The notes beneath the pieces are model-generated. The model searched no databases and was not told where the DNA came from. It worked only from the letters and a program-made list of their open reading frames with translations. From Pseudofabraea citricarpa (Eukaryota > Ascomycota > Leotiomycetes > Helotiales > Dermateaceae), in contig JAPWGK010000001.1 of assembly GCA_029641185.1 (NCBI GenBank), forward strand, positions 508,501 to 572,500: DNA of 64,000 bases. The letters run 5' to 3'. Positions 1-64,000 of this stretch are shown here, piece by piece. Positions within the stretch are counted from its first letter, which is position 1; each line of letters begins with the position of its first letter. A program made the translations under genes and the position numbers.

Positions 1-727
1 CGATCGCCATGATGAGTGGAGGAATAACCTGGAACGCGAGGGGAAATCGCCCTGTATATATTTTCATCAACAAGTGCTCAGTCTGAGAAAGGAATATAAA
101 GAAAGAAACCACTTACACTGAAAATCACTGTTCACTTTGAAGCAACCGTATCCCAGCCACTGGGCGATGAAGAAACCCCAGGACAACATGAATTGCAGCA
201 GACCGCTGAGTTTTCCACGATCTTGTGCCGTTGCAATCTCGGACTATACGAAATCAGTTTTCTCATCCTGGTGTGCTTTCGAATTATAGACTTACACAAT
301 ACATAGGCACGATGGCGGAAAGCAAGCCGACGGCAAAACCCGCGATAAATCGTCCAGCGATCATCATGCCGACATTTATAGCACCGCCTTGAAGAGCACA
401 GCCGAAGATGGCGATAACGGCACCGATGAAGACGCTCAGACGTCGACCGAATCGATCTGCGAGCCAGGCGATAGAAAGAGCACCAGGAATTGCCCCGCCT
501 GTGAAAGAGGATACGATTCCACCCGTTTCTCCAGAGGTGAGTTCTCCCATGTATTCTTTGAAATATGGTTGGACGATCGTGGAGGCGATGATTCCGGAGT
601 CATATCCAAAGAGGAATCCTACGTGGGAATTAGTAAATAAAACTACAGCTTTCAAATTCAGTATCGGGTTATTCGTACCTCCTATGGCCAGGAAGACAGC
701 CGTCCCTCCAGTTGCAAGACGACCCAT
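1..727 (-). CDS. MFS sugar transporter, N-terminal part (3' end outside window)
   Basis: Plasma-membrane sugar/H+ symporter of the MFS sugar porter family. Visible exons on the minus strand are 679-727, 296-618, 117-243 and 1-51, joined by introns with gtacga/gtaag donors and tag/cag acceptors that keep phase. The first exon encodes MGRLATGGTAVFLAIGG and the second opens with GFLFGYDSG, the family's first transmembrane segment. DRFGRR (cytoplasmic loop 2-3), GRFIAGFAVG and the GKLSGL-type loop follow in order, then QWRFPLAFQ typical of the sixth helix region. About a third of a normal 500-residue porter is present. It is divergent from the rhamnosidase-like gene 1.2 kb away, so rhamnose or a related sugar is a reasonable but untested substrate. 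Family is secure, substrate is inference. Confidence 0.9.
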
Positions 728-1939
728 ATTGAAATGCTATGCTCGTCGCAAAAGTCTATAATCTGTTGTTTCTCTGCGGGTCTAAGAGGCAGTAAAGAAC
801 TATACATTGAATGACGGGGATATCAAAGATTCTTATAGCAAATGCAGCCAAGGAACCCTCGAAGCTCCAGAACCATGTACATTCCGAAAGTTTACTGCTA
901 GTTTGGTTGTTTTGCAAAACTGACTTGCGGGGTGCTGGGGTCAAGAAAGCAACCCCGTTTTCGGTACCTTCTAACCCGTGGGGATGCCTGTACTTGCTCC
1001 CCACAAAGTGGACGAGTCGGCTCCACGTTACACTGGGTTGCAATAATCTGGAGTGGCGGAATGAGCTGGGGCTAGATACTTGCGTACATGATGAAGCGTG
1101 ACATTCTGGTGAGGCTTGAGCAGATGCTGGTATCGGTATGATAAGAAGCGAAACACTCGGATATTACCTACTCAGAGTCTCTCGGAGTAAGAGCAGGAAA
1201 CCAAGAACCAATGACTTTTGTCCATGTTTAGCCAGGAACGCCAGGTCTTGACAAGACATCGAAGAGATTGGCGAGATGCAGTTCTTTTTAGACGCCATCG
1301 GAAAACACTCTTCTTTTGGCTTGAGTAGTCGGTGCAATAAAGAGCGAGGGTCTGACTCGGCGAGAGAAGTTGCTTTAGCAAGACAAAACAACTATGTATT
1401 CGTAATAGTCTTGTAAAGGAGTTTTTACCCAAATGAAATCTAAGCGAGCGCAGGTGCTTCCGTACCAAGAAATTGGTCCCCGCAAACTATGATAATTATC
1501 CAATCAGTAGCTGATTTCGCCGCAAGAACGCCGCCCCCGCCTCCACTAATTCCGGAGCTCACTGTCATGTTATTGGTTGAGAGGAATACTAGCCTCCTAC
1601 TTGAAAAGCCTCTCGCTGAAGTCCACTCCGAGTAGAACCCTTAGCGAGTCGTGTGATAGTGGACGGTGGATTGGTAGAAGGATACTGAAAGGCGAGCAGG
1701 CGATGAGAAATCAGCAGTGGAGAATCCCCAGAACCAAGTCCCCACACCAAGGAAAGCTAGCAAGAGACAGTTCGGTCTTCTGGGACAGCGGATAACCGAG
1801 TGCGGAGTATATCCCGCAATCCTTTTTCGGTCCCTGGGAGTTCAACGACAACCCAACAACATCTGCATTGGATTGAATAGAACATAGAGCAATATCTCAC
1901 TCACTCTTTCCTGGATCTGAGAAGCAGAGAATAACAAAC
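728..1939. promoter_or_regulatory. Divergent intergenic region with CreA-like hexamers
   Basis: A 1.2-kb region between the divergently transcribed sugar transporter and GH78 gene. I see no convincing coding sequence; open frames here use non-ATG starts and have no recognisable composition. Matches to the CreA/Cre1 carbon-catabolite consensus SYGGRG occur as close pairs: GTGGGG at 978-983 with CCCCAC at 999-1004, and CCCCGC at 1535-1540 with CTCCAC at 1541-1546. Paired CreA sites are the functional form in Aspergillus. Such hexamers also arise by chance, so repression is only suggested. Confidence 0.4.
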
Positions 1940-3556
1940 ATGTCTTCCGAGGCACCACCACCTGTGCCAGAAAACCAAAAGGTCGAAGTCGTGAAGACAA
2001 TCTACAACACCGGGTTCGCGCAGAAAGCTGCAGGTTTACTACCGGCCCTGTCGTCACGCATCGACCGTCCACTTTCCGTTGTCAAGTTCGAAGCCGACGC
2101 GGATGCGTATTTCAAATGTCGAGCCGTGCAAAGCTATGCGATCTCCGAGCTTGGATCCAAGACGTTCGGGAAGGGCGACGAGTTAATATTAGATTTCGGG
2201 TCTCATCGCGTCGGCTACATTTCGTTCTTCGTGGCTGTCGAAGGTGTGAATGTAGATGCGCCGGCTCGGCTACGCTTGACGTTTGGAGAGATCCCGTATG
2301 ATGTGACGGAGGACTTGTACCCGTGCAATACGTGGATCAGCACCAGCTGGCTCCCGGACGAGGTGATTAACGTCGATTGGTTACCGACCAATGTCGATAT
2401 GCCGAGGAGATACTCCTTTCGCTATGTCAAGATTGAGGTTATCGATACGTCGCAGAAGTTCCGCATTCGCTTCGAGGATATCAAGGTTCAGGCCGTGAGT
2501 GCGGTTTCTACTGAGACGTTCAATTCCGTGGAACCACTTGCATCCAAGGATGCGGAGTTGGTTGAGATTGACCGTGTGAGTATGGTCACGCTCCGCGATT
2601 GCATGCATACGGTCTTCGAAGACGGACCAAGACGCGATCGGAGAGTGTGGATTGGAGATTTACGTCTCCAAGCATTGACGAATTACTGCACCTTCAAAGA
2701 CTATTCGTTGGTAAAGAGATGTTTGTATCTTTTCGCCGCACTGCCGCGAGAAGACGGCTCATTGCCAGCCTGTCTCTTTGAAAAGCCAAAACTCACTCCA
2801 GCAAGCGACTATATCGTCGATTACGATGCACTCTTTGGACCAATCGTCTACGATTATGTCACAGCTTCTGGAGACCTGGAGACCGGGGTTGAATTATGGC
2901 CTACTGTTTTGAGCAGCATGAAGAACGCCCTGTCGCATTTAGACGCAGACAGCAAATTCTGCTCTGGTGCAAAACCAGGCTGGAAATTCCTGGACTGGAG
3001 TGAAGGACTCGACACCGATGCCGGTATGCATGGACTAGTGTTATACTGTTGTAAGCAGGTCGACAAGCTCGCCTCGGCCATTGGAAAACCTGCTCCCTTT
3101 CCTGAAATCACAGCAAAGATGACGGTGGCTGCATCTTCTTTTTACGACTCAGATCTGGGTGTATTTACTAGTGGACCTCAGAAGCAGATCTCCTGGTCTA
3201 GCCAGGCATGGCTTACTCTTTCTGGTGCTGTGGATGCTCCAACGTGTCTGAGGGCGCTCACAACAGCAATGAAGGATCCTAAGGCTATAAAACCACTTAC
3301 GCCATATGCGTACCATCATGTTGCCGAAGCACTTGCACGATGCGGAGGCGAAGAGAAATGCCTGGATTTGATGAGGGAATATTGGGGTGGTATGGTTAGA
3401 GCTGGTGCCGATACATTATGGGAATGCTTTGATGCGGAAGATTCAAGACGCAGTCCGTATGGGGATTGTCATAACAACTCCTACTGTCATGCTTGGAGTT
3501 GTACGCCAAGTTATCTGCTCAGAGTTGTCCTCAAAGATTACCTCGATAAGAAATAA
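1940..3556 (+). CDS. GH78 alpha-L-rhamnosidase-like glycoside hydrolase, intracellular
   Basis: Single-exon gene for 538 residues. The six-hairpin (alpha/alpha)6 domain of GH78 is recognised from DGPRRDRRVWIGDLR near residue 228, equivalent to the bacterial DxPxRDER...GD motif, and from GADTLWECFDAEDS with the following CHNNSYCHAWS block near residues 475-510, the usual site of catalytic and sugar-binding acids. An N-terminal beta-sandwich-like part (GDELILDFGSHRVGYISFF) precedes it. There is no signal peptide, so cytosolic hydrolysis of rhamnosides taken up by a transporter is likely. It is shorter than many secreted fungal GH78 enzymes of 650-900 residues. The start has the favourable context aacaaacATGTC. 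Substrate range cannot be read from sequence. Confidence 0.85.
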   Translation: MSSEAPPPVPENQKVEVVKTIYNTGFAQKAAGLLPALSSRIDRPLSVVKFEADADAYFKCRAVQSYAISELGSKTFGKGDELILDFGSHRVGYISFFVAVEGVNVDAPARLRLTFGEIPYDVTEDLYPCNTWISTSWLPDEVINVDWLPTNVDMPRRYSFRYVKIEVIDTSQKFRIRFEDIKVQAVSAVSTETFNSVEPLASKDAELVEIDRVSMVTLRDCMHTVFEDGPRRDRRVWIGDLRLQALTNYCTFKDYSLVKRCLYLFAALPREDGSLPACLFEKPKLTPASDYIVDYDALFGPIVYDYVTASGDLETGVELWPTVLSSMKNALSHLDADSKFCSGAKPGWKFLDWSEGLDTDAGMHGLVLYCCKQVDKLASAIGKPAPFPEITAKMTVAASSFYDSDLGVFTSGPQKQISWSSQAWLTLSGAVDAPTCLRALTTAMKDPKAIKPLTPYAYHHVAEALARCGGEEKCLDLMREYWGGMVRAGADTLWECFDAEDSRRSPYGDCHNNSYCHAWSCTPSYLLRVVLKDYLDKK

Positions 3557-3714
3557 ATAGTAAAAAAGCCTTGATTTGTTTTTTTAGAAGCAAATTTGCC
3601 CGCTGAGGTGATCTAACTAAAATCAGTGACTAGATATGAGCAAACACACTTTCTTGAGTCAACTAAGTCAACTCGCTAAATTACTAAATGCCGAGAGATC
3701 CTTGTAAAGATCTT

Positions 3715-5162
3715 TTAGTAAGGATAAGGATCTGGCAAGTCAAGTGGAGTATCCAGCCGCAGCTCATCAAGAATCAAATGCTCAAAAGTACTCGAGTAAG
3801 CTACGCGAGGAGTAAGCGTGTCCAAACCCCACAACTCCTGCAAGAAGCCGAGGATGCTCGTATGCGTATACTCGCCACCCTTATTCTGGCCTTTGTTCTC
3901 CACAATACCCTTGCCGACCCAGGGCGATATGAGGAGAGTGGGTACGCGGATGCCAAGGCGGGTGAAATCAAAAGTGATGTTTTGCCCATCCGGCGCTGCT
4001 TCGACATAGAGCATATCATCGCCGGCCGGCACATTCACAGGCGGTGGGACATGGTCACCAAACCCGCCGTGCTCGTCAAAAGTGAGGATGAAAAGCGTCT
4101 CTTCCCACTGCGGAGACTTTCGAAGGGCTTCGTAAATCCCTTTGATGAACTCCTCGCCTAATGTGATGGGTGATGGTGGATGAAACGACTGGTATGAGCA
4201 GCATTCAGGGTTTATATATGTGAACTGGGGCAAGGTACCTGCCGCAGCATCTTTGTAGAACTGATCCAGTGGAGCAATGCTAGTATTTGCTGCACCGGAA
4301 TCCAAAGTCCACTTGTAGAAAGCCGCGTCTGGGTTGAACCCGAGGCCGGGACCAGTCGTGCTGTTCTGGTAATTCATCCACGAGATGCCGTATTCCGAGA
4401 GCTGTTGGAATATCGAGCGTTGAGGAAGTGCATATTGCGTAAATGCGGCATCGTTCTTGCCGTGCCCATAAGAGGTCCCGGATGTAATGTACGCTCTGTT
4501 GGGATTAGTGGGTCCAGGTACAGCTGCGAACCACCGGTCAAAAAGTACATAATTCTCAGCCATGGAACTGAAGACTCGGATTTGATCATCGGTGTAGTAG
4601 TTGATGGCCTCGGCAGCACGAGTCTTGTTGAGTGTTTTGTAAGTCACTGATTGTTCTGTGACGAAGCCGCGCATGTTTTCTGTTTGAAGACCCGCGGCTA
4701 CTTTTGCTTCGTCTGGGTGCCATGTGCTGAATACTGAATGTGTGTTAAGAAGCGGGTTATATTTAAATGGTATGATTTGTACATACGTTGCATGTTACCA
4801 CCGGATATGCTGTGGTTTGGATCATCTGGAGCAACATCATTGGCTCGAGGACCAGCGCACACATCATCTTTCTGTGCGGGGTCGGAGGCATTCCTTGGAT
4901 ATGTCAGTGTATATTTGATAGACTCTGAAGAGCATACTTGCATGGAATTGCAGTAATTGTGATGCAATAAGCCGTCAATTGCAGGATTATAAGAGAGGCC
5001 TCCAGCAAAGGTATCAAAGGATCTATTCTCTTCAACAAGGACAACTACATTCTTGATCTTATCCTTCCATGAAATGCTACCGTGGTTTTGGATATTGTTT
5101 GGGGCAGCCAAAGCTAGTCCGGAGGCTGCCAGGACTGATGCAAGATTGAAGAGAACTATCAT
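3715..5162 (-). CDS. Secreted phosphoesterase (phospholipase C / acid phosphatase family)
   Basis: Two exons, 4787-5162 and 3715-4733, with a 53-bp intron (gtatgt donor at 4786), give 464 residues. The N-terminus MIVLFNLASVLAASGLALA is a signal peptide. VVVLVEENRSFDTFAGGL is the metal- and nucleophile-site motif of the phosphoesterase family (Pfam PF04185). GPTNPNR, a His-rich turn, and FDEHGGFGDHVPPP near the C-terminal third supply further metal ligands. Fungal members are secreted phosphatidylcholine-hydrolysing phospholipases C or acid phosphatases, often phosphate-regulated. The gene is convergent with the GH78 gene, with 158 bp between stop codons. Family is certain; which phosphoester is preferred is not. 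Confidence 0.92.
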
Positions 5163-6675
5163 TTTTGAAGCTCGCCAAGTTCACAATTGAAAGTATTTAA
5201 ATTTGAAACATGTTGGCAGTCGGTTGTAATATATAAAATAAAATCAGAGTGTCAACAAAGAGTGGGAGAAGATCTACACGTGTGTTTCTTGATAGGTGAA
5301 TAGAAAAGTCAGGACATCATGCATGCATCAGCAGATACACAATAAATGGATTAATGAAAAGCCGTTCGGGCTTCAATATGCCTACAGTGAGTGACCAAGC
5401 AGCTCCCAAGAGATATGGGGGCAACCTCCAGGGGATCTGGCACATGGATAGCTTAATCATTGTTGACTGGCCAAGAGATCTCTTTCTCAGAGGCACATAA
5501 CTAGGACCTTGCATGGTTCCTGGACATCATCCAACCGCTGAACTCACAAGTACCGATTATCCCGAAATCTTAGAGGGCACAAAGTAGCTGCCCCTTGCGA
5601 TCATCATCCCAAATGGAGTCCTTGACTTCCTAAAGATGGAAGGTGGGGAAATATGTTCTTTTAGCGAGGGGGGTAGATGACCACTGACAAGCTCTTCCCA
5701 ACCACGTGCTTGAGCATTCAAGCTTTTCTACAGGAATGGCTTCAAAAGCAAAGAACTAGGTATCAACCTTGCGAGTTCTTTTCTGTTCTTAGCCAATCAT
5801 TGACAGAGCTTTGAAATGTGAAGAACCAGAGAATATTGGTGCTATTCACAGTATGCCCTTTTTTCATACCCAGTGAAAAGAACCAAGTTTCCTCCTAGCT
5901 ATCATGCGCGAAACCCAACGTTTCTATTAATATATCACTTGATTTGACCCAGGCCAGGAAAGCAGCTAGAAAAAAGAAAAGAAAAGAAAAAAAAAGGAAT
6001 AAGAGAAAAACAAGAAAGTTAGATGTTTCGTGACAAGTTCCAAAGAAGCGCGGTGAAACTCTTTAGTTATAAACCGCCAAAAACTTGACTTTTTCTAGGT
6101 ATGCTACCAAAACATACCTATGTACCGCCAGCCCACTTAAGCTTGCTTGTAAGCTGTATCAGACAGAATAGACCACTTAAGCTTGCAGATCTCTTCCCTT
6201 ATCAGTTGTAGGGATCAGGATTGCAGCAGCGGAGCGACTCCGCGGATAATAAAGCAGAGCCAAACAAGGCTCATGTACCTAGGTAGGTATCTATCTATTA
6301 AAACACATAACTTACCCTACATCTCGAGACAGCAAAACATAGCGTAGCATTCCATTCAGACCAAGAATGATGTCATAACGACAGTGAAACGCCATCGACT
6401 CACGCGGGAGCAAACAATTAGTCATTCTCTGTAGATGACCGGGATGCACAAGCTCAGCCTCGCATATCCAAGTCACATCAGACCGGTCAGCCTTGTGACC
6501 GTCCCTCACACCACCACAACGACAACAGGACGCGACACATACACGACATCAAGGAACCAACAAGAAGCACCCTACAACCTATTTAAACTCGTCGACCAAG
6601 CCCTCCAACACCAACAAAAATCAACTGTTCCTCATCTCGTCCCTCCTCCCAAAACCAAAGACAGACGAAACAACG
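5163..6675. other. Intergenic region, no gene seen
   Basis: This holds the divergent promoters of the phosphoesterase and the 2EXR gene. I see A-rich runs near 5970-6010 (aaaagaaaag type) and a perfect palindrome TACCTAGGTA at 6276-6285. No open frame here resembles a protein. Confidence 0.6.
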
Positions 6676-7353
6676 ATGGCCTCGACCTTCCACAACTTCG
6701 CACGCCTCCCGTCCGAACTACGGATCAAGATATGGAAATACCTGTTGCCAGGAGAGCGGATCGTGCCGGTGCAATTCGACAGCGAAGCCCAGCGGTACGT
6801 CTCCGACACAGCACCACACAGTCTGCTACAGACGAACCGCGAATCGCGGAGCATCTACCTGGAGCGGTACTCAGTGCTGCGGCTATCACCCCAGTACGAG
6901 TCGACGGTGTACATAGATTTCGCCTGCGACACGCTGTTCCTGCACGATTTCGACTGCAGTCCAGACGGGGACCTGGGATGGGATCTGGTGCGCTCCCCCG
7001 ACCGGCACCGCATCCAGCGCATCGCCATCGACTCGTGCCTCTGGGATCTGCTGCGCGCCTTCAAGGCCGACGAGCTGAGCGAGCTGAGCGCCCTGCCGAA
7101 CCTCAAGACGATCGCCCTGGTGCTGCAGCCGGACCGCAGAGCCGACCATGACGACTGGACGGGCTTGCTGCGCGGCATTGATGATTGGAGGGATGAGATT
7201 CGACATGTTAATTTCTACGTCGCCTTGCTCACCAGCGCCCTCGCGCAGAGTACTGATCTCGTCTGGTCTCAGGGCGCCCCGCCTGCTGTTACAATGTGGC
7301 TCTGTCGCGACTTTAAATCTTCCTCCTGGCGTGCTGGGATGGGTCTGGGATAG
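6676..7353 (+). CDS. 2EXR domain-containing protein
   Basis: Single-exon gene for 225 residues. The N-terminal FARLPSELRIKIWKYLLPG is the signature of the fungal 2EXR domain, an F-box-like fold that expanded in Pezizomycotina. The family features LLQTNRESRSIYLERY (residues about 49-65) and YIDFACDTLFL (about 78-88) follow in the expected spacing, so the domain is intact. Function is unknown for nearly all members; protein-protein interaction or ubiquitin-related roles have been proposed by analogy to F-box proteins. Start choice is supported by immediate placement of the domain. The gene is GC-rich compared with its flanks. Confidence 0.85.
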   Translation: MASTFHNFARLPSELRIKIWKYLLPGERIVPVQFDSEAQRYVSDTAPHSLLQTNRESRSIYLERYSVLRLSPQYESTVYIDFACDTLFLHDFDCSPDGDLGWDLVRSPDRHRIQRIAIDSCLWDLLRAFKADELSELSALPNLKTIALVLQPDRRADHDDWTGLLRGIDDWRDEIRHVNFYVALLTSALAQSTDLVWSQGAPPAVTMWLCRDFKSSSWRAGMGLG

Positions 7354-8635
7354 GCCGGGTGTAGGCAGTGGTGAGATGAATGAGGCATGTAAATCAATAC
7401 GGATGGATGGATGGAAATGAGGTTGGGGTTTCAGGTTATGAATGAATGAATGAATGGTTGCACGACAAGAGGATTGGAGATTGGTGTTGGAGAGAGTACT
7501 CCTCACCTCCTTTGGACACACGGCTCAATGTAAGAGTTTAATAGAAGTATAATTACCCTAGCATGGATTAAATCAATAGAGAATAACGATGAAATTACGA
7601 AGAAAAATCACAAGAAAGTGCTTTGTTTCACTATACCTACCTGCACACGATGAGACAGCCCCTCTCGCCTTCACTTACCTCAAAGTAGGCACTTAACAAA
7701 ATATTACAAGCAAACAAAGACGTATAATTAGCCATCGTGGTATACTTAATCTCTCTCAGAAACCAACCTCTTATCTCCTTATATTTTCTGTCACTATCCC
7801 AACCCACTCAACTCATCCTCTTATATATAAACAATACCATCATATCTCACATTTTACATCTTATATCTTACGTCCTCCTTATACACTCAAAATTTTCAAA
7901 GCCCTCTCATTCTATTTATCATTCTCAATAAAATTACCATTACGATATAATAAGATACGTAGGTGGCTGATAGCTAGCTAGCTAGCTAACGCGGGTCCGC
8001 GATCAAAGAAGAAGAAGAAGAATCCTCGCGGTACGATTAAGGCGTCGGCGACGGTAAAAGTCTCTAGAGCATAAAGTAAAGCAAAGTCAAGCGCAACAAA
8101 AAAAGAGGAAAGAAAAAATCATGAACATAGAAATGATAAGTAAAGAGAGTACGCCGCCAAAGCAAAACGATCAAACAGATAGATATATACAGCAAAAGTT
8201 TGTAAACTGGACGAACAAGGACCAGAAGAGAGAAGAGAGGAAGAAAAAAAGAGATATGCTTTGTTATAGTCTTTGCTTCTGCTTGTGCTTGTATATGCTG
8301 CTGCTGCTGTGTGTTGCAGTCTTCACTTCTCCGCTTCCTTCATCCTTCTTCCTGCCTAGGTATCTATTTGTACCTATACTGCAGGGTATGTTAAGCAACC
8401 AGCCTCAACCTACCTACCAGGCTGTCACCTGCCACCTGCCTAGACCATCACCACCACCCACCACCTCCAATCCATTCATGTCATGTCCTAGAATACCAGC
8501 ATCCATCCATCCCATTAACCCACCAAAAACGCTCCGCTATACAAACAAAAAAACAACAAAAAAAAAAAGAATTTCAAATATTTCAGGTAAAAGAAGAGAA
8601 CAAGGAGACGGGCCTGGCAAAGGTCGACTTATTAT
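7354..8635. other. Intergenic region with short repeats
   Basis: Convergent 3' flanks of the 2EXR gene and the large disordered-protein gene. It contains (TAGC)n at 7971-7988, (GAA)n at 8006-8022, an AATAAA at about 7927 that could serve 3' end formation of the 2EXR gene, and a half palindrome CCTAGGTA at 8355-8362. The open frame at 8121-8639 is low-complexity and I do not call it a gene. Confidence 0.55.
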
Positions 8636-11600
8636 TTAATCATCCAATCTAAACATTTTCCTTAGCGCCTGGAACTTTTTCTTCTTCCGCGGCGTTTCCG
8701 AAGCAGCACCACCAGCAACGTTGACATCGATAGCCGAGAGGCCCGTCGCTGTGAACCTCCTGGTTCCGAGATCTGGCCGCCCTGCTCCATTGGTCTTGAT
8801 GCCATCGGCTCCATCAGAAGTAAAAGGTCGGTCATCATCCGTAGTCGCAACCTTGGGAGGTGCGGATAGTGGCCAAGAAGCACTGTTCTCTCTCGACATG
8901 GGGTTGCGCTTCTGAAGCTTGGGAGACATGGGTCGGCCTGGAGAAGCAGCAGCAACAGGTCCGTATAAAGCAGCTCGGTCACTCTTGCTGCGTTCCAGAG
9001 GAGTGTCTCGACGGGCCGGGCTCTCGGCGTCTGATTTCCTGACCTTGGAACCGGCGTCGGCCTTCTTTCTGCGGAGAATGCTACTCATGAAAGAGCCGCG
9101 GCGAGCGTGGCTAGGCCGCACAGGAGTAGATACATTTGCAGTTGTGGGCGATGAAATTGTTCCGCGACCAGAGCCCGATCGACGTACTGACCCAGCTGCT
9201 AAAGCGCTGCCGGCATGGGAAGAATTTCCATTTTGCCGAGCGAGAGTTTTTGGTACCCGATTTGATGCCATTCCTGGTGACTTTTCATCGTACTTTTCAT
9301 CATCACTATCTGGTAGGTCCGAAGACTCATCGTCATCTCGAACATTTGCGGGTTGCGCGGGACGACTTGGAGCTGGACGAGTAGGTGCCGGACGGGTAGG
9401 TGCACTCGCTCTCATTGTCCCTCTGCCAAACCCGCCTTGAGCTCTTGGACGGAGTGGCTCATCGTCGTCGGAATCAGAATCTGCAAACCTACTTCTGAAA
9501 GCAGGTCGAATCTCTTCTTCCGAATCCGAGTCAGCAAAACGGCTTCTACGATGTGGTGCTGGTTTTGGTGCTGCCGACTTTGCTGAACTGCGTCCAAAGC
9601 CTAGTATACCACTCCCACTAGATGGGGATTTGGTACGTGATAAGCGTAACGACGGAGCATCTTTTGAAGAATCATAAGAGTTTCGATTATTTTCTCTCAT
9701 GGAAGGGCGCATGCTGACTGGTGGTGCAGCTGTACTATTCTGGCTATTGAATGGTCGGCGGAATGCAGAACCATTCGGAGACAATGATCGAAGACTGAAA
9801 CGAGAAGATCCCATGGGAGATTGATTTCGTTCATCAACAGATCCACGCATTGATCCTCTAAAGCGCGAATTATCGGGCTTAGCTCGAGCTCTCTTGAAAC
9901 TACTGTCGCTGTCTCCTGAATTCTGTCGTCGAAGTATGGGGGCTGAAGCTTTCTTAGATGCTGGAACTGATCCGGCAGACATGTTACGAAGATGTTTGTT
10001 GACGGCAGCAGGGTCGGCTACAACCTCTCCTGCTGGGAGCGATACTGGTCTGTATTTCTTCCGTAGCGATCCTTTTGGTTGCGCCGGTGCTGTCTCTCGC
10101 ATTGAACCTCGCATAGAACTACCATTTGCAGCTGGGCTTCTCATAGACTTCCGCATATGAGTATCAGGTACTGTACTGGCAGGCTCTGCACGCATCGAGC
10201 TTCGCATTGAGGGTATCTTGGCAGGTGTGTATCCATCTGGACCAGTTTTTGAACCCGGGGCTATCATGTAGGTACGATCGGACCTCGAAGCTGGCTCGTT
10301 AGGCTGTACCATAGGTTGAACAACAGTCTTCTTTTTTGTCTTCTTCGGCTTTGGAGCTGGTTTCTTCTCCTCTTCTTCTGATGAGGCATCAGCTGCAGCT
10401 TCTTCTCGTGCCTCGTCCTCTAACATGCGCTTTTTGTCGGCTGTGAGACCACTCCAATATTGCTGTGCTCTATCCCAGCCTTCCTCGGCATTAGGTTCAT
10501 TAGACCGAAGATGGCTTTTCTCGTATGCTTTTTCTTTTGCCTTTTTAATAGTTGGTGATTCCGGGGGACTAGATGCCTGTCCAGTAGGAACAGCCTGAGC
10601 AGGCAAACTAGCTTTTGGTAAAGGACTCTCAACCACAGCATCTAGAGACATAAACCCATCGCCCTCAAGATCAGAGAGATCTTCAGCAGCATCACTGTAG
10701 ATGCCGCTTGAATCTGAATCCTCTGTTTCTTCTATGATTGCTTCATGGTGGTATTGTGTAGCTGCAATCCCACCTACAGCTGGTTGATGCGTTTCCAACG
10801 GAACAGGCTCTGCAATACCTATAGCACCTGGAGTTGGGTCTGTAGGATGATGCTCCACGATATCGTTTGGGGTTTCGTCATACTCTTGGCTCTCAGCATC
10901 AGAAATGTTTCCACCCCAACCCCCAGGCATACTAGGCCACTCAGAAACTGGCTCATCCTCTGTTTTTGGTGTCGCAGGTAGCACAGCTATTTCAGGAACA
11001 GTCCCATTTGTATGATTTGGAACCACTTCTGGCTCTGGCGTGGGACTGCCTGCTGGTTCCACTGAGTCTGTGGTGATGCTATCAGCTATACCTGAGATTG
11101 GTTTGAGATCAGACTCATCTGCGATAACCGACTCTGACTTTTCTTCTACACTGTAAGTACTGCTAGTGTCGTCCGATACATAACCAGAGCCCTCTACCGA
11201 AGTCACCTCCGGAGGTAATGGTTCGCGTGATTTTGAAATATTTGCAGTGTTCCTGGAATTGTGATCTTGAGAAATAACAGCTCCAACCACATGATCATTC
11301 GACTGGCCAAGATGGTAATCTGATGGTTGGTCTGTAGTTGAAGATGGTTTCGTGGGCTCTGTGAATGATTCCGAAGGCATTACCAATGGACGTTCTTCAG
11401 GCTCGCGAGGCTTCTTTTCTCGAACACTACCAAATGAAGGAAGAGCTGGTCGAGGTTTCATAACTTCATCACCGTCATCCTCCATTGCTTGCATATCCTT
11501 CTTCTTCCCTCGGCCAATATTGAACCAACCCTTTTTGACCTGTGGACTTTGCAAAACAGGAGAGTCGGTAATGTATGCTGGTGCTGCATGCCCAACTACA

Positions 11601-13583
11601 ACATTGCTTTCATCATCAAAACTAACCCGTACGGATCTCTTTTTTGGTTTGAGGAAGTCATCTGAAGTTACTGAATTATCTGAAACCTCGCTGCCTCCCT
11701 GAAAAGATCCAGGTATCGCACCAGGAGAATCATCTCTCGTGGAAGGCGAATGTTTCAGAGCAGATTTTCGTGGGGATACTGAACGACCAGGCGGCTGATG
11801 CATCACTGCCAAACTATCTGGTGTATTTGAGAAATGGGCATTTCTTGTAGGGCTGACTGATGATATGCGGCCACCGTTGGTTCCATTTGTTGCAGGAGTA
11901 ACAGGCTGTGCTAATGTTGATGATGCATGCTGGTTCACAGATGTAATATGTCCATTCTCCTCACTTAAACCCGAAGAGGAAAGAGCATGGCCTCTACCAT
12001 GCCCCCTTCCAGCTTGCGATCGAGGTAATGGTGATGGGGATATATCGCGATCATTTGGAGTTGGAGCGGGGCCGAGTAAAGGATACCGGCCCTGGAAGCT
12101 GGTGCTTCTAGGTGTATTATCTTCTTCTTCCTCTCGTTCTCGGTCTTCCCTCACCACCGATGGCTTCTTCACCAGCAGAGCACCTGGTCGAGCGTTGTAG
12201 GCTTTTGTCTGATTTGACCTATCACTGTCGTTGTCGGAGCCTATACTTGATCCTTGTTCACTCCCAGATTCGCTTACCATCACCTTCTTCTTCTTCCGCC
12301 TCGGGGCTGTTGTAGCAGCTATAGGTTTGGGTTCGGGTGCTTGCTCAGACGAGGCGTTCCTCGGGATCTGTGGTGCAGATTCAGGTTCTGGTTCAGACTT
12401 CTGCACTGGCTCTGATTCCGGCTCTGGCGGTGGCGGAGGTCTTTTTTCCGGCGAAGACGCGACCTTTTGTTGCTCAACGGCTTGAACTTGCTGTTCCCTG
12501 GGTGCATGCGATTTTGTGGCTGCTTCTAGTGCATCCACCGCCGTCCCTTTTGGTCTGCCACCCACCGTCCTGTCCGCAAGGTGTTTTCCTGTGCCTTGCT
12601 TCGGTGCAATCCTTTTCTGCTTCTTTACTGGCGCGTTCGCAACACTCCACAACCTCTGCTCAATAGCATGAATCTCGGCAGCCGGTAAGAACTTGCGTGT
12701 ATTCGGATCGTATATCAAATCTTGATTGTTTGGCGCAGTAAGTCTAGGTGCTCTTAAAGACGAGTCAGATGTTAGTTCAAATTGCGTACTAGGTGACCTC
12801 GGTCTCGCGCGTGTGGGATAAGAGAAATTGACGGACCCTCTGCTCTCTGGTCTAGTTAGCTCTGCAACACTTGACAGGGAACTCCTCTGGCCGGCCCTCC
12901 GCGGTTGGGTGGATGTATTTTCGTTTGGCTGTAAACTGGATCCTCTACCTGTAGCCCTGTTTGGTGGTGGGGAAGTAATTCGCAACGGAGGTTCCAGGCT
13001 CGATGCTCTTCGGTGGTTGAGATTCTTGGGAATCGCAGGAACAGGCGGAGCATCCGCAGCACTGGGAACATGTTGCGAACGATTCGGCGACGGCTCCCGG
13101 AAAGTCCTCTCTGACATAGAACCTGAACTGCTTCTCCTTTCCAACTGTGCTCCTGGTGGTCCGCGATGTGATGCCGGCCCGGATAGATTCGATCCAGCGC
13201 TCCGCGAACTACCCATCGACGAGTTGGAACCCGCCCTGCGCATCATCCTCTTCGTCTGTACATCTGCCACAGAGGTCGGGGTCATGGGCCGGTTCTTTAA
13301 CGCAGCAGCCGCTGCCGCGGAGGATAGGGACGCATTCGACGCCTGGTTCTTGAGAAAGGCCTGGGCAGCTGCCGACGTCGCAGAGGGGTTCGCATTGGAT
13401 CCATTCAAAGGCTGTGCGCAGCAAACCAAAGTCAGCAGGTGTTTCGCTCATAGAACGTGCAGCTGCAATGTCGAGCCCGTCTATGGGACGCGATCAAGCT
13501 GTCGCAAGCAAACGGGAACTGGCGCAAGGGTCAGACCAACGTACCGGATTCGAAGCGGCTCTTCTCCTTTTGCTCCCGAACAT
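8636..13583 (-). CDS. Large intrinsically disordered Ser/Arg-rich protein, possible eisosome/cell-cortex scaffold
   Basis: Two exons, 13545-13583 (MFGSKRRRAASNP) and 8636-13411, with a 133-bp intron (gtacgt donor, cacag acceptor), give 1,604 residues. The short first exon is needed because the long frame has no ATG at its 5' end. The protein is nearly all disordered, with a conserved-looking N-terminal part (NPSATSAAAQAFLKNQ, then an Ala-rich run and VADVQTKRMMRR), a YDPNTRKFLP segment, acidic stretches, and a basic C-terminus ending KKFQALRKMFRLDD. Four MRxSMR repeats and two SRFADSDS repeats lie in the C-terminal half. Ala-rich starts of this kind recall Seg1/Eis1-type cortical proteins, but I hold that assignment with low confidence. 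Gene reality is near certain from length. Confidence 0.85.
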
Positions 13584-14889
13584 GGCGACACTGTTGTAGC
13601 ACGTTGGCTCAAAACCTCTGCCGACCAAGGGCTGATGAGGGTATTATCGCATTGAGAAAATAGATCGAGAGGAAGAACGAATGCCGTGTAGCTGATGACG
13701 GGCGATGCAGTTTAGTCTGCTCTGCTTAGGCGAGCTCTGCGGGAACTGGGGGGTTGTAGGGGTGCGCTGGGATGTTGTTGCGTAGACGTGGTATGATTGG
13801 TGTTGTTGGCCGGCGGTAGTGGGGAGAGACAAAGCTGGAGACGATAATACGATAATGCGGCGTGGAGAGGGAGCACTGCAATAATAGATAGTCTATAGTG
13901 GATGACAGAGGGGAGACAGACGACGGAATTGAGGTCATTCAAAGACGTCGACGTTAACAGTTAGTTGAGGGAGTCTAGTCAGTGTTGATTTGGGATTTGG
14001 TTTTCCGACACAGCAACTCCTTGCCTACCTGAAAGATGTTTCCAACTGGTGGTTCCAGTGTTTGAGCCTGGAAAGCGACCCAGAAGCCGAAGCTAGAATT
14101 AGATGATCGGCGCTTGGGATCTTCTGTTCTAGTGCCAATATTCGTGCATTCCAGGCCTTGGGTGGAACTCTGGAGGGAAGAAGCTTCTTGTCTACTCTCT
14201 TGTACAGTATCTCTTGTTCATCATCACATCAACCTCACCTCTACTTCTTCCAATGGCTCATCTCATCTCATCCATCCCACCTTGACCGCACATCCATTCA
14301 TTAAATATTGCCGTACTGCACGGTAGCATCATGATATAGCCATCTAGCTTCCTGCTCGGCACGCGGGCTCTCCGCTCATAGGCGGGCAGCTAAGATTCTA
14401 GCTTTTGCAGCCACCATTGTTCTCTCGCCATGTTTTGTATGACGTAGCTTGGACTTTTGTTTCCACAGAGTCATAGCCTGGGTATCAACGTCCTTCGAGA
14501 ACCTCGAATCCTCAGTGCGCTGGAAGCACGAGCTCCAGGGTCATCCTCCCACGCCGGCAGGGACAACACGCATCGAACATCATCTTCAACGTGGCATTAA
14601 CCAGCCCAGCCGCCTCACCCTCACCCTCTCCCTCACCCCGTCTGAAGGCCTGTTCGGACTCTCGAAACCTTGTCTGCATTCAGGGTCTGGTCACGTGGGA
14701 GATGCAGCTTACGCTCGACGACTAGGTAACCACCATCGACCTCGACTACCGAGGCTTGAATTATTAATTAATGTTCATCCCCTCAAACCCCCAAAAGCGT
14801 CATACAAGTAGGTCATCATTACTATATGAACTATTCCATCCCGTGCTGCAACTAATCCAGTTCCAACCATTTATGATAATAACTTCACC
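13584..14889. other. Divergent intergenic region, no gene seen
   Basis: Upstream region shared by the large disordered-protein gene (minus) and the epoxide hydrolase gene (plus). The stretch 13640-13940 is pyrimidine-rich on the minus strand and is probably the 5' leader of the large gene. Open frames at 14449-14811 and nearby start on non-ATG codons and show no family features. Confidence 0.5.
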
Positions 14890-16108
14890 ATGTCACCACC
14901 GTTCCCACCCCTCCCCCTCCCGGAAGGGATCAAGGAATCCTATCTTCCATCGCATGACCTCACATACCATGTCCTCTCTGCCGGCGAGCCCGGAAAGCCT
15001 TTGATACTGCTTCTCCATGGATTCCCAGAGCTTGCTTTCTCCTGGCGGAAGATCATGGTCCCTCTCTCATCTCTGGGGTACCATGTCGTAGCTTATGATC
15101 AGCGCGGCTACGGCCGCAGTACGGGCTGGGATACGGGCTCGTTTTCTGAAGTAGATCTCAATACCTTTGCCTTCAGTCTTCTTGTGCGCGATGCCGTGAT
15201 TCTCGTCAAGGCCCTGGGCTACGAGAAGGTCGCCTGTGTGATAGGACATGATTTTGGTGCCGTCGGGTCCAGCATGTGTGCCTTGATGCGACCTGATATA
15301 TTTACCTCGTAAGTCGCGTCCTCAGCAGCATTGCAATCTGCTGACGAGCGTTTGATAAAGAGTGGTTATAATGGCACATCCCTTCAGGGGCTCGCCTTCT
15401 CTCCCATTCAATACAACCTCTCCACCCCCACCAGCGCCAGACGTGCAGAAAGCCCTGGCTGAGCTCCCGCAGCCTCGGAAGCACTACAAATGGTACTACT
15501 CGTCTGCGGAGGCAGCCCCGGAGATGGACGAGCCTAAGTCAGAAACCCGCGAGTTCCTCCGTGGATATTTCTATCTGAAGTCGGCAGACTGGGAGAAGAA
15601 TGATCCCCATCCCTTAAAAGCGTGGGAGGCAACCGAGCTGGCCAAGCTGCCCTACTACTACGTGATGCCTCTGAAGAGCGGTATGCGCGACACTGTTTCC
15701 ATCTCCATGCAGCCCGAAGATCCAAAGAATGTCGAGGAGCGCCTTGCACGATGGCTTCCCGACGAAGATCTCGCCGTGTACGTGCAAGAATGGTCCAGGA
15801 ACGGATTCCAAGGCGGCCTGAACTGGTACCGAGTCTCGACTGATCCCAAGAAGTACATGAAGGACATCGAGCTCTTTGCTGGCAGGAAGATCGACGTCCC
15901 CTGCATTCTTATTTCTGGCAAGCAGGATTGGGCCACGTATCAGGAACCAGGCGTCGTGGAGAAGATGGGTGACGTCTGTACGAAATTTCATGGCGCTCAC
16001 TTAGTTGAGGGTGCCGGCCACTGGGTTCAGCAGGAACAACCCGAGAGGCTTGTTGAGCTCTTGGAGAAGTTTCTTGTGGATGTGAAGACGCAGGCAATGT
16101 CTTATTAA
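14890..16108 (+). CDS. Epoxide hydrolase-like alpha/beta hydrolase
   Basis: Two exons, 14890-15308 and 15361-16108, joined by a 52-bp intron (gtaagt donor), give 388 residues. HGFPE at 43-47 forms the oxyanion hole. GHDFG places the nucleophile at Asp121, as in soluble epoxide hydrolases and haloalkane dehalogenases rather than serine esterases. Asp329 (GKQDW) and His360 (GAGHW) complete the triad. Tyr residues in HYKWYY and LNWYR are the usual epoxide-polarising lid residues. There is no signal peptide. The start codon lies just after a tandem of in-frame-free sequence and gives a normal family length. Likely role is hydrolysis of epoxides of xenobiotics or fatty acids; the natural substrate is unknown. 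Confidence 0.92.
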
Positions 16109-17279
16109 TGGCTGCGAGCAAATCGGTAGGTAGTATATGGTTCTCAAAGAAGTTTCGTGCACATTATCCTGTTGACTGGCAACGTTGTTCTTCGAATTCA
16201 ATTTATACTTTTATAATACCCCAATACTTCCAGGTACTCCAACTGTTTCCAGTTAGTGCTAAGTATCTGTGCGTGCTTTGTACTTGGTTCTTTCCTGATT
16301 TTTGAAGAGAAACACTTCCTTCCAAATACCTGGACAAGCAACTTTCGTGTGTGCTTGCCCTTCGCGCTCCTATAAAGCCTCCTCTTCTCGAACAACATCT
16401 CCCTCTCTCTACATCTTCTCTTTTCTTCTCTCTCAACCACACCTTTCACAAACCAACGAGTACCCTTCTCGAAGACTCCTTTCTATCACCTCGGCCATTC
16501 AGTGGGATTCTGCTCTGCACGCTCCTATTTAATTACTCTTGCTCCGACATTCGTCAATCAACATTTCATTCATTTCAAAGATGGCTTCTCTATTTTACAT
16601 CGATAGGTACGATTGAAGCTCTCCTTTGTATTACAACATAGTACTGACAACAAAAACAGCTTGACCGTGGTCTAGTTCTCTTTCCTTCCTTCGTCGAACA
16701 GAGCCGTTTCTCTCACCACAACATCCCCTCCATTTTCACCCAGCGTCTTTTCGGAAGCCTTCTTACTCCCCTTTCACATATCGGCCACTCGTCAACAGTG
16801 TCATGGCCCAGGACCAACAATCTTACGTCCGACCTCGAGTTTTTCTGGGAGAAACACTGAGTTCTACTGCGTTTAAATTCTGAGGCAATCTCGACCCCGT
16901 GCCACAATCTACAAAGTGCAAGACCAAAGAGGTTCCCAGCCGAAGTTCTACGGAACCCTTAGTCAAAGTGCTTCGGCACATTTCAAGATGTGGTAAGCTA
17001 AACAAGCCCACCTGGACTTTTGTCTAAAGGTATAAATTCCTCGCAGCAGGCTTCCAGGCATAGTGCTCTCACACTCATACTCATTCATCACACACTCATA
17101 CTCATTCATCACACACTCATACTCATTCATCACACACTCATACTCAATTAACACACACTCATACTCATTCATCATATACACATACTCAATTAACACAAAC
17201 TCACACTCGAACTCCCACAGACGCACCATACACATACGACAACCCCACCGAGCGTCTATCGAACCTCTATACAGGCAAG
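16109..17279. other. Intergenic region and likely spliced 5' leader of the RING-like gene
   Basis: The stretch 16370-16600 is rich in CT tracts and looks like a transcribed leader. A possible upstream mini-frame begins ATGGCTTCTC at about 16580 and meets a gtacga donor and an aacag acceptor, but yields only about a dozen residues. A 21-bp minisatellite lies at 17069-17200, directly before the next start codon. No larger gene is supported. Confidence 0.45.
17069..17200. repeat. 21-bp minisatellite in the 5' leader of the RING-like gene
   Basis: About six copies of a 21-bp unit close to CACACTCATACTCATTCAT, the later copies diverging (CAATTAACA variants). Since 21 is a multiple of three, the array is open on both strands and would encode repeats of HSYSFIT or YECVMNE; I regard these as by-products of the repeat. 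The array ends about 80 bp before the ATG at 17280. Confidence 0.85.
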
Positions 17280-17837
17280 ATGGGAAACAGCCCGAGCGGA
17301 AGCATGCAGGACAGCAAAAAGCAAAAGGCAAGCTCGGGGCCGGGGCCAGGGCCAGGGCCAAACGACAGCGACAGCAACAGCAACGTGTGCACGAGATGCG
17401 GCATGGAGATGGACGATAGCAACCAGACAAGGCTGGGCGGGTGCGAGCACGGGATAGACCGGGCGTGCCTAGAGCAAGTGATGCAGGCGGCGAGCGACGA
17501 GCAGGGCAGGCTGACGTGCGCGGCGCCGTCGTGCGGCAGCGACATCGTCTTCTTCGTGTACCGGGCCGAGAAATACATGGCCATCAAGCACCGCGCCGGC
17601 CGGCGCCGCTTCCAGTGGCAGTACGTCCTGGTGCCCACGTCGCGCGTCAAGATCTGGAGGATGGCCGTCGATGATGCCGCTTGCCTTGCTGATAGTCGCT
17701 CCGACGACCTCAAGCGCCTCTGGAATCTCCTCGCCTTGTGGAAGGTTCGCTCTAGGGCTGATCTCGACCGCAGCGTCGAGTTGCTCAGGACTGCTGCGTG
17801 GGCGTTTCGTCAGAGCGATAGGTTGTTAGATAAATGA
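17280..17837 (+). CDS. Small protein with RING-like cysteine cluster
   Basis: Single-exon frame for 185 residues. A disordered N-terminus with a GPGPGPGP run precedes CTRCGMEMDD, then GGCEHGIDRACLEQ, then LTCAAPSCGS. The Cys/His spacing (C-x2-C, C-x-H-x5-C, C-x4-C) resembles a degenerate RING or zinc-binding fold but does not fit C3HC4 exactly. The C-terminal half is basic and helical in appearance. The start context (aagATGGGA) and strong third-position GC bias support coding. I do not recognise the family. Ubiquitin-ligase activity would be a guess. Confidence 0.6.
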   Translation: MGNSPSGSMQDSKKQKASSGPGPGPGPNDSDSNSNVCTRCGMEMDDSNQTRLGGCEHGIDRACLEQVMQAASDEQGRLTCAAPSCGSDIVFFVYRAEKYMAIKHRAGRRRFQWQYVLVPTSRVKIWRMAVDDAACLADSRSDDLKRLWNLLALWKVRSRADLDRSVELLRTAAWAFRQSDRLLDK

Positions 17838-18606
17838 CATGGGTTTAAACGTGACGCTGCTGGCTTCTGGGCTCTTGATGCGTGATTCCATACCTGACCT
17901 GCTCGCTTGAGATACCGGAAATCATCCCCTGCGTCATGTCGCCTGAATAATTATGGCTGTTGGAACTGGTGATGATATGATTTTTAGTGACTGCACGCAT
18001 ATTTTTGAAGAAATAAAGGATGTGAACTTACTCAAAGCACTGTCGAGTAGCATACCTGAGTTTGAGAATCAAGTTAGGTCCTAACCACGGGCTTAGAAGG
18101 CCAGGCGACAGTACCGGATTCCCTCGCTTAATTCGTCCAGGTGACTTCTCAGGAAGTCAATACCTAGTATCTAAGACAGAGAGAGAACATGACAAAAAGT
18201 TTTATAGGTTCCAAGGCTAACGTTAATTAATCAGAGTCAACAACAACACTCTCCCATCTCATCAAACGATAGATACAAAACGAGTCCCAACCGCACGAAA
18301 GTACGGAAACAGCTTAATCAAGATCCTGTCTGAACCTGCGCACCGATACACTTCACTCCTACCTCTCAACAGCTCAAAACGAAGAAATGACAGGAAACAC
18401 TAGCAGAGCAACTAACCGTCACAAACTACCCACCAAAGAAAACCACCCGAGTCTTCCAGGAAACCCGGTACCAGCACCAGCACCAATATCGCAAGCTCAA
18501 ACTCTCATAGCAATAGGTATCCCTGGATAAAGCGAGATGGGATTACGCCATTGCGATGTTACGGATCTCTAGGATTGAATAACATGGACACGTTTCATTA
18601 AGACGG

Positions 18607-18608
18607 TA

Positions 18609-18644
<36 letters not shown>

Positions 18645-18677
18645 TGTATGTATGTATGTATGTATGTATGTATGTAT
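18607..18677. repeat. (TATG)n microsatellite
   Basis: A short TA run followed by about 15 uninterrupted copies of the tetramer TATG, ending at 18677. Its purity suggests recent slippage and strain-level length variation. Confidence 0.97.
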
Positions 18678-20170
18678 CAGAGGCAGGCATGTTGCTCGGA
18701 CTGTTATCGAATTTCTTTCTGCGTATCGTATCTAAGACGCAGAGGGTGGGAATGATCAGCTATCAACTTATCGTATCAAGGGATCCCGCTCCATCCCGGC
18801 AAGGCAGGTGCTGAAAGTTGAAAGAAGTAGCAAAATCTAGGGATTGAGAGAGCACCATGCCATGAAATACCTAGACTAGACCCTCGCTCGACTCTTGGCT
18901 CAGTCTACAACAGCTATATTCGCAACCCCTACACAGAACACTCTCACGAGGACGCACACTATAAGAAAGCGGCTGCAAGTTCACTCCACGCCACTCTATT
19001 TCTTCAAACGATACGCCATCCTCTGGGTATAGGAGTCGACATGTACAGAAGGGCGACCCAGCACCGTACAGCCCATAGCGTTTGCAGCGCTGGCGATAGA
19101 CTAGACGCGAGGCGTTATACTTCTAGCTGGCATAAAGGCGGATCATAGATGGTGATGGATGTGGATGGTGATAGCGACCATCTTTGCTCGGCACATCCTC
19201 ATTATTGAAGAATATAAACGCGAAATCATCTTCTTGTCTTCGTCATCGTCCATCACGAAACTCACCTCACGAGTCACTACCCACTCGTGCAGTGCAGTGA
19301 AGCGTACACATCACAGACCAACAACGTTCTTTCTCTCGACCGCTGCTACACTTGCGACTTACGACTTGCGACTTGCGATTTGCGATTCTGGTGGTTTTGC
19401 TCTTGCTCTTGCAGCTTGCTCTTGCTCTGTCCTAGCAAGTATTCTGCCCGCGTTGGTTAGGAGTCTTCAAGGTTTAAATTTCAAATTTCAAATTTCAAGC
19501 GTGTGGATGCTGAAGATTGACCTAGGTAGGTACCTAGAATGATGGCGAACATGCCTTACGAGATAAGGCTCAAGGCTCAAGAAGGGTAAGTAAGTAAGTA
19601 GGAGCTGGCTCTTTATTGACCACTAGGTACCTAGGTAGCGTCCCAACGCATCGTCGCTACAGTATCGCTTTGGTGATGTTGTGTAACACCCAACCAAGAA
19701 ACGCAAGTATCGAGCATACAGATACATCGCTCAGAAGGAGAGAGAGGAAAACAAAAAAGAAAGAGAGCAAGATTGATCCGCCTATCCAGCAGGACAGGAC
19801 AGGAAAGGACAGGACAGTTAAAATCCAGTCAGCTCTCGGGAGATTTTGATAGCAGTGAGAAGACCGAGTAGTTGCAGTCAGATAGATCAGATGACTTGTT
19901 ATAGAAGGAAGGGTTAGTTGGGATAAGTAAGATGAAACTAAAAAAAAAAAAGCTCAATTACACGCAGCCTATCGAGCCTTTTCAATTTCTTTTTTCACTC
20001 ATTAGTATGGTAACGCTACCTATGTTTGGAATGTCCGGTTCTGCTATTATTTGTTTACAAACGAAGAGCACAACAAGCCAAAATTAATCTATACCAAGGC
20101 CTTATATGGATCAATGCCCAATAGTGATAGATGCAAGGTAAGGTAGGTATGTAGCATTATAGTCTGGCCC

Positions 20171-20210
20171 CATCTCATCCCATCTCATCCCATCCCATCC
20201 CATCCCATCC
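20171..20210. repeat. CATCC/CATCT pentamer repeat
   Basis: Eight pentamers of CATCC or CATCT in tandem, pure apart from two C-to-T changes. Confidence 0.9.
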
Positions 20211-22291
20211 GGATCCCCATCCCTATCCCTTCTCGTCAGTTAAGACCTAGGAAGAAGCCATAATTTCATAAGCCATCATCAATAACCAACCCACATGCTA
20301 TGCTGACACGACGGGCCGCTCCCTTTGCGCCTGCATCTGCACCTGCACCTGCGCTCGTTCGTTTCTGGGCGTCGGGCATGTCAAGACACGTCAAAAAGAA
20401 CAGGTGGATCTTGCACGAGCTAGCTTTCTTGGTGGGCTATTTGTTTGTTTGTCTGTTTTTGCCCCTCCCGTGCTATACTCGGTGTACAAGTAATAGTGGT
20501 GCGGGCGTGCTTGGGCTTGGGCTTTATGCTACAGCATGTGTGCAGCATGTACTATGTATGCTGTGCATAACCGGGAAGGCAAAATAAATACGGGCGAGGG
20601 AGAACAAAAAAAAACAAAAAAGAAAGACAAGAGCAAAAAGAGGATGATTCAGAGACAATGTAGCATTGTTCGCACGCATGAGGCGATTAATGAGGTCCGA
20701 AAGGTAAAAGATCACCGAGAGATTTCAAAGCATGCTTTGCATCGGGCTTGCTCTCTGTCTCGTGCTTGTCTTGCTTCGTGCTCTCGTTCTTGGTGCCCGA
20801 AGATCTCTGCCATTTTCACAGCCCTCTTTTTTTCGCGAGAGGTTGTCGTGCCATGCTCTCCGTCTCGCTCCCTCGTTAACGAGAGTGAGGCAATTCATCG
20901 CAGCCCAACGAACCTAGGGATTTACATGTACATGGCAGATTCCAGGGTCGGTCGTCCTACCCAACGGAATTCTCTTGCTCGGCGGGCTGCCAGGCCAGAG
21001 GGAACACGTTCGCAGAGGCAAAGACTGAGTGAGTAATTCCCCGAGGGCGACGACATGAGCACTTGCCCACGGCAGGCTAAGTCTGCCTTCACCGTCTTTA
21101 CATTTTCCGTTCTCCATTTTCCACTTAGGCGACTGGACAGAAGAGACGAAGCAGACGACCACGGCTTCGATAGCGGTTGTCAAGCGCCATCGACTACCTT
21201 TAGCTGCAGTCTGTCTAGACTCTGGCGGCCTTGGACAGGGCCAACGATTAGTATTCCTTATTCGTGTTTGCCGCTGTCAAAATATTAGCTGGGGTTATGG
21301 GCAGCTGAGGAAGGATATGCTGGGCAAAGCATCGTGAAGGTGAAGGGTTGGGCGCGATGTTCTGCGTAGATTAAGGGTGATCCTTGTCAACTGGGCACCG
21401 AACCTTGAACTTGAACCCCTCCGGGCTCCCAGGTCGTACGGGTAGGGTACCGTCCGTCCGTCAGTGTACAGAGTATTGATTGTCCGCGAGATGTGGAAAT
21501 CCAAAAATGCAGAAATGGGTCGAGGGAGCAAACACGGCGGATATGCGAATCAATTGGGTGCTGGGTCTGCGGATGCGCAGAAGGGTAGCCATGTCATGCT
21601 TATCTCTTTTGCCTCTGTCGCAGGGCGAAGCTTGTCCTGGTCACAACCCAGGTCGTACGGGCGGGATGCGAGCTAGAGAGCTAGAGAGAGGGGTCATGCT
21701 GGTGCGGAGCTGGTCGACTGTAGAGGATGCTCCTTGTAGAACACGTCGTCGTCGTCGTCGTCGAGCGAGATGCGAAAGGGGGATCCATGAGATGGACGCT
21801 CTTCAAACTGTAAAAAGCTTCGAGAGTCAGATAAACGGTGCGTGTGATGTCATTGCGAGAGTTCATAATAGGTGACATATGATTGCCAGCAAAGAGCGGC
21901 GATACCTGCTTTGTGGTTCGGCCAGCACCGAGCGCTGACTGGGGACCTGGGGGGGATAGCGTACGTACTGGATAACCGGGTCACGAGACATGGCTGGTCG
22001 TGTTGGGAATTTGGATTGTGGGAATGCCTTCGAAACACTGATCGGCTGTTTGATGTCTTCCTCTTGTTCACCGAGTACTCAACATAGGACGACGTTGTTA
22101 GCGCCGGTGGGTTGGTGGGTTGGTGGAGGGTTGGTAGTCAGTGTCGGTGGGTACCGAAGGGTGCAAAAGGCCCAAGATGGCCTCTGAGAAAAGAGAAAAG
22201 AGTTTGCTCGGTCTTGGCACCAACAATGCATTCAAACGGTTTCGCACAATAGGCACAATGATTGAAAGACGCTACTGTACGATGGATCGCT

Positions 22292-22324
22292 GGGCTGTGG
22301 GAGGTGGGAAGGTGGGAAGGTGGG
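22292..22324 (+). repeat. G-quadruplex-capable G-rich repeat
   Basis: Five GGG runs at 22292-22294, 22299-22301, 22306-22308, 22314-22316 and 22322-22324, with loops of 4 to 5 nt, satisfy the G3+N1-7 rule for four-stranded DNA. A weaker GGTGGGTT repeat lies 180 bp upstream. Position is about 1.2 kb upstream of the DUF8035-type start codon. Confidence 0.7.
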
Positions 22325-22400
22325 TTTGGTGGAAGGGACGGGTTGTAGTCGTAGGCTGTGTGGGCTAGTATCTACAGGCTGTGGACTACTGAACGGTAGA

Positions 22401-22426
22401 CTCTACTCTACTCTACTCTACTCTAC
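22401..22426. repeat. (CTCTA)n microsatellite
   Basis: Five copies of CTCTA followed by a self-complementary cagtactgtactgt stretch. Confidence 0.9.
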
Positions 22427-23559
22427 AGTACTGTACTGTTACTACTGTACAGCACTGCACTCTACACTAGGCTGTAGGCTCTATTCCCCATCTGCTCGGG
22501 GCTTGAAGCAGTTCCATCCCCTCTCTTGGGCTAATAGCAGCCCAAGGGGTTCACTACTCTGTCACTCTATCGTGCCTTTGTCCTCGTTAGGCCAGGGCAG
22601 CTTGCCTTGCAGCAGCCACTAGCCTTTGCAGTGCCTCATCTTCACAAGCGATGGCAGCATGCACACTTCACACTGACCAGAGAGCCGGCAGTCAGATCTG
22701 CAAGGTAATAGTGAAGTTATAATATAGTGTTCAAGTGGGGTGGTCATCGCTGTTCTTTCTCCTGTCTTGCTGTCTTGCTGTCTTGCTGTTTTACTGTCTA
22801 TCATCTGCTGTCCCTCCGTCTATCATCTCCCCCCTGGTCGCCCTCTAAAAAGACCCTGCTTCCTCGCTGCGCTGCTGTCTTGGGGGTTTTCTCGTCTTTA
22901 CCGAATTCACGTCATCTCTCCGTACTTGAACTTTCGACCACCATTCCTAGACCAGACAGACATATTCACTCTGTCAACCCGTCTCCTATCCTTCATCCCG
23001 TCTCATAATCACCTAGCAACCACACGAGACGACACAGCACTCAGCACACCCACCACCAACACCACCACCACCACCACCACCTTTTATCCTTCCTTCATCG
23101 CTCCCTCATCGTCTTTCTCCATTTTTCCATCACAAGATCATCGCTCTATCAAGTTGTGCGACAGCCTTGCCTGCATAATCATAGCGGGGTGGAATCAGGA
23201 ATCAGGCATCTGCGCCACGGACACGGAAACCACCACGATAAAGATCCCACACTTACACAACCGCCCGCACCCTACCCAACACAATTCGGTGCCTGCTGCG
23301 CAACATCCTGTCAACACACCGAGTACATATTCGCAATCTGCCGGCACTGGGACAGTAGCCCTATGGATCTCTGACACGGCCGAGTTTGTATGTCCTGACT
23401 GATTGCTAATTCACCTGAACCTCACGCCGTTCCGAGACATCTGCATAGCAGAGCTGACGCTTATTCTCTCTAGCCCGTTCCTCAGCTTAACTGGCTTCAA
23501 GTTCCCAACTACTTGGTTTCGACGATACATAATACCACACGGCAAACCCTATAGTCACA

Positions 23560-26433
23560 ATGGACCACCGATATCGTAACCCACGTCCGCGGTCTCCGAC
23601 CCTGTACAATCCCGCAAGAGCTTCTCTGCCAGTCAATCTAGCTTACAGCGAGCACCAGCAGCACCACCATTTCCATGCCGTACCTACCGTCCGGAGAGAG
23701 GTCATCCCCATCTCAGTCTCCCAGCCTCGGGGCAGCACTGATCGAGTCAATCTCGCCGGTCCCGTCACGACAACAACCTACAAGATCAAGGCCGAACCCG
23801 CTCGTGTCCGAGAGCCAAGTCGCACGCGACGAGCTACAATGGATTCCCAGAATATTCCTACCGTCATAACCAGCATCGCTGCACCTCCTATACGCCACAG
23901 ACCGGTGGTGCATGGCAACAGCGGAAGATCAAGCCCGATTGGAAATCCTTACAGGTCAAGCGGCGAGGACCAGTATTATGCCGTCCCAGCATCTTCTGGG
24001 AAGACTAGACACCACCACGCAAGGAGATACAGCGCTACCGTAGACAACGGGGATATAAATCGGATTGCGAGAGAGCATAATGCTGGTAGATTGCCCGTTG
24101 TCAACAGAGGACGGGAGGGCCAGGGCCAGGTGTATAATGGAGGAAGACCACAATCCATGTACACCAATGCCGTGGTTCGCCATACGGATAATGTACAAGA
24201 GTATGGTGACGACGAATATGGGTATACGAATCCAAAAGACCTTGTTCAGTACGACCTAAACAATAACGAACGACGACACCACCAGCGAAGGGATAGCCAA
24301 GAGGGGGGAAGACCGAGTCGACCTGCGAGCATCAACAGCTACGAGCAAGTTAGCAGGTCTTATGATACTCGCGAGCGTGGTCCACCACCATCCACGCGTG
24401 GTTTTGCTCAAGTCAATGCACGAACCTGGCCAGTCGAGCCCGTTCGAATGCCCGTCCCACCGCCACCGCCTATGGATCCCGTTCAACGTCCAGCATCTGC
24501 AAGACCCATGGAACCCATCCAACGTCCGGCGTCTGCTAGGCCTGTCGAGTCGGTTCGACGCCCGATGGGTGTAGAACCACCATTTGGCGATACGTTATTA
24601 ACTGGTGAACCCCATCAGCTCAAGCGACGAGTGAGTGCCAGTTCACGAAGACCCGTCAGTGTGTACCAAGAACGAGATCGAAGGCCGCAGAGAGATGAAG
24701 GGAGAGAGTATCATGATCCACGAGACGAAGATCTGCGGAGGGAGAGAAGACATCGCAAGGAACCAAGTCGTGATGAGGTGGTTGAGCAGCGAGGATTCGG
24801 AGTACGGCCCGAGAGGTCGGATAGAGATGATCGCCTCGATCGAGTTGACCGCCCTGATCGAATGGACCGCAACGAGCGAGTCGACCGCCCTGAGCGTGTT
24901 GATCGTGTTGATCGTGTCGAAAGAGTTGAGCGTACGGAACGTTCTGATCATAAGAGCGGCCGTGATGTACTCACCGCTGGTCTTAGTACGGCCGCCGCCG
25001 CATTGGGTCTAGGAGCCATGGCCAAAAAGAGCTCTAGAGATGATAGCAGAGACGAGCGTGACGACCGAGAAGAACGAGCACGAAGAGAAGAGCGAGAGGA
25101 TCGACGTGAGGAACGAGAGGAGCAACGTAGACGACGAGACCGCGAAGAAAGAGAGGCTGAGAGAGAGGCTAAGGACAGACCCTCGCATCGAGACGACCGG
25201 GACCCAGCACCTTCACACGATCGAACAGTTAAAACGCCACGAGAAGAGACCTTTCTTGATCCAAGCGTTGGAAAAGATCGCCACAATTCACGAGATGATC
25301 GTGACTTGCGAAAGGAAGAATCTCGTCGACATCTGGATTCGCGTGACGATTCCCCAGTATCTGATGAGACAACGGCTAGATCCCGAAAGAACCACTCGAG
25401 ACGCCCATCTGGAGCCGCGGCTTCTTTCAATCCACGAGATGCACTTGATCTGAAAGCCTTAAAGGAAGAGTTGAACTCGAAGGCAGGCCCACCTATTCCA
25501 CCAAAGGAGCCGCTTGACTCGGCACCTGTCAACCAAAGTCAACCCCGCGATGTTGTTGACAACAAGACTGAGATTCGTGATGATCGTGGTCGTCTTGGAC
25601 CTCTTGCACCGTCTGCAAACAAGGAAGACCGTCAACTGCGTGTTGTCTCACCACCTCGCGAGGCACAAGCTGGTGATAAGCCAGTAAAAGGCATTCGTAA
25701 GTTCCTTTTTTCTACACTGTCTTTTAATAGCTAACCTTTTCTAGTCCGACAACCACGCGATAAATTCCCCGAAGATCCTTCTCCAATCCGTGAGGGTGTT
25801 GCACCACTCAAAGACGCAAAGAAAGATGGTGTTCCACCGGATGCTAGATGGACCAAGATTAGCAGAAAGCTGGTGAACCCAGACGCACTCGAAGCTGGAA
25901 AAGAGCGATACGAGGCAAGAGAGGACTTTGTCATCGTGTTGAGAGTCCTGAGCCGAGATGAGGTCCAAGCTTATGCTGTTGCCACACAACAGATCAGAGG
26001 TAAGAGTATATTCTAACTTCTCGGATGCATGATCTAACGTGAAATAGCTGCGCGTGAAGAAGTTGAAGATCGTGAGGCATCTGAACAACGCCGTCGAGCC
26101 CGCCGGGAAAGACACGAACGACACAAGCGTGAACGAGCAGCTCATGAGCGAGGTGAATCTACTCATCGATCATCAAGACGTCACCGCCATCAAGACTCGC
26201 CCTCAGACTCACAGAGTGATGAAACTACAGACGACGAAAGACCAAAGATGCTCGAGCAAGCGCCTCCTAGAGATAGAGGCGGAATCCCAGGACAAGTGCC
26301 ACAGATGAGCGGAGCACTTGGTGACTTGGGAATTCAGGATGTGCCAGGTTCATACCCAGTATACTCACGAAACCCTGGCCATTCCTCAACGGCGATTCCT
26401 AGTGCTCTAGGATCTAGGAGAAGGGACGAATAA
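23560..26433 (+). CDS. Arg/Asp/Glu-rich protein with C-terminal DUF8035-type domain
   Basis: Three exons, 23560-25696, 25745-25999 and 26048-26433, with two 48-bp introns, give 925 residues. The first two thirds are disordered and highly charged; residues about 430-545 are runs of DR, ER and RD dipeptides. The second exon encodes the recognisable fungal domain: LRQPRDKFPEDP, then VPPDARWTKISRKLVNPDAL and EDFVIVLRVLSRDE. I associate this with DUF8035, a family of unknown function in Pezizomycotina. Arg-rich, phase-separating or RNA-linked behaviour is possible but inferred only from composition. The start has the context tcacaATGGA. Confidence 0.88.
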
Positions 26434-28420
26434 TGATTTTTATGATTTGGAGACGTACGTTGATTGCATGATGAAAGCGAAAGGAATCGAATCGAATTGA
26501 ATTGATGTTTGATCGAAATGGGCAATGATGAGGGGAAAAAATCAAAAGAACAGCATCGGGAAAAGCAAAGAAAGACAAAAACAGAAAAGAAAGCGTTAAA
26601 ATTTGGTTTTTGGCTTTGGCTTGTAAGACGTGTGGATATAATGTATTACATACTTCATGAAGCGATAGGGAGGAGGGAGAAGAGAGAGCTTGGTGTAGTC
26701 AAGTGGTGGGTTCGGTTCAGGATATGATGGTGTGGAAGATGGAAGGGAATTGAAATGGATCTTGAGTCATAGAATGAATGGTTTCTCAACATGACACCGA
26801 TATGCAAAGTTTATTCAATGCTGGTTGAAAACCGAGGCCTAACAACAGCTCATCTTGTAGAGTAGAGTAGTAAAGCTCTCGAGCCTTGAATAGCTCGCAT
26901 GATTGAAAGAGCACAGCTCCCTCTACAGTAGCAAAGCCATCGCGATAAGTACATGCATCACCACGTTTATGCAGATCGGGCGAGCAGGTCGGCAGGCACA
27001 GGCCATGTCGGCCCGAAGTTGTTTCTCATAGCTTATACAGTACAGTAGCTCTGAGCTCTAATACTCATACTATAGTACATAAGTTCAGAGGAAACGGAAA
27101 CGGAAACCTTATACTGTATTGGGCGACAGGAAGTCTCTACTGTCGTTCTTCTACTGTACCGCTCCCACGTGATATAACGTTGCCAAGTGGTTTCGGCCGG
27201 AAAGTATCGTGTCGGTTTCATAAACACGTCCACTTTACATGGCTCAGGGCTGAGAGCTCAGCTCATTGCACAGTTGCGTCCTCGAGAGTCTTTCGCTAGT
27301 TCTCTCGCTCACTCATGTGATTACGCTAAGACTTTTGTCTGAAGTTCTGAAGAAGACATCAGAAGTGTGCCGTATTAATGCCACTCACTGGGTCTTCTTT
27401 TCTTCCTGACACGCGTGCAAGCTCGACCGACCTCTGCGGTACGGTACTTGCACCATGCTTTCTTGGGAAGGACAGCGCGCTGGGAAAAGTCAAAAGCAAC
27501 TCACCTCTACCTTTTACCTTTCTGCACATCCGCTTGTTGTTGGTTTGGCTGGCACGTGTACGGACACCGCAGCCTTTTTCTGTTCTTTTCTGGGTTTCTA
27601 GGCTTAACTCTGTTTGCCTACGGTACAAGACGATGCTACGATGAGTATAGTTAACGAGAAAAAAGTCTATTGACCTGACAGGTGCTTTGCTTTTGTTCTA
27701 CCGGTAACGAGAGCCGAGGAAGGCCTCGATGCAAGGTCTCCCGTACCTCGAGAATCGACGTGTTGCGAGGCTAGACATATCTTCACTCATCACCAAGCAT
27801 CACAGAAGCGGTCACCTCAGAGCACAATGAAGTAAGTACGCAGCTTTTAACATCAAAAAATTTCATCATCTTCCCCCCACCGCAGTTTTCTCGGGGTTCC
27901 TCTTCCAAGAGAGAAAAGAAGGGTTTGGATTTCACACAGCAAAAGTAAAAGTCAAGTAAAGTTCCGTTCCGCCTGAAGAAAAAGGCTTCGTCGCAGGGAA
28001 CATGTCGATGATTCATGCAGCATGTTTTGGCTGCCAGCGTGCCAGAGGGTCCTTTTAGGGTTCACTCAGCAGAAGGTGGTTATCGTGAGCAGAGGGCTCG
28101 TGCGAGGCAAGTAGGAAATCCAATTTCCTCAAACTCTCTCTATTCTTTTTTCTCTCTATAACTCATACCATGTGCGCTCCGTTCTGACGGGTCTGGGCCT
28201 CTCCGTTTTGCTTCTCCCTCGCACGTTTTTTTCTGCCGCTGCTCGATGTGCTCTTGACGCGGCGACGCAGTGGCCCTTTTGTTTTGAGTTTGCAGCCGCC
28301 GCTACAAGCCGATTCCGACCGTTGGAAGTAAATTTACGTCTGCTCGCTCCCGGCACCGTTCCTCTCATTCTCGAGCTTCTTCGGGAGGATCGCAGGATTG
28401 GATCTGGAGAGAGCTACGAT
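26434..28420. other. 2-kb intergenic region, no gene seen
   Basis: Downstream flank of the DUF8035-type gene and upstream region of the rhodopsin-domain gene. Short recurrent CTACTGTA/TACAGTAG elements occur between 26860 and 27170. The frame running into the rhodopsin gene from 28172 lacks a domain and is probably leader. Confidence 0.5.
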
Positions 28421-29953
28421 ATGTCCGGCTTTGAACCTGCTCTGCCGCCTCCTGAAGGCGTCGTGCCGGATTTCGATCACCCGGCTGATGTGGTGCATAC
28501 TATTAACTTGGTCACGGAATACCTGGCCATGATTTTCATCACTATCGCCGTTGCGCTGCGCATGTTTGTGCGGTTAAGAATCCAGAGGTCTTTTAACAAG
28601 GAAGATTGTATGTCTCTCCTCAATTATCCTTTCCTGGCTTCCTGGCTTTTTGGCTAATGTTTCTCTAGCGATATGTCTGCTAGCATGGGTATTTCACCAT
28701 TTTTCTGATTGTGGTTGTTTTGGGTAGTTGCTTACGTATAATGAGTAGATACTCACAATGGGTTGGCTCTGTGCTGGAATCATGAGTATGTGAGTCCGAG
28801 ACTGCCGTTTTCAAGAGAAAGTTATCTGATATCGTCTGTATAGTGGGCCTCTCCGGAGGTGGATATCACCGGTGGGAGCTTTCACAATCTCAACTGCGAG
28901 GGTTCCTCAAAGTAAGTCTTCCCGAACCTCTATATTACTCGAATTAACTTGTGTTCCTATAACAGGCACAATACGCCAGCGTAGTAAGCTACGGACCAGC
29001 AACATTCTTCATAAAAATCACCCTCCTCCTCGTCTACGCACGCGTCTTCGCACCCTACCGCAACACCGTCCTGTTCATCTACGCCTTCATGGGCTGTATG
29101 GTAGCCTACTACATCCCCGTTCAGATCATCAAGATCCGGCTCTGCACTCCCATCTCCAAGAATTGGGATATTGATGGGCAGCAGCGCGGCTCGTGCCTCG
29201 ATCAGCACGACATCTTCATCGCCGATACCGTCATGAGTGCCGTTATCGACCTGGCTATCCTCCTCATCCCTATGCCCCTCATCAGCTCCTTGCAGATGCC
29301 GCTTCAGAAGAAACTCAAGATCTTCGCCCTCCTGGCTGCTGGTGGAGTCGCGACCATGGCGACGATTGCTCGCTTAATCATGGTGGTGCAGATCGGTGGA
29401 TCGCCTGACAATACCGTGACGGGCACGCAGTTCTATCTCCTAGGGTATGTGAAACCCATATTTAAGTCCAGCTTTCAATCCTCCTCTTCTTCCCTTCCGC
29501 CACAAAAACAAAAAAAAAAAAAAAGGGACGGAGAATACAAAAATGAGGGAAAACTCTTCACTAACACATATAATCCACAGCGTGGCAGAAGCAGCCATCG
29601 GCCTCATCTGCGCCTGCCTCCCCGCCATCAGCGTCCTCGTCGCCTACTCCTCTAAGCGCCTCCCCGACCTCCCCGGTGGAGGGGCAGGAGGACGACGAGG
29701 AGGCAAGAAATCACGCATCTCTGACGACGACGTCGAGCTCGCGCACGCCTACCTCTCGACGAGTATCCGCAAGACCGACGAGGTCGAGCTGATCCGGTCC
29801 GTTAGCAGCAGAGATTGCTCTTCGGCTATGCCCCGGGATGATGCGGATGTCGCGAATGGTGGTGGTGGTGCTGCTGGCGAGAACCCGTGGAATTCTTGGG
29901 AACCGAAGCGCGAGATGGGATTTACCGTTACGGTGATCCGGGGGGGTGTCTGA
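28421..29953 (+). CDS. Seven-transmembrane fungal rhodopsin-domain protein (PTH11/SAT4-related)
   Basis: Six exons give 387 residues: 28421-28607, 28669-28688, 28749-28785, 28844-28911, 28966-29444 and 29581-29953. Phases agree at every junction. Seven hydrophobic segments run from LVTEYLAMIFITIAVALRM to VAEAAIGLICACLPAISVL. GGGYHRW in the first loop and the KxTLLLxYxRVF and FxCxPxxKxW-like segments (here KITLLLVYARVF and LCTPISKNW) mark the fungal rhodopsin family. The C-terminal tail is cytoplasmic and rich in acidic and serine residues. Members sense surface or nutrient cues in some species, but most are uncharacterised. Exon 2 is only 20 nt. A poly-A run at about 29510-29525 lies in the last intron. 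Confidence 0.9.
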
Positions 29954-30787
29954 TACCCCTTTCTGTGTTTTCTTTTTCTTTTTCCTTTTTTTTGTTGCTG
30001 CTTTCTCTCTGCTGCGTCGATGAGCTGGGCGTTTTTGGTGTTTGGAGCGGCTGAGCAGCAGGCTTTTGGATCTTCTCCTCTTGCAGATTTCGAGCGAGAG
30101 GAATCATACTATACCAGTCTGTGCATAGAATGTAGAGGCTTTTGAGGGGGTCTTTATTATTAGTAGTATATTATTATTATTATATCTGTAATGAGAATAA
30201 AAGCTAAGAAAGCGATTGATAACTAGATAGATGTTTGAGAAGTACCTAGGTCGTGGTTAGAAATACTTGATTTTGGATATTCTCGGTTTGGGTTTCAGAA
30301 AGGTAGTCAGCCTTGGGTAGCTACCTGTATTATATAGGTGCTTAACCAAATTCAGATGTGCGATTCAAGCTTTTGAGGTGCTTGCCTTCCTTGGAGAGAG
30401 ATAGAGATATCTTGACGCGAGCAAGCGAGCGAGCGAGCTAGCTAAATCAAAGCGATAAGATAATTTTCTCTATCAACAAAAAGCTAGGCCCTTGCTAGAT
30501 ACGCGAACTAGCACCTAGTTTTTTTTTTTTTACTTCTTCTTCTTCTTCCCTTTTCTCTCTCGAGGACTAAGGTAGTAGCTAAATCAGTAGTCTAAAGGCT
30601 CTTATATTTACCTAGCTTAGCTAGTCGGTATATATTTGCTTTCTTATTTCTTCTCGACTGTTTGTTTACTCTTTCTTTCTTCCTCTCTCTATTCATCCAC
30701 GCGAGGAATACCTACCAAACTTAACTACCAAACGTGCACTACTGGACTCGACTCGACTCGACTCGATATAAATCATCGATCGTCATC
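29954..30787. other. Intergenic region, no gene seen
   Basis: Contains an AATAAA at about 30194 likely used by the rhodopsin-domain gene, simple tracts (TTATTA near 30170, GCGA/GCTA near 30420-30440) and a CT-rich leader for the next gene. Confidence 0.5.
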
Positions 30788-31445
30788 ATGTCTTCTATCA
30801 CTATCCCCAAAACTCTTCGACGGACCCTCACCTCCACCTTCACACGATCGGGATCCGGATCTCGAGCTATACTCTCTAAACCCTCTCCCTCTCTCCTCGT
30901 CAAACAAACACGACTCAACCTCAACTTCAACCCACGCAGTCCGCATAATCCTCTCACGCGCCATTTCGGGACTTATTCGCTAGAAGAATATCTCTCTCTC
31001 CCGGCTCCGAATGAGCATTTACTCATGCGGTTCGTTTTTATTTTTCTTCTCTCGCCTCATTTCCACTTGATTCTTATGCTAATATCTTTAAATCTACAGA
31101 GCTCTTCTCCGCCAAAACTTGATCCTGAAGAAATCTTCTAGGGTCGTACGCACCACGCTCGATACCATGCCCGGATCTCAAAAGAATAGAACTGCGGTGT
31201 TGGATTCTGCGGCTAGGGGAGAGAGAGAGCGAGTGGGGAGGAGTGGTGTTCGTGGGGTGGTGAGGAATCAGTTGAATAGTGATGATAAGACTCAGGATAA
31301 GGGAGAAGAGGAAGAGAAAAATAAAGAGAAAAGGGAGGATGAGAAGAGTGGTCGTGGTAAGGAATATGAGAGGTTGATGAAAGAGAACAAGGAGGGGAAA
31401 CTCTCTAGGTCGGAGATTTTTAGACTTTTGTTTTGGTGGCTTTGA
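30788..31445 (+). CDS. Small basic protein, possibly mitochondrial
   Basis: Two exons, 30788-31029 and 31100-31445, with a 70-bp intron (gttcgt donor, ctacag acceptor), give 195 residues. The first 60 residues are Arg/Ser/Thr-rich and almost free of acidic residues, like a mitochondrial targeting peptide. The second exon has an ALLRQNLILKKSSRVVRTTLDT segment followed by a highly charged Lys/Glu stretch and ends in an aromatic LLFWWL. I do not recognise the family. The donor is not ideal, so the junction is less certain than others in this window. Confidence 0.6.
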
Positions 31446-32949
31446 ATTTCTTAAGGTATTGGGGTAACGAGAGGCGGTGTTTCTTAATACTAGAATTTGG
31501 GGGGTTTTGATTGTTATCTTTGTTGCTGTAATAATATTTTCGATGCGAATGGTATCACGTACAGGAGCCGATAGAATATATTCAACCGAGTCTTGTACCT
31601 TAGACTAATAAAAGTATACTCCTCTCTAAAATATTACTTACCACCTTTACTATTATCCGGGTATAGATAGTAGGAATCTGTATTAGATATTATAATAACC
31701 AGGTGTTAGGTAGGAATAAAGGCTCGCTTAATTTTATAGCTTACCAAAGCTTCCTCCTAAGTTTATCTTACTAGCTATACTATTATATATAGAGACTTAA
31801 CATGATAGTTCGCTCTTATTATTATAATCTATATTATATAAGTCTTAACCGAATTTTAAATAAGATAATATACTAGATTTCCTTAGCTTATATATATTAT
31901 ATTATACGCGCCTAACTTTTAAAAGATATTAGGGTATCTACTAACTAGAAAGAAAATAGAATCTATAAGATACTTAGGGTTAGGGGTAACCCTAACTTAT
32001 AGTTAGGGTTAGGGTAGGTTCGGGTTCGGGTTCGGGTTTAGGTTAGGGCTAAGAGGGGCTAGAAAGCATTATAAATATATATAATAAAACCCCTAAAGAG
32101 AATCCTACAAAGGCGACTTAGGTAAATTATTATCTAGCTAGGATTTGAACTAGGAGACTTTATATAATTATAAAAACGCAAAGAGGCTTTAATATTACAA
32201 TTGATTCTTTATTATTCGAGGACTTATCTATATATCTTAATAGTATATACTAGTAGCACTCCGTGTAATAAGAAATCAAATCAAGTATAAGGTTTCTAAG
32301 GCTAGTTTTGTACTTGGAAATTATATACCGATATTACCAAGTAAATAAGAGATACAAGCAGTAGTATATTATTAATAGATCGGCTTTTCTCTTGCGGGCT
32401 TTATTATCTCTTAAACAGAAAAGGCTCTTCGCTTACGATAGGAGCAGGTTTTAGGATGTTTCTCCTTTCTTTCATAATCTTAGGCTTTGATCAGCTACTG
32501 TCTAATCTCAAGTTGTATATTTCTTCTAGTTATAATAAACAAACGTATAAAGAGTGAATGCGATTTGAGCGTGTTGAGTTGCAAATACTTATTAAAAGTC
32601 TATAAAGTAATTGTTATACTTTTTACAGTTTAGAGGAAAGGGCGAAAGCCTACAAAGCCGCGGAGACCCAGTGGTGGGCAAGAGGGGTTAATTTTATACT
32701 ATTCCAAGTAAAAACAGAAAACATTTTATTGTTCCAAGGTTTGTAGATTGGATTTTTGTCGCAAAAGTCTTAGACTTAAAAATAAAACCGAATGCTTTCA
32801 GAAATCACCATATACATGTAAGAACTAATTACATTGAAATTGGTTATATCATTTGAGGCTATCAAAACTATCATAATAGTAGATAAGAATAATTTAAGAC
32901 ATTCTGTCTGTGTTTCTATAAAGGTCCCACCTTACCTCGTATACTAAAC
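31446..32949. mobile_element. AT-rich, RIP-like degraded repeat relic
   Basis: From about 31590 to 32480 the sequence shifts to long TA-rich runs with many TpA steps and stop codons in all frames, unlike its neighbours. This is what repeat-induced point mutation leaves of a transposable element in ascomycetes. No open frame, terminal repeat or recognisable transposase or reverse transcriptase remains, so the element class cannot be named. A minus-strand GTTCAAATCC at about 32142-32151 resembles a tRNA or SINE B box. Confidence 0.55.
31974..32048 (+). repeat. Interstitial telomere-like repeats, partly inverted
   Basis: TTAGGG occurs at 31974-31979, TTAGGGG at 31980-31986, CCCTAA (inverted) at 31990-31995, then TTAGGG at 32003-32008 and 32009-32014, three copies of the variant TTCGGG at 32019-32036 and TTAGGTTAGGG to about 32048. 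TTAGGG is the usual Pezizomycotina telomere unit. Confidence 0.85.
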
Positions 32950-35900
32950 TTAATCATAACATGGAGCAGGTATATACTCAATAAGCACGCACTTCCCATC
33001 AAGGGTATTCACAGGATCTAACGTCCATGCAGCACAATTACTCTGGATGACAGCACCTGTTCGCATCAACTGGTCCGAAGAGCATGCCGTAGCCGAAGTC
33101 AGGATTCTGATACATTCGTTGCGCTCGACTTTAAACTCGCAATTGTTCCTGCCTAGCACTCCGACCAGAATCCCATCATAGTATCGATTGGTATTACCCG
33201 CTACGAGGTTTTGATGAAGAGCATTGCCAGATACTACGAGCCCATCCAACTCGTAACAGGCAATGGTGATGGCATCTTCCATTTTCTTAAGTGATGTAGC
33301 AACAGACTCGCTGCCTAGGCATTTCCGAACTTCGGTTTTTGGGTCCGGTTTGGGTGGCGATGGATTCACGGGCGGTTTTGAGACAGCTGGAGTAGGAGCT
33401 GACACAGGCGTGACAACTAAGGTGCTGGTCCGGCCAACTGTTACTAATGCTGTTGCTGTAACTGTCACGATGGTAGTGCTGGGAGATCCGACGCCTGCAC
33501 CGACACTTATACCACCTCCTGAAGATCCCGAGGAGCCGTCGTTGATGGGAGAATAATAGTCTAGGTAATCTTCATCGTCCATATCGTCAGAAATCAGTTC
33601 ACAAACAGCATCTTCGCCTTCTTCCTCTTGATCCTCCTCCTCCTCTTCTTGTTCTTCCTACCAAGCCATTCAGCGTTAGTAAGTCAACCTCTCAAGCTAT
33701 TTTGTGTATATTGTACGGATTGTAGCATACCTGCTTTTGTTCCTTCGTTGGCGTATTTTGATCATCGTTTGTCGGTCCTGGCTTTTTTCCAGGTGGTACG
33801 GGAATTATTGTGATTTCTGGAACAGGCGGAGGAAATGGATCAACATCGGGAGGACAGATGCCAAACGTGACAGTACCAATAATAGGCAGAGTAATCTGAA
33901 TACACAGCGGCTTTAATGCTGGAATGGGAACAACAACTTTTGTGGGAGTTGAACCAGGACCACTCGTGACCGTCATTTTCGATATTCGAATCAACTCTGT
34001 TGACTGCACTGGTGGCGAGATCGTTGTGATTGTCCCGGAGATTGTCGTCACGAATGGAGTTGGCGTCCACGTTGTAGTCTTAGTGATAGGTGGCAGTAAG
34101 AACATACAAGGATACGCACAAGTAACCGTATGTGGACCTTCCCAGAAAGTAGAGATGATATACATGGTATAGTCATTGTCATCTGATGATGCCGTGCCAT
34201 TCATGTTACCCAGACTTGTGCCAGCTGGCAATCTGAAGGGAAACGGGAACGCCGTCCCTGCGGGAATGCTAAGTCCATATGGTAGAGGGACGCCTGGTGG
34301 ATATACATTACCACTCGAACTAGTTATTTGCTGGAAGGGGATGAAGCCCGGTAGCAGATCGAGCGTCCTTGGCAGCGGTGTAAATGCAGAAATCTCGATA
34401 GGATTGGACACGCCACCTCCAATGCCACAGCAAGTTGAGGTTAACAATCTGAGGAGATCGCATCTCTAGAATTTCTATATTAGTAGTCTGTTTCAAGAAG
34501 CAAAAAATGCAAGGTTCAATTTTAGAATTTGAGAAATGCTTACTCCGCATTGAGCGGCACCAGGTCCTGATGGTTGATTCTGCTCGCCTAAATTTGGCTG
34601 AATGTTGATACTGCTAATGACAGGCCCACCAACTGTGAAAGTCGCTGTAGCAGGTACACTAGCTTGAGGAAATGGGATAACGGTTGCTGATTCAGGAGAG
34701 AAGTACAGCATACCGTTACCCCCAATGGGAATGTCACTAGAGGACGAGCAAGCATTGCTCGGGCAAAATCCATGTGCACACGCCCAATCACAAAGGCCGA
34801 AATCTTCCTCGCCACTAGGATATCCGACGACATTGACGGTAGCTGGTGCAGCTGGTGCAGAGGCTCCTGCTTCTAGGCAATCGCAGACTTCTGGCGGACA
34901 AAAGCCATACCGACACGTATAGGCGCACAGATCCTGCCACACTGTATCTGGCCTGCTACCAGATATGCAAATGGGGACTGGAGGAGCAACGACAGGCACT
35001 TCTATGCATATGAAGTCCTTTGGCTTGAGTGTGCAATAGGCTGAAGGACAAAATCCCCGATTGCAAGAATAACTGCATAGGCCGAGCCATCTTACATCTA
35101 AACCGTCTTTGGGACATGCCGTGAAACCGAGTGCCTAGATACACAACTTGTCTTAGTGCCATCTTTGAGATCATAAATAGATATGAATCAAGGAAGAAGT
35201 AGGAATAGCAAGTTCGTTGGCGAGCGAGCCCATTAGGCGACAATCTAACAAAAGGTAGGTATACTCACGGTTGGAGGCTCTACAACTTTTCCAAGAGCTG
35301 TACAGGTGCAAGACGAAGGACAGTAATCGTACTTGCATGTAAATGCGCAAAGTGTTGCAAAATCCCCTTCGCCAGTGCCCTCGATACAACCCTCCGGAAG
35401 TGCAGGAGTGACGGGACCAACAGCGCTGCCTAAGCTGCTTCCTACCCAAGCGTTCCAGTTCTGTATACCATGCGCACACTGAGCAGTAATAGCACGTCCA
35501 TTACTCATCTCTACGATAGGCACTCCACGTCGTGTAATTGTCACGGCAACCGTACCGGTGTTGTCGCCAAATGGCACACTGCCATGATACATACCGATGC
35601 CACCATCCGGGACATTCTCCCACTTTGCTCCAGAGATAACAGTAGAACCGACACGAACGCTTACATCTGCTGATTCTGTGAGAAGTGCAGAGAAAAAGAT
35701 CTTGTCTTGAGCGAGTTCTGAAGGTGGATACACCGCTTGCACTGATGGATATGGTTAGCAAGAAACATGTATATATAATATGGTACTCCACGAGATAGCT
35801 GCAGTTTGGGAATGAATAACTTACACTGGCTTGCTGTATTACCCGTAGTACCACCAGTGGGACATGCAGAAGCTTTATTGAGACGGTACCATGCAACCAC

Positions 35901-37536
35901 ACCTTCCCGAGAAATTGGAGCCACACCACCATTTTTATACGAGTCGATGAGATAAGGAAGAAACTCGCGCCAGCCATCATGCGGCATGCCTTCTGCGTAG
36001 TTGAAAGGGGACTTCCCCCTCTCAAAAGCATGATATTCCTTCTCGCGTAGCGGCCCGATATAATGGGATTCTCCCCAGTCATTCCAGGTAATAATTTCGA
36101 GGTAATCTGGTGGTGAGTCCAGCGCAATCACCTCCTGCCACCGATCAAACCAGAGATCATCACCCCGCCAGAGCCAGTTCTTACGGAAACCAGGCATGTT
36201 AGTGAAGAACCAGGGCGAAACGGGCATCATGTATGGCTTCCCGTCGAGAAAGTCATGATATGAAGCATCAACTGTAGTCAACATATCATGGGGACCATTA
36301 GGCCACTAGAAAATATTATAAGATTAGCTTTATCTTCAAAGGGGAAGCGGCGAATATGTAATAAATATAACGCACAATATGAGCAAGATATGAAATGGAA
36401 AATAAACGCCTAAGTAGACATACGTACTGAGGCCCAATTAAACAGTCCGTCCACCACTCCGGTTTCAACAGCTTTCCTTGCACCCAACGACGACCAAGAC
36501 GGCATGAAGAAACAACCGGTAGCATCTTTAATGGCTGGCCATTCAGGAGCAGCAAGAGGTCCCTCAAAAGTAGATACTAGTGGCTGTGAACCACGCATGA
36601 AATAAACCGGATCAGTCTTGTACTTGTTGATAAGTGCAATCACGTCTGCCTGGTCCCAGAGCCCGTTTCCAGCATAGTCGAAAGAAAAAAAGAGCTTGAA
36701 TCCGGCGCCGAGATTGTTCGCGGCACGGAAAGCCAAGTCGAGGGAATCACCGTTGGTTTTCTCATTACGTGCCATGTTGAGCGCGAATCCATCAATATGG
36801 GCGTCTCGCGCTAGGGATATGTCATTTTCCCAATCGCTTATGGTATAATATTGAGTGTTTGAGAGCTATAATAGTAGTTAGAGATAATGGCCCAGCACTG
36901 GTCTAGTCGGTGAAGAAAACGGATACTCACCATAAAATGAGCAAATACTGCTTGCTGAGCTCCTGCGATGGCAGCACTAACAGCGATGTTGACTTTTAAA
37001 CTAGAGAAAGAGTGGTTTCTACTACCAGTTTCAGATGTTTCATTGCTGATCGACAATTCGAGGGACGAGGTATTCAATGACGTGTATTCGAATGTCTCGT
37101 TGAAAGATTTTGTCGCCTGCGGTTGTACTTGAGACACAGAAGTATTGGTTTGGGCGTAAGGAAGTGTTGAGTTTGATACTACTGGAGAGTTTTCAGTCAT
37201 ATGTGGCTGCAATCTTGTCGAGGAGGCATTGTTTGAGGGAGTGAATGAAGTTATATTCGGCGTCCTGGAGATAGTAGGCATAATAGAGGAAGACAGAAAA
37301 GAAGACGACGGCGAAAAAGAAAACGAGGAAGAAAATGACGATATAGTTGTAGTTGCTACATTGGTCGTATTGGGCGAGCACGCCAATGTTGCATTTGTTG
37401 AATTGATTGCTGTTCCAGAAGATTGGCCGGGCACATGGCAAGAAGAGATGTTTTTAGAAGTATGTTCAATACTCGGATTTCCATTCACAGCATGTGAAAA
37501 TAATAAGAGAGCTAGGGTACCGTGAAGAAACATCAT
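32950..37536 (-). CDS. Secreted GH71 alpha-1,3-glucanase (mutanase) with cysteine modules and long C-terminal extension
   Basis: Seven exons on the minus strand: 36931-37536, 36428-36865, 35825-36305, 35269-35741, 34544-35134, 33731-34465 and 32950-33657, all phase-compatible, give 1,343 residues. MMFLHGTLALLLFSHAVNG is a signal peptide (an in-frame ATG at 37563 is an alternative). A Ser/Thr/Asn-rich linker to residue 190 leads into GH71: AVFAHFM, NTQYYTISDWENDI, HIDGFALN, SFDYAG, PWFFTN and EIITWNDWGESHYIGP. Four copies of a C-x3-C-x4-C-P-x(2,3)-C module follow (about 630-800), then a Pro/Thr-rich region with CAYPCMFLLPP, an acidic linker, and a C-terminal part with eight Cys. GH71 cleaves fungal wall alpha-1,3-glucan. 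Most GH71 enzymes are about 450 residues, so the extension is exceptional. Confidence 0.93.
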
Positions 37537-38651
37537 GGTATGGGGATTTGAGATTAGTTCCATAGGGTTAAAATCTCTAATGGCCTGAAATTCTTGGGTT
37601 AATCGAGGTGAACTTGACAGAAAGCAGAAGATATAAAAAATACCTGTAGTCACAAGTTTTAACGAAATGGAGTTGATTCTAATGCTGATCGATAAAAGCT
37701 AATGGCAGAGAGACTTGGGGAATGCTCGCTTATTACACGCGGTGCCGATAGCCGTCTGTCGAAGGAGAAAGTTCTAAAATCCAATGAATGGGTCACCTTC
37801 GGGACAATTAAAATCTATGCTTAGTCGGCAAGCCAGAAGATATTCCACTGCATTTTTAGGCTTAAAAAGTGAGAGAGAGATTTTTTACAGCATATCCATA
37901 AAGTTCCCACGTAGATAGGTTAGCGAGTTCATGTAACCCTACCTTCGCCCCGGGCATAATCCAAGCATCTTCATCTAAAGGAACGACCACCCGAAGGCTG
38001 GAATAATGCCTGATTCTGATGTTTTTTACGGTTTAGGAATTATGGAAACAGAATTATAAGATCTTGGCGCCCTAACCTTGTTCTGTGCGCAAGGAGACAC
38101 GCCGCAAACAGACAGCAGCCAAAAGTTCAACCAGGGGTAGGTTACATTTTGGTAGCAAGGAGTTCAGAGGACTCCGGCCCATGTAAGAGACTTCTGTTGA
38201 ATAGAGAGAGCTAGCGTCATCCCGGCAAGTACCCGATGAAGTTTTTAAGATGTGGTTCATATAGCAAATTGGGAAGCCAAGGAGTTTCTTTTTTCTCTAC
38301 CCTCCTAATAAGCCCCGAGGGTGGAGATGCATGTTTCCAGAAATATGACTATAGAAATATACCCACAAAGGTTCAAAGATTAATGAATTGATTTTTATGC
38401 AAAGCTACCTAGGTTGACTTTGAAAGTTGAGAGTCTTTGTTGTAAATAGTCATATCAGCTCGAATTTGTAGACGAAAGGAGCAAATTGCCCGTACAAAAT
38501 CAGAACCTCAGCTATAAACGAAATCTCGAAGACTCGCGAATTTACAAACCCTACCTAGGTAGTTAGGCTTGAAAACACATCTAAGTATCAAAACGTATAG
38601 ATTATAAAATCCAAAATCTCATCCTCTTGACCGACACCATGAATCCAGCTT
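37537..38651. other. Intergenic region upstream of the GH71 gene
   Basis: Promoter region of the GH71 gene and 3' flank of the nuclease gene; both are on the minus strand. A perfect TACCTAGGTA lies at 38552-38561 and a near copy at about 38406-38415. No coding region is seen. Confidence 0.5.
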
Positions 38652-40017
38652 TCAGACGATGGGAGGATCATCCTCTCGGACAGAAAGACAATTAGGCCGA
38701 AGAGCTTTCCCCCCTTGCACTGTATGGCCATAACAGTATCTCTTAAGGCCTCGAGCCTCCAACCAGATCGCATAGTCCTCACCAGCATCATCTACCATCT
38801 CAAAATCAAATTTGAAAATTGTATATTCAACGTCATTTAAGACTCTATGCTCGAGGGGTGACCGAGATGTCATATATGTCTATATACAAGCGATATTAGC
38901 TATAACTTTCTTTATCGACTAGGCAGGGTATGTATGTAATATCAACTCCTAACCATTCCATTTGCTGAATGAATGGAGCAATGACTTACTGAGAGGGCTT
39001 TGTGACCAGAACTTTGCCAATTCTGCTCGGTGGTCTGGGATTTCAGATTTAAATTACAACTCCCTCCTTGTGGTGCGCCTAAGAATTATCAGAATTCTGA
39101 GTTGAACAGGCTTGTATCTTTGACTAATAAAGAGATGGAGGAATATATGTTATGGAGAGGTGATATGAGAAATTTATTGCCATACAGTACGTTGCAGCTG
39201 GCTTGGTGCCACCACCTCCTTCAATCCAGCTATATTACAAAAGTAACACGTTAGAGACAAATACTAAAGACTGTGAACATGACTTTGAACTCAAAACTAG
39301 CAACTTGAAGTGAAGATAAAGATTGAAGTAGGGGTGAAATTGACATGTAGTCTTATACGTATCGATAACAAAGTCAAGAAGTGCATACCTTGCAGCTGGC
39401 CATTCGTCACAGGTCATTTTAGCTCCCGTTTTCACATATCGATGATAACCATCTCTATCGGCTCTCTCTGAGATGTAAGCCATTTGGGTATTGTGAGCAT
39501 CTCCAGGTACAGCTTTCCCTTCGAGATCTCTCGTCTTTGGGCGATACATGATGACTTCTCTTGGTGTGGGATTTGGGAAGGATTTCCACAGAGGTTGATC
39601 GGCTTCCGGACAGCGATTATTGTCAGTCCAACCCTCGTAGCAACTTTGGTCACGGCGCTCCTCCTTTCGATAATTTATTTTGCCGTTCCAGTAGCCTTTA
39701 TCGTAATGTAGTGTTTTAGTTGTCACGTCCGGACCAAGATATTGCTTTACAGTATTGCAAAGTGCCGGGATGTGGGCACAGTTATAGACCAGCTTCGGTC
39801 TCATCGCCCCGAAATCTCTCACTGAAAAGCCACAATTGTCAGCTGATTTTAGATATATAGAATTTGCAGTACCTGTGTAGATAGTATCTTCCTCTACATC
39901 GTCTGAATATCTCAAAGCCTTGTAGGTATCGCCCGCAACAACTTGAGGTCCTGGAAACCCCTGACACAAAACTGCCGTTACCACCCAACATACAATAGAA
40001 AGCACCTGTGGTATCAT
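38652..40017 (-). CDS. Secreted NucA/NucB-type DNase, predicted toxin
   Basis: Five exons on the minus strand, 39873-40017, 39389-39821, 39186-39229, 38990-39078 and 38652-38879, give about 312 residues with a hydrophobic signal peptide (MIPQVLSIVCWVVTAVLCQG). The NucA/NucB fold (Pfam PF14040) is recognised in the C-terminal half: KMTCDEWPAAR, equivalent to the bacterial CDEYPFA active-site motif, SWIEGGGG, a Cys pair, and the EQNWQSSG segment that matches the family's late N/Q-G block. Bacterial members are secreted DNases or polymorphic toxin tips. The intron 39822-39872 is 51 nt, so retention would keep frame and insert 17 residues. Its neighbours encode wall-degrading and chitin-binding secreted proteins. 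Nuclease activity is inferred. Confidence 0.85.
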
Positions 40018-41090
40018 TCTAGGACTATAAGATATAAAAAAGACAGCAGCCTATAAAGTAAATGATCATAAGACGAAGGTTAATGAAAGATAGATTGGAT
40101 CGCAGGGTCTACTGTATCTTAGTCTTCTTGAAAGAGCAATAAGAAATTCTATAATATTTGAGTTTTGTCAGCCGCTTGTTGATCTCCGGCTAATTTTGTA
40201 AAAAGTTGGCTCTTAAATCAATGCATGATTCTAGAGATCCAGTTTTTGAGTTTTAGCTATGCGGATTCTCGATAAGCCAGACCATCCTTCCATGTAGTCA
40301 TTGGGTGCGATGGCACTAGTGACTGCCTCGATTGGGTCAATCTACCAGCGTCAGAATTCAGCTTCTTTTTATGGAGTATTTAGTAATTGAAACAAATTCC
40401 TGCCATACATTTGTGAACTGGTTCACTCTTTTGCCGGGATATGAACACGCCATTTCAATACGACCTTGTTGCTAGAATTATAGTAACTATGCGTATTTCT
40501 CACGATGAGAACATGAGGGGGAAGACCTCACTTGGTCTGGAGCCTGAAAACATCTCCTTCCGTGACTCAGTCACGCCCTTTGAACCGGAATGGTGTACCT
40601 GCATATGCACGGTAAATCTTCGCAAACCTTAAACAATCATTTATGAAGAAACTCGGCTGATCATACAACCGATATGGAGACCTCCCTTTCGGTGTCAGTG
40701 GAGTAATGAGATCAAAAAGGAAGGTGGTGTCCATGGCTAAGACTATTAAGCCATGGAAATATTCTTCGCTGTAACGCAACACATTTTTTACTCGGCACAA
40801 ACAAGCATTTGCCATATAGACATCCTAGTTATTCATTTTTGTAAGCAGCTGCAACCGTTGAGCTACATGCGTACATATCTTGGCGAAACTGGCTCGGCAT
40901 CTGCTCGCTTAGTGCACATGTCTGATGCAGTTCGACAAATTCGTCTAATAGTTTATCCACTTCAGTTTGTTGACACCCTCTCATCGAATTCTCCAAGAGT
41001 TGCTCTCAGTTTTGTAGCAGACGCCTAGCCTTTCCATCATCTTTCAGCCTCTTCTCACTCCCCTTATCATTCATAATCTTAGTAGTCGAG
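40018..41090. promoter_or_regulatory. Divergent promoter region of nuclease and LysM/hevein genes
   Basis: A 1.07-kb region between the oppositely oriented nuclease and chitin-binding genes, allowing co-regulation from a shared region. I found no clear regulator motif. Short frames at 40441-40632 and 40753-41028 have no family features and are not called. Confidence 0.45.
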
Positions 41091-42911
41091 ATGAAAAGTC
41101 GCGACACCAGTCCACTTTTTGTGGCAATGGTATTCATGCTCTCCCAACTTACTCAAGCCGATTATTTCTCTCCTACAGGTAATTTTGACTGATTGACTTT
41201 TCGGGGAGAACGTTGTCTAACCTATACTTAGAATCCACACTGAAGCCTAGATACGATGCCTCTGATTGTAGGTTATGGGCTACAACAGATATGTGGACGA
41301 CATGTGTATCATTTCTCAACCTTTACGGGTTGTCGCTTCCAAATTTTGTAAATATGAATCCTTCGGTCGAGTTCGATTGCTACGGCTTTCAGCCAGGAGT
41401 TGAATATTGCTTGAGAATGCGTGAGTTCGCTCAGTGACGGCGTCTTACAATGATGTGTAAGAGATGGAACGTTTAGACTCTATACTAACAACATTAATCT
41501 TTTCGATCGAAAAAGCCTCTAGCCTACCTGTCTCAACTGATGGAATATGTGGTATTCAGGCCCCAAAAAGAGTGACTTGCGTGAATTCAGGGTTTGGTGA
41601 TTGCTGTGGAAAAGATGGGAGGTAAGTCTTTTCTCGAAGCGATACTGATGCATACGCAATAATTGACAAATCTAACTTTTCGTAGGTGCGGTTCGACAGA
41701 GTATGTACTTCCACACATCTTATATGTTACGTTTACGTTAACAGTTAATATAATCTAATTGTAAAATGCTTACTAAGTATACAGTGATTTCTGTGCCATT
41801 GGAAACTGTCAAGCTGGCAACTGCCCCGGGTTAGGATACAGTTTTGATGGAAGTTGTGGAGTTGACTATGGCGATCTAATGTGTGGTGGTTCGCAAGGGA
41901 AGTGTTGCTCCAATAATGGCAGGTATGTGCTTCTATTTTTATAAAATATTTATTTGCTCAACTTCAAAGGATCTGCAAGTTCTAAAATCTACGCTTTTGA
42001 AACTTTGCTAATCAAATCACAATTCACAGGTGTGGAAGTACAGATGCTGAGTGTGGAAGAGGAAATTGCCAATCTGGAACGTGTGAGGACTCAACAACAA
42101 TAGAAAGCACAACTAGCACGTGAGTTTATTTTTTCATATCGTTATACAAGTGTCAATTTCTCTGATGCCTCATTGTTGGAATACGCTAATTTCCACCATT
42201 TCCACCTATAGCAAACCAAGTCCCCTTCCATCACCCTACAGTCCCAGTCCAGACGGAACATGTGGTTACGTAAACAAATACACATGTAATGGGACAGCAT
42301 TATATTTTGGAAACTGTTGTTCTGCAGCAGGATATTGTGGTATAACACAATATCATTGCGATAATCTCCAAGGATGGTAAGTCTTGTGGCGAATTACACA
42401 TATAAAAGACGAAGCGATCAAAAGAGACTGATTTTATTTATATAGCCAATCGGATTTCGGACTCTGTGACAAAACTGTTGTTGTTACTGTGACAGTGGAT
42501 CCGCCAAATTTTACTACAAGCACCATCTCTAGATCAAGCTCAAGCTCAAGTTCTACAGAGCCATCGAGTTCAAAAGCCATTTCCACGTCTAGCTCGCTAG
42601 TGACAAGTTCGACGACCAACACTAAACCAACATCCTCCGCGGCACCGATATCAACTCCGGTTTGTATTTCTGGTACGGGTCCTGGCAACTACCAGGGTCT
42701 ATGCGACTTCTGCTGCGCTCGCGCGTACTGTCCAGAACCCGTCTGTATATGTTTGTATTATGGCGACCCTATCCCTATTCCGGCACCCACTTCTCCAGTG
42801 GGATACCCTATTTCTGGTGGAGATAGCTCGTATTTGGGTCTATGTAGTTTTGCTTGTAATCATGGATATTGCCCGCCCACAGCTTGTACTACCGTTGCCC
42901 CTTCGCTTTAG
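41091..42911 (+). CDS. Secreted LysM / triple hevein-type chitin-binding protein with cysteine modules
   Basis: Eight exons give 418 residues: 41091-41178, 41232-41420, 41516-41621, 41686-41700, 41785-41922, 42030-42119, 42212-42376 and 42446-42911. A signal peptide (FVAMVFMLSQLTQA) precedes a LysM domain (TTCVSFLNLYGLSLPNFVNMNP). Three chitin-binding type 1 domains follow, each with the hevein core: GDCCGKDGRCGST, GKCCSNNGRCGST and GNCCSAAGYCG. A Ser/Thr linker then leads to two copies of the cysteine module, LCDFCCARAYCPEPVCIC and LCSFACNHGYCPPTAC, also found in the adjacent GH71 protein. No catalytic domain is present. Killer-toxin-like GH18 proteins combine LysM and hevein domains with a chitinase; here only the binding part exists. 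Chitin tethering or immune masking are the likely roles. Confidence 0.9.
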
Positions 42912-43433
42912 CTCTTTGTATGGCTTCGTGTAGTATACTATGGGTTCGGTTTCCTACGGAATCATCCAATCCGAAGAAGAAAAAGGGTTATTTTATTTTT
43001 CTTCTAGATAGTGGTTCATAATAAACACGGAAAGCCTATCTTCGTTCCTGATTTTAATAGTGGAGATCAGTCTGCATCTACCAATGAGAATGTTATGCCT
43101 TCTATAAGTCAATTAGAATATCATATACTGGCTCTATTTGCGTTATAACATTCTCAGAGAATGAATGGTATTCCCATTGTATTTGCTTGTTGTATTTCTT
43201 TTACCTGCGAGCTTCTAATGCAACGCTGTTCGGCAAATAACTTATTTAGGGATTCATACCCGAGGCTGCCTAACATCCTTAATCCACTATTCAATCTCGC
43301 CAAAAACATAAATACCACCCTATCCTCCTTACTTCAAAATCTTGCAAGCCAGTCACTTCGCTACTGGTATACTTGTTCAACCACTTCCTTTCCTTCAAGC
43401 TATCCTAAAGCAAACAAATTCGACTTCAATACA
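42912..43433. other. Short intergenic region
   Basis: Between the chitin-binding gene and the F-box-like gene. An ATG at 43161 is in frame with the next gene and would add 91 residues of no recognisable domain; I treat this part as leader. Confidence 0.5.
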
Positions 43434-45316
43434 ATGGGTCTCCAACTTCCAAATGATTTGGTGCTCGAGATTATTCATTGGGTATGCATATCAGTCTTTA
43501 TACTATTTCCCTTGCCTCTCCATTCCTCCATAAAGCATATAGGGACTGAACCCATGTGTTTTCAGCTCGAAGTACAGTCGGATCTGTACAATTGTTGTCT
43601 AGTGTCTAAAGGGATTAACGCCATGGCAACACCACTTCTATACATGGACTTTCACGATCTCAATTCTGTTAGAAAGCCTATAGAGGATCAGATACGGACG
43701 TTACAGCACCTTTCAGAGCAACCAGCCCGACGTCTGGAGCATGTAATAACGTTTACAATCGACAGAACAAAGTACGAAAGTGCGATGCGATTGTCAAAGA
43801 AAGGGCGTGATGAGATGTTTGCGGCGTTGGAAAAATGTATAGCAAATATGCCCTGTCTAAGAACTTTCCAGTAAGCAGAACGTTTTCCTTTGTTCATCCG
43901 ACACCGAATATTCAAGGCGAAAGCCACACAGATATATATAGTCTTCCCCCTAAAAGGCCATATAACTATACTTACTAACTCCTCTCCTAGCTGGGCATCC
44001 TGCCTTCCTATTCGTGCCTCAACACTTGCAGCGTTACAGCAAGTCAAGACTATAACAGGTCTACATATACCATTACCTGGCAAGAATATTGGACATTCAA
44101 TTTTAGATAACAAGCTTCTAGAGTCACAGATCTATCAGTTTAGAAATCTCGAGTCCTTTAAAGTCTACGATTTTTGGACTCCAAACTCAAAAACTATCAA
44201 AGATTTAGCGAAAGTTCTTCTTAATTCACCCAAACTTACAACCCTAGCGATATCTCTCTCGGTTACGCGGTGTGAGGTATGGGAGCTTGGGTACACAAGT
44301 GATGTCGATGATGACGAAGAGGAAGACGACGGCGACGAGCATGACACCGATCTTTTTGAATTCTTCTCGGCGCTATGTCGAGAATATGCCTCGCTGACTC
44401 AAAATATCAACGGAAATACCACCGGCACGTCTTACACGAAGACCACACCTTTATTGCCATTGACTAATCTGGAGGTTGGAAGCTGTTGCATTCTTGCCAA
44501 AGATGTGCAACTCCTCACGGATCTATCAGTTCTAAAAACAATTAGCATCGACAACAAAAGGCAGTCGCTCTTTGGACAATGCAACCCGTATGACGGGCTT
44601 GAAGCCCCGGCACTATCAGCTATAGCTGGTTTGACACCCAGTCTCCGCTCTGTCGAGTTTGATATCTTTGACTATAGAGCCGATGGGCTCGATATCAACT
44701 TCTCACAGGACTTTCCTTCTCTCACAGACTTGTTCATTAAAGAGCCCTGCCATAATCTCATCCAAGATATCACTAAGTGCGGCGGTGGCGATCTAAATGC
44801 TACGCGCTGGAAGCGGTTGGCATTGGGGAGATTTAAAAGCTTTCCCCGGAAATCAAGCGACGATATCGAAATGATACTTAGTAGCTGGATATTGAAATGC
44901 AAAGAGCTCACGCACTTATATATGTGTGTCGAGTTCGAAAATCTGGTGCGTCTCTCTATGTGTCCCGCTTTTATTTCACCAAATAAAGATAACCGCTCTA
45001 ATTATTAATTGTTCCTATTAAGCCCACGCTCCTCACAACTATCTCACAGCTATCGCATCTAGAGGAGCTACATATCACAATCTGGAGCACTAGATCAAAC
45101 CCGCTTTTTGAATCTAAAAAATCATGTGGCGAGCAATTATTCGCAAACAGTACAAGTCTACATATAGCTAGTGTATTTATAGCCCCATCTGTAGGGTTTT
45201 GGAGACGAAATCACGTTGGTGGAGAGCTAAGTGTTGTCTCGGAAAGTGAGATACACATGCTTAACAAAGACGGGTTCCCAAGAGAGTTTATAGATCTCAG
45301 ATACATGTCAGGTTAG
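43434..45316 (+). CDS. F-box-like / leucine-rich repeat-type protein
   Basis: Four exons, 43434-43481, 43566-43870, 43991-44945 and 45023-45316, give 533 residues. The N-terminus reads MGLQLPNDLVLEIIHW and, across the first intron, LEVQSDLYNCCLVSKG and ATPLLYMDFHDL, a clear F-box fold (LPxDLxLEII...LxxCxLVSKxxxxxAxPLLY). The rest has widely spaced leucine-rich segments typical of fungal F-box proteins whose C-terminus selects substrate for SCF ubiquitination. The first intron is 84 nt without stop, so unspliced RNA stays in frame. An acidic stretch (DDDEEEDDGDEHD) occurs mid-protein. Target unknown. Last intron has a weak acceptor (cctattaag). Confidence 0.8.
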
Positions 45317-46354
45317 GGATAGTATTACAAGGTTGATTCGTTAGATTATTCCTCTTTGGAACCGTCTTACTCTATTATAATTATCAATTACAATCAAAAG
45401 AGTGTCTATCGCTTAATTTCGCTGAATTAAAGCAGCACAAGAGTAATACTATGCTGAGTTAGATATCCGGGTACCTGGATTATCAAAAGAAAAGAGAACC
45501 TCCTCAAAGATTAATTACTTACCTTATCTCGGTAGATAGGCTGCTAATATTTCAATAGCGACTTTCGAAGCTGAGTTTAACACCCCGATTTCTCTCTTCT
45601 TCTCCTGGACATATCACTCTCTTCCTTCCCTCTAGATCAATTTTCTCCCATGTTCAACCGCATCAACTAGAAATCCTATTAGCACTTGGCTACGCAAACT
45701 ACACCGAACGCAAGGTTGTTCTACTCCGACAGGGTTGCGTGTAGAAATTGCAGGTAAATATTTTCTCGTCGTATATGTTGTTTAACTTTCTTCTCGCTTT
45801 TGATTATATTCTCGGGACTAGCAAGTATAAACACGCTTTTAGATAACCTATTCATATCATAAACAATGCTCTGAACCTCGTTCTGCTTATGTTTTAAAGT
45901 GCTACTAGAGGAACTTAAAAAATTATGATCTGGCTAGCTTTAGTCACGAGAATATCCTTATAGTTAACGGCTTTTCTGGATACTTAGTATCCTTGTAGGT
46001 TCGATTTTTTTTGTTCTAGATGTGTGCTGAGTCACTTTGTAAGAAAACTTGCTCATATGCACTTTTTGAGTCTAGCTTCCTTTGCCCCCACTCGAACTCG
46101 TACACTCGCGAGCAATGAGAAAACCATAAAATTGCGATCTTGAATTTCCTCTTCTCTGCTGAGAACTCCCTCTGACTACTCTAGTATCTTAGCTGAAATC
46201 TTTTGTTTTGAGAAGACCTTATCTCAGCAGACGAAGTCGACATTGGCTTTGAAGGATTAGCTCCGTTACAATTTTACGTTCATTTATTTGCTTTGCTTTT
46301 TAAAACAAGAACGTCAGGTCAAACCAGACTTGTCGTCTCTAGAGTACGCGAATC
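45317..46354. other. Intergenic region, no gene seen
   Basis: AT-rich flank between the F-box-like gene and the aminotransferase gene. I see no coding sequence or distinct repeat. Confidence 0.5.
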
Positions 46355-48110
46355 ATGCTTTCAAACCGCGGAATAAAGAACGTGGCAAATCTAGACCAAA
46401 AATGGCGTTTTGCTCCCGGTGGAGATAACCGCTACGACAGCGTGACGAACCCTTCTGGGGTTATCTCATTCGCAACTGCAGAAAACGTGCGTGGGAAAGA
46501 ACCAAAACTTCAAAAGATTGTCTACTAAAAAGTATCAGAACTTAGTGCAAGATGAACTGCAACAGTTTGTCAATAAGAATGTACGTTCAAAAGCGGTTGG
46601 ATCTCTTCGATACTTTTCCGCGTGGCAGTGAAAGTGAAGGCATAGATAAGTTATATTAGGAACCATGGGGCTCTATGGCTTATCTATTTTCTGATGTTGT
46701 TTTAAAGTTGGCTTACAACCAGGTAGGTGACGATCCCAACGGAAGCCTTCGCCTACAGGTTCAGCACTGCAGGCGGACCACGTTTTCCCATCGCCATGGC
46801 GAACCATCTCAATGAATACTTTCATCCACATATCCCGATTCAGGCGTATCAAATTGCAACAGCATCTGGTCTCACATCGATCCACACTCTGTTGGCCCAC
46901 AACCTTGGAGATCCAGGCGATGGCGTTCTCGTCAGTCGACCAATTTATGGTCGCTTCGAGCTAGATTTTGGTAACACGGCAAATCTTGAAATTGTGTACG
47001 CCGATATGAACGATATTGATCCTTTTGAAGAACCTGTGGTGGATAATTATGAAAAGGCTCTGGAGAAATCAGTTAGGAACGGAATTGTGATCAGAGCATT
47101 GTTGATTGTCAATCCTCATAATCCACTAGGTGAGTGAGAATTTTGGCTTTGCGGGTATTTGAAATATTTATTAGTGTCATAGGTCGATGTTATCCTGTCT
47201 CCACACTTAGGAAAATCATGGCATTTTGCGAGAGGAACCAGATTCATCTTATTAGTGATGAGGTTTATGCACTTTCGGTATATGATACGAAGTTTAAGGA
47301 TGCTCCAAAGTTTACTTCGGTATTGTCTATTGACCCACAAGGATTAATCAACACGGAGAGAGTACATGTTTTGTATGGAATGAGTAAGGCAAGTTATATC
47401 TATTTATTAAAAACTCCTTCATTCTTCACCTCGCTTCGAAGCACCAGCTAATGTAGAAATCTTCTTACATAGGACTTTGCAGCAGCTGGCCTTCGTCTTG
47501 GCAGCCTTATAACTAATAATCTCACCCTCAAAAAATCCATCATGGCTGATATGCGATTCCATAACCCCTCCGGTATATCCATAGCCATCGGGACCGCTAT
47601 CCTCGAAAATCGAGATTTTGTCGCTTCATTTATCACGCTCAGTCGAGAAAGACTAAGTGCATGCCATGCATACACGACTGGTCGACTTGACAAGGCTGGC
47701 ATCATCTATCATCAAGAAAGGCAAGTACAGCCTATACATTACGGTAAAATATAAAAGAAAAATAAAAGAAACTAACCTGGAATAACGGAATGATAGTAAT
47801 GCGGGATTGTTCCTCTACGTCGATTTAAGCCCCTGGCTAAACGAGAAAGAAGAGGAACCAGAATTTGAACTCGCCCAGAGACTGTTGGATGCTGGCGTAG
47901 GTGTGCATCCTTGCGAGGAACATGACGAACGAAAGGGATGGTTTCGCTTAGTTTTCAGTTTGCAGAGGGATGTTTTGGAGGTTGGATTGGATAGGTGAGA
48001 TTTAGTTTTACTCTTTCCCGTGAACATGAGACTTGATGGCTAGAATTTAGTACTAATCTCGTTGGAGTTGTAGATTAATTCAGTCGCTTAGCGTGACGAG
48101 GACGACTTAG
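46355..48110 (+). CDS. PLP-dependent aminotransferase, ACC-synthase-like
   Basis: Seven exons give 421 residues: 46355-46486, 46539-46580, 46727-47129, 47183-47388, 47473-47720, 47797-47994 and 48074-48110. Fold-type I class I/II features run in order: AENNLVQDEL, HLNEYFHP, SGLTSIHTLLAHNLGDPGD, VNPHNPLG, ISDEVYA, and YGMSK with DFAAAGLRLG, placing the PLP-binding lysine at residue 261, the last codon of exon 4. SNAGLFLYVDLSPW matches the C-terminal domain of 1-aminocyclopropane-1-carboxylate synthase-like proteins. Two introns, 47389-47472 and 47721-47796, use GC donors (AG|GCAAGT). The last short exon restores a usual C-terminus. Fungal members are often in secondary metabolism; ACC synthase activity itself is not assured. 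Confidence 0.88.
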
Positions 48111-48479
48111 TATTTGAAATTATAGAGAGCGAATAGACAATAAACGAGACACTCGGTTTGGCTTTTTACAGCTCACTTAAACGTCTTTAAAGATAAACAG
48201 CTTTGTCGTCTACTGTATTGCGTGTGAAAGTACTTATATGACAAATATAGCCCCCAAGACTTTTAAACCGAACTCCGAACGCCCGGTCCGGGCACCTTGT
48301 GAGCTATAGCTCCCGATGCGGAAGCTCCCTGTTTCACCCCACATCGCCTGCGATAAGAGCAGATCCCCAGCTTCCTCCCTCCAACAACCATAATAATCCC
48401 AACCATCTTCTTTGATCTGTACATACCCTCATTCAATACCTCGAACCACCATTTTCCAGTTGCCCTAAGACCTCTCATA
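48111..48479. other. Promoter region of the bleomycin hydrolase gene
   Basis: A 369-bp region between tandem genes. It is CT-rich from about 48350 to 48479, as expected for a leader. Nothing else is evident. Confidence 0.5.
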
Positions 48480-50072
48480 ATGGGTGCGAATAACTCCAAA
48501 GAATCTCAGCCGGCTCTGGTCAACGAGAAGCTTCTTATCGAGCGACTCAGAGATATGGAGTTGGAGGAGCAGCGCCATAAAGCCTTGTCCGAGTACATAC
48601 ACATCGAGGAAAGCGACGTAGACTTTACATATAGACACACGCAGTCGGCACTATCATCTGCAGATATTGGAGACTGGGAACACTCACTGCTACAAGATCC
48701 CAAGAACAGGTAATAAGCCAGCCAAAGCAGACTTCCCCGAGTACCCCGCTAATCATGGTTGTTGACCAGACTGGCCCTCACAGCGTTGAGTTCGGCAGAC
48801 CCAAAGACGGTTCTCACATCGCGCTCGACCAAGATCGGAGACCCGCAGATTTTTAATGTCAAGATCCCGTTCGAGGGTGCTCCCATCACGAACCAGCGTT
48901 CCTCGGGCCGCTGCTGGCTCTTCGCTTCTACGAATGTATTCCGTGTAGCTCTCATGAAGCGTCATAACCTTGCGGCTTTCGAACTCTCCCAAGCCTACCT
49001 CTTCTTCTACGATAAACTCGAGAAGGCGAACTTCTTCCTCGAACAAATCCTGGATACCGTGGAGACGGATCTCGATAGCAGACTGATCGAGACTCTCATG
49101 TCAAGCCCTGTTGGAGATGGTGGTCAATGGGATATGGTTTATAACTTGGTCGACAAATATGGACTTGTACCTCAGGTCCTATATCCCGATAGCTTTAACG
49201 CTTCGTCTTCTTCAGCCATTAATCAACTCATTACCACGAAACTCCGTGAAGATGCTCTCCAGCTGCGCTCGCTGGTAGAATTGTCCCGATGCGGCAAACC
49301 CCAAACAGCATCCATCTCGAGTGTCAAAGAGAAGATGATGAAGGAGATCCACCTAATTCTCACCTTGACACTTGGCCCACCCCCAGCTCCCCATACCGAG
49401 TTTACCTGGAACTACCTGGACAAGAACAACGTCGCTTGCGAGATCAAGACGACGCCTGTAGATTTTGCTAAGGAATTGTCGACTCCCAAGTCGATCCGGA
49501 TCACCAACTCCACTGTACACTCTATGTTCAGTCTCGTCAACGATCCTCGCAACCCATACAACACACTGCTGACTGTGGGCCGACTCGGCAACATCGTCGG
49601 CGGCCGTCCGATCACATACGTAAACGTGCCCATGTCGACGATGAAAGCGGCCGCCATCGGGATGCTCAAAGCCGGCCTGCCCATCTTCTTCGGATGTGAC
49701 GTAGGTAAATACTCGAATCGTGAGGGCATCATGGATCTCGATCTGATTGACTACGAACTGGGTTTTAACGTGCGTCTGGGTATGAGCAAAGCCCAGCGTT
49801 TGATGACGGGCGAGAGTGCCATGACGCATGCTATGGTCCTCACTGCTGTGCACCTCAACGAGAAGGGAGAGCCTGTCCGATGGCGCGTCCAGAACTCGTG
49901 GGGTGAAGCTGCTGGGGAGCAGGGCTGGTTCGTCATGAGCGATAAGTGGATGGATCAGTTTACCTATCAGGTTGTGGTGGAACCGAGGTTTGTGAGCAAG
50001 GAGGTCAGGGACGTGTTGGATACCAAGCCTTTGGAACTTCCACTTTGGGATCCTATGGGTGCTCTGGCTTGA
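48480..50072 (+). CDS. LAP3: Bleomycin hydrolase-type cysteine aminopeptidase (Lap3/Gal6)
   Basis: Two exons, 48480-48709 and 48770-50072, with a 60-bp intron, give 510 residues. This peptidase C1B enzyme forms a hexameric barrel in the cytosol and trims peptides, homocysteine thiolactone and bleomycin. Catalytic residues are visible: Gln119 and Cys125 in NQRSSGRCW, His430 in THAM and Asn452 in QNSWG. The FELSQAYLFFYDKLEKANF and LGNIVGG segments and the C-terminal LPLWDPMGALA match the yeast enzyme closely. The yeast precursor ends in one further lysine that is self-cleaved; here the chain ends at Ala. The N-terminus MGANNSK fits an N-myristoylation site (Gly2, Ser6), unlike yeast Lap3. Confidence 0.96.
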
Positions 50073-53000
50073 TTCTCTTCTTTGGGTTGTGTCTTTTGAT
50101 GCCTTCTTTTGCTTTAGGGTTGATGATTATATTAGATATTATGATGATGAGATGATAAGAATAGCTAGCTAGCTCTTGAGATATATACTTTGCACCGAAT
50201 TCGCTTGAAGAGAAGGCTGTTTGATAAATCGAGAATATACTTCTGACCAAACTTTTGTTCATTTGACCGCGGGTGGTTTGAATATAATAATAACCTTATG
50301 TGTGAAGTTCCTCATCCACTAATCGCGATGTAATTATCCTGGGATATCCAAGGTCTGGTGGCCTTCTACGTCTAGGTACCTTGCCACACTCAACTAACTA
50401 TCTCTCTTCTTCTGCATAGCGAACACCACCCATTTCTACTATCAAACTACTGACATAGTACGGCCTTAGGAGCACGGATTCATGTTCCTATGAAATCTAA
50501 CTATAACAGTCAGTACAAGGGGACAAATTCGAGAATCGATAGTGTCAATGATAAATATACTTCATCTACACACAACTATTCTGCAACTCGCCCTTTCATC
50601 GAAAAGAATCCTCTCATGCAGAGTCCAAGATGCGGTTCAGCAAGCGAGGTATCCATAGCTCGCAGAGTAATTACGCATCTCCAAAACCATACTTCAAGGT
50701 AATTTGCTGTGTAATTTCCAATCCATCTCTAAAGCTCACGTCTCTCCGGAATTTTTTTTTCGTCTTTGATTCAGCGATCGATTAGTGATTGATGGCAGTT
50801 TAGCTTAAAACTTGAGCCTATTCCAACTACTGGCAACGGCGGGACACGACACGTCTGCCGCATCTTAACTTTATATGAGAATCCCAAAACCATCTAAATT
50901 TCGTACAGAGAATGTACTCTTAGCAAGACGAGAGAAAGTTGATGAGAAGAAAGACATAAACGCTGATGCCACGGACAGCGGAGCAAACGAAGACCAAGTC
51001 GATGCGGAAAGAGGGGCCGGGAAGAGAAACTAAGCCTGTTTTCTTTCCGGACTTCTTGAGAGGCTGAGCCCGGTATCTCAATCATCAGAGGTTATCTACC
51101 GCTGCGTGGCCCACAAGGGATTGCATATCTCGAGAATAAGGCCGACAATTCATTTCGCATGCAAGTGAAATATCACGTCGCTAGATTAAGCTCAAAGGAC
51201 TTCCTCCGAGCTTCAGAAATATAACTGCAGTACAATTGCAATGCGCTTCTCGTGGATACAATACGAATTTGGAGACAAGCGATAGCTACTGCAGACTCGT
51301 CGCGAGATCATGAGATACATGGCTAGTATAATGCGTGGGAGTATTATTTGATATCGCAGAGGGAGTTTTACTAGGATGGTTAAGCGATCGATTAAGTATC
51401 CCTCAGCTACGGTAGAGAAGGAGACAATCGAAGGTATTGAACATCATCGACGAAGGGATCAGTCACTCGAACACAATCTATTCTATTCTACTCATATGTT
51501 TCGATGCTATGAGTACTTAAGCTACAGTAAAATGCATCAAGCATCGAGCAAGCCTAATCTCACTAGTTGAAATACTGCCGAAGAGGAAATTCAGAAGTTG
51601 ACTCTTTGAATAAGAGGTAAACTCGAGAGAAAGTGTACTGCAGTGGACTCAGCTTGAGTGGGGTTTGTTAAGGAGCTGCACGTTGCACAGAAACGAATCC
51701 ACCACTTGACCTCCTGCTAACTCTTATGAAGTTCCACCCGCGCACACTGTGAACGCGTATTCAAAAAAAATATCCAGGGAAAAATGCCACTTGACATGCA
51801 TGTGATCAGATTTCATCAGAAGGAAGTAATCTGCTAGGCGTGGCGGAAACATGATCTGGATGCTACCCAAGTGCTACAGTGCAAACAAGGTTTTGAACTT
51901 GGATGCAAGTTTCCGAATTTGTGTTTGGATGTGGTTGCAAGGCATTCTAACCGGGAAGATGCGAAAACCAATCCTTGAATTATGAAAGGAATAATCCGGA
52001 TCTATAGCACTTGCTCATCCAACGTTCGATAAGAGAGACATGTACGCCTTGGACTCTGCTTGAAAGAGAATGAAAATGTGCTATTTCGACAGGTGGTGAT
52101 GCGTGTAGAATCACTACAGTTCTGGATCTTGAAGACTATCGGATCTCGGATGCAACCATGGAATAGCGTTGACGGTGGAATAAGCCATTTTCGTATTTGT
52201 TATTCAACAGTATCATACCTCTAGACATGCTGCTTATATACCGCCCAGCCTCCCAAATCCCAGATGCAGGAAATGCAACGTCAATCAAGGCTTCACCGTG
52301 AATCGACTTGGTCGTGAACGCTGAGGCCAACGGGACCTGTCTCAGAGGCATGTGGAGACTTCTCCGCCTGGCATGGAGCTTGGCGCTGCGGGACTTGGCT
52401 TCCCTGACACCCGCTGGCCGAGAGGGGCCGTCCGAGGCTCCGACTCAAAAAAGAGGGTGCGGCGGTGGCAGAGCTGCGTTGCCATGGGTTACTGGCGATC
52501 CCCCTTTCCTGTTCCCGAGACATCTTTCTTCACGGCCCAGCCTCTCGTCTTTTGTGTTCTTGCGGCAGTTCGTATCGCAGAGCTTCAAGAGCTGTGAAGG
52601 TTTGATGATAAAACATCGAACTCTATGCTCACCAGCCTCTGAGTTTTCGGTAGCCTTCATGAATCGCAAGCTTTGCACCATGATCCATCGGTGTGCATGT
52701 GAAAAATGACACGGGCGGGAGCTCACTGCATATGGGGCGCCATGGAACCCAATGGTGGCTATCCACGACGAGATGCTGCATCGGCCAGTCAGTCCAGCCA
52801 CCCTGCAAGAAGAGCTGGAGATGGTGGGCACTGGGCACTGGCAATTGGTGAAAAGTTGACAATGGCCATGGAGCAATTGGACGAGTGGTGCCCGAGAAGC
52901 GCTGGATGTTGGGCTGGCTGTGTCTCTTCTTGTCTCTTGCTTGTCAGCTCGATCGCTCGCCGTGCAAAGGCGATCTCGAGACAGCTCAGTTCAGCTCCAC

Positions 53001-53254
53001 CAACGCGCAGTAGTTGCATGTGCAGCATAAACGAAATTCAATATTGAGCACCCACCAGCCCAGGCACAAGAAGACGAAAAAATTAGTAGTTGCAGAGACG
53101 TCGAGGAGGACGAGGTTTGAGTGAGGTCCATATTGCACAAAATCAGTAATAACAACGCAAGAACCTGGTGCTGGTGCTGGCTTGCACGTGAGACCCCGCT
53201 AGTGGAGAGAGCTCGCTTTAGCGCTTGTAAACAAATAACAGAGCTCGAGCCCGA
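50073..53254. other. 3.2-kb gene-free region upstream of hex1
   Basis: Several short frames occur (50490-50702, 51376-51570, 52308-52709, 52445-52876 minus) but none has family features, codon bias or introns that extend it. Base composition rises in GC from about 52300. It may contain upstream control elements of hex1, a highly expressed gene in most species, but I cannot point to a site. Confidence 0.5.
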
Positions 53255-54378
53255 ATATTAATATCCCCTCCCCCTGTCTCGCCCGCCCTCCTTCTTCCAT
53301 TCCTCTCCTCCACACATTCACATCTCTCACATCTTCAACTTCACCACCTCCCGACCCTCATCTTCTGCCTCAATTGAAAGACAAGAGTCAAGAAGCGTAG
53401 ACACACGCTCTCTTCCCTCCTCTTCTTTCAAACAAGAAGCAAGAGACCCCTTCTTGTCTTCCTTTCGGCGAGTCGAAAGGCATTCGAGAAGAGTTTCTCT
53501 CGCACCAGACAATCGTCAACCTGGACTTTGACGCCCGAGTTCCGATTCCCTTCAGTGTCTTCCCGTCGTCGTATCGAAGCGACGCCGCCCAAGAAACAAC
53601 CACTCTCACCGAGACTCACATCGAGGGTGAGATCCAGCTTCCCCCAGGACAAGAGCGCCTCGGACGGGAAGGTCAATACTCTTCTTTCTCTGCCTCCGGC
53701 AAAGTTCCTCCTCGGAGAGACGAGAGAGAGCAGTGGGTTGAGGAAGAGGTTCACATCCGCGAAGAAGATCATCACCACCGTCCGAGCCGCCGAGAAGATA
53801 TCTACGTGAGAGAAGAATACGTGCGAGACGACCACAGGTTAGTTCTGACAATCCCCTCGATCCAATTGTGCTGTTATCGCTGCCATGGTGCTTGCGGGCG
53901 ATTGATCTGGTAATGCTATCACAAAGTTGTGAAAGTCGAAATACGAGATCTTGGCCAACGGGGTCTCCTGAACGGGTCTCCTGAGCTGACCCCCATGTCC
54001 AATTACGTTTTTGCTTTTTCCATCTGTTGACACAACAACAACAACTCTCGGACTCCAACTTCACCGACTTTCTTCCATTATTAACTTCTCTCCTGCAGAC
54101 CTGATCACAGACCAGATCATAGACACACAACAACACACATCGACGTCGAGCTTCCCCACCACGGTCGTCGACAATATCAAGCCGAAGTCACAGCTGATAC
54201 ACACGTTGCCCTGCCACGTCACCGCCAACAACACTTCGACACAGAGATCGACAACACTGAACGCGCTTACCGGTCCCGTTTCCAGCCAGGCTACCAAGAA
54301 CAAGTCCGAGTCACCCAGACCCAGCAGACAATAGACCCACCCCGAAGCGCTCATACCAACCAATCCAATCAATCCAAG
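53255..54378 (+). promoter_or_regulatory. hex1 promoter and spliced AUG-free, in-frame 5' leader
   Basis: A TATA-like ATATTAATAT at 53255-53264 is followed by a pyrimidine tract to about 53345. The leader has an intron at 53838-54098 (gttagt donor, ctgcag acceptor). After the stop TAG at 53398-53400, the spliced frame stays open for 239 codons and joins the hex1 ATG in frame, yet contains no ATG at all. Its last part is protein-like: EEEVHIREEDHHHRPSRR, then RSRFQPGYQEQVRVTQTQ. Extended Hex1/HexA forms with charged N-termini exist in other fungi. A CTG at 53521 has A at -3 and G at +4 and could start a 408-residue form. Whether it is used is unknown. Confidence 0.6.
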
Positions 54379-55145
54379 ATGGGTTACTACGATGAAGATG
54401 GTAAGTTATTATCACTCCTTTTCCCTTCCTTCTCTTCTCTTCAACAATCATCAACAATAACTAATGTCTGATCCATCTGAGTCAGGTCACTACCACTCTT
54501 TCCGTCATGGAGCCCACAAGGTAGCTGAGCGTATCCTTCACCCTATTCATGGAGGTCATTCCCACTCACATCATCATGAGGATATTGACATCTCTGTCCA
54601 CTCCGAGGCTCCTGCTCCCCGTCGCGCTATAGCCACGACCACAGCTCCTCCTAACACTGTCACCATCCCAACCCACCACATCCGCCTTGGTGATCTCTTG
54701 ATCCTCCAAGGTCGCCCTTGCCAGGTCATCCGAATCAGCACCTCGTCTGCCACGGGTCAACACCGTTACCTCGGTGTGGACCTCTTCACCAAGCAATTGC
54801 ATGAAGAGTCTTCCTTCGTCTCGAACCCAAGCCCTTCCGTCGTTGTCCAGACCATGCTCGGACCTGTCTTCAAGCAATACCGTGTTCTTGACCTCCAAGA
54901 TGGAACTGGTAAGTCATAATGAGCTGAGCCTCTATGGGTCAAGATTACTAACTGCTGCAGTCGTTGCCATGACCGAGACCGGTGATGTCAAGCACAACCT
55001 CCCTGTCATTGACCAATCTAACCTATGGACTCGTCTCACTGACGCTTTTGACACTGGTCGTGGAAGCGTCCGAGTCTTGGTCATCAATGACAATGGCCGC
55101 GAGCTCGCTGTCGACCTCAAGGTCGTCCACGGCTCTCGTCTATAA
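54379..55145 (+). CDS. hex1: Woronin body major protein Hex1
   Basis: Three exons, 54379-54400, 54486-54908 and 54961-55145, give 209 residues starting MGYYDEDG. Hex1 self-assembles into the crystalline core of the Woronin body, which plugs septal pores after wounding. The fold is eIF5A-like: LGDLLILQGRPCQVIRIS and ATGQHRYLGVDLFT form the N-terminal SH3-like domain, and VVAMTETGDVKHNLPVIDQ with VRVLVINDNGRELAVDLKV the second domain. The C-terminal Ser-Arg-Leu is a peroxisome-targeting PTS1, fitting biogenesis from peroxisomes. A His-rich insert (HGGHSHSHHHEDID) lies in the variable N-terminal region. The gene is specific to Pezizomycotina and fixes the taxonomy of the window. Confidence 0.97.
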
Positions 55146-56119
55146 GCTGTCCATTGCTTTCATGAACCTCCCTGTGGTCCTTGTCCATAGCATCCTAATC
55201 TCGAATTTTACAAACATGGGGGAAAGAAGGAGTTGAAATTGTTTCAGGAAGATTGAATAATGACGGAAGGCGCGAACACTTTGAATGGTGCTCTTTGATT
55301 TTAAGCATCTGCGAGATGATCTGGTGGACCTGACGACTAGTTGAACTCTCTTGAGCTCCCAATCACATAGTCTCGCTAGGTATTCCGGATTTGCGGTCTC
55401 CGTGTATGTGTAGATAGGATAAGAATGAGAATTGCGAAACCCACCTCGTGTGCCACAGTTCATTTATTTGTGATTCTTGGTCGTTTTGCTGTCCGAGCCT
55501 GCGCTTAGGCGACCTATTAGTAACCCTGTTTCGGATGACTAACTGGGAAACAGAACACAGGTTCCTGGCAGACATCTTCAATAATGTAATCTAAGGACTT
55601 AAGACTTCAATACCAGCCATACCTAGCTATAGTTTGGCTTGTTGTCTTGAAACCCCCACTTGTACTCCTGTTTCTCACTATGACCTATCAACTGGATAAG
55701 ATGATCAATAAGATAGAATGAATTGCACACTTACCATTTCAGATCCTTGTGAAGATACTAATAACTTATGTACATGGTTTGATGCAGCAGTGATTACCTA
55801 CAAATACAAATAGCTAAAGTAGGTACGTGTTTCATGAATGATAATAGATACCTATAGTCATTTGCAGTTAATTCTCTTTGTCGTTTCGTTTGAAGGAGGT
55901 GGAAGGCACGAGATAGCTATGAGTAGTCTCACTTGTTGTTTTTCTATTCTGTCTCCCCTGGCTTTTCTTTCCAGCACTTCTGTTCTTCTGGAATTTTGTG
56001 TTTATGCACTTAGCTCTGATCAGACCACAGCTGGGAAACGGTTCTTGAACTGGCATCTGTTTCCCCTCTTTCGTATTGGGCCGGTTCTATTTCTCCTCTC
56101 TACTTACCTATTTACTTAT
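55146..56119. other. Convergent intergenic region of hex1 and RQC2
   Basis: 3' flanks of two convergent genes. No gene, repeat or stable hairpin is obvious; an open frame at 55838-56404 is the complement of the RQC2 3' end and is not called. Confidence 0.5.
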
Positions 56120-59100
56120 TTACCTCTGCTTCTTACTCCCCTTCCCACCTCTCCCCTTACTCTGTGCACCCTTCGACGCCGCACCCGCCGAGCCCCCAGC
56201 CATCATGACGCGCACCTTACTGACAGGAATGGTATTCGTGATCTCTTCTGGTTTCCAGCCTTTCAGCAGCTCAACTTCTCTCGGCCACATCCTCTCGGTA
56301 TCCTGAGCCTCTCGGTCGAGCTTCCCCTTTGCATCGGCGTCGATCAGCCATCGACCCAGGATCTCCCGTACCGCTTTCCCCTTCTTCTGCGCGCCGGGCT
56401 GTAGCTTGGCTTTGTATTTGTATTTGCCCATTGCAGACCACGGTGCGCAGATGGGTATGGCTTCGAGGATCTCGTCGCCTGCTAGGGGAGTCCCGACGAA
56501 GGAGTCGAGTTGCATGAGGGCTTCTCTTTCATTCTCGTCTTCGTCGTCATCTGCTCCTTCAGCAAGCATTGCTTTACGTGCTTCTTCGTGCTTCTTGGTC
56601 TCTTCTTGGGTTCGCTGATGCTGTGCACGGCGACGTTCTTTTTGGAAGGCTAGCTCTGCTTCTCGTGCTGCTTTGGCCTTGGCTTCTGCTTCGGCTTTTT
56701 CTAGTCCTGCTGCAGAACCAAGGAACGCTTGGGCTGCGAGTCGATCTTCTTCGTCTTGGTCTTTGTACTTCGTGGCGATTTTCTTGGCTTTTGCTTTCTT
56801 TCCGCGTTTTGCAGGAGCAGGGCCTTTGGGTACATCTTTCTTACTCGGTGCCTGTGAGCTTGAGGGTTGTTGTGATGCTACGGATGCAGTTGGCTCTTCA
56901 TCAGATTCTTCGTCGACATCTTCCGTGGCAGGTGAACCTTCATTCAAAGTCAAGTTGTCCATTGTTTGCGTAGGAGGATCGGCCTCGTTTGATGATTGTA
57001 GTAGTGGATTGGAATGAGTAGTTTCTGGCTCGTCTTCACTCTCAGAGTCGTCTTTGACATCATGGACTGAGACTTCGGCATCTGATTGATTTTGGCCCTC
57101 ATCTCCTGAATCAGAATCGTCATCTCTAGAGTCTCTGGTGCCGGATCCATCTACAGGAGCGACGTTTTCTAGCTTCGCAGCAGAATCTTCAAAGACCCTG
57201 TGTTTGTTATGTTTTGCCTTGCTCTCCTCACTGATCTGAAAGACAACACCAAATCCAAGTAGCAATTGTGCAGGCGGCAAAAAGTTCTTCTTTCCGCTCA
57301 CGTTGAATGCACCCAGAGGAAGGAAGTCTCCTGTGGGAGCTGACTTTGATACCTGGTCTGCATTGGCCCACCACGCAGACATGCCAGCTTTGGAATCCCA
57401 AGCATTTGAAGAAGCAACTGCCAATGTCCCAGCTTGGGAGAGAGTAGATGGTGGTATTGGGGCATCAGGCGTTTTGGGGTTGTTCTTGATAACAACAACT
57501 GCTGCGCCCTGGAGATCAGCATGGACATAGATATCGCCCTTCTTTAAATATTTCTTGTAAAGAATCTCATTCTGATGAGAATCTCTCCCACCAAGGACCA
57601 GATAACCATCGGATGAGATGAACCATGTGAACTTCTCAAACCATATTTGGGTTCGCACAGGCCGCAGTACTGCTTTCTCTTGCTTTAGTCCTTTTCTCAA
57701 GTCTTGAGCTATCTTGGCTTCTTGGCTCTTCAGGGCTTTACTGGAAGACTGAAGTGTCTTCTGCTCTTTGTCCGCCGCGGTTCGCTTATGATCGTAATAT
57801 TCGCGTGCGTTACTCCAAGGTGAAATACCAAGGTTGATATCAATTGTTAATCTCTTTTCGTTAAGTTTTTGTTTCGATTGTGGCTTCTTCTTTGCATCTT
57901 CGTCTTCGCTGTCGGAGACATCTGAATCAGTTTCGTAGGCAGAATCGTCATCCGAAACATCTTCCTCTTCCTCATCCAATAACAATGAGATGGTGTTCTC
58001 CTCCAGTTTTAGCGGTAGCTTAATAATCTCTGCCACTGGATTCTTGCGTTTTTGTTCCACCTCGATGAGTCGTCCGATTTCTACCCAGTCCATCCCTTGC
58101 CCAATCAAACCATTAACAGCATCCATGGTTTCCTGTACTCGTTCTACGTTTGCTTCTATGGCACTAGCTTTGCGTACGTTCATCTCTTGTACTTCTTGGA
58201 GTCCCCCTAGTCTCTGAGCCTGATCTTTACGGGCAGCTTCTATTTTCCGCTTCGCCATAGCCTCACGCTCGTGCAAGCGAGACTCCAACTTCTGTCCCTC
58301 GATTGAAGAAAAGAATTCGTCGACAGTCGCATTGAATCCATCAAAGGTGAGAATCGTGGAGCTCGGATCATCTTTGAATTGTCGTAGCAGGAAAGGATGG
58401 AAGTCCTCATACATGAGCCCTTTTCGGCCACTGTCGGGACCGGCTTCTGAGGCATCTTCGCTATTTTTGTTCCTCTTTGCTATGATATATCCCTTCGCAT
58501 TATCCGAACTAGTAATTTCCTGAACTACTCTGCGAGCCTCTTCTAAAGATCGCATCAGATGTTCTATAAGTTCTTCGCTTTGTAAGACTTCGGCAGGCTT
58601 AAGAGCAGAATTAAAATCTGTAACTCGCATAGCATGGTCTACAAGCATTGGTGGATATTCAGTGATTGAAACTGCCAAAGCCTTTCTTAAAAAATCTGTG
58701 GCCTTCTTTTTTGATTTCTTCCCCGCCACGAGTGTATCTTCCCCTCTATCCACTGCCTTCCGAAGCGCATCTTGCAAGCGCTCTTTGGTGAGAGGTGGAA
58801 CACCTCCATAATTCTGTCTATTCTCCAACGAGTATTGTAAGCCTACGCGCAGCTCCTCCTGACCCTCTCCCGGAGCTACGATTCTGAGCAGGGCCAATAC
58901 ATTCAGTTCTCGATCAGTAAGAATGATGTTTCCGCCGGCATAGAATTCCAAGTAAAGCTTATATTGGCCTTCACTAAACTGGAACTCGATTATCCGATCC
59001 GTGCCGACCTGCGAAACTGAAGTAACACGCCGTGTCTTCAGGCATTTCCTCAGCTTTGCGACGAACGGTGTCGGTGCAGCAGCAGTAGCTCGAGAATAGT

Positions 59101-59349
59101 TGGTAAGGTGGCAGCGGAAACCCGAGTCTATGACCATCTGCTTCTTGTTGTCTGGTTTCGCAAACTTGATGAGAAATATCTTAGAGGAGAGGTCGTAGAC
59201 ATTGTGAACTCGCAAAGAGACCAGGCTTTTGGAGAGTTCGTGCGCGATGACCTGCAGAGATGGTCAGTCTAAGTCAGATAATATTTGCATGGTATTAAGC
59301 TCAGATAATTACATACCTTTACATCTAGAGAAGAGAATCGCTGCTTCAT
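56120..59349 (-). CDS. RQC2: Ribosome quality control complex subunit Rqc2/NEMF (Tae2)
   Basis: Two exons, 59317-59349 and 56120-59251, with a 65-bp intron, give 1,054 residues, close to yeast Rqc2 (1,038). The first exon encodes MKQRFSSLDVK. Rqc2 binds stalled 60S-peptidyl-tRNA complexes, recruits the Ltn1 ubiquitin ligase and adds C-terminal Ala/Thr tails. NFACT-N spans the N-terminus; Asp9 and the Asp96-Arg97 pair (GTDRIIEF) correspond to residues needed for tailing in yeast. A coiled-coil middle follows, then the NFACT-R domain with KKYLKKGDIYVHADLQGA, an acidic low-complexity region and the NFACT-C region (ICAPWSAMGKYKYKAKLQPG). The C-terminus is Lys/Gly-rich. Gene identity is secure. 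Confidence 0.96.
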
Positions 59350-60108
59350 CTTGTGGTGCTGCAAATGGCGATGAAAAATGTACCCCAATGACGATGGTGG
59401 GGTTGAGAAATAATATGTTGACGTTGATGTCAGAGTGCGTCTCATTCAATCTCGGCCGCCGTAGCGGAGACGTCGCCCACGCCTCGCTTACCTCTTACAT
59501 TATTCTTCGCCTTATCAGAGTTGTCTAATTACTTGCTCTGCTAATGGTTGCGGCGATACCTTGCCATCGGATTGATTCACTAACTACACAATTTGTTAAT
59601 ACATCCTGGATAAATAGTAACTACTTTTTATACACCATTTAATAATAAGAATAATACCATGCTTTATAATAAATTCATCATCGCATCTTTCTTCTAATTC
59701 TTACTCTTATACCTACCTACCTATCCTATTTACCTAGATAGGTACTTAAAAGTCAGATATCTTAAATTAGCTTGAAACTGGCTGATGTTTTCTCTTGTCA
59801 CAAATCTGAATCACCTTCTATCTTTAGGTCTTACGTGCATTTTTGACAAGGCACACAGGCAGGCTGTTGAGTACGCACTGAAGAGGCTGTGGTCGGGCAC
59901 CCAGCTTTCTGGCTTTTCTATTGGTTGCTCTTCATTGGGCTTCCTTGGAGGCGCCCATAAATACGCGACTAGGCTTAAGTTATAGCAGCAAGTCAGCATA
60001 TAGAGTGACCATTCTCTTTCCCAACCACCATCAATATCGACAACAAAATTCTCATGAGCCCCTACCACATCGTTTCTTACCTTCATCAAGCCTTGAGTTC
60101 TTTTAACA
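59350..60108. other. Divergent intergenic region of RQC2 and the NLR-like gene
   Basis: Contains the recurrent element family near 59715-59750 (acctacctacc, TACCTAGATAGGTA). The 59229-59528 frame is antisense to the first RQC2 exon. No additional gene seen. Confidence 0.5.
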
Positions 60109-63100
60109 ATGGCCGATGGCATATCGCTTGCTGCTAGTATAGCTGGCCTGATATCTCTTGCTGAGATCGTCACACGGAAGTCGTACAACTATATCAAGGC
60201 TGTGAAAGACGCCGAAAAGTACATATCTGAATTGATCACCGAAACCACGTCTCTGTTCGGCATACTTCATGGGCTGAACTTACTGGCGTCTCGTTTCGAA
60301 GGCCAGCCCTTTGACTCTACCGTCCAAACACACCACATCCATTCTTGTTATGCTGTCCTGAGCAAACTGGATTCCAAGCTGGTTGCTTCGAGCTCTAGAG
60401 CTGGACTAAAAAAAAAGCTCACATGGCCATTTTCTATTTCTGAAACGAAGAGTTTAGTGGAGGATGTTGAACGGCAAAAGTCAACACTAAGCCTAGCACT
60501 ATCGGTGGATAGTATGTAAGTGGCGGCTAGCTATATGATGAGGTGGATTTGACCAAGCTTGAACTAATTACTTCCTAAGGTCTTCACTATTACTCGCCCT
60601 CTCGCGTCAAGAACTGCAACAAAAAGATATTGCAGAAATCAAAACTGGGGTTACAGAACTACAAAGAGTGGTGATGAATAGAGAACGAGAGAAATTTTTG
60701 GCTCCACTCACTTCCGTGGACCCAAGACGATATCAAAATACCGAGCTTCGACTTCGCCAGCCTGGAACTGGCATTTGGTTCTTGGAAAGCATTGAATTCC
60801 AACGATGGCTCAAGGAAGAAAATTCCAAATTGTGGTTATACGGAATTCGTAAGTTCTTATGTTGCGTCTTACTCGGAGATAGCAACTAAGCCACCAATAA
60901 AGCCGGAGCAGGGAAAACAATTTTATGGTATGAATTTATTGCTTGCCATGATACTTATTCGACTTCAATTGCTGACTAAGAAGCTCTACAATCATCCAAG
61001 AGCTGCAGAGGCCCAGTTATCAAAACATAGGTATATATTTTGCATTTACCAATATAAAACTCTGGAATCTTTGTTCTAGAAGTAAACAGTATTAGAAACT
61101 TGACAGTTCATTATACTGACGCTCATGTAGGGCTCGCATATTTTTATTGCGACTACCAAAACCCGGCGACATGGGACCCAGCAAATATTTTAGGTTCCCT
61201 CATTAAGCAATTAGCACTGGAAAGAGAATCTTGTTTTCAGGATCTGGAGCTATACCAAAAGCAAGAAGCATCCAATCCCAATGACTCAGGCGCCCCTGAA
61301 GACCGTATGGTGACTTTGATTCAACAAATGTCGTTGCATTTCGATCAAACTGCAATTGTTATCGATGGTCTAGACGAGTGCAGGTTCCAACAACGAGGTT
61401 ATGACAAGGAAGCCGTGATTCAATTGATGCACTGCCTCAACGATAATCAGGGATCTTCTATTAAAACTTTGTTTCTCTCGCGTGATGAGCCCGACCTGGC
61501 GAATACCCTCAACGACTACGAAAAGGTCTCGATTGCTGCCCAAAGTAGTGACTTGACACTTTATGTTGGATCTGAAATCGAAAATCGAATTAACCGCAAG
61601 CAGCTTCGAATCAAAAGTGCCCAGCTGAAAGAAGAAATTCGAACCTGTCTGATTAATTCTGCTCAAGGAATGTAAGCGATATTCTGTAATATTAAAATCC
61701 AGATTTAGTTACTCTCCCAAATGGGCTGAGCTTCCATCAATGATCGAAGTTGCCCATGCCAGTGTTTAATTCCAGGGGATATTGTCAATGTCACTTCAAC
61801 TGTTTCAGTGTCCTTTGCTAAGCGTTACTTGCAGGTTCCGATGGGTGACATGCCAGATTGACTATATCTGTGCGCTTCCCACAGACAGCCAACGAAGGCA
61901 GGCTCTAAAAAGTCTGCCGCCAACCCTTCATGAAACCTACGAACGAATTCTAAGTCGTGTTGAAGGCGAGAGTAACCAGATTCTCGTAAAAAGAGTCCTG
62001 TCGTGGGTGCTATTTGCCAAAGATACACTATTAACCCCTGCTCTTATGATAGCTGTTGCTATTGACCCCGGTGATGTTAGTCTTGAAGAAGAGGAGATAG
62101 CAGATGAAGAAACAATTTTACGTTGGTGCAGCAGCTTGATCAGGCAATCTGCAGATGGAGACACACTCGAACTTGCGCATTTCACAGTCAAAGAGTTCCT
62201 TCTCGATAGTCGGAAAGCACCTGAATTCATGCGTTTCCACTTGAACCCAAGAGACGCAGACAGGGAGCTAGCCAGTACCTGCTTGACATACCTCTGCTTC
62301 TACGAGTTTGCATCGTACGGAGAGAACAATCTTAAAATGCCGAGAGCCCAGCGACAAGTCATATATAAAAGAAACAGTACCAGCCATGCTACAACTCCCG
62401 AAGATGATATGTACTATTATGCTGCCAAGTTCTGGTATGAGCATGCTCATAGCTGTCTAGAGGATATTGATCTAATGGAACAGGCTCAAAGGCTTTTGAG
62501 CCCAGAAAGGTCCGCCCAATTTTATCGCTGGAGCCAATTCCTCAGTCATGATATTACAACCGGACCAACAAAGTCATCTGAGGTGCTATCCATGACTCCC
62601 CTTCATTGGGCTTCCTGTCTCGCGTTAGATACTATTTGCAAATGGCTCTTACAGCATGATCCAAATGTTGATAAAACAGGGGGGCCAGGAACCCCACTAC
62701 AATGCGCGTTGAAAGGCGAATGGTTGTTCCTCAAATATGAAGAACTAAACAACGCAGCTAATCAAGCTTTTTGGCGACCTTCAGCAAGGTTTAGCACAAT
62801 CCAGCTTCTGCTTGATGCGGGGGCTGATGTCAATTTTTCCGAAACTCGAGATTTCAACCATGACGCTCCATTGGAACTTGCAGTGAGAACAGGAAGCCAA
62901 TCTATGGCGCAGGTTCTACTGAATTCTGGTGCCACGGTTACTAAGTATACACTCGGACTTATAGACCAATCATCTAATATAGATGATTGGTCTGATATCC
63001 TAGCCAATATCCCGTTAGAAAATCTCTCTTCGGAGAGCCGACCGTTATATGCTGATTTGATGCTACGGCTAGAATCAAATCGATCTGACATACGAACTAC

Positions 63101-64000
63101 CCTCAACATCAACCGGCTACAGATAATTGATGATGAAGCTAAAGAGTTCGGTGCAGCCTTTAGACAAGCTGCTAGATTTGATCAACTCACAACCTTGAAG
63201 AAGTTCCTATCCTTTCAATCTATGGAGATAGACTCCGCAGATCCATATGATGGATATATAGCTCTGCATTATGCCTCGGAGGCTGGCAATCATAACGCTG
63301 TGGAGCTCTTAATATATCATGGAAGCAACGTGAACAAACCGACTCTAGATGGTTCGACTGCAGTTCATCTAGCAGCTACCTGTGGCCATATCAGAATATT
63401 TCAGTATCTTAAGGACAATGGAGCAGACTTAACGCTAGTAAAAAAAAATGGTATGAGCTTGCTTCATTCTGCGGCAAGTGGTACCAATTCTCGAATCCTT
63501 CGGATTATGTTGGACAACGACGCCATTTCAAATCTTAAGACTAAGGACGACAAAGGGTTAACTCCTTTGATGTGTGCAGCAGCTTTTGGCTCACTTGAGA
63601 ACTTAAAAACAATTTTGCAACATTCCGACGCCTCAGATATTATGTCGAAGTCAAATGATGGACGGACAAGTTTACATTTTGCGGTCCAAGCATGGGACAA
63701 TGACAAAATTAAATGTCTTTTGGATGCCGGCATTCCAGTTGACGAGCCATCACTTGATGGCTCTACGGCGCTACATGACTTGACAGACATAGAGACCATG
63801 GATGTCTACGAAGACTCTGACTCTTACTCTGAATCTGAAATGTCTCAAGATCCTGACAGTATGCTCGACGAAACTGCTAACACTAGAATTGTCCAATGCT
63901 TTTTTGCTTTGGTCGATAGCTTTGCAAGCATAACATTACTAAGAAAAGACGGGTACAGCCCAATGCACTTAGTTTGTTTGAAGGCCTCTCGTGTACATGA
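60109..64000 (+). CDS. NACHT-ankyrin NLR-like protein (STAND NTPase), 3' end outside window
   Basis: At least six exons: 60109-60515, 60580-60848, 60903-60927, 60984-61030, 61131-61671 and 61835 to the window end, all in phase. Residues 1-130 (MADGISLAASIAGLISLAEIV) match the Helo-like N-terminal domain of fungal STAND proteins (Pfam PF17111). GIPGAGKT with Lys230 is the P-loop, VIDGLDEC at about 326-333 the Walker B, and GMFRWVTCQIDYI with LPPTLHETYERIL the post-NACHT region. Eight or more ankyrin repeats follow, for example ALHYASEAGNHNAVELLIYHG and TAVHLAATCGHIRIFQYL. Such proteins control regulated cell death, non-self recognition or incompatibility. The P-loop lies on a 25-nt exon. No frameshift or premature stop is seen in the visible part. 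Confidence 0.92.

What the first reader, a model, noticed from the sequence alone, without database searches (positions are those of the whole stretch)
32950..42911. Possible wall-breaching nuclease cassette: GH71 glucanase, NucA/NucB nuclease and LysM/hevein protein
Seen: three adjacent genes for secreted proteins, two of which share a rare cysteine module, around a signal-peptide-bearing NucA/NucB-type nuclease. Known: killer systems such as zymocin join a chitin-binding/chitinase subunit to a toxic nuclease, and NucA/NucB folds are DNases and bacterial toxin tips. Inference: here an alpha-1,3-glucanase plus chitin binding could open or anchor to a rival fungal wall so the nuclease can act. 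The substitution of GH71 for GH18 and a DNase for a tRNase would be a new variant. Flanking by an AT-rich degraded repeat fits an accessory region.
Basis: partly seen in the sequence, partly recalled or inferred. Interest (0 to 1): 0.9.

Follow-up and report, generated by a model that had tools for sequence, protein, structure and literature searches.

The report
Fungal glucanase–nuclease killer gene cassette
Three neighbouring genes in this fungal genome, for a glucanase-family, a nuclease-like and a chitin-binding-domain protein, recur in the same order at a second place in the same genome, and the predicted secreted products likely act together against rival fungi, which is untested.

Summary
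Window 32950-42911 encodes three predicted secreted proteins: a 1343-aa GH71 protein, a 312-aa NucA/NucB-like protein (PF14040 match below its cut-off) and a 418-aa protein with a LysM-like domain, three hevein domains and two copies of a cysteine module that also occurs four times in the GH71 protein. New: (1) the same trio, in the same order and orientation, lies on contig C6 of the same genome. (2) Each of the four NucA/NucB-like loci found in this genome has a wall-hydrolase gene near it: GH71 at C1 and C6, GH55 beta-1,3-glucanase at C41, and GH71 fragments 19-20 kb away at C33. (3) The long C-terminal tail of the GH71 protein was found (E up to 0.1) at just those four loci; 9 of at least 11 GH71 loci lack it. 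I read this as a killer-type pairing of a tailed wall hydrolase with a nuclease, analogous to zymocin and to yeast plasmid ORFs reported to join chitin-binding, GH18 and NucA/NucB parts. Delivery, nuclease activity and killing are inferred. Conservation in other fungi is untested, because the protein search timed out each time it ran. A rival reading is co-regulated digestion of prey and its released DNA.

The parts
32950..37536 (-). Gene A: predicted secreted GH71 protein, 1343 aa; exons 37536-36931, 36865-36428, 36305-35825, 35741-35269, 35134-34544, 34465-33731, 33657-32950
   Evidence: Spliced reading; Pfam GH71 E 3.8e-137; PDB relatives
35512..36948 (-). GH71 catalytic region of A (residues 197-585)
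   Evidence: Pfam PF03659 position, converted to window coordinates by hand
36069..36080 (-). DxxE catalytic dyad of A in NDWGES (N at residue 423)
   Evidence: for the motif; dyad defined in PMC12394665 (passages); window position by hand
34748..35352 (-). Four cysteine modules of A
32950..34465 (-). C-terminal tail of A (residues 864-1343): Thr/Pro-rich part, acidic linker, Cys-containing end
   Evidence: Genome search with the tail, reciprocal search, pairwise alignments
38652..40017 (-). Gene B: predicted secreted NucA/NucB-like protein, 312 aa; exons 40017-39873, 39821-39389, 39229-39186, 39078-38990, 38879-38652
   Evidence: PF14040 20.6-21.7 bits, below cut-off 23.8
39403..39408 (-). 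DE pair of the putative active site (TCDEWP)
   Evidence: Alignment A1; BlNucB D93/E94 in PMC5758888 (passages)
40018..41090 (.). Shared 1.07-kb region between the divergent genes B and C
   Evidence: Gene models; promoter role inferred
41091..42911 (+). Gene C: predicted secreted LysM-like/hevein/cysteine-module protein, 418 aa; exons 41091-41178, 41232-41420, 41516-41621, 41686-41700, 41785-41922, 42030-42119, 42212-42376, 42446-42911
   Evidence: PF00187 31.9 bits
41234..41419 (+). LysM-like domain of C
   Evidence: beta-alpha-alpha-beta model, pLDDT 60.7; top Foldseek hit is a LysM but E 2.2; no Pfam hit
41516..42376 (+). Three hevein-type (PF00187) stretches of C; outer borders approximate
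42699..42887 (+). Two cysteine modules of C, shared with A
43434..45008 (+). F-box gene next to C (possible associated gene, role unknown; 3' end not modelled)
   Evidence: PF12937 28.5 bits, cut-off 24.3
31001..32949 (.). AT-rich RIP-like degraded flank with a short telomere-like array at 32002-32048

Best explanation
The three genes are likely a killer-type competition cassette, in which a GH71-family protein with an unusual C-terminal tail and a chitin-binding-domain protein, both predicted to be secreted, would open or hold a rival's wall so that a NucA/NucB-like nuclease could reach its target. Shown: the gene order, the domains, the second copy at C6, the GH55 version at C41, and the restriction of the tail to the nuclease-like loci within this genome. 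Inferred: that the tail binds or carries the nuclease, that gene C anchors the complex to chitin or shields the producer, that the enzymes are active, and that the nuclease enters the rival cell. Committed mechanism: wall hydrolysis by an interchangeable glucanase (alpha-1,3 in GH71, beta-1,3 in GH55), chitin docking by C, and tail-dependent presentation of the nuclease.
For: (i) Second cassette at C6 in the same order and orientation: LysM/hevein/Cys gene 979231-977734 (-), 215/370 identical; NucA/NucB-like about 982383-983713 (+), 104/252; GH71 about 984.5-989.7 kb (+), 648/1294. (ii) Fourth NucA/NucB-like gene at C41:1498.5-1497.3k (-), followed on the same strand by a GH55 beta-1,3-glucanase (a 128-aa stretch matches PDB 5m5z E 3e-28 and 3eqn). 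(iii) Tail of A found at E up to 0.1 only at C1, C6, C41:1493.2k and C33:39.3-39.9k, the four contigs places with NucA/NucB-like genes; the reciprocal search from the C41 tail returns C1 (E 1.3e-5). (iv) 9 of at least 11 GH71 loci gave no tail match, and the 10-kb stretches around those nine hold no convincing NucA/NucB-like match; the best stray one (E 0.05, C42:482.5k) has no LVYNC or CDE motif when read. (v) Chance: with 60 randomly placed wall-hydrolase loci the analytic chance that at least 3 of 4 nuclease loci have one within 5 kb is 1e-5 (it ignores shared descent of copies). (vi) A has the DxxE dyad; B has H, DE and N that can match BlNucB H53/D93/E94/N117. (vii) Precedents: killer toxin-like GH18s are proposed to permeabilise rival walls (PMC2614207, PMC8715425, passages); LysM genes lie beside them (PMC7176902, PMC4392113, passages); a yeast plasmid ORF is reported with an autolysin fragment, ChtBD1, GH18 and a NucA/NucB fragment (PMC8472843, passages).
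Against: PF14040 hits are below cut-off, a PF14040 scan of the genome found nothing, and no solved structure was found by sequence. The AlphaFold model of B exon 2 is unusable (pLDDT 33). The C41 copy lacks a His at the aligned column, and C6 has Asp for Asn. The C41 stretch read (1489-1502 kb) gave no match to gene C. C33 is decayed. My mechanical reading of the C6 GH71 meets one in-frame stop in the tail, or an unrecognised intron. C1, C6 and C33 are related copies, so the independent events may be only two. A. nidulans GH71 enzymes act only minimally on insoluble alpha-1,3-glucan and not on intact cells when applied from outside (PMC12394665, passages). The Debaryomyces elements with NucA/NucB parts were not responsible for killing (PMC8472843). 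No entry route or immunity gene is shown.
Confidence: 0.5

Rival explanations
1. A digestive set: the glucanase, the chitin-binding protein and the DNase are co-regulated secreted proteins for feeding on dead or attacked fungal hyphae; the nuclease degrades released DNA outside cells and nothing is delivered.
For: All three are predicted secreted; bacterial NucB is a biofilm-degrading endonuclease found in culture supernatants (PMC5758888, passages); GH71 enzymes of the mycoparasite Trichoderma harzianum are proposed to serve predation (PMC12394665, passages).
Against: The tail was found only at nuclease-like loci, which is more than a digestive set needs; nine other GH71 loci carry neither a tail match nor a convincing nearby nuclease match.
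Confidence: 0.28
2. A host-interaction set: the chitin-binding protein hides or protects the fungus's own wall, GH71 remodels its own alpha-1,3-glucan, and the DNase counters extracellular DNA released by a host.
For: A LysM protein beside a killer toxin-like chitinase gene is proposed to protect hyphae from the fungus's own chitinases (PMC7176902, passages); a secreted fungal DNase is a virulence factor in Cochliobolus heterostrophus (PMC6401486, abstract start and passages).
Against: GH55 replaces GH71 at C41 while the tail stays; nothing here shows what the fungus lives on; its name is not given.
Confidence: 0.14
3. Neighbourhood by descent only: an old chance linkage that was duplicated, without joint function.
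For: C1, C6 and C33 are clearly related copies; F-box-type genes also lie at these places.
Against: The C41 version has a different hydrolase (GH55) and a diverged nuclease-like gene but keeps both the pairing and the tail.
Confidence: 0.08

Closest known systems
Zymocin and related killer toxins of yeast linear plasmids
   Same: A wall-polymer hydrolase with chitin binding is paired with a nuclease; both encoded together and secreted (here predicted).
   Different: Here the genes are chromosomal and separate, the hydrolase is GH71 (or GH55) and not GH18, and the nuclease resembles NucA/NucB and not an anticodon tRNase; killing is untested.
Debaryomyces hansenii plasmid ORFs with autolysin fragment, ChtBD1, GH18 and NucA/NucB fragment (PMC8472843, passages)
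   Same: Chitin binding, wall hydrolase and a NucA/NucB part in one system.
   Different: There one fused ORF with GH18 on a plasmid; here three genes with GH71 and a distinct tail. Those plasmids were not responsible for killing.
Killer toxin-like (subgroup C) GH18 chitinase plus LysM gene pairs of filamentous ascomycetes
   Same: Large multi-domain wall hydrolase near a LysM/hevein gene. This genome has a GH18 gene divergent from a hevein-bearing gene at C24 and a GH71 gene divergent from a LysM-like gene at C42; the labels killer toxin-like and LysM for these two were given by eye.
   Different: Those two pairs show no convincing NucA/NucB-like match in the stretch read; here a candidate protein payload lies in between.
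GH71 alpha-1,3-glucanases (AnGH71C, Agn1)
   Same: Catalytic domain and DxxE dyad.
   Different: Four cysteine modules and a 480-residue tail follow the catalytic part.
Bacterial NucB / Tox-NucA domains
   Same: DE pair and Asn in a comparable motif; secreted DNases or toxin tips.
   Different: Similarity below Pfam's cut-off; extra C-terminal region; eukaryotic, intron-containing gene.

Membership tests
GH71 (PF03659) | Pfam match above cut-off over the whole domain | tested here: met
   457.5 bits, cut-off 34, profile 1-374 of 375
GH71 (PF03659) | DxxE catalytic dyad | tested here: met
   NDWGES at residue 423; dyad from PMC12394665
GH71 (PF03659) | alpha-1,3-glucan hydrolysis | not testable with these tools
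   needs enzyme assay
NucA/NucB nuclease (PF14040) | Pfam match above curated cut-off | tested here: not met
   20.6-21.7 bits for window B, cut-off 23.8; 19.9 bits for the C6 copy; hence called NucA/NucB-like
NucA/NucB nuclease (PF14040) | Catalytic Asp-Glu pair and Asn | tested here: met
   TCDEWP and EQNWQ in window B, matched by motif order to the residues in PMC5758888. Asn is Asp in the C6 copy
NucA/NucB nuclease (PF14040) | Upstream catalytic His (BlNucB H53) | tested here: inconclusive
   His in window, C6 and C33 copies, absent in C41 at that column; no structural alignment
NucA/NucB nuclease (PF14040) | Fold | tested here: inconclusive
   model pLDDT 33, not usable; no PDB sequence hit
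Hevein / CBM18 (PF00187) | Pfam match above cut-off | tested here: met
   31.9 bits, cut-off 27.8, three stretches
LysM (CBM50) | Pfam LysM match | tested here: not met
   no LysM family at E up to 1
LysM (CBM50) | beta-alpha-alpha-beta fold | tested here: inconclusive
   topology seen at pLDDT 60.7; Foldseek top hit LysM 5bum but E 2.2
Zymocin-type killer toxin | GH18 alpha-subunit | tested here: not met
   hydrolase is GH71, no other family at E up to 1 in A
Zymocin-type killer toxin | Linear cytoplasmic plasmid location | tested here: not met
   window lies inside a 4,072,177-base contig
Zymocin-type killer toxin | tRNase gamma-subunit and immunity gene | not tested
   no gamma or immunity homolog search was run
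Zymocin-type killer toxin | Killing of sensitive strains | not testable with these tools
   needs experiment
GH55 (C41 partner) | Sequence match to solved GH55-type beta-1,3-glucanases (5m5z, 3eqn, 8jhh; the GH55 label is recalled) | tested here: met
   128-aa stretch: 5m5z E 3e-28, 3eqn E 8.9e-28, 8jhh E 6.4e-25

The most novel reading that the evidence does not exclude
Filamentous ascomycetes carry a modular family of binary killer systems: an interchangeable wall hydrolase (GH71, GH55, perhaps GH18) ends in a dedicated C-terminal tail that docks and delivers a NucA/NucB-like nuclease encoded next door, with a LysM/hevein protein as anchor or self-shield and possibly a neighbouring F-box gene for control or immunity. 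This would supply the missing protein payload of killer toxin-like wall hydrolases.
Probability: 0.3. Interest if true: 0.85.

Novelty: new variant of a known kind. Interest (0 to 1): 0.62.

Why it matters
Killer toxin-like hydrolases of filamentous fungi are thought to open rival walls for 'antifungal molecules' (PMC2614207, PMC8715425, passages), and the passages I read name no encoded protein cargo. Here a candidate cargo is encoded beside the hydrolase, and in this genome a tail on the hydrolase was found only where that candidate is present. That makes the cargo question directly testable by binding, deletion and nuclease assays, and gives two sequence markers (tail and NucA/NucB-like gene) for finding such cassettes in other fungi.

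Tried and rejected
So taxonomic spread and co-location in other species are untested. NucA/NucB fold by AlphaFold on exon 2 failed (pLDDT 33). PDB profile search gave nothing, PHROGs nothing, NCBIfam nothing for B and the tail. The idea that the cysteine module is a rare link between A and C was dropped. A direct PF14040 scan of the genome found 0 matches, so paralogs were found by protein queries, the C41 copy first as a weak hit (E 0.245) confirmed by reading the locus. A stray match upstream of the GH71 gene at C42:480k (E 0.05) was read and rejected: no LVYNC or CDE motif. The F-box neighbour as a fixed part stays a lead: the four neighbours fall into two unrelated-looking families, and the C41 one has no Pfam support. 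Passages of PMC3689799 and PMC11433127 added nothing decisive.
Full report
WHAT IS THERE. The interval 32950-42911 holds three spliced genes. I built the models by hand from the frames: A (minus, 7 exons, 1343 aa), B (minus, 5 exons, 312 aa) and C (plus, 8 exons, 418 aa). B and C diverge from a 1.07-kb region. No transcript data were available, so exon borders are predictions. Each N-terminus has a hydrophobic stretch typical of a signal peptide (hydropathy only).

GENE A. GH71 is certain by sequence (457.5 bits; solved relatives 9fnf, 8yfh, 9m6l), with the DxxE dyad (PMC12394665, passages). After the catalytic part come four cysteine modules and then a 480-residue tail (residues 864-1343): a Thr/Pro-rich part, an acidic linker and a Cys-containing end. 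Pfam and NCBIfam showed no family there.

GENE B. PF14040 is matched below its cut-off (20.6-21.7 bits against 23.8). The window protein and the two paralogs placed in alignment A1 match it at E up to 10 (3 of 3 members, best E 0.00029). Catalytic residues of BlNucB are H53, D93, E94 and N117 (PMC5758888, passages). B has LHYD, TCDEWP and EQNWQ in matching order; C6 has Asp for the Asn, and C41 has no His at that column. The AlphaFold model of exon 2 was useless (pLDDT 33). I therefore call it NucA/NucB-like; activity is not shown.

GENE C. Three hevein stretches (31.9 bits against 27.8), two cysteine modules as in A, and an N-terminal domain that looks like a LysM: Pfam misses it, AlphaFold gives beta-alpha-alpha-beta at pLDDT 60.7, and Foldseek's best hit is a LysM but at E 2.2. 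The LysM label is therefore tentative.

RECURRENCE IN THE SAME GENOME. The genome has 43,985,132 bases in 43 contigs; the window is C1:508501-572500. NucA/NucB-like loci found: C1, C6, C33 and C41. C6 repeats the whole trio in the same order and orientation: C-like gene (-), then an F-box-like gene (+), NucA/NucB-like gene (+), GH71 (+). Identities are 215/370, 104/252 and 648/1294. The C6 GH71 reading meets one in-frame stop in the tail, or an intron I did not recognise. At C41 the NucA/NucB-like gene (weak first hit, E 0.245, confirmed by reading) is followed on its strand by a GH55 beta-1,3-glucanase (128-aa stretch against 5m5z, E 3e-28); gene C has no match in the C41 stretch read. C33 is decayed: part of a LysM/hevein gene with a stop, a NucA/NucB-like gene that my aligner could read only with a frame slip, and, 19-20 kb from that gene, GH71, cysteine-module and tail fragments within about 1 kb (best E 8.8e-21, C33:39.3-40.4k).

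THE TAIL TRACKS THE NUCLEASE. A genome search with the tail of A at E up to 0.1 found C1, C6, C33:39.3-39.9k and C41:1493.2k only. The reverse search with the C41 tail returned C41 and C1 (E 1.3e-5), not C6 or C33. Direct alignment: C6 48% over 382 and 62% over 82 residues; C41 37% over 94. At least eleven GH71 loci were found (the tool calls its counts lower bounds). Two, C1 and C6, have the tail. The 10-kb stretches around the other nine hold no convincing NucA/NucB-like match; the best stray one (E 0.05, C42:482.5k) has no LVYNC or CDE motif. So tail and nuclease-like gene share the same four places out of four, three within 5 kb and one at 19-20 kb. A simple placement model gives an analytic 1e-5 for at least three of four nuclease loci lying within 5 kb of one of 60 wall-hydrolase loci. 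This treats loci as independent, and C1, C6 and C33 are related, so the true count of independent events may be two.

CONTROLS IN THE SAME GENOME. C42:520-528k has a GH71 gene divergent from a LysM-like gene, both with cysteine modules, and C24:307-314k has a GH18 gene, which I recall as killer toxin-like by its look, divergent from a hevein-bearing gene. Neither shows a convincing NucA/NucB-like match in the stretch read. So a hydrolase/chitin-binding pair exists with and without the nuclease-like gene, and the tail goes with the nuclease-like gene.

HOW IT LIKELY WORKS. I commit to a killer-type reading: the tailed hydrolase opens the rival wall, C anchors to chitin or shields the producer, and the tail presents the nuclease. 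Shown: order, domains, recurrence and the tail restriction. Inferred: secretion, activity, binding, delivery, killing.

PRIOR WORK. Killer toxin-like GH18s are thought to permeabilise rival walls for antifungal molecules (PMC2614207, PMC8715425, passages). Deletion of such chitinases in two species lowers growth inhibition by culture filtrates (as told in PMC5999205, passages). LysM genes sit next to them (PMC4392113, PMC7176902, passages). A chitin-binding/GH18 ORF with a NucA/NucB fragment is described on a Debaryomyces plasmid; those plasmids were not responsible for killing (PMC8472843, passages). Bacterial polymorphic toxins include a Tox-NucA family (PMC3482391, passages). In searches I saw no listed paper that joins GH71 or GH55 with NucA/NucB; only the listed part of each result and the passages named were seen, and the library holds open-licence papers only.

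WHAT SPEAKS AGAINST. The Pfam score is below cut-off; there are residue changes at the putative active site in paralogs; two of four loci show decay or a stop; gene C has no match at C41; A. nidulans GH71 enzymes do little to insoluble glucan and not to intact cells. No entry route or immunity gene is shown. Recurrence outside this genome is untested because the protein search failed.

VERDICT.

Noticed in passing
window 43434-45008; C6:979985-981475 (L016/L017); C33:57854-58984 (L019); C41:1499.7-1501.4k (L035): An F-box-type gene lies beside each of the four NucA/NucB-like loci: Pfam-supported in the window, below cut-off at C6 and C33, no Pfam support at C41 but weakly similar to the window one (E 1e-5, one-to-one comparison). 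A genome scan listed 62 F-box-like matches at E up to 0.01, so this is a lead only.
   Followed up: partly
window 32002-32048: A short degenerate telomere-like array (GTTAGG, about 8 copies) inside the AT-rich flank, about 540 kb into a 4.07-Mb contig.
   Followed up: no
L036/L028, C42:520.3-528k: A GH71 gene divergent from a LysM-like gene, both with the cysteine module; the GH71 C-terminal frames weakly resemble that of the C24 GH18 (E 6e-5 and 4e-4 in a one-to-one comparison), as if GH71 replaced GH18 in that architecture.
   Followed up: partly
L037, C41:1196480-1196787: Cysteine modules like those of A and C lie next to a GH18 match at C41:1197.7-1198.3k.
   Followed up: no
genome contig C17:135326-135685: A match to the cysteine-module end of gene C, far from the GH71 gene of that contig.
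   Followed up: no
L038, C41:1491885-1492625: The frame downstream of the GH55 gene contains a long aspartate-rich run before its Cys-containing end, comparable in place to the acidic linker of gene A.
   Followed up: no
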